A stretch of DNA of 38,141 nt from an uncultured Flavobacteriales bacterium (GTDB taxonomy: Bacteria; Bacteroidota; Bacteroidia; Flavobacteriales_D; Sanyastnellaceae): NCBI GenBank assembly GCA_937881575.1, contig CALGEI010000044.1:1-38141 (forward strand), read 5' to 3'. Made by a program: the position numbers and the translations under genes. Below the pieces are notes generated by a model. That model saw only the letters and a list, made by a program, of their open reading frames with translations, made no database searches and was not told the DNA's origin. Positions within the stretch are counted from its first letter, which is position 1. Every line of letters begins with the position of its first letter. This document shows positions 1 through 38,141 of the stretch, piece after piece.

Positions 1-384
1 CCCAACGTCGGAGTTGCTTCTGGAATGATCCAGAGTTTTTATGATGCTCCGGGTATTGTCAGTTTCAACCAAGACGGAACGTATACAATTGAAGAGGGAA
101 GTGTTTTTCGGGAAGAGCTGAGGGAATGGAATGTGGGAGGTGGAATCGAATATCTCTACAACGATGTTTTCGCTTTTCGAACAGGCTTTTTCAATGAGCA
201 CTATTCAAAGGGAGCGCGTCAATTCATTACGTTGGGTGCCGGAATCAAGTACACGGTGTTTACGGTTGATTTGAGTTATCTCATATCGACACGTCAGCAA
301 AATCCGCTAGCCAATACCCTGCGATTCACCTTGCGCTTGCAATTCTCTGACTTGGTTGGCTCCAATGGAGATTCGGGCGAATAA
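1..384 (+). CDS. porV: PorV, T9SS outer-membrane protein (3' end only)
   Basis: This is the C-terminal part of a gene cut by the window edge; the frame is open from base 1 and stops at 382-384, leaving about 127 residues. The visible part has the alternating pattern of outer-membrane beta-strands. It contains stretches such as FRTGFFNEHYSKGARQFITL and NPLANTLRFTLRLQF, which match what I remember of the PorV (LptO) C-terminus. PorV is the barrel that binds T9SS cargo and shuttles it to the PorU sortase complex. In many Flavobacteriia porU-porV lies just upstream of pdhA-pdhC, which is also the arrangement here, and two T9SS cargo genes lie later in the window. The last residues (VGSNGDSGE) form a short polar tail. 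The call rests on remembered family features and synteny; another FadL/PorV-like barrel is possible but less likely. Confidence 0.8.
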   Translation, partial: PNVGVASGMIQSFYDAPGIVSFNQDGTYTIEEGSVFREELREWNVGGGIEYLYNDVFAFRTGFFNEHYSKGARQFITLGAGIKYTVFTVDLSYLISTRQQNPLANTLRFTLRLQFSDLVGSNGDSGE

Positions 385-400
385 GACAACGAAGACAAGC

Positions 401-886
401 ATGGCGATTCGAATCGGTTACGGTTATGACGTACACCAATTAAAGGAGGGCCATCCTTTTTGGTTAGGGGGAATCCAAATCCCACACGAGAAAGGAGCTT
501 TCGGTCATAGTGATGCAGATGTCGTTTTGCACGTAATCTGCGATGCTCTTTTGGGGGCGCTTGCGTTGAGAGACATTGGCTACCACTTTCCAGACACAGA
601 CGCTGAGTACAAAGGGATCGACTCGAAGAAATTGCTACAACGTACGTACGATTTAATCTCGGACGCGGGCTGGGAGTTGGGCAATTTGGATTGCACGTTG
701 TGCCTTCAGCTCCCCAAAGTTTCGCCGCACATCGATTCCATGCGAACCTGCATTGCAGGATTGCTGGGAGTGGAGATGCACCAAGTGAGTATTAAGGCAA
801 CAACGACTGAGCGTCTAGGATTTGTCGGGAATGAGGACGGTGTAAGCGCTCATGCCGTAGTGCTAATCCAGAAGAAGGAGGCCTGA
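401..886 (+). CDS. ispF: 2-C-methyl-D-erythritol 2,4-cyclodiphosphate synthase
   Basis: IspF catalyses the fifth step of the MEP pathway, making the cyclic diphosphate that leads to IPP and DMAPP. The protein is 161 residues, the usual length. Metal ligands are visible as D10 and H12 in GYGYDVHQL and H44 in HSDADVVLH. The C-terminal motif TTTERLGFVGNEDG is typical. The frame stays open back to 356, but I chose ATG 401 because the family starts at once with the (M)xIRIGYGYDVH strand, and the longer version would overlap porV. The gap to porV is 16 bases, so the two are probably cotranscribed. IspF supplies isoprenoid precursors also needed upstream of the beta-carotene cleaved by the Blh protein encoded at 20787. 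Identification is very secure. Confidence 0.96.
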   Translation: MAIRIGYGYDVHQLKEGHPFWLGGIQIPHEKGAFGHSDADVVLHVICDALLGALALRDIGYHFPDTDAEYKGIDSKKLLQRTYDLISDAGWELGNLDCTLCLQLPKVSPHIDSMRTCIAGLLGVEMHQVSIKATTTERLGFVGNEDGVSAHAVVLIQKKEA

Positions 887-921
887 TTACGCCCAGCGGT
901 TGAAACGCGTGAATTCCTTGT

Positions 922-1536
922 TCAGGATTCGCGGGATCCACCTTCAAAATGACCGGGCTGCTTGTCCCCGTCGAAATGGACTTTGATCACGGCGGTGTCG
1001 CGCAGTAAGTCCACCTTCCCTATTTCAATGCGAACGATTTCGACGCCGGTTCGAGACTCTAAATCGCGAATCAAATCCTCGCGTTTGCCTTCATGCAATA
1101 AGTCTACCCGGTCATAAACGACCACTTTTGTTGCAACATGTCGAATGGACCAGAGACGGTCCAAAACTAGCGTCAGCGCCCAAACCAAGACGTTGGCTGT
1201 TGCAATGAGTAAGAGCGAGGTCGAACCGGGAGCAAGGGCATTGAGGACCGCTAGAGCGATCACAATGAAGAGATAGGTCATCTCTCGAATGGGAATGGCA
1301 TCCGTTCGATAGCGAATGATGCCGAAAATGGCAAACAGGCCCAATGCGAATGCGAGGTCGATTTCCACTCCCATGAGGAGGTTGCAAAGCAAGAAGATGG
1401 CCGTACTGACCAGGATAAACGTGAAAACGAAATCTCGTCGCTTCGAGACTTGGTGATAAACCCCTAAAATGAGGACGAGGCTAGAAAGTAAATTTCCACC
1501 GAACGCAATTAAAAAGGATGTGAGTGTTTCGTTCAT
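922..1536 (-). CDS. DUF4956 multi-pass membrane protein
   Basis: A 204-residue protein with four to five predicted hydrophobic segments in its first ~125 residues, followed by a soluble C-terminal domain (about 130-204) ending in a Gly/Ser-rich tail. The stretch GLFAIFGIIRYRTDAIPIRE is characteristic of DUF4956. The biochemical function is unknown. Its start codon overlaps the stop codon of the upstream VTC-domain gene (ATGA), so translation is probably coupled. VTC plus DUF4956 pairs recur across bacteria, which suggests a membrane partner for the VTC catalytic domain, perhaps in polyphosphate handling; that role is inference. The gene converges on ispF with a 35-base gap. Confidence 0.85.
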   Translation of the reverse strand: MNETLTSFLIAFGGNLLSSLVLILGVYHQVSKRRDFVFTFILVSTAIFLLCNLLMGVEIDLAFALGLFAIFGIIRYRTDAIPIREMTYLFIVIALAVLNALAPGSTSLLLIATANVLVWALTLVLDRLWSIRHVATKVVVYDRVDLLHEGKREDLIRDLESRTGVEIVRIEIGKVDLLRDTAVIKVHFDGDKQPGHFEGGSRES

Positions 1537-2318
1537 CGCTGAGATGTATAATCAATAATGCCGCGAATGCTCCTTATGACAGAACGGTAGATTCGAGGAG
1601 GCAATTCAGGATTTAAAAGTAGTGTTCCTATGATGTACTTAGACATGCTTGTGGAACGGCCTAAGGGTGGCGGGTGTCCCGTAAAAGACTTCAGGGCCGA
1701 GTGGATTGGGGACAACCGGTCAATGCGACCTTGCTTGACCTCTAAAATTGCCAATCCCTTCAATGACGTTTCGGCTTGATCTGAATGAAATAATATGTTC
1801 GAGTCGATGGTCACTCGCTCTTGCCGTTTTGTTGAAACCAACGTGCAGCGGTCAAATGAGCATTGCATTGAAGTCAGCTGACCTTGCTTGTATGGGTAAT
1901 GGGCGTTTAAGAAACTCCATTCACTTTCATTCAGAGGGGCATTCCAATTGTGGACCTTTGAGCGAAGCACGCGATTTTTCAATGTGCGTCCATGCACTGT
2001 TTTGTGCTTGACTTCCAAAAAAGCAATTCCATTGGAGCCATACCGTCGAATCCGAGCTTTAAAGCGATCTTTTCGTCCTCTTGTGTGATTTTCAAAGGAA
2101 TCGAGCGCGGGTGTCTCAAAAAATTGATTTTGGTATTGCGTAATACGCTCACCTTGCACCTCCAAGATTGCATAGTCTTCTTGGCAGTGACGAACTAAGT
2201 CAGGAATCCATTCCGAGAGAATTAAGAATTTCTCATCGAGCCGATTCATCAATTCAGCGCCCTCCATCGCTTCCAAGCCAATGGGGTTCAATTTCTCTAA
2301 TGTTTCGGGCAGGCTCAA
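1533..2318 (-). CDS. VTC-domain (polyphosphate-polymerase-like) protein
   Basis: A 261-residue protein resembling the VTC catalytic domain (triphosphate-tunnel fold). The visible pattern includes MNRLDEKFLI at 24-33, a basic strand DRFKARIRRYG (84-94, with K87, R89, R91), LEVKHK (101-106) and R111/K114, as expected for a tunnel lined with basic and acidic residues. In yeast Vtc4 this fold makes polyphosphate from ATP; bacterial single-domain homologues lack SPX and their activity is mostly untested. The start is TTG at 2316-2318. The conserved N-terminal stretch LEKLNPIGLEAM lies upstream of the first ATG (2267), so the longer start is favoured, and no in-frame ATG lies further up before a stop. 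It overlaps the DUF4956 gene by 4 bases. The family call is good; the enzymatic role is inferred. Confidence 0.8.
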   Translation of the reverse strand: MSLPETLEKLNPIGLEAMEGAELMNRLDEKFLILSEWIPDLVRHCQEDYAILEVQGERITQYQNQFFETPALDSFENHTRGRKDRFKARIRRYGSNGIAFLEVKHKTVHGRTLKNRVLRSKVHNWNAPLNESEWSFLNAHYPYKQGQLTSMQCSFDRCTLVSTKRQERVTIDSNILFHSDQAETSLKGLAILEVKQGRIDRLSPIHSALKSFTGHPPPLGRSTSMSKYIIGTLLLNPELPPRIYRSVIRSIRGIIDYTSQR

Positions 2319-2323
2319 GCGCG

Positions 2324-2331
2324 TAAAGGTA
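2324..2331 (-). promoter_or_regulatory. Near-consensus -7 box for the VTC/DUF4956 operon
   Basis: Read on the minus strand this is TACCTTTA, one mismatch from TAnnTTTG. It ends 5 bases before the TTG start of the VTC gene, the same spacing as exact boxes before galE and the methyltransferase gene. If used, transcription would start at or next to the start codon. No convincing -33 TTG is seen. Confidence 0.35.
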
Positions 2332-2509
2332 TAGAAGTCTAGGCGAATGACTCCGCGGAGTACATGGGTTTAACAAACGGTAAAAAAACGGTTAATTCTG
2401 AATTAAATTTCACTTGTCGAAACGAAATTTATCGTGTCCTAGATACACGTAGTAAATTGTTTCTTGAGGTTTGCCAATCCGTTTGCATAATTCGTCTGAA
2501 ATCGAACTT

Positions 2510-2517
2510 TATATTTG
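2510..2517 (+). promoter_or_regulatory. -7 promoter box upstream of pdhA
   Basis: TATATTTG is an exact match to the Bacteroidota -7 consensus TAnnTTTG. It lies 21 bases before the pdhA ATG, in the 220-base divergent gap between the VTC gene and pdhA. A TTTG at 2482-2485 could be the -33 element, although the 24-base spacer is longer than usual. It predicts a leader of roughly 16 bases. The rest of the gap is AT-rich and shows nothing else clear. Confidence 0.65.
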
Positions 2518-2538
2518 CCTGCACAGAAATGACTAGTC

Positions 2539-3624
2539 ATGGCCAGTACCACGCAAGCGAAGAGCTCGAAAAAGGCGGTTTCTCCTGAGAAATCCGTTAT
2601 GAAGAAGGTTGATAAAGGGGGTTCGAAAGGAGCGGCTCTAGAGCACGACCGAAGCGTATATGAACGCTGGTTTCGCGATATGTATCTCATGCGAAAGTTT
2701 GAGGAGCGCTGCGGACAGCTCTACATACAGCAAAAATTTGGTGGATTTTGCCATTTGTACATTGGACAAGAAGCCATTCTCGCGGGAATCTCCGAGGCGA
2801 TACGACCAAGCGATCGCATGGTGACTGCCTACCGAGATCACGCGCATCCATTGGCTCTAGGGACGGACCCGAAATTTGTAATGGCAGAGCTCTATGGGCG
2901 CACCACAGGGACGAGCAAAGGCAAAGGGGGATCCATGCACATGTTTGACAAGGAGCGAAACCTTTTTGGGGGACATGGCATCGTCGGAGGTCAAATAGGA
3001 TTGGGCGCAGGAATTGCCTTCGCAGATAAGTATAGAAATGAGGACCATGTGACGCTCTGCTTCTTCGGAGACGGTGCGGCACGTCAGGGAATCTTGCATG
3101 AAACATTCAACATGGCGATGACATGGAAACTTCCTGTTATCTTCATCGTTGAAAACAACAAGTACGCCATGGGGACGTCCGTTGAACGTACGTCCAATGT
3201 GACGGATTTGGTCATGTTGGGTGCGAGTTACCGCATGCCATCGGAATCGGTGGACGGCATGAGCCCAGAATTGGTTTGTGAAGCGGTTAAGCGCGCTGCT
3301 GATCGCGGTCGCGCTGGTGAAGGGCCGACGCTTCTGGACATTCAGACATATCGTTACAAAGGGCATTCCATGTCGGATCCTCAAAAGTATCGAACGAAGG
3401 ATGAGCTGCATGAGTACCAGGAAAAGGATCCGATCCTGCATGTGCGGAATACGCTGCTCGAACAAGGGTGGAATTCAGAGGATGAGCTCAAGCAGGTCGA
3501 AAAGGAAGTGAAAGCACAGGTTGAAGAAGCCATTGTTTTCGCGGAAGAAAGTCCCTATCCAGAAGCGCACGAATTGTACGAGGACGTGTACATGACGAAG
3601 GATTATCCTTTCGTCAAAGACTGA
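2539..3624 (+). CDS. pdhA: Pyruvate dehydrogenase E1 component, alpha subunit
   Basis: E1-alpha carries the thiamine diphosphate site that decarboxylates pyruvate and, with E1-beta, passes the acetyl group to the lipoyl arm of E2. The 361-residue protein has the GDG...NN thiamine diphosphate motif (G177-G179, with N206-N207 in VENNKYAMG), the GGSMHMF stretch and the YRYKGHSMSDP phosphorylation-loop region. An N-terminal extension of about 38 residues rich in Lys, Ser and Ala precedes the usual family start; ATG 2599 is an alternative, but the promoter at 2510 fits 2539. pdhC follows after 30 bases and shares its terminator. No pdhB is present in the window, which matches the common Bacteroidota arrangement with E1-beta encoded elsewhere. 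Identification is secure. Confidence 0.95.
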   Translation: MASTTQAKSSKKAVSPEKSVMKKVDKGGSKGAALEHDRSVYERWFRDMYLMRKFEERCGQLYIQQKFGGFCHLYIGQEAILAGISEAIRPSDRMVTAYRDHAHPLALGTDPKFVMAELYGRTTGTSKGKGGSMHMFDKERNLFGGHGIVGGQIGLGAGIAFADKYRNEDHVTLCFFGDGAARQGILHETFNMAMTWKLPVIFIVENNKYAMGTSVERTSNVTDLVMLGASYRMPSESVDGMSPELVCEAVKRAADRGRAGEGPTLLDIQTYRYKGHSMSDPQKYRTKDELHEYQEKDPILHVRNTLLEQGWNSEDELKQVEKEVKAQVEEAIVFAEESPYPEAHELYEDVYMTKDYPFVKD

Positions 3625-3654
3625 TCATTCCATCACAACGAATCATTCGAAAAA

Positions 3655-4905
3655 ATGGCTGAGATTATACGTATGCCGAAATTGAGCGACACGATGACCG
3701 AGGGGGTTGTTGCTTCATGGCTAAAACAAGTGGGGGATGAGGTCGAAAATGGCGAGCTCATTGCTGAAATCGAAACGGACAAAGCGACGATGGAGTTTGA
3801 GTCGTTTTTCGATGGTGTATTGCTGCACATCGGTGTAGAAGAAGGGGGGGCGGCTCCCGTGGACAGTCTCTTGTGCATTCTTGGAGAAAAAGGAGAGGAC
3901 ATTTCAGCGCTGCTTGAATCAGCGAATGCGGAGCCAGTTTCGTCCGAAGCTCCAGCTCCAGCTCCGGCTCCGGTCTCAGCTCCGGCTCCGGCTCCGGCTC
4001 CCGTTGTGGCGGTTGCGCCTGCAGCAGTGGCTGCACCCGCTCCGACAATTCCACCGACCAATGGTCGCTTGAAGGCTTCTCCTTTGGCTCGAAAATTGGC
4101 GGAGGAACGCGGAATTAATGTGGCTCAAATTCCGGGTTCAGGAGAATCTGGTCGCATCGTGAAGCGTGACGTGGAGGCATTCAATGGCTCGAACGCCATG
4201 GCTGCGCCCGGAGTAGAACGCTTCACAGAAGTGGGAGTGAGCCAAATGCGAAAGACCATTGCGCGTCGATTGGCCGAGAGCAAATTCAGTGCGCCGCATT
4301 TTTATCTAACCGTGAGTATCCAAATGGATACAGCTATGGATGCCCGGAAATCAATCAATTCTGCCGGCGAAGTGAAAATTAGCTTCAACGACATGGTCGT
4401 GAAGGCTGCGGCGTTGGCCTTGAAGAAGCACCCGGCTGTGAATAGCAGTTGGATGGAAGATCGCATTCGCTACAATGAGCATGTGCACATTGGCGTAGCA
4501 GTGGCTGTTGAAGATGGCTTGCTGGTGCCAGTTGTGCGCCATGCCGATGGAAAACGTTTGTCTCAAATTGGAACAGAGGTTCGTGAATTCGCAGGCAAAG
4601 CCAAGGACAAGAAATTGCAACCGAGTGATTGGGAGGGAAACACCTTCACCATTTCGAATTTGGGCATGTTCGGCATTGATGAGTTTACGGCCATTATCAA
4701 CGCCCCGGATGCGTGCATCTTGGCTGTTGGTGGTATCAATGCTGTTCCCGTGGTTCGCAATGGCGCGGTAGTTCCTGGTCATATTATGAAAGTCACCTTG
4801 AGTTGCGATCATCGGGTCGTCGACGGTGCTTCAGGAGCTGCTTTCTTGCAGGAATTCAAAGCCATGTTGGAGAATCCGGTACGGATGCTTGCCAACGGTT
4901 ATTGA
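3655..4905 (+). CDS. pdhC: Pyruvate dehydrogenase E2, dihydrolipoamide acetyltransferase
   Basis: E2 forms the core of the pyruvate dehydrogenase complex and moves acetyl groups from E1 to CoA. The order in the 416-residue protein is one lipoyl domain (1-80) with the lipoylated K43 in ETDKATME, an Ala-Pro linker (about 95-136), a peripheral subunit-binding domain (about 140-176, ASPLARKLAEERGI), and the acyltransferase domain (about 190-416) with the active-site HRVVDG motif (H386, D390). The linker is encoded by a run of GCTCCN hexamers listed separately. Only one lipoyl domain is present, whereas I recall two in many relatives. The gene follows pdhA after 30 bases and is closed by a strong terminator. 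The HRVVDG form and the partner pdhA support pyruvate rather than 2-oxoglutarate as substrate. Confidence 0.95.
   Translation: MAEIIRMPKLSDTMTEGVVASWLKQVGDEVENGELIAEIETDKATMEFESFFDGVLLHIGVEEGGAAPVDSLLCILGEKGEDISALLESANAEPVSSEAPAPAPAPVSAPAPAPAPVVAVAPAAVAAPAPTIPPTNGRLKASPLARKLAEERGINVAQIPGSGESGRIVKRDVEAFNGSNAMAAPGVERFTEVGVSQMRKTIARRLAESKFSAPHFYLTVSIQMDTAMDARKSINSAGEVKISFNDMVVKAAALALKKHPAVNSSWMEDRIRYNEHVHIGVAVAVEDGLLVPVVRHADGKRLSQIGTEVREFAGKAKDKKLQPSDWEGNTFTISNLGMFGIDEFTAIINAPDACILAVGGINAVPVVRNGAVVPGHIMKVTLSCDHRVVDGASGAAFLQEFKAMLENPVRMLANGY
3949..4002 (+). repeat. GCTCCN hexanucleotide run in the pdhC linker
   Basis: Nine consecutive hexamers, of which eight are GCTCCN and one (GTCTCA) has diverged. 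In frame they encode residues 99-116, the Ala-Pro flexible linker that lets the lipoyl arm swing. Because the unit is six bases, slippage would change linker length without a frameshift. Confidence 0.85.
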
Positions 4906-4927
4906 TTGTTGACATTTGAATGACTTC

Positions 4928-4960
4928 ACAGAGCCCTCTTCGGAGGGCTCTGTTGTTTTT
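4928..4960 (+). terminator. Rho-independent terminator after pdhC
   Basis: An 11-base-pair perfect stem, ACAGAGCCCTC with GAGGGCTCTGT, closed by a TTCG tetraloop and followed by TGTTTTT. It lies 22 bases after the pdhC stop and ends the pdhA-pdhC transcript, so recG needs its own promoter. Confidence 0.93.
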
Positions 4961-5007
4961 CCCCTGTGGTCACCCGACCTTGTTGGCGGTTCATTTGTTC
5001 ATCCACC

Positions 5008-7113
5008 ATGCCGGAATCTCCTCTCGAAACCCCCATTGAATATGTCAAAGGAGTAGGCCCCAAACGGGCTGAATGGCTGCGCGTTGAATTGGGCATTCAC
5101 GCAGCAGGGGATCTGTTGGAGTACCTGCCATTTCGCTATGAAGATCGCTCCAAATTCGCCAGCATATCAGAGATCGTTTCGGATGTGGCTTCATTGCAAT
5201 TCCGAGGAGTCATTACGGGCTTGCAACAAGTTGGCAGTAAACGTGGGTCACGGTTGGTTGCACGTTTTCAGGACGAAAGCGGTTCCCTTGAACTCATCTG
5301 GTTCAAAGGGGCTAAATGGATTGCATCCCAAATCCCCGTTCAACAAAAAGTCGTCGTTTTTGGAAAGCCAACCGCTTACCAAGGAAAGTGGAGCATTTCC
5401 CATCCAGAGGTGGAGTTGGAGTCTGCATTTGAGCGCCGTCAAGGTTTGGGTTTACAGCCTGTTTATCGGACCACGGAAAAATTGACCAATCGGGGCATGG
5501 CGACTGCTGGCATTGCCCGACTGATAAGAAGTTGGATTGCGCAGCCAGAATTTCATGTGGAGGAGGTCCTGCCAGAAGCGCTCTTGGCCGAATTGAAGAT
5601 GCCTGGACGAGAGGAGGCCTTTCGCAAAGTACATGCGCCAAAATCTCCTGAAGAAGCAGATTGGGCGAGAAAGCGACTGAAATTTGAGGAGTTGTTGTAC
5701 TTGCAACTTTCCCTATTGCAGCGAAAGAAAGAGCAAACTCGGGATGTTCCGGGTGTTCGATTCAAAGCAGTGGGTGACATGTTCAATTCGTTTTATAGCG
5801 ATCACTTGACGTTTGAGTTGACGGGGGCGCAAAAGCGCGTGATGCGGGAGATTCGAATCGATGTCAATACCGGCTGGCACATGAACCGTTTGCTTCAAGG
5901 CGATGTCGGGAGCGGCAAAACAATGGTGGCCTTGTTGACGGCCCTGCTGGCGTTGGACAATGGGTATCAGGCATGCGTGATGGCGCCGACGGAAATACTA
6001 GCCAATCAACATTTGGTGTCCTTTCGAGAAGCGCTGGAAGGCCTTCCGATTCGGATCGAGCTCTTAACCGGATCTGTCAAGAACGCGGAAAGAAAACCCA
6101 TTTTAGAGGGGTTGGCATTGGGTGAAGTGAACATCCTGATTGGCACGCATGCATTGATTGAGCCCAAAGTGGTCTTCAAACAATTGGGTCTGGCCATCAT
6201 TGATGAACAACATCGCTTTGGCGTCGCACAACGCAGTAAACTATGGGCGAAAGCGGATCCTCCACCGCATGTGTTGGTCATGACTGCCACGCCCATTCCA
6301 AGAACCTTGGCCATGACGGCCTATGGGGATTTAGACGTGAGTGTCATTGATGAAATGCCTCCAGGGCGAAAGCTCATCAAAACAGTGCACCGCTCCGATT
6401 CAGCGCGATTGCCTGTTTTTCAATTCATGGAGGAGGAAATCAAAAAGGGAAGGCAGGTCTATGTCGTGTATCCTTTGATCGAAGAGAGTTCGACCTTGGA
6501 TTACAAAGATTTGATGGACGGCTATGAAAGCATCTCTCGACGCTTCCCGCTGCCAGAATACCGACTCGGAATTGTCCACGGCCGCATGAAGTCCCAAGAC
6601 AAAGACATTGAAATGAGTCGTTTCATCGAAGGCACGACCCAAATCTTGGTAGCGACGACCGTGATAGAGGTCGGAGTCAATGTGCCCAATGCATCGGTCA
6701 TGGTGATCGAAAGTGCGGAACGATTTGGCTTGGCTCAACTGCACCAGTTGCGGGGACGTGTGGGCCGAGGGGGAGAACAGAGTTACTGCATTTTGATGAC
6801 TTCAAACGAGTTGTCAAAAGTCGCGGCCTTGCGCATGGAAACCATGTGTCGCACCAATGACGGGTTTGAGATTGCAGAAGTCGATATGGACTTGCGTGGT
6901 CCTGGTGATTTGATGGGAACCCAACAATCGGGTGTTCCCGATTTGAAAATGGCCGACTTGATGCGCGATCGAGAATTGCTCACAACGGCCCGTTACATCG
7001 CCGGCAGAATCTTGGAGGAGGATCCGAACCTGGAAGATCCCCAATACGCTATCCTCAATTCAACGTTGAAACGTGTGCAATTGGGACGCCCGGATTGGTC
7101 GCGGATTTCCTGA
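5008..7113 (+). CDS. recG: ATP-dependent DNA helicase RecG
   Basis: RecG remodels stalled replication forks and Holliday junctions. The 701-residue length fits the family (about 690-700). Domains in order are an N-terminal helix-hairpin-like segment (VKGVGPKRAEWL), an OB-fold wedge domain (about 50-160), helicase domain 1 with Walker A GDVGSGKT (K304) and a DEQH box (399-402), the VMTATPIPRTLA motif III, and helicase domain 2 with LHQLRGRVGRG and the RecG C-terminal region. The frame is open back to a GTG at 4966, but I chose ATG 5008 because the earlier codons lie against the pdhC terminator and the family starts near SPLETPIEYVKGVG. A weak -7-like TTCATTTG lies at 4990-4997. The next gene starts 11 bases after the stop. 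Confidence 0.95.
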   Translation: MPESPLETPIEYVKGVGPKRAEWLRVELGIHAAGDLLEYLPFRYEDRSKFASISEIVSDVASLQFRGVITGLQQVGSKRGSRLVARFQDESGSLELIWFKGAKWIASQIPVQQKVVVFGKPTAYQGKWSISHPEVELESAFERRQGLGLQPVYRTTEKLTNRGMATAGIARLIRSWIAQPEFHVEEVLPEALLAELKMPGREEAFRKVHAPKSPEEADWARKRLKFEELLYLQLSLLQRKKEQTRDVPGVRFKAVGDMFNSFYSDHLTFELTGAQKRVMREIRIDVNTGWHMNRLLQGDVGSGKTMVALLTALLALDNGYQACVMAPTEILANQHLVSFREALEGLPIRIELLTGSVKNAERKPILEGLALGEVNILIGTHALIEPKVVFKQLGLAIIDEQHRFGVAQRSKLWAKADPPPHVLVMTATPIPRTLAMTAYGDLDVSVIDEMPPGRKLIKTVHRSDSARLPVFQFMEEEIKKGRQVYVVYPLIEESSTLDYKDLMDGYESISRRFPLPEYRLGIVHGRMKSQDKDIEMSRFIEGTTQILVATTVIEVGVNVPNASVMVIESAERFGLAQLHQLRGRVGRGGEQSYCILMTSNELSKVAALRMETMCRTNDGFEIAEVDMDLRGPGDLMGTQQSGVPDLKMADLMRDRELLTTARYIAGRILEEDPNLEDPQYAILNSTLKRVQLGRPDWSRIS

Positions 7114-7124
7114 ACTTGTCCTCC

Positions 7125-8909
7125 ATGCGATCTCCACAATTATGGGCCATTATTTTGACGCTAACGCTGGCATTGTTGAGCGCATGGTCTTTGATTTCGA
7201 TTGAATGGAATTCGGAGAACCTAGCCGACCCCTCTGATTATGCTTCGGATCGATTTGATGTCTGGGAACAAACCACGGTAACGCCCGTTGGCTTGCTCTT
7301 CACCGATTCATTGGAATCCGCAGCGCTGATGACGTTTCAAATTCAGGGCCATCCAGAATGGACTGTTTGGCATTCTTTTCAAATGCCCGTGGATTTGCCG
7401 GAAGGGTGGTCTTCAGAATCGTGGAGAGGAGGCTGGATTCTTGGGCGGCCTGAGGCATTGGCTGGTTGGGAGGAGAATCCGGGAGGAATGGCTTCGAAAT
7501 GGCACCCTCGATCCGATGGACTTGTTCGCTTGGAGCAGAAACCGAAAGGGCATTTTCGTTCGAACTTCTCGGCTCACATTTCCCAAACGTTGAGTTCAGA
7601 GACGACCTGGATCTCCGATTCAATCGCCATGAGTTTGGCCCCTCTTGCTCAAGAATGGTTAACGGCTTGGAATGTTGTGCAAACCGGTGAACACGGATTG
7701 GCGTCATGTCGGATGGCACGCTGGGGAACGCCAAATGGTCTGCCGCCGGACTCATCTCTGCTCTCCATTTGGAATGGGACTTGGGCAACTTTGGAATGGG
7801 AGTCCGGTGAAACCCTGGAGATTTGGGGCTGGTCTGATAGCACGGGATTCAAATCCAACAATGGAGGAGAGGTTCATGCTGATGGTTGGTACCATTGGAA
7901 AGAGAATCGAAAGCCGGCGTCGTGGCTTCAGTTCGATCGCCTATTGCGCACATCGGATCCCAGCCAATCAACGTGGGATGCGGTGAGTTGGACTGCAGAT
8001 CAAATCCGTTTGGGAACGGTCAAAGACAACCGTCGTGTAGCGTGGATTGTCAAGGGGGAAGCCAAGAAAACCCCTAGCCTAGCGCTGCAGAGCGCGGAAG
8101 AGATGCCTTCGAAGGCATCTCCATTGACCGGACCGCTCGCCATGGTTCGCAACCATCGCTTGAATCAGGAAATGGCCATTCATTGGGAAAAGCCATCTGT
8201 GATTGCAACTTCAGGGCGCCAAGAGGTTTGGCGAAAAGAGTTGTCGGGTGATGATACGCCGCAGGCATGGGAAGTGGATTTGTATCGGAATGGGAAATAT
8301 CAGGTGGCTTTGGCCAACTCAGAAGCGTTTCACGTCATCGATGTATTGGGAAGGGAGGTTAAAGGATATCCGTTAACTCCTGCAAGCGGGATTTCTGCGG
8401 CGGCGGTCATAGATTATGATCGGAATCGGAATTATCGCATTTTGATCGGGACAAGCGATGGTGGATTGTTGAACTATCGAGAGGAAGGAAATCGAACACC
8501 GGGATGGAGTTTCACCCCACAGCCAGGACGCGTGATCGTGCAAGTGCATCATTTGCGCGTAGGCAACCGAGACTACCTCTATGCTGGTCAAGATGACGGG
8601 AGCATTCGATTGCTCAAACGCTCTGGAGCCGACCGCTTTCAATCCCCTGTGTCTGTGCCTTCGGATCAGGCTCCGTGTTTCCGCTTGTCTGAATCGATCG
8701 CCTCGTCAACGGTTCTCTATATCGATGAGAAAGGCTGGACTCAAGAGCGAACTTTCGGGACGGATGAAGCCGTAGGGATGACCCGCATGACCCAGGGTTT
8801 TTCGATTTCCTTGGAAGACCGCGATGGAGATGGGATCCAAGAAGTCATCGTGCAAACTTCGGAGGGGGAAGAGGTCTGGAATGCGCGGAATGAACGAATC
8901 AGTCCTTGA
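7125..8909 (+). CDS. Trp-rich anchored protein with C-terminal beta-propeller-like repeats
   Basis: A 594-residue protein of unknown function. It starts with an uncleaved-looking signal anchor (about 5-25, WAIILTLTLALLSAW), so most of it should lie in the periplasm. Around 390-540 are repeats such as WEVDLYRNGKYQVALAN, VIDYDRNRNYRILIG and VGNRDYLYAGQDDGSIRLL. These resemble the C-terminal propeller region of a conserved Bacteroidota hypothetical family that I recall (DUF3352-like); the match is from memory. A DRDGDGIQEVIV stretch near the end resembles a Ca-binding FG-GAP/VCBS loop. I count about 32 tryptophans (over 5%), mostly in the N-terminal half. ATG 7125 was chosen because it directly precedes the hydrophobic segment; the frame is open from 7095 inside recG. 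It follows recG by 11 bases, and its end overlaps the convergent acyl-CoA dehydrogenase gene by 11 bases. Confidence 0.75.
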   Translation: MRSPQLWAIILTLTLALLSAWSLISIEWNSENLADPSDYASDRFDVWEQTTVTPVGLLFTDSLESAALMTFQIQGHPEWTVWHSFQMPVDLPEGWSSESWRGGWILGRPEALAGWEENPGGMASKWHPRSDGLVRLEQKPKGHFRSNFSAHISQTLSSETTWISDSIAMSLAPLAQEWLTAWNVVQTGEHGLASCRMARWGTPNGLPPDSSLLSIWNGTWATLEWESGETLEIWGWSDSTGFKSNNGGEVHADGWYHWKENRKPASWLQFDRLLRTSDPSQSTWDAVSWTADQIRLGTVKDNRRVAWIVKGEAKKTPSLALQSAEEMPSKASPLTGPLAMVRNHRLNQEMAIHWEKPSVIATSGRQEVWRKELSGDDTPQAWEVDLYRNGKYQVALANSEAFHVIDVLGREVKGYPLTPASGISAAAVIDYDRNRNYRILIGTSDGGLLNYREEGNRTPGWSFTPQPGRVIVQVHHLRVGNRDYLYAGQDDGSIRLLKRSGADRFQSPVSVPSDQAPCFRLSESIASSTVLYIDEKGWTQERTFGTDEAVGMTRMTQGFSISLEDRDGDGIQEVIVQTSEGEEVWNARNERISP

Positions 8910-10041
8910 GCAAAGAGCGGCTGATGACGATTTTTTGAATTTCAGAAGTGCCCTCATAGATCTGAGTGATTTTCGCATCGCGCATCAAACGTTCGACATG
9001 GTATTCTTTCACGAAACCATAGCCTCCATGGATTTGTACCGCTTCGACGGTGTGGCGCATGGCAATGTCAGAAGCATACAGTTTGGCCATACTCGAAGCG
9101 AGGTCATAATCTTCTCCTGCATCTTTCAACGCTGCGGCCTTCAATACCATGAGACGAGCCGCTTCCACTTGTGTCGCCATGTCCGCCAACTTGAAGGCAA
9201 TGGCTTGATGCTGGTGGATGGGCTTGCCAAAAGTTGCCCGCTCTTTGGAGTAGGCTAAGGACAATTCAAGAGCGCCCGAAGCGATGCCAAGGGCCTGTGC
9301 GGCGATGCCAATTCGTCCGCCAAACAGCGTTTTCATCGCGAACTTGAAACCAAACCCGTCTTCAGCAATGCGGTTTTCTTTGGGTACTTTGACATCTTGA
9401 AACATCAGTGTGTGCGTGTCGGATCCCCGAATGCCCAATTTGTCTTCTTTGGCTCCGACGATGAATCCGGGCATATCGCGTTCCACGATCAAAGCATTGA
9501 TCCCTTTGTGTCCTTTTTCAGGATTCGTTTGCGCAATCACCAAATAGATGGAAGCGCTGTTGCCATTGGTAATCCAGTTTTTGGTTCCATTGATCAAGTA
9601 ATGGTCTCCGCAGTCCACCGCTGTCGTAGACTGGGATGTAGCGTCTGAACCGGCTTCCGGTTCAGATAAACAAAAGGCCCCTATTTTTTGGCCAGAAGCC
9701 AAAGGGCGCAAGTATTTTTGCTTCTGAAATTCACTGCCATACTGCTGCAATCCATAACAAACTAACGAATTGTTGACGCTCATGCAAACCGATACAGACG
9801 CATCGATTTTGCTGATTTCTTCCATGGCCAGCGCATAGCTTACGGTATCCATGCCGCTCCCGCCGTATTGTTCTTCAACCATCATCCCCATGAACCCCAA
9901 CTCGCCCAATTGCCGAATCTCTTCGGTCGCGAATCGTTGTGCGTTGTCGCGTTCGATAATGGTGGGCTTCAGCACATTTTGCGCAAAGTCACGAGCAGCA
10001 TCCCGTACAGCGATGTGTTCTTCCTTGAGGTCTAGGTTCAT
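8899..10041 (-). CDS. Short-chain-type acyl-CoA dehydrogenase
   Basis: A flavoprotein that oxidises acyl-CoA to trans-2-enoyl-CoA in fatty-acid or branched amino-acid breakdown. At 380 residues it is the standard length. It shows the family signatures GAFCLSEPEAGSD and NGTKNWITNG in the FAD/substrate region, QLGIAxQALGIA-like helices, and a C-terminal IYEGTSEIQKIVISR in which E363 is the expected catalytic base. It most resembles butyryl-CoA dehydrogenases, but chain length cannot be fixed from sequence alone. I chose ATG 10041 (MNLDLKEEHIAVRD) over the frame opening at 10113 because the extra 24 residues lie across the promoter region. Its 3' end overlaps the convergent gene by 11 bases. No electron-transfer flavoprotein gene is in the window. 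Confidence 0.93.
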   Translation of the reverse strand: MNLDLKEEHIAVRDAARDFAQNVLKPTIIERDNAQRFATEEIRQLGELGFMGMMVEEQYGGSGMDTVSYALAMEEISKIDASVSVCMSVNNSLVCYGLQQYGSEFQKQKYLRPLASGQKIGAFCLSEPEAGSDATSQSTTAVDCGDHYLINGTKNWITNGNSASIYLVIAQTNPEKGHKGINALIVERDMPGFIVGAKEDKLGIRGSDTHTLMFQDVKVPKENRIAEDGFGFKFAMKTLFGGRIGIAAQALGIASGALELSLAYSKERATFGKPIHQHQAIAFKLADMATQVEAARLMVLKAAALKDAGEDYDLASSMAKLYASDIAMRHTVEAVQIHGGYGFVKEYHVERLMRDAKITQIYEGTSEIQKIVISRSLLKD

Positions 10042-10102
10042 TTCCTGGCTTGCTTTCGGATATCCATTCATAAACGGAGAAATTGCTCCATCTTTCGTCC
10101 TG

Positions 10103-10110
10103 CAAAGATA
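10103..10110 (-). promoter_or_regulatory. -7 box upstream of the acyl-CoA dehydrogenase gene
   Basis: Read on the minus strand, TATCTTTG matches TAnnTTTG exactly. It lies 61 bases upstream of the start at 10041, in the 84-base divergent gap shared with anmK, predicting a leader of about 55 bases. No clear -33 TTG is seen at the usual distance. Confidence 0.6.
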
Positions 10111-10125
10111 CACATCTCTCCTCCG

Positions 10126-11271
10126 TTGAAATCCTCTACCCTCCCTTCAAACGATTCTAAAGACACAAATTCCAAGAGATATTGTGTCATGGGGTTGATG
10201 AGTGGCACTTCTCTGGATGGATTGGATATTGGGTTTTCTGTTTTTCAAAGGACTGGAGAACAGGGGGGGTGGTCAGGAACTTTAGAGCGTTTCGCAAGCA
10301 TTCCATTTCCCGAATCGTGGAGGGTGCGATTGCGCCAACTGCCAACTGCATCCGCTGAAAATTGGTTTAGAGCGAGCAAGGAATGGACCCAATGGTGCGC
10401 TGATCAGATTCGTTTGACGGATTGGGTGAGCGAAGTGGACTTAGTGGTTTTCCATGGGCAAACGGTTTTTCATCGAACGGAAGAGGGGTGGACAGGACAA
10501 TTGGGTTCAGGCGCTCACTTACATGCCGCATTGGAGGGCGTTCCGGTCGTTTGTGATTTGCGATCGCTTGATGTCGCTTACGGCGGGCAAGGTGCTCCTC
10601 TTGTCCCTGTGGCTGAGGCGCATCTGTACACTGAATACGAAGGGTGCTTGAACCTCGGGGGATTTGCGAACTTCAGTTGTCATGACAAAGCAAGGGGGAC
10701 TAGAATCGCATGGGATGTGGGGCCTTGCAATCTTTTGTTGAATCACCTCGCCGCTCGAAAAGGAAAGACCTTTGATGCAGGAGGTCAGCTGGCTGCGAGT
10801 GGTCAAGTCATTCCAAGTCTGCTCGATCAATTGTTGGCCTTGGATTTTCATGCCAAGCCCCCTCCGAAAAGCTTGGGGAGAGAGTGGTTTGAAGAGGTTG
10901 TGTTGCCCTTGTTGCAAATGCACAGCGAAGCACTTGTTGAAGATTTGATGGCCACTGCTGTGGCGTACATTGCCTCGATCGTGCGTCTCTCAGCTCATGG
11001 GAAAAGGACGTTGGTGACGGGCGGTGGAGCGTTCAATAATGAGCTGGTCAGAGTGCTGCAATTGAAGGAGGGAGAGCATTGCCATGGTTTGCCCTTAGAG
11101 GCGGTGATTCCTGTCGCAAATCAAGTGGATGGCAAAGAGGCACATGCCTTTGCTTTTCTCGGATTGCTTCGGGCATTGGGGGAGCCGAATGGGCTGCCTT
11201 CGATCACCGGAGCGGACCAACCCAGTTCAGGTGGAGCGCTTTGGGGAACGCCTCGTTTTCTTAGACGGTGA
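10126..11271 (+). CDS. anmK: Anhydro-N-acetylmuramic acid kinase
   Basis: AnmK opens the 1,6-anhydro ring of anhydroMurNAc released during peptidoglycan turnover and phosphorylates it to MurNAc-6-P, feeding cell-wall recycling. The protein shows the phosphate-binding GLMSGTSLDGLDIG, VFHGQTVFH, DVAYGGQGAPLVPVAEAHLY and VTGGGAFNNELV, all typical. It is 381 residues if it begins at the TTG at 10126. The first in-frame ATG (10189) would begin exactly at MGLMSGTS and remove the first beta-strand residues (YCV), so I prefer the TTG, with moderate doubt. No AUG or GUG lies between them in frame. The neighbour gene on the minus strand is divergent; the dehydrogenase that follows has its own promoter directly after the stop. 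The family call is secure, the start is not. Confidence 0.92.
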   Translation: MKSSTLPSNDSKDTNSKRYCVMGLMSGTSLDGLDIGFSVFQRTGEQGGWSGTLERFASIPFPESWRVRLRQLPTASAENWFRASKEWTQWCADQIRLTDWVSEVDLVVFHGQTVFHRTEEGWTGQLGSGAHLHAALEGVPVVCDLRSLDVAYGGQGAPLVPVAEAHLYTEYEGCLNLGGFANFSCHDKARGTRIAWDVGPCNLLLNHLAARKGKTFDAGGQLAASGQVIPSLLDQLLALDFHAKPPPKSLGREWFEEVVLPLLQMHSEALVEDLMATAVAYIASIVRLSAHGKRTLVTGGGAFNNELVRVLQLKEGEHCHGLPLEAVIPVANQVDGKEAHAFAFLGLLRALGEPNGLPSITGADQPSSGGALWGTPRFLRR

Positions 11272-11276
11272 ACGGC

Positions 11277-11284
11277 TATCTTTG
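11277..11284 (+). promoter_or_regulatory. -7 promoter box for the amino-acid dehydrogenase gene
   Basis: TATCTTTG is an exact TAnnTTTG box that starts 5 bases after the anmK stop codon and ends 24 bases before ATG 11309. A T-rich stretch at 11256-11260 sits roughly where a -33 element could be. It supports 11309 or 11315 as the start, against the longer frame opening at 11129 inside anmK. Confidence 0.65.
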
Positions 11285-11308
11285 TCTCGCCAAAAATCCA
11301 TCATAGCA

Positions 11309-12553
11309 ATGATCATGAAAGAGATGCTCGAGGCTTACGCCCAGCGAGAACCAGAAATTGTTTTCGAATGGAATGATGCCGAAACAGAAGCCAAAGGTTG
11401 GGTGGTTATCAATTCACTGCGTGGCGGAGCTGCTGGCGGAGGAACGCGAATGCATACCCGTGTAGATCGACGAGAAGTGGTGAGTTTGGCCAAGACCATG
11501 GAGATAAAATTCACGGTCAGTGGTCCTCAAATTGGAGGGGCGAAATCGGGGATCAACTTTGACCCCAATGACCCCCGAAAAGAAGGCGTTTTGCGCAGGT
11601 GGTACCATGCGGTGACTCCCTTGCTCCGGCAGTACTACGGAACGGGTGGGGACATGAACGTTGACGAAATCCACGAGGTGATTCCGATCACAGAAGATTG
11701 TGGTATCTGGCACCCTCAAGAAGGCGTGTTCAATGGTCATTTTAACACCAAGACGGCTGAGAAGGTGAAGCGCATCGGTCACCTCCGACAAGGGGTGTCC
11801 CAGGTGGTGGAGAATTCCTTGTACACCCCTTCAGTCGACCGGAAATTCCGAGTGGCGGATTTGATTACGGGATATGGGGTGAGTGAATCTGTAAAGCATT
11901 ATTACGACGTCTATGGCGGCGATGTGAAAGGAAAGCGGGTGGTTGTTCAAGGCTGGGGAAATGTAGGAGCCGCCGCGGCATACTACCTGGCTCAAGAAGG
12001 TGCCGTCCTCGTTGGCGTCATTGACCGGGCCGGAGGATTGATCAACGAGTCAGGGTTTTCTCTGGAAGAAGTGACAACATTGTTCGAGAAGAAACAGGGC
12101 AATAGTCTGGTCGCAGACGAACTCTTGACATTCGATGAGGTCAATGCCCGGATTTGGGATGTGCCGTGCGATGTGTTTTTACCATGCGCTGCCTCGCGTT
12201 TGGTGACGGAAAATCAGGTCGATCGATTGGTGAAAGCTGGATTGGAGGTCATCTCGAGTGGAGCGAACGTTCCTTTTGCGGACGACGAGATATTTTATGG
12301 TGCCATTGCCGAAAAGGCCGACCGAACCGTAGCCGTGATTCCGGATTTCATTGCCAATTGTGGCATGGCACGGGTGTTTGCCTATTTGATGAGCGATGCC
12401 CAAGTGGACATGACGGACGAGGGGATTTTCAAAGACACCTCCGCTACCATCGAACGCGCTTTGAAAGCGACCCACGAGAAAAACCCGGGTACGACGATGC
12501 TCTCAGCGACGGCATTTGAAATTGCTTTGGATCGTCTGATGAACAATGCTTGA
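11309..12553 (+). CDS. Glu/Leu/Phe/Val dehydrogenase family protein
   Basis: An NAD(P)-dependent amino-acid dehydrogenase that reversibly deaminates an amino acid to its 2-oxo acid. With ATG 11309 it has 414 residues, normal for the family. The N-terminal dimerisation/catalytic domain carries GGAAGGGTRMH and the active-site lysine region QIGGAKSGINFDP (K79); the C-terminal Rossmann domain has VVVQGWGNVGAAAAYYLA. Bacteroidota enzymes of this type are usually annotated as glutamate dehydrogenase, but GGAKSG differs from the common GGGKGG, so the substrate is left open. ATG 11315 is a nearly equal alternative start. The 73-base gap before nhaD holds a small inverted repeat but no convincing terminator. 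Confidence 0.9.
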   Translation: MIMKEMLEAYAQREPEIVFEWNDAETEAKGWVVINSLRGGAAGGGTRMHTRVDRREVVSLAKTMEIKFTVSGPQIGGAKSGINFDPNDPRKEGVLRRWYHAVTPLLRQYYGTGGDMNVDEIHEVIPITEDCGIWHPQEGVFNGHFNTKTAEKVKRIGHLRQGVSQVVENSLYTPSVDRKFRVADLITGYGVSESVKHYYDVYGGDVKGKRVVVQGWGNVGAAAAYYLAQEGAVLVGVIDRAGGLINESGFSLEEVTTLFEKKQGNSLVADELLTFDEVNARIWDVPCDVFLPCAASRLVTENQVDRLVKAGLEVISSGANVPFADDEIFYGAIAEKADRTVAVIPDFIANCGMARVFAYLMSDAQVDMTDEGIFKDTSATIERALKATHEKNPGTTMLSATAFEIALDRLMNNA

Positions 12554-12587
12554 ATTAAAACTTCCCAGCATTTAGAGCAGGGAGCTC

Positions 12588-12604
12588 AAATTGCGCTGCA
12601 ATTT
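12588..12604. repeat. Short perfect inverted repeat between the dehydrogenase gene and nhaD
   Basis: AAATTGC, GCT, GCAATTT forms a 7-base-pair hairpin with a 3-base loop (extendable by one C-G pair). It is followed by GGGGG rather than T residues, so it is not a standard terminator; it may act in mRNA processing or be incidental. Confidence 0.3.
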
Positions 12605-12626
12605 GGGGGTCAATTGAAATGATACA

Positions 12627-14009
12627 ATGGAATATTTGATTCTCGTAGTTTTTGTGTTGGGTTATGTGTTCATAGCACTTGAGCACAATTTCAAAGTGGA
12701 TAAAGCAGCTAGCGCTCTGCTCACGGGCACCATTTGTTGGGGCTTGTTTGTCACGGGAATCCATGAAGTTCCGGCTCACTTGGCTGAGGATTTTGCTTCG
12801 TTTCAACTGGGTTTTATCGGCGACGCAAAGTTGGCGTTGAATACGTTTTTTGAGCACCGACTCCTTCACCACATGGAGGACATTTCGTCTATTCTGTTCT
12901 TCCTTTTGGGTGCAATGACCATCGTGGAATTGGTGGATGCCCACGAGGGTTTTTCTGTCATCACGGATCGCATCAAGACCAAAAATAAAGTGGTGTTGAT
13001 GTGGATCTTGGCCTTGCTTACATTCTTCTTTTCGGCTGTTTTGGACAACCTCACGACTTCCATTGTCATGATTTCGCTGTTGCGGAAACTGATTGCGGAC
13101 AAAGAAACCCGTTGGTTGTATGCGGGCATTGTCATCATATCAGCCAATGCAGGTGGCGCTTGGTCTCCCATCGGAGACATCACCACGACGATGCTTTGGA
13201 TTGGCAATCAATTGACATCGGGCGTGATCATTACGCATCTGTTTTTGCCATCATTGGCCTGCTTGGTAGCGCCCTTGACCATTCTGTCCTTCACGATGAA
13301 AGGCGAGATCGAACGGCCCCAGCTTGAAGACAAAGACAAGGTTGACCCCACATCGCAAGGGGAGCGAAACCTGGTGTTCGTTTTGGGTGTGGTCGGCCTC
13401 TTGTTCGTACCTGTTTTCAAAACGGTGACTCACTTGCCTCCCTTCATGGGCATGATGCTTTCATTGGGCATGATGTGGGTGGTTACGGAGATCATCCACC
13501 GCTCAAAAAACCATGAGGAACGCGATCACCTCTCGGTCATTGGGGTTCTTCGCAAGATTGATTCGGCTTCTGTATTGTTCTTCTTGGGCATCTTGCTGGC
13601 TGTAGCGGCCTTGCAGGAAATCGGTCACTTGCTTGCGGCTGCTGCTTGGTTGCGCGACAATTTGGGCGATGTCTACGCCATCAATGTAACCATAGGATTC
13701 TTATCGGCGATCGTCGACAATGTTCCACTGGTAGCCGCGTCCATGGGCATGTACGATATCACGCCTGCTGCCGCAAATGTGGTCGCGGGCAGTTGGGAGA
13801 GTTACTTCGTTCAGGACGGTCTTTTCTGGCAATTTCTCGCTTATTGCGCTGGAACGGGAGGGTCCGCATTGATCATTGGTTCTGCTGCTGGTGTGGCCGT
13901 CATGGGGCTGGAGAAAATTGATTTCATGTGGTATGTGCGCAAAATCAGTTTGCTGGCCATCGTGGGGTATTTGTCCGGAGCCCTGGTGTTTTGGCTGATG
14001 TACCGATGA
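12627..14009 (+). CDS. nhaD: NhaD-type sodium/proton antiporter
   Basis: A 460-residue inner-membrane protein with about 11-13 hydrophobic segments, belonging to the ion-transporter (IT) superfamily. It shows the two matching half-motifs of that fold: AVLDNLTTSIVMISLLRKL followed by ANAGGAWSPIGDITTTMLWI in the first half, and AIVDNVPLVAASMGMY in the second. NhaD exchanges cytoplasmic Na+ or Li+ for protons, which fits a marine or saline habitat (the habitat is inference). ATG 12627 directly precedes the first membrane segment (YLILVVFVLGYVFIAL). No clear promoter box is seen in the short upstream gap, so it may be read from the preceding gene. A gap of 133 bases separates it from exbB, in which I see nothing clear. 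Confidence 0.9.
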   Translation: MEYLILVVFVLGYVFIALEHNFKVDKAASALLTGTICWGLFVTGIHEVPAHLAEDFASFQLGFIGDAKLALNTFFEHRLLHHMEDISSILFFLLGAMTIVELVDAHEGFSVITDRIKTKNKVVLMWILALLTFFFSAVLDNLTTSIVMISLLRKLIADKETRWLYAGIVIISANAGGAWSPIGDITTTMLWIGNQLTSGVIITHLFLPSLACLVAPLTILSFTMKGEIERPQLEDKDKVDPTSQGERNLVFVLGVVGLLFVPVFKTVTHLPPFMGMMLSLGMMWVVTEIIHRSKNHEERDHLSVIGVLRKIDSASVLFFLGILLAVAALQEIGHLLAAAAWLRDNLGDVYAINVTIGFLSAIVDNVPLVAASMGMYDITPAAANVVAGSWESYFVQDGLFWQFLAYCAGTGGSALIIGSAAGVAVMGLEKIDFMWYVRKISLLAIVGYLSGALVFWLMYR

Positions 14010-14142
14010 TCAACGGAAGCGGTTATTTCAGGGGTTTACCAACGTACGCACGTCGAAAATTGTCCTTAAGAGTCAGCTGACCATCCAATAATTGCAAGAA
14101 CTTCCCCGTTCAATACAACGGTTACCTTCTAGCAATTCCCTC

Positions 14143-14859
14143 ATGCGGACATCCTTTCTTCTTCAAACCTTAACGACCGGCACCGATGCCGTCGAAACGC
14201 TTGCTTCCGAAGCGTCCAGTGACGCCATTCAGCAGGTCGATGTAAGCCTCTTGGATTTGTTGATGGAAGGGGGCTGGTACATCATGTCACCTCTGGCACT
14301 CATGTCGATAATGGCCATTTATGTGTTCATTGAGCGCAGCCTCGCGATTCGAAAAGCAGAACGTGTGACGCCGGATTTCATGAATAAATTGCGGGATTAT
14401 ATTGGGCAGGGAAGCTTTGAAAGTGCTCGGAATTTGTGCCAGCAATCGGACACTCCGATGGCTCGGATGTTGGACAAGGGCATTAGCCGAATTGGTAAGG
14501 ATCTAAAAGACATCAGCGTTTCGATTGAAAACATTGGCAAGCTGGAGATTTACAATTTGGAGAAAAACCTGAGCTCTTTGGCTACGGTTTCTGGCGCAGC
14601 TCCCATGGTAGGATTCTTGGGTACGGTCATTGGGATGGTCAATGTGTTCTTGGACATGGAGATGGCGGGTACAGTGCGCGTAGAAGACATTTCCAGTGGT
14701 ACCAAGCAAGCGATGATCACCACCATCGTCGGATTGATCGTGGGCATTGTTGCTTTCATGGCGTACAACCACTTGGTGAGTAAAGTATCCAAGGTGGTGC
14801 ACCAGATGGAAGCGACGAGCATAGAATTCATCGACATCCTCGAAGAGCCCGCCTCATGA
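14143..14859 (+). CDS. exbB: ExbB/TolQ-type proton channel subunit
   Basis: ExbB forms the pentameric inner-membrane channel that, with ExbD, converts the proton gradient into work on TonB. The 238-residue protein has one hydrophobic segment at about 45-63 (MSPLALMSIMAIYVFIERS), a cytoplasmic helical region, and two further segments around the family motif LATVSGAAPMVGFLGTVIGM and TTIVGLIVGIVAFMAYN. The frame is open from a TTG at 14092, but I chose ATG 14143, which is the first ATG and gives a normal length. Its stop overlaps the exbD start by 4 bases (ATGA). It is the first gene of exbB-exbD-tonB-folC, a common Bacteroidota order. Confidence 0.92.
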   Translation: MRTSFLLQTLTTGTDAVETLASEASSDAIQQVDVSLLDLLMEGGWYIMSPLALMSIMAIYVFIERSLAIRKAERVTPDFMNKLRDYIGQGSFESARNLCQQSDTPMARMLDKGISRIGKDLKDISVSIENIGKLEIYNLEKNLSSLATVSGAAPMVGFLGTVIGMVNVFLDMEMAGTVRVEDISSGTKQAMITTIVGLIVGIVAFMAYNHLVSKVSKVVHQMEATSIEFIDILEEPAS

Positions 14860-15248
14860 ATTTGGGTCAACGCAATAAAATTAGTGTCACGAGCAACATG
14901 TCGTCCATGACGGACTTGGTGTTCTTGTTGTTGATTTTTTTCATCATCCTTTCTACGTTGGTGAGCAATGGGGTCAATGTTGAATTGCCTCAAGCGAAAG
15001 GCACCAACTCCGTGACGTCTAAGATGACGGTGAGCATCAAGCCGGATGGCACATACTACCTCAACGGAGGCCAAGTGGCTTCGGATGATTTGGAATCGTT
15101 GATTCGCATCCGCATGGCGGATACCGTCGACCCTGTGATTTACCTGCAAGTAGACGAGGCCGTTCCAACCGGTCAAACGGTCGAGGTCATTGGCATGGCC
15201 AAGGCCAACCAATGGAAGGTCATGCTCGGCGCCACACCCAAGAAATAA
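14856..15248 (+). CDS. exbD: ExbD/TolR-type protein
   Basis: A 130-residue protein with a short cytoplasmic N-terminus, one membrane helix (about 18-38) and a periplasmic domain, as in ExbD. The proton-carrying aspartate is D20 in SSMTDLVFLLLIFFI. It works with ExbB to energise TonB. It overlaps exbB by 4 bases, and the TonB-like gene begins 4 bases after its stop, so the three should be made together. Confidence 0.93.
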   Translation: MNLGQRNKISVTSNMSSMTDLVFLLLIFFIILSTLVSNGVNVELPQAKGTNSVTSKMTVSIKPDGTYYLNGGQVASDDLESLIRIRMADTVDPVIYLQVDEAVPTGQTVEVIGMAKANQWKVMLGATPKK

Positions 15249-15252
15249 GGGC

Positions 15253-16059
15253 ATGAGCGCTCCCATGGAAATACGCCGCCAAGCGGTTGAAAAGAAAAAC
15301 CAACAGCGTGCTGCTGGCGTGACAGTGCTGTTGTTTATCCTGGGTGTTGTCGGCTGTTTTTTCATCACGGCATTTACGATATCGAACCCGCCTCCAGGTG
15401 AACAATATGTGGCCGTGGGGTTTGCCGATCTTGGCGACTCGGTAGAAGCTTCAGGTGATGTAGAATCAGAGGTGCCGTCAGAAACGGTTGAGGAATCAGT
15501 CCAACCTGCCGAATCTCAAGCTGTTTCGCAGGAGGCGCCAGCGGTCGATCCCATCGTGACCCAAGCAGCATCGGAAGTTTCTGTACCTACGGAACCTGCG
15601 CCGGTTGAAAAGAAGCCAGAACCCGTCGAGCCTGAGCCTGAGCGAACCGTTTCGTCGGCACTTTCGAATGCGTTCAGTTCATTGACCGCTTCAGGTGGTG
15701 GTGGATCACAAGGAGCCAATGAGCAAGGTGCAGGGAATGAAGGCAACGAAACAGGTAAAATTGACGGAAAGGGCGTGGTGAGTGGTGACAATGGGGATTG
15801 GTCATTGGAGGGTGGAAGCCGAATTGGGAAGCCCATGCTGGACGAAAAACCGCAGCAAGAAGGAGTCATTCGGGTGAACATCATCGTTGATAAATCAGGG
15901 GTTGTGACCTCGGCCACATTCGATGGCTTGAATTCAACCATTACGGAGTCCCATCACGTTGCATTGGCCATTCGAGCGGCGAAAACCGCCAAGTTCACAG
16001 CCAATCCAGCGATGCCGGCGCGTACAGGCTATCTCAACATTCGCTTCGAACTCGAATGA
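15253..16059 (+). CDS. tonB: TonB-like energy transducer
   Basis: A 268-residue protein with a short basic N-terminus, one membrane helix (about 20-42, AAGVTVLLFILGVVGCFFITAF), a long acidic, Pro-rich periplasmic spacer (about 60-140), a Gly/Asn-rich stretch (about 150-185), and a C-terminal TonB_C-like domain beginning near GVIRVNIIVDKSG and ending in GYLNIRFELE. TonB carries ExbB/ExbD energy to outer-membrane SusC/TonB-dependent receptors. I chose ATG 15253, just after the exbD stop; the frame opens earlier inside exbD. Its stop overlaps the folC start by 4 bases. Confidence 0.88.
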   Translation: MSAPMEIRRQAVEKKNQQRAAGVTVLLFILGVVGCFFITAFTISNPPPGEQYVAVGFADLGDSVEASGDVESEVPSETVEESVQPAESQAVSQEAPAVDPIVTQAASEVSVPTEPAPVEKKPEPVEPEPERTVSSALSNAFSSLTASGGGGSQGANEQGAGNEGNETGKIDGKGVVSGDNGDWSLEGGSRIGKPMLDEKPQQEGVIRVNIIVDKSGVVTSATFDGLNSTITESHHVALAIRAAKTAKFTANPAMPARTGYLNIRFELE

Positions 16060-17282
16060 CGTATGCAGAGGCGACGGAGTGGCTGTTCCAGCAGCTACCC
16101 ATGTTTCAGAGGCAAGGCCCGGCGGCTTACAAAGCCAATTTGGATGGAACCAAGTATGTTTTAGAGAAAATGGGACGTCCCGATTTGCACTTGGATGGTG
16201 TCGTCCACGTCGCAGGAACCAATGGTAAGGGCTCCGTTTGTACCGCAGTTTCAAATGCTTTGGTGGAGACAGGGTATCGAGTTGGATTGTTTACGTCTCC
16301 TCATTTGGTTGATTTCAGAGAACGCATGCGGGTTTGTGGAGAAATGCCCCCGGAGTCTTGGGTCGTCCAGCGAGTGAGCCACTTCAAGCGGGAATTGCCA
16401 GATTGGACGTATCAGCCTTCTTTTTTCGAATGGACTTTTGGCTTGGCCTTGCTCTGGTTTGTAGAAGAGCAAGTGGATTTGGTGGTGCTGGAAACGGGCA
16501 TGGGGGGGCGATTGGACAGCACCAATGTATTCACGTCACCGCTTGTCACAGCCATTACCAACATTGGGTTGGATCACCAGCAATTCTTAGGTGATGACAT
16601 CCGGACGATCGCAGGAGAAAAAGCAGGAATTCTAAAAGACGGAGTCCCTGTCGTTTTGGGACGCATGCGTCCGGAGGCGCAATCCGTGATTTTAGCGGCG
16701 GCCATGCGCACGGCCAGTGAAACGCATTACGCTGAACTAGCCGATGATGTGTCTTTAGAAAGCGGTCCTTATTGGCCGGATAACAAAGCCACCGCATCGA
16801 AGATTTTGGAAGTTTTGGGGAACCAGCCGGGTTGGCGGAACTGGAAGCCACCACTGAAGTTGCATGCCACAGGGCATCGAGGAAGGTGGGAGTGGATGCC
16901 GCCAACGCTCTCAGGTGCGCGCGTCTTGGTCGATTGTGCGCACAACCTGGACGGCCTTGAACGGTTCATGATGGGGATCGCCGCCATCGAACACCAGCGA
17001 CTGTGGATCGTATGGGGCGCTGTCGCGGATAAGGACCTCCAAAGTGTTTGGCCTATGTTGCCCAAAGAAGCCACCTATTGCTTTTGCGCAGCCAACATTC
17101 CGCGTGCTATGGACGCCGTCCAATTGCATGAAAAGGCTCAAGAAGTTGGATTGAATGGCTCAGCATATGATTCCGTCGCGGAGGCGTTGAATGCTGCGAC
17201 CAAGGAGGCGGATGCCAACGATTTGGTGGTCGTTTTGGGTAGCATTTTCATCGCAGCGGAAGCCTTACAAACGGCTCAATAG
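16056..17282 (+). CDS. folC: Folylpolyglutamate synthase / dihydrofolate synthase
   Basis: FolC adds glutamate to dihydropteroate and extends folate polyglutamate tails in the cytoplasm. The 408-residue Mur-ligase-family protein has the ATP loop VAGTNGKGS (G54-S60), LFTSPHLVDFRERMRV for folate binding, ETGMGGRLDSTNV, and TNIGLDHQQFLG, all characteristic of FolC. The C-terminal domain contains VDCAHNLDG. It overlaps the TonB-like gene by 4 bases, so its translation is coupled to the transport operon, a linkage I recall in other Bacteroidota. Its 3' end overlaps the convergent gpmI gene by 7 bases. Identification is secure. Confidence 0.95.
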   Translation: MTYAEATEWLFQQLPMFQRQGPAAYKANLDGTKYVLEKMGRPDLHLDGVVHVAGTNGKGSVCTAVSNALVETGYRVGLFTSPHLVDFRERMRVCGEMPPESWVVQRVSHFKRELPDWTYQPSFFEWTFGLALLWFVEEQVDLVVLETGMGGRLDSTNVFTSPLVTAITNIGLDHQQFLGDDIRTIAGEKAGILKDGVPVVLGRMRPEAQSVILAAAMRTASETHYAELADDVSLESGPYWPDNKATASKILEVLGNQPGWRNWKPPLKLHATGHRGRWEWMPPTLSGARVLVDCAHNLDGLERFMMGIAAIEHQRLWIVWGAVADKDLQSVWPMLPKEATYCFCAANIPRAMDAVQLHEKAQEVGLNGSAYDSVAEALNAATKEADANDLVVVLGSIFIAAEALQTAQ

Positions 17283-18790
17283 AGCGCTCGCCCCGTCATG
17301 GCATCAGGCTGCGGGACATCCATCAGTTTCAAGACTGTCGGCGCGACATCAGCAAGAATGCCATCATGGACGGATTGAGCGCGGTCTGATAAGAGGATGA
17401 CGGGAACAGGGTTGGTCGTGTGTGCAGTGTGAGGCGAGCCATCGGGGTTTCGCGCGTAATCGGCATTGCCGTGATCGGCGATGATGATGAAATGGTAGCC
17501 CTGGCTTTGTCCGGCTTCCACGACCTCCTGTAAACAGGCGTCTGTCGTTTCCACTGCTTTCACAATCGCATCAAATACCCCGGTATGCCCGACCATATCT
17601 GGATTGGCAAAATTTAGACAAACAAAATCAGGCCGGCCGGCCTTCAATTCGGGAACAATGGCCGCGACAATATCGTGTGCCGACATTTCGGGTTGGAGAT
17701 CATACGTCGCCACTTTGGGACTATGTGCCATCAAACGAGATTCTCCTTCAAAGGGCTCTTCTCTGCCGCCATTGAAAAAGAAGGTCACATGCGGATATTT
17801 TTCCGTCTCGGCTATCCGGACCTGTGTTTTCCCGGCCGTCGCGAGGGTCTCACCCAACGTATTCTCTAGGTTCGGTTTGTCATAAATCGTGTGGACTCCT
17901 TGGAAGGTGTCGTCATAATTGGTCATGGTCACATAATGCAGGTGCAAGGGGACCATGCCAAAGTCGGGATACGCTTTTTGAGTCAACGCGGATGTAATCT
18001 CCCGGCAACGATCTGTGCGGAAGTTGAAGCAAATGACCACGTCGTTCTCTGCAATCGGTGTCGGTTGACCGATGACAAAAGGTGGGATGAATTCATCGGT
18101 AACTCCCGCATCGTAGTGCGCTGCCATGCCGGCATCCGCAGAGGCATAGACATCGCCCTCACCGCGCACTAAAGTCCCGTAAGACTGGGCAATGCGTTCC
18201 CATCGGTTGTCGCGGTCCATGCTAAAATAACGTCCGTGCACACTCGCAATGCGACCGCCGGTTGCTTCCAACACCGCCTCGAGCTCGGCCATGTATCCTC
18301 GCCCCGTTTGCGGTGCCGTGTCCCGGCCGTCGGTAAAGGCATGTACCACGAATTCGCCAACTCCGGCGTCGTTTGCTGCGTGACAGAGCGCATTGAGATG
18401 TGTCTGTTGGGCATGGACTCCTCCTTTGGAAACGAGCCCCATGAAATGCAGTCGAACGCCGGGAATTCGCGCAGCTTCAAACGCGCTTTGCAAGGCGGTT
18501 TCTTGCTTGAACGAACCGTCAGCCACAGCGCGGTCAATCCGCAACAAATCTTGGTACACAATGCGGCCAGCACCGATATTCATGTGACCTACTTCGCTAT
18601 TGCCCATCTGCCCATTGGGCAATCCAACATGTTCGCTATCAGTGCGCAAGGTGGCATGTGGCTCGCGGTCAAGCAGAGCATCCATGAACGGTGTTTTGGC
18701 GGCCGCTATGGCATTGGAATCGTCCTTGTTTCCAATGCCCCAACCGTCAAGAATGATCAGCGCACATTGAGAGTTTTTGGTGGAATTCAT
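17276..18790 (-). CDS. gpmI: 2,3-bisphosphoglycerate-independent phosphoglycerate mutase
   Basis: GpmI interconverts 3- and 2-phosphoglycerate in glycolysis and gluconeogenesis using two manganese ions and a phosphoserine intermediate. At 504 residues it is close to the usual 505-515. Metal ligand D15 sits in LIILDGWGIG, and the nucleophile is S65 in GNSEVGHMNIGAGR. Also visible are HAFTDGRDTAP, GRYFSMDRD, FNFRTDR and the C-terminal IIADHGNAD and HTAHTTNPVP metal sites. Its start codon overlaps the stop of the histidine kinase gene upstream by 4 bases (ATGA), so it is probably translated from the same mRNA. It is convergent with folC, overlapping by 7 bases. Identification is secure. Confidence 0.96.
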   Translation of the reverse strand: MNSTKNSQCALIILDGWGIGNKDDSNAIAAAKTPFMDALLDREPHATLRTDSEHVGLPNGQMGNSEVGHMNIGAGRIVYQDLLRIDRAVADGSFKQETALQSAFEAARIPGVRLHFMGLVSKGGVHAQQTHLNALCHAANDAGVGEFVVHAFTDGRDTAPQTGRGYMAELEAVLEATGGRIASVHGRYFSMDRDNRWERIAQSYGTLVRGEGDVYASADAGMAAHYDAGVTDEFIPPFVIGQPTPIAENDVVICFNFRTDRCREITSALTQKAYPDFGMVPLHLHYVTMTNYDDTFQGVHTIYDKPNLENTLGETLATAGKTQVRIAETEKYPHVTFFFNGGREEPFEGESRLMAHSPKVATYDLQPEMSAHDIVAAIVPELKAGRPDFVCLNFANPDMVGHTGVFDAIVKAVETTDACLQEVVEAGQSQGYHFIIIADHGNADYARNPDGSPHTAHTTNPVPVILLSDRAQSVHDGILADVAPTVLKLMDVPQPDAMTGRALY

Positions 18791-19728
18791 GGATTGAATG
18801 GAATGGTCGTAGTAATGAGGCAGCCTCCGCGCTGGCTGGATTCAATGGTGAGTCGGCCGCGGTGCATCTGGATGATTTGATGAGCCAAGTACAGCCCAAG
18901 GCCGGTGCCTTCAATGTCTTTTTGTCCGGGATGTTCGACGCGTTTGAACTGTTCCAAAACGTGTTTCCTCATGGACGTGGGAATGCCCGTTCCGCCATCA
19001 TCGAATTGACAGAGAAGCGCGTTGTCTTTCCACTTCAGGCGGATGTGAAGAGATTCTGATGCAGGGCTGTATTTCAAGCCGTTTTCGATCAAATTCCCCC
19101 ATGCCAGCAACAATGCATCGGCATCTCCCTGCAACAATCCCTGGGGACTGCCCTCATGAACGATGGTGATTTCTCGCTGTCGAAAAGGCCCAATGAGATG
19201 GCGTTGAACAGCTTCTGCTATGACTTCTTCCGCATCGTATGACTCGCTGTTCAGGTTTTTCCCAAAGCCGATCCGATTGCTTTGTAGAATATTTTCAACG
19301 CGTTGCTCGAGTCGCTGTGTTCCAATTTGGGCTTCGTTCAGGAGCTCCTCGGAAGTCTCCGCGTCTACACGATGTTTTTGCAGCGTATCCAAAGCGAGTC
19401 GAACAGCCGCAATGGGCGTTTTCAATTCGTGGGTTACAGCAAGCAAGAAATGACGTTCTCTTCTTGCGCGTTCATGATCACGTCGAATGCTGATCCAAAT
19501 CACCCGGAATCCGAGGGCGAGTAGAAGCAAAAAGAAAAAACCTTCACCGAGAATCATTTCGGTTGATCGCACGCGCAATTCTGGTAAGTGACCATGCGCA
19601 ATGGCAATGTTCTCAGCTTGCAATGAGACCAGCAACCAAGCCCACCAACTGAATTGCAACAAGATGTATCCTCCCAAAAAAGCAGTTAGCCATATTCTTT
19701 TCCGAGCACCAAAACGCGTCGTCACCAT
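18787..19728 (-). CDS. Orphan sensor histidine kinase
   Basis: A 313-residue membrane kinase. Two hydrophobic segments (about 12-36 and 59-80) enclose a periplasmic loop of only about 22 residues, so it probably senses within the membrane or through a partner. The dimerisation/phospho-acceptor region has H100 in AVTHELKTPIAA. The ATPase domain shows the N box NLIENGLKYS, the G1 box DDGGTGIP, an F-box-like EQFKRV and the G2 box GTGLGLYLA. No HAMP or PAS domain is apparent, and no response regulator gene lies in the window. Its stop overlaps the gpmI start, and the methyltransferase gene lies 49 bases upstream. A -7-like box sits 4 bases before its ATG. The signal and the partner are unknown. 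Confidence 0.9.
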   Translation of the reverse strand: MVTTRFGARKRIWLTAFLGGYILLQFSWWAWLLVSLQAENIAIAHGHLPELRVRSTEMILGEGFFFLLLLALGFRVIWISIRRDHERARRERHFLLAVTHELKTPIAAVRLALDTLQKHRVDAETSEELLNEAQIGTQRLEQRVENILQSNRIGFGKNLNSESYDAEEVIAEAVQRHLIGPFRQREITIVHEGSPQGLLQGDADALLLAWGNLIENGLKYSPASESLHIRLKWKDNALLCQFDDGGTGIPTSMRKHVLEQFKRVEHPGQKDIEGTGLGLYLAHQIIQMHRGRLTIESSQRGGCLITTTIPFNP

Positions 19729-19732
19729 TTCG

Positions 19733-19740
19733 TAAAATTA
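19733..19740 (-). promoter_or_regulatory. Near-consensus -7 box before the histidine kinase gene
   Basis: Read on the minus strand, TAATTTTA differs from TAnnTTTG only in the last base. It ends 4 bases before the kinase ATG, so use of this box would give a leaderless mRNA for kinase plus gpmI, separate from the methyltransferase gene. Confidence 0.35.
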
Positions 19741-19777
19741 CAGCACAAGACCATGGGCAGCCGTTTGTTGATCAACC

Positions 19778-20560
19778 TTAAAGTCGGATGCTTCGAATTT
19801 CTTTGGTTAAATCGGGATTGGCCGTGAGCATGCCCCACTCATAGAAGTCGACAGCCTGCGTCCAATGGGCATCCTCGATGAGTTGACCCCAGGCTTGTTC
19901 CATATCGGAAGACCAATGAATGTCGTCGCAAACGAGTACCCCGCGCGGTCGAAGCCAGGGCTTGAGCTCCTTGACGTAGGCGATCAATGCGCTGCCGATG
20001 TGGTGGCCGTCAATGAAAATGAGGTCAAAACCAGGATGGTTTTTGGCTCGCCATTCTTCAATGAGGACAGGGATCGTTTCGGCGAATGGTCCTTCGCTGA
20101 TGGCAATGTTCGTCAGACCTAAGGTGTTCCATTGTTCACGGGCCAATTTTGCGATGGCAGGATCTCCTTCGCAGGTCGTCACAGCGTGGGCACCTGTTGC
20201 CAAATAAGCAGTCGTTAAACCGAGGGATGTGCCCAATTCGAGAATGTGCTCTGCTTGCATGCTTTGTGCGAGGTTTCCCAAGGCTGCAGCGTGTTTCGTC
20301 CGCTTCAATGATCTGCGGGCGATGTCGCTCACGGTTTGTGAAGCTCCTTGCGAGCCGGCGCCAAAATCAACGCGTTGAATTGAAGTGGTGTCCTTCTTGA
20401 GGTGTTTTCGTCGGCCTTCAATCATGGCGTTTTCTGCTGCCATTTGATTCATTGACTGCAGTAAACCAAACAACCAGGGTGGGTGAACAGCTCTCCAAGA
20501 GCTGGAGTTTTTGCGCCATTTAATCCAGCTTAGAATACGATGTGACCAAATATTTTTCAC
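19778..20560 (-). CDS. Class I SAM-dependent methyltransferase (O-methyltransferase-like)
   Basis: A 260-residue Rossmann-fold methyltransferase. SAM motif I is HILELGTSLGLTTAYLA, the acidic end of strand 2 is CEGDP, and a PF13578-like DLIFIDGHH follows strand 4, with VLVCDDIHW after it. The substrate is unknown. The start is GTG at 20558-20560: the N-terminal stretch RAVHPPWLFGLLQ resembles the conserved HGVHSPFVF-type region of Bacteroidota relatives that I recall, and it lies upstream of the first ATG (20452), so a shorter start would delete it. An exact -7 box ends 5 bases before this GTG. It appears to lead the minus-strand run methyltransferase, kinase, gpmI, and is divergent from tRNA-Val. 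Confidence 0.82.
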   Translation of the reverse strand: MKNIWSHRILSWIKWRKNSSSWRAVHPPWLFGLLQSMNQMAAENAMIEGRRKHLKKDTTSIQRVDFGAGSQGASQTVSDIARRSLKRTKHAAALGNLAQSMQAEHILELGTSLGLTTAYLATGAHAVTTCEGDPAIAKLAREQWNTLGLTNIAISEGPFAETIPVLIEEWRAKNHPGFDLIFIDGHHIGSALIAYVKELKPWLRPRGVLVCDDIHWSSDMEQAWGQLIEDAHWTQAVDFYEWGMLTANPDLTKEIRSIRL

Positions 20561-20565
20561 CTTCC

Positions 20566-20573
20566 CAAAAGTA
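20566..20573 (-). promoter_or_regulatory. -7 box immediately before the methyltransferase start
   Basis: Minus-strand TACTTTTG matches TAnnTTTG exactly and ends 5 bases before the GTG start at 20560. Given that the box is centred near -7, transcription should start at or beside the GTG, predicting a leaderless mRNA. It lies back to back with the tRNA-Val promoter box at 20600. Confidence 0.6.
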
Positions 20574-20599
20574 CAATGCAGAGAACATGAAATTTGGAT

Positions 20600-20607
20600 T
20601 ATCTTTG
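20600..20607 (+). promoter_or_regulatory. -7 promoter box for tRNA-Val
   Basis: TATCTTTG, an exact TAnnTTTG match, ends 10 bases before the first base of the mature tRNA, leaving a short 5' leader for RNase P to remove. No clear -33 element is seen. Confidence 0.65.
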
Positions 20608-20617
20608 CCCCCCATTC

Positions 20618-20695
20618 GGGCGATTAGCTCAGTTGGTTCAGAGCACCTCGTTTACACCGAGGGGGTCGGGAGTTCGAGTCTCTCATCGCCCACCA
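20618..20695 (+). tRNA. tRNA-Val (anticodon TAC)
   Basis: A full cloverleaf can be folded: acceptor GGGCGAT with ATCGCCC, D-arm GCTC with GAGC, anticodon stem CCTCG with CGAGG around loop TTTACAC (anticodon TAC, reading GTA and probably other Val codons), and T-arm GGGAG TTCGAGT CTCTC with one G-T wobble. The discriminator is A20692 and the 3' CCA (20693-20695) is encoded in the DNA. A terminator follows directly, so it is a single-gene transcript unless readthrough reaches blh. Confidence 0.97.
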
Positions 20696-20736
20696 AAGCG
20701 GAATCTTTCTCTCTTGAGATGGGTTCCGCTTTTTTT
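20696..20736 (+). terminator. Rho-independent terminator after tRNA-Val
   Basis: The 8-base stem AAGCGGAA pairs with TTCCGCTT around a 20-base loop and runs into seven T residues. It starts at the base after the tRNA CCA. It separates the tRNA from blh. Confidence 0.85.
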
Positions 20737-20774
20737 ATGACTTGCTCTGTTCAGGGGCTTTGGACACTTGACTC

Positions 20775-20782
20775 TATTTTCG
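20775..20782 (+). promoter_or_regulatory. Near-consensus -7 box before blh
   Basis: TATTTTCG has one mismatch to TAnnTTTG and ends 4 bases before the blh ATG. It lies just after the tRNA terminator, where a new promoter is required. No -33 TTG sits at the normal spacing. Confidence 0.35.
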
Positions 20783-20786
20783 TGCC

Positions 20787-21689
20787 ATGAATGTGTTCAC
20801 TTTCATTTTTGTGGTTTGCCTGTATGCGCTGTACCATTTGCTAGAGGCTTATACAGATATCAGTATCGAACGCGAACTAGCGGTTTCTTCGGTTTTGATT
20901 CTAACTTTTGGAATTCCTCATGGCGCCATTGATCATGTGTTGTTCTTTAAAAAGAATACCGTGTCTCAACTGAGGTTTTATGGTGTCTACCTCGGATTGA
21001 CTCTCTTGTTTTTGGTCGGTTGGATGATTGAGCCGTTGTGGAGTTTTGTCTTTTTCTTGGTGCTTTCTGCGTTCCATTTTGGAGAAAGTCAACTCAACGA
21101 CTTGAAGTTGAAACGGCGGATTATGCGTCCTGTTTTGTTTCTCACTTGGGGGTTGACCTTGCTGCTGACGCTGATTTATTACAACACGGAGGAGCTCATT
21201 GGATACACCGGGTTTTTCAATGATACGGAAGTTTTTCAGGCAGTATACTCACACGCACTTCTCTTCGAAGCATTCATTGCATTGAACGCATTGACCGGGG
21301 TTACGCTCTTCGTTTTTATAGAACGAGCCTCCTTTAACTGGAATCGATTGGGTGGGGAACTCTTCCTCCTCGCGCTGATCCACTTGACGTTCTTTTTGTT
21401 CCCATTCATCATTGGCTTCACCATGTATTTTGTGGTGTTGCATTCAATGCGCGTGATGAGTCATGAGTTTGAGTTTTTGAAAAGCGAGGATGCGGGGTTT
21501 TCAGGTCGAGACTTTTTGAAGCTGTTGATGCCCTATTCCCTGTTGAGCATCTTTTTCACAGTGATCACGTTCTGGCTTTCTTGGATGGAGGTCATTCCAG
21601 TCTCCATTCCGTTGTTGGCCTTGATCATTATCTCTGCCATCACGCTGCCTCATGCCGTGGTGATGCACTTGTTTTATAAGCAGAGTTAG
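20787..21689 (+). CDS. blh: Brp/Blh family beta-carotene 15,15'-oxygenase
   Basis: Brp/Blh proteins are membrane enzymes that cleave beta-carotene into two molecules of retinal, the chromophore of microbial rhodopsins. This 300-residue protein has about seven to eight hydrophobic segments and the conserved histidine-bearing motifs FGIPHGAIDHVLF (H45, H50), SAFHFGESQ (H97), LHSMRVMSHEF (H219, H226) and LPHAVVMH (H289, H294), which are thought to bind iron. No rhodopsin, carotenoid cyclase (crtY) or other crt gene lies in the window, so the retinal user must be encoded elsewhere. It is preceded by the tRNA-Val terminator and a near-consensus -7 box, and followed after 66 bases by a DUF805 gene. 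The family assignment is strong; enzymatic activity is inferred. Confidence 0.9.
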   Translation: MNVFTFIFVVCLYALYHLLEAYTDISIERELAVSSVLILTFGIPHGAIDHVLFFKKNTVSQLRFYGVYLGLTLLFLVGWMIEPLWSFVFFLVLSAFHFGESQLNDLKLKRRIMRPVLFLTWGLTLLLTLIYYNTEELIGYTGFFNDTEVFQAVYSHALLFEAFIALNALTGVTLFVFIERASFNWNRLGGELFLLALIHLTFFLFPFIIGFTMYFVVLHSMRVMSHEFEFLKSEDAGFSGRDFLKLLMPYSLLSIFFTVITFWLSWMEVIPVSIPLLALIIISAITLPHAVVMHLFYKQS

Positions 21690-21755
21690 CTGTGAAGTTG
21701 ATTCATCTTTTGTCAAGAGAATTTCGTTTCTTGTCGAGACTAAGCTCAAGAATCA

Positions 21756-22130
21756 ATGCAGTGGTTTCTAAAAGTGTTGAATCAGTATTCCGATTTTGAT
21801 GGAAGAGCCCGGAGGAAAGAATACTGGATGTTTGTGCTCTTCAATATGGTATTCGGATTCGCGGCGTCCATGTTGGATGTCGCTCTTGGTCTGATTTGGG
21901 GAGTTTGGGGATACGGTTTGATCCAAGCGATTTACGGCTTGGCGATGTTCATTCCAGGTTTGGCGGTCGGTGTGCGGCGGTTGCACGATGTCGGGAAAAG
22001 TGGATGGATGTTCCTCATCTTGTTGATTCCAATTATTGGCTTCATCTGGTTGACGGTCCTTTTGCTGATAGAAGGAGATCCGGTTGAAAACCAATATGGG
22101 CCCAATCCCAAGAATTTCCCGAGCATGTAG
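21756..22130 (+). CDS. DUF805 small inner-membrane protein
   Basis: A 124-residue protein with three hydrophobic segments (about 25-45, 50-72 and 85-105). DUF805 features are visible: the N-terminal SDFDGRARRKEYWMFVLFN and the central GVRRLHDVGKSGWMFLI, ending with NQYGPNPK. The function of this widespread family is unknown. It lies 66 bases after blh on the same strand, but I see no evidence of a functional link. The 100-base gap to the convergent T9SS cargo gene holds only a weak imperfect hairpin. Confidence 0.88.
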   Translation: MQWFLKVLNQYSDFDGRARRKEYWMFVLFNMVFGFAASMLDVALGLIWGVWGYGLIQAIYGLAMFIPGLAVGVRRLHDVGKSGWMFLILLIPIIGFIWLTVLLLIEGDPVENQYGPNPKNFPSM

Positions 22131-22230
22131 TCTGCCTTCATCCGAATGGATTTGGATGGGTACGGTGAAGGATTTTCAGGCCATTTCCAGAACGGAAAAG
22201 AGGGTCGTGGTGAGCCTAATCCTGTGAGAA

Positions 22231-24456
22231 TTACTGACGCTTCCGCAAAATGGAAATAGGCCCGTGGTAGGTTTCACCATCGGAGCGTTTCAAGATGTAG
22301 TAATAGGTTCCCTCAGCGACGGGGTTGCCATTCATTCGACCATCCCATCCGCCTTTGTAGTCGTCATCCTGAAAGACCATATTTCCCCAGCGGTTGAAGA
22401 TTTCAATGCGGGAATTGGGAAATCCTTCAATGCCTGGAATCCGGAAAAAGTCGTTGTAGGTATCATTGTTCGGTGAGAAAACGTTTGGAATCTCCGTGTC
22501 GCACGCAATTAGACTGATCATGAAGGAAGCATCACTGCCACATTGATCAACCGCCCATACTTCCATCGTCCCTTGCTGCACCGTGGATTGATAGTTTCCA
22601 AAAGGACCAATGAACGTCACGAGGCTGTCCAAAAACTGATCAACGGCCACCCACGCAGAGTCTTGCGGATTCTGATTCGAATCAAAATTGGAATACTGCC
22701 ACGTATAGAAGGAATAAGAGCCTGTGCCACCTTCCAAGCCAAGACTCGCCTGGAGTCCAAGACAAACATCATCTTCGTCACCTGTAATGGGGGCGTAAAC
22801 GGGGATTTCGACTTCCCATTCGACGACAGATTCAGTTTCGCATGGATCGGTCACCGTCAAAATGACGGTTGAGCTCGTGTTGAGATTGACCAACTCGGTT
22901 TGGCTGTCTCCGCCTGTGGACCAATTGTAATCAAATGGCCCTACGCCCGTGTTGATTCCCGCTTGTAAATACACGCTATCTCCTGCGCAAAGCGGGTCAT
23001 TCAACTGGTCGATGTAGGTGTTCAATTCTGGAGGCTGTGTATACGCAACGGTGGCTTCGACTTCGTTGCCACAGACATCGGTCACCACGACATCTGCCGT
23101 TCCCGGATTGTTGGTCGTCACGACATTCACAGCGAGGGTGTCATTCGTCCCGGTACTCCATTGATAAGAATACGGGCCATACCCGCTAATGGGATTGACC
23201 TCCAGAACGGCCTCTCCTTGACAAATGCCTACAGGAGATTCAAAGTCAAGCGTCGTTTGTTCGAAATCTTGTATCACCAGGGTGGCCGATCGCAAGACGG
23301 AATCGCCGCACAGATTCGTGTACAGGTACTCGATGGTCACGGTTTCGGGGGCTTCGGCTTCTGCGTCAGCGTAGACAATCAATGGCAAATCATAAATGTA
23401 TTGTCCCACCAACATGATCACTTCCGGATCGATGGTTTCGTAATCGACACCGTTCGTCGCTGTACCTGAAATGGTCACATTCAACGTGTCTTCTGTCGTT
23501 GCGCTTGGACGAATGATTTTGAATATGGCATTGTTGCAGGATTCCACCACTGTTGTGTCTCCTAGAAAGATCTGATTTCCAGAAACGGATGCGCTGGCCA
23601 CCAGGTCAAATGCATTGGAGGAAAAGCTGCCTTCTTCTAAAACCACGATGGACTCCAAAGCGATGTCACTGCCGTCAGCAATGGCGAGCTTGATGTGATA
23701 CGTTGCGCCGCATTGGACCGCGTATTCTGCTGTAAACGGTACCGTGTAGCCGTTGATGCAAACATCGGTTCCCCCTTGATTGTCTTCGTAGTAAACAGCG
23801 TTTGTGCCCGAGTTGACTGAAGAGATGGTGATGGGCAAAATGGGGTCGGTATCGGGGACACCGGCAATGTTGACCGCTCCATCGGGAAATCCAGCTGGAC
23901 TATCGAACGGACCCGTAATCCCTGGTCCGCTCAAGAAAAAGGCGAAGACATCGTTGTATTGGGTATTGATCCACGTCTCGTACTCGTCTGATCCGAAGAC
24001 GTAATTGAAACTAATTGAATCCCCGCCGGAGACAAAATCAAACTCCAAGACACATCCATCGTTTACTGAAGTTACGGTGAAGTTTTGGCCGATCATCGGT
24101 GGAACAGAATTGGCGATGTCCAGCAAGTCTGGGTCAGCGAAGGCTCCTCCGAGACAGTCGTCGCAGGTGTTGATGGAGCATTCGAGGTTTTCTGAAGCAT
24201 CCGTGCTCAGAACCAATCCTGAAGCGATGGAAAAGGAATCTTCTCCTTGGGTTAAATAGCCCAATTGTGAGATCCCACCCGTGTACGTCACGTTGAACGC
24301 TTCAACACCATCACCAAGAAGCACGGTGTTGACATATTCTTCGGGCGTGAGTCCCTGTTCCACTTGAATCTGACCTTGTGCTGGAGTCCAAGCGAACAAA
24401 AGATACGCCAGTCCTAAAACCCAATGGCCTGAGGTTCTCTGTTGGCCCTTCTTCAT
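22231..24456 (-). CDS. Secreted T9SS type B sorting-domain protein with choice-of-anchor L domain
   Basis: A 741-residue secreted or surface protein. A signal peptide (about 1-28, with a hydrophobic core from VLGLAYLLFAW) is followed by a choice-of-anchor L-like region (about 30-300, with ASGLVLSTDA and FNYVFGSDEYETWINTQYN), several Ig/PKD-like beta-sandwich repeats with YSYQWSTG and DYNWSTGGDS units, and a C-terminal CHU_C/gliding-type domain of about 85 residues (IPNVFSPNNDTYNDFFRIPG, IEIFNRWGNMVF, GGWDGR, GTYYYIL). Such type B domains direct export through the type IX system. I chose ATG 24456 because it gives a normal signal peptide; ATG 24513 would add 19 residues and better fits the promoter box at 24541. 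The ligand or function is unknown; adhesion or motility is plausible. Confidence 0.88.
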   Translation of the reverse strand: MKKGQQRTSGHWVLGLAYLLFAWTPAQGQIQVEQGLTPEEYVNTVLLGDGVEAFNVTYTGGISQLGYLTQGEDSFSIASGLVLSTDASENLECSINTCDDCLGGAFADPDLLDIANSVPPMIGQNFTVTSVNDGCVLEFDFVSGGDSISFNYVFGSDEYETWINTQYNDVFAFFLSGPGITGPFDSPAGFPDGAVNIAGVPDTDPILPITISSVNSGTNAVYYEDNQGGTDVCINGYTVPFTAEYAVQCGATYHIKLAIADGSDIALESIVVLEEGSFSSNAFDLVASASVSGNQIFLGDTTVVESCNNAIFKIIRPSATTEDTLNVTISGTATNGVDYETIDPEVIMLVGQYIYDLPLIVYADAEAEAPETVTIEYLYTNLCGDSVLRSATLVIQDFEQTTLDFESPVGICQGEAVLEVNPISGYGPYSYQWSTGTNDTLAVNVVTTNNPGTADVVVTDVCGNEVEATVAYTQPPELNTYIDQLNDPLCAGDSVYLQAGINTGVGPFDYNWSTGGDSQTELVNLNTSSTVILTVTDPCETESVVEWEVEIPVYAPITGDEDDVCLGLQASLGLEGGTGSYSFYTWQYSNFDSNQNPQDSAWVAVDQFLDSLVTFIGPFGNYQSTVQQGTMEVWAVDQCGSDASFMISLIACDTEIPNVFSPNNDTYNDFFRIPGIEGFPNSRIEIFNRWGNMVFQDDDYKGGWDGRMNGNPVAEGTYYYILKRSDGETYHGPISILRKRQ

Positions 24457-24540
24457 CGAAAAAGGCTTCGAAAAACAGCCTCGGGGATTGAATGTGCGAA
24501 TGGAGTGGTTCATGGATAGGATACAGAGCGTGGATACATT

Positions 24541-24548
24541 CAAACATA
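24541..24548 (-). promoter_or_regulatory. -7 box upstream of the T9SS type B cargo gene
   Basis: Minus-strand TATGTTTG matches TAnnTTTG exactly. It lies 27 bases before the in-frame ATG at 24513 and 84 bases before ATG 24456, within the 172-base divergent gap shared with the ABC ATPase gene. A TTG 15 bases upstream could serve as -33, though the spacer is short. Confidence 0.55.
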
Positions 24549-24628
24549 CGCGGATTTTAAACGCAAGTTCGGACGATTGAATTGGACTGCTAACATTGGA
24601 CCTTGGATTTCATCAATACCTTAGCCCC

Positions 24629-25303
24629 ATGAAAACGCTCATTGCCCTGCAAGGGTTGCGCAAGACGTATACCATCGGAGCCCAGGTTGTCCACGCCTTG
24701 GATGGTTTGGACTTGCAGATTGATCGCAATGAATACGTGGCGCTTATGGGGCCCTCTGGAAGTGGGAAGTCCACTTTAATGAACATTTTGGGTTGTTTGG
24801 ACTCTCCTACATCGGGCAATTACACCTTGAACCAGCAGGATGTCGCCCACCTCAATGAGGATCAACTGGCTGAAATCCGCAACCGTGAAATTGGATTTGT
24901 CTTCCAGACGTTCAATTTGTTGCCTCGATATACTGCGCTTGAAAATGTGGCATTGCCATTGATCTATGCGGGCCTCGGAAAAGAGAGTCGGGAGCAACGA
25001 GCGAAGGAAGTGCTGGAACAAGTCGGACTGTCGGATCGGATGAGCCACCGTCCCAATGAACTGAGTGGTGGACAGCGGCAACGGGTAGCCGTTGCACGAG
25101 CACTTGTAAACCGACCGTCCATTATCTTAGCGGATGAACCAACGGGCAATCTGGATACAGCCACATCCATGGAGATCATGGCACTGTTTCAAGAGATTCA
25201 AGAGGCTGGCAATACCGTGATCTTGGTCACACATGAAGAAGACATTGCGGCCTGTGCCAAGCGTGTGGTGCGATTGCGTGATGGTAAATTGGACTCAAAC
25301 TAA
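24629..25303 (+). CDS. LolD/MacB-type ABC transporter ATP-binding protein
   Basis: A 224-residue ATPase of the LolD/MacB/FtsE class that powers lipoprotein release or efflux permeases. It has Walker [10 protein letters not shown] (K47), the Q-loop in [20 protein letters not shown], the signature [15 protein letters not shown], Walker [13 protein letters not shown], and the switch His in LVTHEED. No permease gene is adjacent, so its partner is encoded elsewhere. The frame is open from 24596, but ATG 24629 gives the usual family start ([14 protein letters not shown]). A weak -7-like TAACATTG lies at 24591-24598. asnS follows after 116 bases without a clear terminator. Family secure, exact substrate open. 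Confidence 0.9.
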
Positions 25304-25419
25304 GCTCGCCCCGTACCCGGAACATTGTTGATTTCTGGATAGCGTTGAAGCGAGGTTCTGCAGTTCCTGACGTTTCTTTGTGTTAGGCGACACGAGTCGT
25401 TTTAAATAAGATAGAATTC

Positions 25420-26850
25420 ATGCAACGCGAACGCATTGTCAACTTGCGCGATGAAGCGCACATTGGAAAAGAATTGACCGTCTGCGGTTGGGTTCGAACA
25501 TTTCGAAACAATCAATTCATAGCCCTGAATGATGGGTCATGTTTGGGTAATTTGCAGTTGGTCATTGATCGTGAGAGCATCCCGGAATCGACGCAAAAAC
25601 GACTCACGACAGGGGCTTCGATTCGAGCGAAAGGGCGACTCGAAAAATCACAAGGTCAAGGCCAATTGACGGAATTGAAGGTGATGGAATTGGAGGTCCT
25701 AGGAGATGCGGATCCCGAGACGTATCCCATCCAGATGAAGCGTCATACGCTTGACTTTTTGCGCGAGAAGGCCCATTTGCGATTTAGGACAAGCACTTTT
25801 GGTGCCGTTTTCCGCGTGCGTCATGCATTGAACTTCGCGGTCCACAAGTTTTTTACAGATGGCGGTTTTTTCCAGATGCACACTCCCATCATAACCGGGA
25901 GTGATGCAGAAGGAGCGGGAGAGATGTTTCAGGTCACCACGTTGGATGTAAACGACCCGCCTCGCGATGAAGCTGGAGCGGTGGACTTCTCGGAGGACTT
26001 CTTCGGCAAGCCGTCAAATTTGACGGTGAGCGGGCAGCTCGAAGCTGAATTGGGCGCGATGGCCTTAGGCCAAGTGTACACCTTTGGTCCCACCTTCCGA
26101 GCAGAAAATTCGAATACATCCCGTCACCTCGCAGAATTTTGGATGATTGAGCCGGAAGTGGCTTTTGCTGATTTGTCAGACAACATGGCCTTGGCGGAAG
26201 CGTGTCTGAAAAGTGTGCTGAGCGATGTGTTGAGCCAGTGTGACGAGGACTTGATGTTCCTCGAAGAGCGAGAGGCTAACGCAGAGAAGGCGCTGCCGCA
26301 AGACCAGCGTCAAAGCCATCCGTTGCGTGCCCGATTGCAAGCCGTTGTGGACGCTCCATTCCAGCATGTCACCTACACAGAAGCCATCGATTTGTTGCGG
26401 AACTCCAAGCCGTTCAAAAAGAAGAAGTTTAAGTATCCTGTTGAATGGGGAATTGATCTTCAAAGTGAACACGAGCGTTGGCTCGTCGAGAAGCACTTCA
26501 ATGGTCCTGTGATCATCACGGACTATCCCGCGGGGATCAAGGCCTTCTACATGCGCTCTAACGAGGATGGAAAAACCGTGGCGGCGATGGACGTTTTGGT
26601 TCCAGGCATTGGGGAGTTGATTGGAGGGAGCCAACGGGAAGAGCGTTTGGATCGCCTGAAGGAGAAATGCGCGGAATTTGATATTCCTGAGGAGCACGTT
26701 TGGTGGTATTTGGATACCAGGAAGTTTGGCTCGGCCGTGCACAGCGGTTTTGGCATGGGTTTTGAAAGGTTGGTGATGTACGTCACCGGCATGACCAACA
26801 TCCGAGACGTCATACCGTTTCCGCGAACCCCACAAAACGCAGAGTTTTAA
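25420..26850 (+). CDS. asnS: Asparaginyl-tRNA synthetase
   Basis: AsnRS charges tRNA-Asn. The 476-residue class IIb enzyme has an N-terminal OB-fold anticodon-binding domain (about 1-110, TVCGWVRTFRNNQFIALNDG), motif 1 around FFTDGGFFQMHTPIITGSDA, motif 2 in TFGPTFRAENSNTSRHLAEF and motif 3 in GFGMGFERLVMYVTG. The start SDAEGAGEMF and the lack of an AspRS-type insertion favour AsnRS over AspRS. rpoN begins 14 bases after the stop, so the two are probably cotranscribed. The upstream 116-base gap shows a TTTG at 25377-25380 but only a poor -7 match (TAAATAAG). Confidence 0.95.
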   Translation: MQRERIVNLRDEAHIGKELTVCGWVRTFRNNQFIALNDGSCLGNLQLVIDRESIPESTQKRLTTGASIRAKGRLEKSQGQGQLTELKVMELEVLGDADPETYPIQMKRHTLDFLREKAHLRFRTSTFGAVFRVRHALNFAVHKFFTDGGFFQMHTPIITGSDAEGAGEMFQVTTLDVNDPPRDEAGAVDFSEDFFGKPSNLTVSGQLEAELGAMALGQVYTFGPTFRAENSNTSRHLAEFWMIEPEVAFADLSDNMALAEACLKSVLSDVLSQCDEDLMFLEEREANAEKALPQDQRQSHPLRARLQAVVDAPFQHVTYTEAIDLLRNSKPFKKKKFKYPVEWGIDLQSEHERWLVEKHFNGPVIITDYPAGIKAFYMRSNEDGKTVAAMDVLVPGIGELIGGSQREERLDRLKEKCAEFDIPEEHVWWYLDTRKFGSAVHSGFGMGFERLVMYVTGMTNIRDVIPFPRTPQNAEF

Positions 26851-26864
26851 ATCCAACACGCTCC

Positions 26865-28346
26865 ATGCTCAGGCAATCCATTCAACAGAAACTGCTTCAA
26901 AAACTGTCTCCTCAACAGATTCAGTTGATGAAATTGTTGCAGCTTCCAACGATGGAGTTGGAGGTTCGGATCAAGGAAGAGCTGGAAGCCAATCCGGCGC
27001 TTGAAGAAGGAGCTGAGGAGGAGAATTGGGATGATCAAAACCAGGAAGAAGCGGAGAAGGGAGATGATTCAGACGCCATGTCTGAGTTTGATTTTCAAGA
27101 CTACCTGGATGATGAAACGCCGGATTACCGTTTGACTATTCGGAATCAAGGAATGGACGAAGAGGATCGGTCGGTTCCTTATTCGGGGGGCGAGACATTT
27201 TTTGAGTTGCTTCAGAGTCAACTTGGTTTGCTGGATGTGGATGACAAAACACGTTGGATGGCGAAGCATGTGATTGGAAATTTGGATGATGCCGGGTATC
27301 TGCGGAGAGATTTGGATAGCATTGTAAACGACTTGGCTTTTACCGAGGGGGTCGTTGTTGAACGTTCTGTTATTGAAGCGGCTTTGAAAGTCGTGCAACG
27401 ATTGGATCCTGCGGGAGTGGGTGCACGCGACCTTCGCGAGTGTCTGCAATTGCAGTTGAGAAGAAAGTTTGAATCAGCCACTGGACAAAAACATCAACTC
27501 GCTAGAAAATTGGCTCAGCGGATCGCTTTGGAAATTTTGGAAGAGCACTTTGACGCGTTTTCAAAAAAACATTTTGCTCGGATTCAAAAGGCGATGGACA
27601 TAGACGAGGAAGCCTTAAAGGATGCCTTGGATGAAATCACTGCGCTGAACCCCAAACCAGGAAATTCAGGGAGCGATTCCAATCGGGGCGGTGCCGTGCA
27701 CGTGGTTCCTGATTTTTTGTTGGCCGTCGAGGATGATGAACTGCGGCTGCAGCTGAACCAGCGCAACGCTCCTGAACTGCGCATCAGTCCGATGTACAAG
27801 GAAATGATGCAGACGTATGCTGCCGGTTCCAAGCCCAATGCGCAGCAAAAGGATGCCCTCGCATTTGTCAAGCAGAAAGTGGATTCTGCCAAGTGGTTTG
27901 TCGATGCGGTGCGGCAACGACAGCATACGCTGACCATCACCATGCAGGCTATTATTGACCATCAAAAAACGTATTTCTTCACAGGGGATGAGGTGGATTT
28001 GCGTCCGATGATTTTAAAAGACATTGCGGATGTCGTGGGAATGGACATCAGCACCATCTCACGTGTGGCTAACAGCAAATACATACAAACCCCCTACGGC
28101 ACGTTCCTTTTGAAATCGTTTTTCAGTGAGAGCATGACGACGGAAACAGGAGAGGAGGTCAGTTCTCGCGAGGTTAAGAAAATCTTACAAGAAGCGATTG
28201 AGGCGGAAGACAAGCGCAAACCCTTGGCAGACGAAAAACTGGGCAAACTCCTCAATGACAAGGGGTACAATATCGCCCGCAGAACGGTCGCCAAATATCG
28301 AGAGCAACTGGGGGTTCCTGTGGCGCGCTTGAGAAAACAGCTCTAA
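26865..28346 (+). CDS. rpoN: RNA polymerase sigma-54 factor
   Basis: RpoN directs core polymerase to -24/-12 promoters opened by enhancer-binding AAA+ activators. The 493-residue protein begins with the Gln/Leu-rich activator-interaction region (SPQQIQLMKLLQLPTMELE), has a very acidic spacer (about 48-80), the core-binding domain, a helix-turn-helix around 390-420 (VVGMDISTISRVANSKY) and the diagnostic RpoN box ARRTVAKYRE (471-480). No sigma-54 activator gene lies in the window. The downstream PAP2-like gene starts within its stop codon (TAATG). Identification is secure. Confidence 0.96.
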   Translation: MLRQSIQQKLLQKLSPQQIQLMKLLQLPTMELEVRIKEELEANPALEEGAEEENWDDQNQEEAEKGDDSDAMSEFDFQDYLDDETPDYRLTIRNQGMDEEDRSVPYSGGETFFELLQSQLGLLDVDDKTRWMAKHVIGNLDDAGYLRRDLDSIVNDLAFTEGVVVERSVIEAALKVVQRLDPAGVGARDLRECLQLQLRRKFESATGQKHQLARKLAQRIALEILEEHFDAFSKKHFARIQKAMDIDEEALKDALDEITALNPKPGNSGSDSNRGGAVHVVPDFLLAVEDDELRLQLNQRNAPELRISPMYKEMMQTYAAGSKPNAQQKDALAFVKQKVDSAKWFVDAVRQRQHTLTITMQAIIDHQKTYFFTGDEVDLRPMILKDIADVVGMDISTISRVANSKYIQTPYGTFLLKSFFSESMTTETGEEVSSREVKKILQEAIEAEDKRKPLADEKLGKLLNDKGYNIARRTVAKYREQLGVPVARLRKQL

Positions 28347-28987
28347 TGGAATCGTTGACCGCATTGAACAGGCCTTGGTGGGCACGCATCGTTTCGACAG
28401 TGCTGCACCCGCTGGTGATGCCCATGATAACCTTGGTGCTCTTGTTTGCTTTCGATCCTTACCTGAGGACGATGCCAGGTGTTTTTGTTTACCTACTTGT
28501 GGTTGTTGTGGTGAATACAGCGGCTCCGGCCATTTCTCTTTATGTCCTGTATCGAAAAGGGTTTTTGAGCGATTTGGAAATCGCCAAGCGCTCTGAACGG
28601 ACGTTGCCCTTTCTCATCGTTTTGGCCTATTTCATCCTCACCTATGTCTTGCTGGTGACAGGAGAAACGCTCTACATTCCTTCTGTCTACCTTTCCACTT
28701 GGGTCGGATTGATTGCTTCCATCGCACTGGCACTTTTCGTTACAAAGCGATTTAAGATCAGCATGCACATGCTCGGCCAAGGCGGGGCTTTGGGCACTGT
28801 GATGGCCGTGCAAAATTTGCATTTTGAGTCCAATTTTGAGCTCAACGCCGTCTTGGTTCTGCTCGCTGGTGCCGTTGGATGGGCAAGGATCCGTTTGGGG
28901 GTGCACCGCCACGTGGAGGTTTATTCCGGTTATTTGCTCGGGTTCTCGGTGTGCTTCCTTATTGTCTTATTGGGTTGGGGAGGATAA
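28346..28987 (+). CDS. PAP2-like multi-pass membrane protein
   Basis: A 213-residue protein with six or so hydrophobic segments. Between segments it carries KISMHMLGQGGALGTVMAVQ and, near the end, RIRLGVHRHVEVYSGYLLGF, which resemble the second and third motifs of PAP2-type phosphatases (HxxG... and RxxxxxHxxxEVxxG). The first PAP2 motif (KxxxxxxRP) is replaced by something like KRSERTLPF. It may be a lipid phosphatase or a non-catalytic relative. Its ATG shares a base with the rpoN stop codon, so translation is coupled. It is convergent with galE, 14 bases apart, with no visible terminator. Membrane nature is clear; the enzymatic role is tentative. Confidence 0.72.
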   Translation: MESLTALNRPWWARIVSTVLHPLVMPMITLVLLFAFDPYLRTMPGVFVYLLVVVVVNTAAPAISLYVLYRKGFLSDLEIAKRSERTLPFLIVLAYFILTYVLLVTGETLYIPSVYLSTWVGLIASIALALFVTKRFKISMHMLGQGGALGTVMAVQNLHFESNFELNAVLVLLAGAVGWARIRLGVHRHVEVYSGYLLGFSVCFLIVLLGWGG

Positions 28988-29001
28988 GTGGCCTTCACTG
29001 A

Positions 29002-30036
29002 TTAGCTCGTCTCGCCGAGTTTTTTTTGCCAATTCCATGCATCCTTTAAAGCCTCTTCGAGCGAAAGCTCGCACTCCCAGCCGATCAACTTTTTTGCTTT
29101 TTTCGCATCGGCATAGATGGCCGTTACGTCACCGGGCCTGCGGGGTCCAATGGCATGGGGAACTTGAATGTTGTTCGCGGTTTCAAATGCTTGGATCACT
29201 TGTAAAACAGTGCTGCCATTCCCCGTTCCCAAGTTGAGGGCCTCGCAAGCATGGTGCTGATCTTGCAACCAATTCAATGCTGCAACATGGGCTTTGGCTA
29301 GGTCAACCACATGGATGTAATCGCGCACGCAAGTCCCGTCAGCCGTCGGGTAGTCATTGCCAAAAACAGTCAAGGGATCCCTCAGGCCGGCCGTGGCTTG
29401 TGTTAAAAACGGAATCAAGTTATTGGGGTGTCCTAAGGGCAATTCACCGATCAAACCCGTGGGGTGCGCTCCAATGGGGTTGAAATAACGCAACAAGGTG
29501 ACATTCAGCTCGGAATGGGCGAAATGCGCATCCGAAATGAGACGTTCGCAGGCCTGTTTGGTGTAACCATAAGGAGATTCAGCGGGAAGGAAAGGCGCGT
29601 GTTCATCAACGGGAATCTGCTCAGGCTGACCGTACACGGTGCAACTACTTGAAAAGACAAACGACCCCACACCATGTCGATGCATGACCGCGAGAAGCGC
29701 AGCCGTCGATCCAATGTTGTTGCGGAAATATTGAAGTGGCTCAGCTGTACTTTCTCCCACAGCCTTGAAAGCAGCAAAATGAATGACCCCAGCGATGTTC
29801 CCCTGTTGCAAACAGGATTCAAACACCCCATTGAGTGCTGTCTCATCGCAGCAATCCACTTCAAACAATTGAGGTCTGCGGTTGAGGATGCGCTCCAAGC
29901 CGTCCAAGACGCGAGGATGAGAATTGGAGAAGTTGTCGATGATTACAGGCTCATATCCGGCGTGGATCAATTCAACAACCGTATGCGATCCAATGTACCC
30001 CGCACCACCTGTGATAATAACTTGATTCAACTTCAT
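29002..30036 (-). CDS. galE: UDP-glucose 4-epimerase
   Basis: An extended short-chain dehydrogenase that inverts C4 of UDP-hexoses, linking glucose and galactose (or N-acetylhexosamine) pools for surface polysaccharides. The 344-residue protein has the NAD motif GGAGYIGSH (G10-G16), the SSSCTVYG strand with S131, and the catalytic Y156xxxK160 in SPYGYTK. Also visible are RYFNPIGAHPTG and RRPGDVTAIYAD. The residue matching E. coli Tyr299/human Cys307 is I307, which bears on substrate range (see findings). I chose ATG 30036 (MKLNQVIITGG) because the frame upstream crosses the promoter. An exact -7 box ends 5 bases before this ATG. It stands alone rather than in a gal operon. Confidence 0.93.
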   Translation of the reverse strand: MKLNQVIITGGAGYIGSHTVVELIHAGYEPVIIDNFSNSHPRVLDGLERILNRRPQLFEVDCCDETALNGVFESCLQQGNIAGVIHFAAFKAVGESTAEPLQYFRNNIGSTAALLAVMHRHGVGSFVFSSSCTVYGQPEQIPVDEHAPFLPAESPYGYTKQACERLISDAHFAHSELNVTLLRYFNPIGAHPTGLIGELPLGHPNNLIPFLTQATAGLRDPLTVFGNDYPTADGTCVRDYIHVVDLAKAHVAALNWLQDQHHACEALNLGTGNGSTVLQVIQAFETANNIQVPHAIGPRRPGDVTAIYADAKKAKKLIGWECELSLEEALKDAWNWQKKLGETS

Positions 30037-30041
30037 GCAGT

Positions 30042-30049
30042 CAAAGTTA
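30042..30049 (-). promoter_or_regulatory. -7 box immediately before galE
   Basis: Minus-strand TAACTTTG is an exact TAnnTTTG match ending 5 bases before the galE ATG, predicting a leaderless or nearly leaderless transcript. Confidence 0.6.
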
Positions 30050-30113
30050 GTGATGGTCAAGATGGCCTCAGTGCGTGGTGAAACTTTTTGCACTCCATTC
30101 CGTAAGGAAGTAT

Positions 30114-30452
30114 ATGAAAAGCCCTCAGCGACTCGGCCATCTTGTGGAAGTCTTCCAAGGCAACCAACCTTTGGTAGAGGGCCTGGTGGTGCTTTTTCTC
30201 GAACATACACCCTTGTTGCTCGCCGAACTTTTGATGCTCATCCGTGAAAACAGGATCAATGAATTCCATGGTGTCGCATTTCGACTCAAGTCGAATTTGC
30301 GCGTTTTGGGTTTTCCTGAGATTCGCAATCAAGTGGATGCGATTGGTAGTGCGTTAAGAGGAGGTATGCCCTCAGCTGAGCTCGAGTCTGATCTGCAGAC
30401 TCTTGAGACGTCGCTTCTCGAGGCTTGTCATCAATTGAGCGCAGCGCACTGA
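30114..30452 (+). CDS. Hpt-like protein lacking the phospho-acceptor histidine
   Basis: A 112-residue, mostly helical cytoplasmic protein. The region FHGVAFRLKSNLRVLGFPEI (51-70) resembles the histidine phosphotransfer (Hpt) signature AHxLKGSSxxLG, with L58, K59, S60, L65 and G66 in place. At the position of the phosphorylated His there is F56 (codon TTT); the nearest His is H52, one helical turn earlier. Flanking helices (LLLAELLMLIREN before, SDLQTLETSLLEACHQL after) fit an Hpt four-helix bundle. I chose ATG 30114; the frame opens at 30075 but that part crosses the galE promoter region. It is divergent from galE and lies 38 bases before the DUF4301 gene, which has its own promoter box. The Hpt assignment is moderate; an unrelated helical protein is possible. 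Confidence 0.6.
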   Translation: MKSPQRLGHLVEVFQGNQPLVEGLVVLFLEHTPLLLAELLMLIRENRINEFHGVAFRLKSNLRVLGFPEIRNQVDAIGSALRGGMPSAELESDLQTLETSLLEACHQLSAAH

Positions 30453-30478
30453 CGCTTCCAAACTCATTTCATAAAGTG

Positions 30479-30486
30479 TAAATTTG
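30479..30486 (+). promoter_or_regulatory. -7 box immediately before the DUF4301 gene
   Basis: TAAATTTG is an exact TAnnTTTG match ending 4 bases before ATG 30491. It predicts transcription starting at the A of the start codon. No -33 TTG is present at the standard spacing. Confidence 0.6.
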
Positions 30487-30490
30487 TTCC

Positions 30491-31888
30491 ATGGATAAAC
30501 CATGGAAAGAGCAGGATGGTCGCGGTTTTACGAAGCGCCAATGGGATCTCGATGAGGCTGAACGACAACATGCTCAACTGACAAAAGGAGGCGTTCCAGT
30601 TGATGCAACAACCCCCTGTATTCACGGTGACGGCATTCATATGCTGAACGATGAGGAAAAGCGTCTTGCAACAATTGCTTTCTCAGAGCTGTTGACTTCG
30701 AATAAAAAACTGACACGTTTTGTGCCTGCTTCTGGAGCTGCCTCTAGAATGTTTGCTCCACTGCGTGGAGACTTGTCCCCTGAAGTTGTTGAGACCTTGG
30801 CGGTCAATGGTCACCGTTTGCCGATGCTCAATACAGAGGCGCATGCTTCGCTCAATCCAATGGATCGCGCTCAGGCGATTGCGACAGAATTGTTAGCTCC
30901 CAACCCGGGCTGGTCGAAGTTGCCGAAAGGGCTCATTCCATTTCATCGGTATCCCAATGGGGATGTGCGCACGCCATTTGAAGAACATGCTGCGGAATGG
31001 CAGGATTTGGCGCCAGGTCAACGCATTCATTTTACGGTACCAGAACCGCATCTGAATAGCATTCGGATATTGCTCGAGAACAAGGGCTTTGATGCCATAG
31101 ATTTTTCCATTCAATCATCAGAAACGGACACCCTGGCCTTGGACTTGGAGTCCAAGGAATTGGCGCGTGATGCACAGGGTCAGTTGTTGTTCCGCCCGGG
31201 GGGGCATGGAGCATTGTTGCACAATATGAATGCGATATCGGATGACTTTGTGTTCATTCGCAACATTGACAATGTCGTTCCCCAGCATCGGATGGCAGCT
31301 CGAAACGAGGCTCAGCGTTTGCTGGGGGGGGAAGCTTACCGCTTGACCCAGGAACGCAATGCCTTGGTCATGTCGCTCAGGCAAGAAGAGCTCGGATCCA
31401 TGGAGCGCGCGATTGCCTGGTTGCGGGGATTTTCCAAGGATGAGCGTGTGCACTCGCGCGAACAGCTTTTGGATGCTTTGAATCGTCCTATTCGCGTGGC
31501 TGGAATGGTTCCAAATGAAGGCGATGCTGGAGGGGGACCATTTTGGATTCGTCTGAAGGGAGGCGCGGTGGTGCCAGCCATTGTGGAAGGAGCCGAGCTG
31601 AAGAGTGGGATGTTAGGAAAAGGCACGCATTTCAACCCGGTGGACATCTGTTGTAGTCTGACAGGTCAGGATGGATTGGCTTATGATTTGAATCAATTTG
31701 CCGCACATGAGTTGTTCTTCACGGCGGAGAAGGATTGGAATGGCCGGCCGATCAGAATTTTGGAAAGACCGGGACTCTGGAACGGTGCGATGGCCCATTG
31801 GCTCACTCGTTTCATCGAAGTTTCCGGTGACACCTTCGCACCGGTGAAGTCGGTATTAGATTTGATGGATATAAATCGTTGGAAATAA
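30491..31888 (+). CDS. DUF4301 family protein, nucleotidyltransferase-like
   Basis: A 465-residue cytoplasmic protein of a family found mainly in Bacteroidota. Near 78-92, TRFVPASGAASRMFAPL resembles the nucleotide-binding loop of sugar-phosphate nucleotidyltransferases (LAxGxGxRxxPL). Further conserved stretches are GLIPFHRYPNG, FRPGGHGALLHNMN, FIRNIDNVVP, GGGPFWIRLKGGAVVPAIVE and KGTHFNPVDICCSL. The reaction is unknown; sugar or nucleotide transfer is inferred from the fold-like motif. ATG 30491 follows directly on an exact -7 box. The gene ends at a hairpin shared with the convergent T9SS cargo gene. Family call fairly firm, function open. Confidence 0.82.
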   Translation: MDKPWKEQDGRGFTKRQWDLDEAERQHAQLTKGGVPVDATTPCIHGDGIHMLNDEEKRLATIAFSELLTSNKKLTRFVPASGAASRMFAPLRGDLSPEVVETLAVNGHRLPMLNTEAHASLNPMDRAQAIATELLAPNPGWSKLPKGLIPFHRYPNGDVRTPFEEHAAEWQDLAPGQRIHFTVPEPHLNSIRILLENKGFDAIDFSIQSSETDTLALDLESKELARDAQGQLLFRPGGHGALLHNMNAISDDFVFIRNIDNVVPQHRMAARNEAQRLLGGEAYRLTQERNALVMSLRQEELGSMERAIAWLRGFSKDERVHSREQLLDALNRPIRVAGMVPNEGDAGGGPFWIRLKGGAVVPAIVEGAELKSGMLGKGTHFNPVDICCSLTGQDGLAYDLNQFAAHELFFTAEKDWNGRPIRILERPGLWNGAMAHWLTRFIEVSGDTFAPVKSVLDLMDINRWK

Positions 31889-31917
31889 AAAAAGGGCCAC
31901 CCTTTCGGGCGGCCCTT
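31886..31917. terminator. Terminator hairpin between convergent genes
   Basis: Arms AAGGGCCACCC (31892-31902) and GGGCGGCCCTT (31907-31917) pair with one A-C mismatch around TTTC. Read on the minus strand, the stem is followed by seven T residues, so it is a strong terminator for the T9SS type A cargo gene. On the plus strand the T-run is short (CTTATC), so it is weaker for the DUF4301 gene. Confidence 0.85.
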
Positions 31918-31943
31918 ATCGCTTCAACTAAGAAGCTTTCCAT

Positions 31944-32798
31944 TTAGTGCTTCATGATGGTTGTGTTGAACACGCGTTCCTCATTGATCACGCGAACAGC
32001 ATACGCTCCAGCGTTCAAGAAGTAACGTGGGTTGATGTTCACCCGATCACCTGACTTTACGTTGGTGCGAACTTCACGGTGAATCACATTGCCCATCAAG
32101 TCCAACAAGACGACGATGGTCTGACCTTTCAAATCCTTCTCGAATTCAACTGTGAATTCGTTTGAGAATGGATTCGGGTAAGTCGAGAACGTAGAGGCCA
32201 ATTCGGTTCCACGCATCGTGGGCTGGTTGCCATATGAATCGTTCCGGTCCGCATGAACGGCATCGATTTCGTTGATGTGCTTGAGGCCAATCGCTGTCGA
32301 AATGGTGCCGTCTAGCTTCCATCCGTTCAGGTGCAAGTCTGTTCCTGGCTCAGCAGTGTAACGGCCTTCGAGGATCAAGTCTACATTGGAAGCAACTAAC
32401 TTCAAGTTGTAGCGCATTCCATTTTCGACTTTCGCATTCAATTTTGCAATGGCAGGACCAGAGAAACCGTCTTTGACGACCACTGTAGTTTTGCCTAGCA
32501 ACTCGCCTCGGCTATCTTCTATGTAAAAATGCAATTGACCATCACCAGATGTTTGCTTGATCATTGCATAGATTTTGCTTGTTTCACCTTCTGTGCAGGC
32601 TGAAAAGGATTGCGTCACAACGTCGTTGCTGTTCAATAAAAGAACCTGTGAACCCGACTGAGTCTTCGTCACACAGTCGTGTGGCAAGTTGTCAAAAGGA
32701 CCAGCTGTTGCGCTGAATGATGCTGTTTGGGCGAAAGCGGCACCTGCTCCGAAGAACAACGTTGCGGCTGCAAGGGTAAAAAACTGCTTGAGTTTCAT
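31944..32798 (-). CDS. Secreted T9SS type A sorting-domain protein
   Basis: A 284-residue secreted protein. The signal peptide (1-23) is classic, with cleavage expected after AAFA before Q24. The middle (about 25-200) is a beta-rich domain with no family I recognise, containing DNLPHDCVTKTQSGSQ and two cysteines (DCVTK and SACTEG) that could form a disulfide. The C-terminal ~80 residues are a type A T9SS sorting domain: STYPNPFSNEFTVEF, VVLLDLMGNVIHREV, LNAGAYAVRVI and a final basic IMKH. PorV, encoded at the window start, is the matching export component. It has a leadered promoter upstream and a strong terminator downstream, so it is a single-gene unit. Confidence 0.87.
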   Translation of the reverse strand: MKLKQFFTLAAATLFFGAGAAFAQTASFSATAGPFDNLPHDCVTKTQSGSQVLLLNSNDVVTQSFSACTEGETSKIYAMIKQTSGDGQLHFYIEDSRGELLGKTTVVVKDGFSGPAIAKLNAKVENGMRYNLKLVASNVDLILEGRYTAEPGTDLHLNGWKLDGTISTAIGLKHINEIDAVHADRNDSYGNQPTMRGTELASTFSTYPNPFSNEFTVEFEKDLKGQTIVVLLDLMGNVIHREVRTNVKSGDRVNINPRYFLNAGAYAVRVINEERVFNTTIMKH

Positions 32799-32829
32799 GA
32801 GAGAGGAATTAAAGTTTCGAATTGATTTT

Positions 32830-32860
32830 CAAACTTCATTTACTCCCTTGGCTGTCAAAA
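32830..32860 (-). promoter_or_regulatory. Candidate promoter for the T9SS type A cargo gene
   Basis: On the minus strand TTTTG (32856-32860) is followed after 18 bases by GAAGTTTG (32830-32837), one mismatch from TAnnTTTG. The start codon lies 31 bases further on. This is the best -33/-7 pair by spacing in the window, despite the mismatch in TA. Confidence 0.45.
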
Positions 32861-32887
32861 GGTTACGTTTTGCTTCGCGCTACACAC

Positions 32888-32906
32888 CTAACAATCTGAT
32901 TGTAAG
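32888..32906. repeat. Imperfect inverted repeat upstream of the T9SS type A gene
   Basis: CTAACAATC, T, GATTGTAAG: 9-base arms with one mismatch around a single central base. The near-zero loop favours a dimeric-protein binding site over a hairpin. It lies just upstream of the candidate promoter and 90 bases before the start codon. Confidence 0.4.
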
Positions 32907-32943
32907 CGTTTTGCGATAAAAAATCAAGGCGGAGTTTTCCGGC

Positions 32944-33594
32944 TTAATTGAGCTGAATGACCTGTGTTGGAGTCAAATGATCTTCCTTTCGATCATTGGA
33001 ACAGACGATGATGGTGGTCTGATTGGCAATGGTTTGCAAGCAGGATTGATACCAATCGATTCCTTTTTTATCGAGATTAACACAGGGTTCGTCCAGCACC
33101 ACCAGTGCGCTTTCAGTTGCCAGGGCTAGCACAAGCTTCACCCGCTGCTGCATGCCGGAGCTGAGAGTGGAGTAGGGGGATTGCAAGTGGTTTGAAAGAC
33201 CGCAGTCTCCAATCCAATCGAGAGGATCCAATCCAGGCCACCAACTTCTGAATGCCGCATGAAAGGCGAGCAGCTCTTCGATGGTTAGAAGCGGGTGCAG
33301 CGAACTGGCTGGCCCCATCAACATGGTTTGAAGCGTGATATCGTCCAGGTGCGATGTCGCTTTCGCAGCGAGTGTTTGCGTTTGGTACCACTTGATCTCT
33401 CCCGAGGTACAAGTCAAATGTCCCGCAAGGATTTGTCCTAAAGTGGACTTTCCGCTGCCATTGGTTCCTTCAATAACGACATGTTCACCTCCGGCAATGT
33501 GGGCGTTTAAGCCGCTCAGCACTTCGAGCTTTCCAAAGCGATGCTGTACACTGTTGAGTGAAATGGAACACGGAATGGCGGGATTCAATTCCAT
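32944..33594 (-). CDS. ABC transporter ATP-binding protein at the end of the lpx operon
   Basis: A compact 216-residue ATPase with Walker A IEGTNGSGKSTL, a Q-loop in DDITLQTMLMGPASSLHPLL, the signature LSSGMQQRVKLVLAL, Walker B ALVVLDEPCVNLD, and a C-terminal IVCSNDRKED. The switch His is not obvious: where VTH is usual there is VCSND. No permease is adjacent. It is the last gene after lpxA (10-base gap) and is likely cotranscribed with lipid A synthesis, but a role in lipid transport is only inference. I chose ATG 33594, since the frame upstream runs into lpxA. It resembles CcmA-size ATPases; substrate unknown. Confidence 0.85.
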   Translation of the reverse strand: MELNPAIPCSISLNSVQHRFGKLEVLSGLNAHIAGGEHVVIEGTNGSGKSTLGQILAGHLTCTSGEIKWYQTQTLAAKATSHLDDITLQTMLMGPASSLHPLLTIEELLAFHAAFRSWWPGLDPLDWIGDCGLSNHLQSPYSTLSSGMQQRVKLVLALATESALVVLDEPCVNLDKKGIDWYQSCLQTIANQTTIIVCSNDRKEDHLTPTQVIQLN

Positions 33595-33604
33595 GGTATT
33601 TTGT

Positions 33605-34387
33605 TCAAAATGGTCCGCGGATGATTCCTTTGTCTGAAGCGTTGATGAAATCGAGGATGATGCTTTTGTCCAATGTAACCGGCAGCTCAGTTTCTGCAGC
33701 GCGCAGGGCTTGAGATAAGTTGCCGTTTTGAACGTACAACATCCGGTAGATGTCTTCAATGTTCAGAATGCGTTCATTGTTGTATCCTCTGCGGCGGAGT
33801 CCTATGCTATTGACACCAATGTAAGAGAGGGGTTCACGAGCAGCCTTGATGTACGGGGGAATGTTCTTGCGGACAAGTGACCCTCCAGCGACAAACGCGT
33901 GCATTCCGATGGTAATGAATTGCTGGACGCCAACCATTCCTTCTAGAATGGCCCAATCTTCAATCGTTACGTGTCCTGCGATGTTGCCAGAATTAGCAAT
34001 AATGACATGGTCACCTACAAGCACATCATGTGCAAGGTGGGTATAGGCCATGAGCAAACAATCGTTTCCGACGGCTGTTCGCATGCGATCCGTTGTTCCG
34101 CGGTTAATGGTGACGCACTCCCGAATGACCGTCCGGTCTCCAACTTCCGCCGTAGAGGCTTCTCCGGCGTACTTGAGATCTTGGGGGATGGCTCCAATGA
34201 CAGCGCCAGGAAAAATTTTGCAATCCTGACCAATGCGTGAACCATTCATGATGGTGGCATGCGGACCAATCCAAGTCCCAGCACCAATGTGAACATCGTC
34301 CTCAATGAATGCAAACGGTTCAATGATTGCGCTTTCTGCGACGCTCGCCTTTGGACTGACGAAAGCTTGGGGTGAAATGTGACTCAC
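33605..34387 (-). CDS. lpxA: UDP-N-acetylglucosamine O-acyltransferase
   Basis: LpxA carries out the first step of lipid A synthesis, transferring a 3-hydroxyacyl chain from ACP to O3 of UDP-GlcNAc in the cytoplasm. The 260-residue protein has the left-handed parallel beta-helix hexapeptide pattern (I/V-G-x repeats through about residue 185) and a C-terminal helical domain. The catalytic base is H120 in THLAHDVLVGDH. GVNSIGLRRRGYNNE closes the helix as in E. coli LpxA. The gene lies 27 bases after lpxC/fabZ and 10 bases before the ABC ATPase. Acyl length cannot be read reliably from the sequence. Confidence 0.96.
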   Translation of the reverse strand: MSHISPQAFVSPKASVAESAIIEPFAFIEDDVHIGAGTWIGPHATIMNGSRIGQDCKIFPGAVIGAIPQDLKYAGEASTAEVGDRTVIRECVTINRGTTDRMRTAVGNDCLLMAYTHLAHDVLVGDHVIIANSGNIAGHVTIEDWAILEGMVGVQQFITIGMHAFVAGGSLVRKNIPPYIKAAREPLSYIGVNSIGLRRRGYNNERILNIEDIYRMLYVQNGNLSQALRAAETELPVTLDKSIILDFINASDKGIIRGPF

Positions 34388-34414
34388 GTTTGCGTTGGAT
34401 TCAATAAATACAGC

Positions 34415-35812
34415 TCAACTTTCCTTGACAATTTGGGCGAGCATTTCGGCTTCTGAGACCAATTCCCCTCGGACATAACCTCGTCCTTTCATGTTGACCA
34501 GTCCACGACGAATCGGTGAAATTAGTTCCAGATGAAAAACCAAAGTGTCTCCCGGTAGGACCTTCTTCTTGAATTTGACATTGTCAATTTTCATAAAGTA
34601 AGTGGTGTAGTTCTCGGGATCAGGAACCGTGTTGAGGGCGAATATACCTCCCACTTGCGCCATGGCTTCTACCTGCAAAACACCGGGCATAACCGGGTTT
34701 CCAGGAAAGTGCCCTTGAAAATAGGGCTCATTGAAGGTCACGTTCTTGGTTCCGATGATGCTGTCCTCATTGATTTCGAGCACGCGATCAACTAAAAGGA
34801 AGGGATAACGATGCGGTAGCATCGCACTGATTTGGTTGATGTCAAGGACGGATGGGCGATCAGTGCTCAGGTTGGGAGCTTTCTTTTCTTCTATCATCAT
34901 CTTCTTGAGAATTTTTGCAAAGGAGGTGTTGCCAGCGTGGCCGGGTCTTGCTGCGAGAATATGAGCTTGTAGAAAGCACCCCATGAGAGCGAGATCCCCC
35001 ATGATGTCCAACAGTTTGTGACGAGCGGGTTCGTTTTGGAATCGCAATGGAGACGTGTTCAAAACGCCCGGCACATCCCCTCGAATTTGAAGATCGTCTT
35101 TCCCCAGCAGTTGAGCGATTTCATGCAGTTCTTCATCGGTGTAGATCCGTTCGATGAGCACCACAGCGTTGTTCAGGTCTCCGCCCTTGATCAGTCCAGC
35201 ATTGGCCAGTTGTTTGACCTCACGCAGAAACACAAATGTTCGTGATCGCGCGATTTCTTCTCTGAATTCGGAAATCTTGCACATGCTGGCATGCTGGGTG
35301 CCAAGGATAGGGCTCCGGTAATCCACCATCACGGTGATTCGGAATTCGTCTTGCGGCTCCGGAACAGCAAGCATCTCCACTTCTTTTTCTTTGTCCTCGT
35401 ACCAAACATTCGAGGTCAACTTGAAATACTTTCGGTCTGCGTCTTGGTCCTCGTATCCCGCGGCCTCCAGTGCTTCAACGAACACGATGGCACTTCCGTC
35501 CATAATGGGAATCTCCGGACCGGTCAATTCAATCAAAGCGTTATCCACCTCACAACCATACAACGCCGCTAGAATGTGTTCGGTCGTGTGGACCTGAGCA
35601 CCATTTTGCTCAAGAGTCGTGCCTCTTTGGGTGCTGATGACATGGTCGACATCAGCGTCAATGATTGGGGCGTCCGGAAGATCCGAACGCTGGAATTTGT
35701 AGCCGTGATTTGCTTCAGCAGGATGGACGGTCATGGTCGTTTTTTGACCGGTATGAAGTCCAATTCCAGAGAAAGAAACCAATTGACAAATGGTTCGCTG
35801 CTTTTTTGTCAT
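34415..35812 (-). CDS. lpxC/fabZ: Bifunctional LpxC deacetylase / FabZ dehydratase
   Basis: A natural fusion typical of Bacteroidota, 465 residues. Residues 1-305 are LpxC, the zinc deacetylase that commits UDP-acyl-GlcNAc to lipid A: H79 (HTTEHILAALYG), H265 and D269 (RHKLLDIMGD) bind zinc, and H292 (GHAGN) is the general acid/base. Residues about 320-465 are FabZ, the 3-hydroxyacyl-ACP dehydratase: LPHRYPFLLVDRVLEI, with H368 in FQGHFPGNPVMPG and E382 in VEAMAQVGG. The two compete for 3-hydroxyacyl chains, so fusion may balance lipid A with fatty-acid synthesis. ATG 35812 overlaps the lpxD stop by 4 bases; the frame is open to 35947 inside lpxD but that part is not LpxC-like. Confidence 0.97.
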   Translation of the reverse strand: MTKKQRTICQLVSFSGIGLHTGQKTTMTVHPAEANHGYKFQRSDLPDAPIIDADVDHVISTQRGTTLEQNGAQVHTTEHILAALYGCEVDNALIELTGPEIPIMDGSAIVFVEALEAAGYEDQDADRKYFKLTSNVWYEDKEKEVEMLAVPEPQDEFRITVMVDYRSPILGTQHASMCKISEFREEIARSRTFVFLREVKQLANAGLIKGGDLNNAVVLIERIYTDEELHEIAQLLGKDDLQIRGDVPGVLNTSPLRFQNEPARHKLLDIMGDLALMGCFLQAHILAARPGHAGNTSFAKILKKMMIEEKKAPNLSTDRPSVLDINQISAMLPHRYPFLLVDRVLEINEDSIIGTKNVTFNEPYFQGHFPGNPVMPGVLQVEAMAQVGGIFALNTVPDPENYTTYFMKIDNVKFKKKVLPGDTLVFHLELISPIRRGLVNMKGRGYVRGELVSEAEMLAQIVKES

Positions 35813-36861
35813 GCAATAGGGCGCGTGTTTCGCTGATTTTTTTCGAGCTGTTCTAGCCGATTCATGAGACGATGCCGTGACAGGTTGCGCAGGGCAATTT
35901 GTTGCTTTTGATAATCTTTGATCGGGGTCGCAGGCGTTCCCTGCCAAATGCTATTGGGCTCTTTGATGCTGGTAGTGACTCCCGATTGAGCGGCAATCTT
36001 GACGCCATCGGCAATCTTGAGGTGACCGGCGAACCCCACCTGTCCCCCGATCATGCACCCGCTGCCAATTGACGTTGAGCCCGCAATCCCTGTTTGCGCG
36101 GCGATCACGGTGTGAGCTCCAATGGTGCAATTGTGCGCGACCTGGATTTGATTGTCAAGCTTGACGCCTTCGCCTACAATTGTTGAACCCAATGTGGCTC
36201 GATCTATCGTTGTGGCGGCCCCGATTTCACAGTTATCCTGCAGGATAACATTGCCTGTTTGGGGCACCTTTGTATATCCATCACCGGCTTGTGGTGCAAA
36301 GCCAAAGCCATCCGAACCAATAATGGCTCCCGCTTGCAGGATGCAGTTTTTTCCAATAATGCAATTGGCTAGAACCCTCACTCCGCTGTGCAACGTGCTA
36401 TTTTCTCCAATTTTCACATGCCTTCCTACGGTGACATGCGCATGGATTTCACATCCAGCACCGACCACAGCACCGTCCTCAATCACGACGAGCGGTCCGA
36501 TGTGAACATCCTCATGGACTTCGGCATTCGCACTGATCACAGCTGCGGGATGCACCGTTCGAGGCAACGCCATGGAGGCGGAGGCCACTTCAAGAAGCTT
36601 CGCAAATGCGGCGTAAGAATCCTCCACCCGAATCAATACCAACGAAGAAGGAAGCGCTTGCGTCGGTTGAAACGCAGTTGGAACAATCGCCACGGATGCT
36701 CCGGTGGTGTAGAGATAGCCCTCGTAGTCAGGATTGGACAAGAATGTCAACGAACCAGTCGAAGCATTTTCAATTTTAGCCAATGCATTCACCACGACTT
36801 GTGAATTCCCTTCGACCACTCCTTTCAACATGTGGGCCAATTCCCCTGCGGTATGCTGCAT
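35809..36861 (-). CDS. lpxD: UDP-3-O-acylglucosamine N-acyltransferase
   Basis: LpxD adds the second 3-hydroxyacyl chain to the glucosamine 2-amine, the third step of lipid A synthesis. The 350-residue protein has an N-terminal uridine-binding domain (about 1-100, LTFLSNPDYEGYL), a hexapeptide beta-helix (about 100-320) with the catalytic H243 in QVAHNCTIGAH, and a C-terminal helix. The IIGSDGFGFAP stretch is typical. An exact -7 box ends 4 bases before its ATG. It is first of the lpxD, lpxC/fabZ, lpxA, ABC ATPase series; aroB lies 38 bases upstream on the same strand, so readthrough from aroB is also possible. Confidence 0.96.
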   Translation of the reverse strand: MQHTAGELAHMLKGVVEGNSQVVVNALAKIENASTGSLTFLSNPDYEGYLYTTGASVAIVPTAFQPTQALPSSLVLIRVEDSYAAFAKLLEVASASMALPRTVHPAAVISANAEVHEDVHIGPLVVIEDGAVVGAGCEIHAHVTVGRHVKIGENSTLHSGVRVLANCIIGKNCILQAGAIIGSDGFGFAPQAGDGYTKVPQTGNVILQDNCEIGAATTIDRATLGSTIVGEGVKLDNQIQVAHNCTIGAHTVIAAQTGIAGSTSIGSGCMIGGQVGFAGHLKIADGVKIAAQSGVTTSIKEPNSIWQGTPATPIKDYQKQQIALRNLSRHRLMNRLEQLEKNQRNTRPIA

Positions 36862-36865
36862 CGTA

Positions 36866-36873
36866 CAAAGCTA
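36866..36873 (-). promoter_or_regulatory. -7 box immediately before lpxD
   Basis: Minus-strand TAGCTTTG matches TAnnTTTG exactly and ends 4 bases before the lpxD ATG, predicting a leaderless lpx operon mRNA. It lies in the 38-base gap after aroB. No -33 TTG occurs at 19-20 bases. Confidence 0.6.
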
Positions 36874-36899
36874 AGGGAGTCGATGCAATTGGTGAGCAC

Positions 36900-37991
36900 T
36901 TATTGGAACACTTGTTTCCAAATGCTTGTGAATTGAATCAAGCTTAAAGGTCGGTCCCAAGTAGCACGTCCAATCCCCTCTAACATGACATCCAGGACAA
37001 TGCCATCGCGATTCTTTTTGTCCTTCAGTACAGCGGTCCATAAATCGGAAGGATTCAACGTGACCAACCAGTCCGATTGATTGTCGTTCGGAATGGCTTC
37101 GAGCCATGCTCGAATCTTCTGGCCGACTTGTGAAAATGAATCGGATTGTTCAGGGTAAACGGAAGCACTCCATGCGATGGACCAAATCATACCCCAACCG
37201 ACGGCCATGCCATGACCAAGGGTTATGCCATCTTCTTTTGCTTTCCATTCTAAGGCATGAGCCAATGTATGTCCGAAATTCAGTGCTTTCCGCTCTGACT
37301 TGTCCATGAAGTCCGAGGCAACAATTTCTTTCTTGATGAGTGCAGCTCTCTGAATCCAAGGTTCTATGGCGCCCGTTTTGTGGATGTCAAGGTCACGGAT
37401 CTCGGTCCACAAAGCGGAATCAGCAATGAGGCTATGTTTCACCAACTCCATCCATCCATTCGTCCGCTCCAGTGCGTCCAACGAAGCAATAAACCGGGTG
37501 TCGACATAAGTTAAATCGGGCAATTGAAAAAGTCCAATTTGATTTTTGAAATGACCAAAGTTGATTCCATTTTTCCCGCCAATGGAAGCGTCGATCATAC
37601 CAACGATTGTCGTGGGTACGATGATAAAAGGCAGGCCTCTTTTGTACGTGGATGCGACGAATCCACCAAGATCTGAAATTGTGCCACCTCCGACGATGAC
37701 CAGTACATGTCCTCGATCGGTCTTCTCGTTATCCAGCCAGGTCCAAATTTGTTGAGCGACCTCGAGTGACTTGCTTTTTTCTCCAGCGGGAATAAAGCAC
37801 TTGGGACTTTCATCCCAAATGGAAGCAAGGGGATTGTAGATCGGTTCGTGGCGGAAGCGTTCATCGGCTAAAATCCGGATGCCAGCACCCGAAAGATGTT
37901 GATTCCAGAGAGTCTCTCGGTTGGCAGCTTGTTCGGGAGTGTGGAAGTGGATGGTGTGATTCACAGGTCGGATATTTGAAGGCTTATCCAT
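36900..37991 (-). CDS. aroB: 3-dehydroquinate synthase
   Basis: AroB closes the carbon ring in the second step of the shikimate pathway, using NAD and a metal ion. The 363-residue protein has the NAD-binding VIVGGGTISDLGGFVAS (99-114), the PTTIVGMIDASIGGKNGIN substrate loop, and metal ligands E182 (NGWMELVKH), H241 (NFGHTLAHALE) and H260 (LGHGMAVG). I chose ATG 37991; the frame continues upstream through the terminator and the tRNA-Phe gene (antisense), so the longer product is an artefact. The gene is separated from tRNA-Phe by a terminator and sits 38 bases upstream of lpxD. No clear -7 box is seen in the ~50 bases before its ATG. Confidence 0.95.
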   Translation of the reverse strand: MDKPSNIRPVNHTIHFHTPEQAANRETLWNQHLSGAGIRILADERFRHEPIYNPLASIWDESPKCFIPAGEKSKSLEVAQQIWTWLDNEKTDRGHVLVIVGGGTISDLGGFVASTYKRGLPFIIVPTTIVGMIDASIGGKNGINFGHFKNQIGLFQLPDLTYVDTRFIASLDALERTNGWMELVKHSLIADSALWTEIRDLDIHKTGAIEPWIQRAALIKKEIVASDFMDKSERKALNFGHTLAHALEWKAKEDGITLGHGMAVGWGMIWSIAWSASVYPEQSDSFSQVGQKIRAWLEAIPNDNQSDWLVTLNPSDLWTAVLKDKKNRDGIVLDVMLEGIGRATWDRPLSLIQFTSIWKQVFQ

Positions 37992-38041
37992 AGTCGATGC
38001 GTTTGGTTGGTGCCAGTGCAATGCTACTCCATGTTTTGAAA

Positions 38042-38068
38042 CAAAAAAAGCCAGCGTGAGCTGGCTTT
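38042..38068 (-). terminator. Terminator after tRNA-Phe
   Basis: The 7-base-pair stem AGCCAGC/GCTGGCT closes around a 4-base loop and, on the minus strand, is followed by seven T residues (A-run at 38043-38049). It begins directly after the tRNA 3' end and separates it from aroB. Confidence 0.88.
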
Positions 38069-38071
38069 TCG

Positions 38072-38141
38072 TGGTACTACCGGGATTCGAACCTGGGACA
38101 CGCGGATTTTCAATCCGCTGCTCTACCAACTGAGCTATAGT
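38072..38141 (-). tRNA. tRNA-Phe (anticodon GAA), 5' end cut by the window
   Basis: On the minus strand the D-arm (GCTC/GAGC), the anticodon stem GCGGA/TCCGC around TTGAAAA (anticodon GAA) and the T-arm with loop TTCGAAT are clear. The acceptor 3' strand is TAGTACC with discriminator A (complement of 38072). The visible 5' strand is ACTA, so three bases lie beyond the window edge. The genomic sequence after the discriminator is CGA, so CCA is not encoded. The T-stem CCAGG/CCCGG contains one A-C mismatch (positions 51 and 63). Confidence 0.93.

Follow-up and report, generated by a model that had tools for sequence, protein, structure and literature searches.

In marine Flavobacteriia, the genes for rhodopsin and for Blh, the Brp/Blh family beta-carotene 15,15'-dioxygenase, are often adjacent, according to the accessible part of PMC5932025, and in Dokdonia, blh adjoins the proteorhodopsin gene (PMC3587595, available text). 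A CrtI-CrtB-CrtYcd-Blh fusion is described for a protist in the accessible portion of PMC10016063. Rhodopsin phototrophy is often inferred from an adjacent pair of rhodopsin and blh genes.

The DNA analyzed here (the window) is a stretch of 38,141 nucleotides from an uncultured Flavobacteriales bacterium of the family Sanyastnellaceae and corresponds to contig C44 of the 2.59-Mb draft genome G000 (213 contigs, 99.06% complete, 1.22% contaminated). The original prediction placed a Brp/Blh gene between a tRNA-Val gene and a DUF805 gene, with no rhodopsin or carotenoid (crt) genes beside it, and this arrangement was confirmed by profile matches and inspection of the flanks. The gene belongs to a known family, and an unlinked blh is not new as such. 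Going beyond the original prediction, we found that blh is unlinked from rhodopsin genus-wide and that two different blh genes occupy two sites. We consider it probable (roughly 0.85) that the gene of the window encodes an ordinary Blh feeding an unlinked proteorhodopsin, that this Blh was gained independently of the enzyme of the sister lineage, and that the rhodopsin locus is conserved.

The type A blh gene

The blh gene of the window, denoted type A, occupies positions 20787 to 21689 of the plus strand, with boundaries unchanged from the original prediction, and encodes a protein of 300 aa with an ATG start. The protein covers PF15461 (BCD) over its full length, scoring 145.8 bits (E = 2.5e-42) against a cut-off of 28, and exceeds the cut-off of TIGR03753 (blh_monoox; 141.1 bits against 95.25); judged from these matches, which chance cannot explain, it is a member of the Brp/Blh family. 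Four histidines, H45, H97, H219, and H289, are invariant in a 15-sequence alignment and presumably bind iron. Hydrophobic stretches extend over most of the 300 residues, as expected of a multi-pass membrane protein. AlphaFold modeling of type A Blh (two sequences) yielded a mean pLDDT of 43, too poor for use, and a search for solved structures related by sequence to the window protein found none up to an E-value of 10.

The 300-aa reading frame is intact in G000 and in the related genomes G015 and G008, with a dN/dS of about 0.10 (0.08/0.775 against G015 and 0.086/0.829 against G008), which indicates that the protein is kept by selection. The G+C content of blh, 44.3%, is the lowest among the 32 ORFs of the window (50.3% for the window), a weak sign of transfer. 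A search of genome contigs with the window protein alone returned one locus, an 84% relative, the contig of which is probably identical with G008:C4. Viral carriage of blh was also considered and rejected: none of 32 pattern matches among viral contigs was confirmed.

Rhodopsin and carotenoid genes elsewhere in the genome

Searches of the entire G000 genome with the PF15461, PF01036, and PF00494 profiles returned one match each, so that blh is present in a single copy, and the latter two matches lie off the blh contig. The sole rhodopsin gene (G000:C175:16-738; PF01036, 134.1 bits, cut-off 24.6) encodes a protein with a D-T-E motif in helix C (DWTLTVPLMCVE) and the retinal-binding lysine in helix G (DAINK). 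The D-T-E motif is found in all 49 rhodopsins of the family that we examined. We take it to be the motif of proton-pumping proteorhodopsins, and the methionine at the tuning position of this protein presumably corresponds to that of green-absorbing forms. Sodium-pumping rhodopsins have an N-D-Q motif in helix C; the presence of D-T-E in its place rules out a sodium pump, and by motif, the protein on C175 is a predicted proton pump. The original prediction had read the NhaD antiporter gene of the window as fitting a sodium-rich setting in which sodium- or proton-pumping rhodopsins occur. The family assignment of this antiporter, encoded at positions 12627 to 14009, is sound (NF038006, 129.4 bits, cut-off 80), and the protein scores 345.9 bits with TIGR00775, below the equivalog cut-off of 577.1. 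The hint at a sodium pump is not supported, given that the D-T-E motif speaks for a proton pump and that the ion moved by a rhodopsin cannot be read from an NhaD gene.

The neighbors of the rhodopsin gene on C175 are an AIR-synthase family gene and a rhodanese-domain gene, which are probably SelD and SelU. The rhodopsins of G000 and G015 are 99.2% identical at the protein level and share the same gene order, which makes it unlikely that C175 is a contaminant. Of the 18 genus genomes with rhodopsin, 14 have the gene enclosed by Maf and AIR-synthase family genes; the other four loci are cut by contig ends or affected by ORF calling, and none contradicts these flanks.

The crt cluster is located on the minus strand of contig C199 (L006:5264-12244) and comprises a heterodimer-type lycopene cyclase (PF18916, above cut-off), a CruF-like gene (PF04240), CrtD (NF042421), isopentenyl-diphosphate isomerase, a phytoene/squalene synthase family gene (PF00494, above cut-off), and the CrtI/CrtID phytoene desaturase (NF058655, above cut-off). 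The counterparts of crtB, crtI, and crtY for which the original prediction proposed a search were all found, and judged by family membership, G000 encodes a phytoene synthase, a phytoene desaturase, and a lycopene cyclase, the three enzymes expected for making beta-carotene. Of the two options originally offered, a rhodopsin encoded elsewhere and another use of retinal, the former stands, with rhodopsin on C175 and the crt genes on C199, and the latter is not needed.

The heterodimer-type PF18916 protein is the only lycopene cyclase found in G000; a profile search of the genome detected no FAD-type cyclase (PF05834), using a profile that matched in 10 of 14 control genomes. With its CrtD- and CruF-like genes, the C199 cluster may have a monocyclic pigment as its end product. 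Because of this possible end product and the presence of the heterodimer cyclase only, the supply of beta-carotene is predicted, short of proof.

Linkage and co-occurrence of blh and rhodopsin

We compared 22 genomes of the genus with 70 genomes (at least 80% complete) from the rest of the family. Within the genus, blh scored above the Pfam cut-off in 17 of the 22 genomes and rhodopsin was found in 18. All 15 genomes with both genes carry them on different contigs, so the adjacent pair common in Flavobacteriia was found in none (0/15). Of the 70 genomes from the rest of the family, 39 encode both, adjacent (at most 3 kb apart) in 31, on different contigs in 7, and 83 kb apart in 1; the difference between 0/15 and 31/39 is significant (Fisher test, 5.7e-8). 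The figure for the rest of the family is in line with the original statement that blh usually lies near rhodopsin, as is the accessible part of PMC5932025.

Fragmentation alone could place two genes on different contigs, but in the genus, both were seen with other flanks, and the surroundings of each are visible without the other gene. It is hardly credible, then, that the separation is an artifact of assembly or binning, caused by a foreign rhodopsin contig or by contig breaks that hide linkage. Although G000 is a draft of 213 contigs and C175, at 4.4 kb, starts only 15 bases before the rhodopsin gene, the longer rhodopsin contigs of relatives show the same Maf and AIR-synthase neighbors without blh, whereas both blh flanks are contained in the window and recur in G015 and G008.

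Over the same 70 genomes outside the genus, the two genes co-occur strongly (39 genomes with both, 5 with rhodopsin only, 1 with blh only, and 25 with neither; p = 5e-13, counting as a rhodopsin bearer G107, in which the gene is in two pieces), that is, 39 of 40 blh genomes carry rhodopsin. The corresponding numbers for the genus (15, 3, 2, and 2) are not significant (p = 0.21), many of its genomes being incomplete and the numbers too few. Rhodopsin occurs without blh above the cut-off in G002, G003, and G004, and blh occurs without a rhodopsin match in G005 and G007.

The two genomes of the latter kind could be taken to indicate that Blh has another role, with retinal or a different cleavage product used elsewhere, or a function in the membrane or in salt stress, rhodopsin being incidental. 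The NhaD antiporter in the window would fit such a role, as would the brp/blh-family protein from a gut metagenome that gave Escherichia coli salt tolerance, as reported in the accessible part of PMC4110020. We nevertheless regard this as highly unlikely because G000 carries both rhodopsin and the crt cluster, rhodopsin accompanies blh nearly throughout the rest of the family (39/40), and G005 is only 73% complete.

The three genomes with rhodopsin only would be compatible with decay of blh in this lineage, the rhodopsin relying on uptake of external retinal, a possibility discussed for rhodopsin bearers lacking blh in the available text of PMC12422013. Broken type A frames in G012 and G020 point the same way. 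Very little probability can be given to this scenario, however, in view of the intact frames in G000, G015, and G008 and their low dN/dS. The breaks themselves, in-frame stops in G012 and two frames in G020 (loci L074 and L075), are both close to contig ends and appear to reflect either assembly error or decay.

Two blh types at two sites in one genus

Besides G000, type A blh is present in G008, G012, G015, and G020, with 83-85% identity to the window protein. Twelve other genomes of the genus (G001, G005, G006, G007, G009, G011, G013, G014, G016, G017, G018, and G019) encode a different Blh, denoted type B, which shows 18.6-22.1% identity to type A in a multiple alignment that included three proteins of type A and five of type B. 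The two types occur together in none of the 22 genomes.

Type B blh occupies a slot between two homologous genes for large secreted proteins with IgGFc_binding and CHU_C domains (Pfam, determined in G009) and was found there in all 12 type B genomes. Both flanking genes are also present in the type A genomes, with blh between them in 0 of 5. The slot is empty in G015, where 90 bases separate the flanking genes. A SulP/STAS anion transporter fills it in G000 and G012 (L173:8361-10091 and L176:4365-6092, respectively), and G008 and G020 (L175 and L177) have an equally large ORF there, with a nearly identical N-terminus. An exchange of A and B within one genus, with reciprocal sites, was not met in our limited literature search, which is no proof that it is unpublished.

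The site of type A blh is, always and within contig reach, between the tRNA-Val side and a gene for a secreted protein with a CHU_C domain. On the upstream side, a methyltransferase-family gene (19778-20560, minus strand; PF13578), syntenic in relatives, precedes tRNA-Val(TAC), which was identified by ARAGORN at 20618-20695 on the plus strand. Between the tRNA gene and blh lies the intrinsic terminator of the former (20695-20732, plus strand), an inverted repeat forming a predicted hairpin followed by a T run (-23.2 kcal/mol, z = -5.92), one stem pair of which is G-C in G000 and A-T in G015 and G008. In an alignment of these three genomes, a 17-base block directly 5' of the blh start (20767-20783, plus strand) is identical and the preceding bases differ; this block is probably a promoter element of blh. 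Given the separate terminator of tRNA-Val and this conserved block, blh is probably transcribed alone. Downstream of blh, and before the CHU_C gene, G000 has the DUF805 gene (21756-22130, plus strand; PF05656, 114.3 bits, cut-off 25.7), which tblastn did not find in the corresponding loci of G015, G008, and G012 (L072-L074). The CHU_C gene (22231-24543, minus strand; PF13585, 91.6 bits), the product of which carries this type IX secretion signal, is likewise syntenic in relatives.

The tRNA-Val gene is visible beside type A blh in G000, G015, and G008. In the ten genomes without type A blh in which both flanks of the site can be seen (eight with type B, plus G002 and G004, which lack blh), tRNA-Val is present in 10/10 and blh in 0/10. 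The site measures about 50-140 bases in G001, G004, G006, G013, G016, and G018 and is filled by other genes in G002, G005, G011, and G017; it seems to accept different inserts. In G002, G017, G005, and G011, an opposite-strand gene with a frame of 256 codons lies 3' of tRNA-Val (loci L137, L138, L147, and L149). In G010, the CHU_C side was found on a contig from which tRNA-Val and the methyltransferase gene are both absent. As for direct repeats of the kind left by integration at a tRNA gene, the repeats listed for the interval 20400-22400 included no copy of the 3' end of this tRNA.

Phylogeny of Blh, AsnS, and rhodopsin

A tree was built for 52 Blh domains, leaving out G012 with its broken frame and representing G020 by its longer piece only. 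Type A groups with the blh of genus g14 (support 97/95), and type B groups with fusions of lycopene cyclase and Blh (98/93 with G033). Monophyly of A and B was rejected, at a cost of 143 log-likelihood units (p-AU 1.3e-7), in a constraint analysis that left out the long or unsure sequences of G052, G031, G085, G022, G035, G102, G105, and G097; both Blh trees carried long-branch warnings. Together with the lowest G+C content in the window, the tree position of type A suggests transfer of blh.

In the AsnS tree, used as a stand-in for species history, the five type A species are joined (99/95), followed by G010 (97/88), and the sister genus g9 (G029) is attached weakly to this group (88/71), against the type B species. 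Because type A plus G010 and type B thus separate near the base of the genus, the tree gives no direction of change.

The placement of this split close to the genus base would be compatible with both blh genes being old paralogs of the genus ancestor, one of which was lost in each lineage, such that no transfer is needed; furthermore, both sites are conserved loci across the genus. We consider such a history unlikely, however, because double carriers are lacking in the genus (0/22), the nearest kin of the two types differ (genus g14 for A and the cyclase-Blh fusions for B), and among the 55 family genomes with a match, none was seen to carry two separate blh genes. G020, G030, and G076 each have two blh rows, which appear to be parts of a single split gene.

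The rhodopsin tree included 49 sequences, 18 from the genus and 31 from the rest of the family, in which 44 genomes had a match. The rhodopsins of the type A species cluster together, and those of the remaining members of the genus make up a second group. Four sequences from genus g3 fall beside the A group (95/92), within the wider genus group (100/97), and for this reason, strictly vertical descent of rhodopsin cannot be taken as given. In g3 (G090-G095), rhodopsins 77-86% identical to that of G000 lie beside a third kind of blh.

The fusions consist of single ORFs with a PF05834 domain followed by PF15461 (Pfam), as in L025:241-2220 (G029), L219:8226-10286 (G067), L222:8267-10312 (G082), and L225:8145-10178 (G073). 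An ORF length of 648-731 aa points to this fusion in 14 of the 55 blh-matching genomes of the family, and also in G033 and G044; several of these ORFs adjoin rhodopsin. Judging from the domain composition, such an enzyme could turn lycopene into retinal. Our limited literature search found no case of a bacterial lycopene cyclase-Blh fusion.

The carotenoid genes allow a further, rather improbable scenario, in which Blh was swapped for a distant homolog, by gain at the tRNA gene site and loss of the other copy, since the carotenoid substrate had changed. Type A would then suit the heterodimer-cyclase pathway and possibly monocyclic carotenoids. This scenario stems from the lack of PF05834 in G000, which encodes only the heterodimer cyclase with CrtD/CruF-like genes, and from the fusion of lycopene cyclase to Blh in related genera.

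A proposed movable retinal step and its relation to known systems

Our preferred reading, an ordinary Blh serving an unlinked proteorhodopsin, draws directly on the gene families and their places, the mutual exclusion of the two types, the blh-free sites in the respective other group, the separate tree positions, and purifying selection. In the simplest mechanism, membrane-bound Blh would split beta-carotene supplied by the crt cluster at a third genome location, and the resulting retinal, made in the membrane, would be picked up as the chromophore of the light-driven, proton-pumping proteorhodopsin encoded elsewhere in G000, without any need for gene linkage. Retinal being diffusible, Blh could function wherever its gene is located, so that linkage would be dispensable and one Blh could replace another. 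Rhodopsin would have stayed in one locus, and Blh would have been obtained separately in two lineages, at the tRNA-Val site in A and in the secreted-protein slot in B. Overall, the interpretation given with the original prediction is partly supported.

The whole genus would fail a local adjacency test despite the presence of nearly all parts, the retinal step appearing exchangeable and the pump fixed in its locus. Should this be confirmed, retinal auxotrophy ought not to be called from linkage. The genus, with its types A and B, would then also offer a natural comparison for asking whether a Blh is selected by substrate, by regulation, or by chance.

Among described proteins, BrpA from the gut metagenome (PMC4110020, accessible part) resembles type A Blh in family and in gene context, neither having an adjacent rhodopsin gene, but G000 also holds rhodopsin and a crt cluster. 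The lycopene cyclase-Blh fusions (PF05834 plus PF15461) of related genera have a C-terminal half related to type B Blh; in contrast, type A is a single-domain protein on another branch of the Blh tree, in a genome without a PF05834 cyclase. Like other D-T-E proteorhodopsins (PF01036), the C175 protein has the D-T-E motif and the lysine and is the only one in its genome, but in this genus, the gene is flanked by Maf and AIR-synthase family genes rather than by blh. Finally, type A Blh is similar to Blh proteins encoded beside rhodopsin in family, length, hydrophobic build, and, within the alignment, the invariant histidines, and its genome likewise encodes a proteorhodopsin; it differs in that its gene stands alone behind tRNA-Val, whereas the sister lineage has a different Blh elsewhere.
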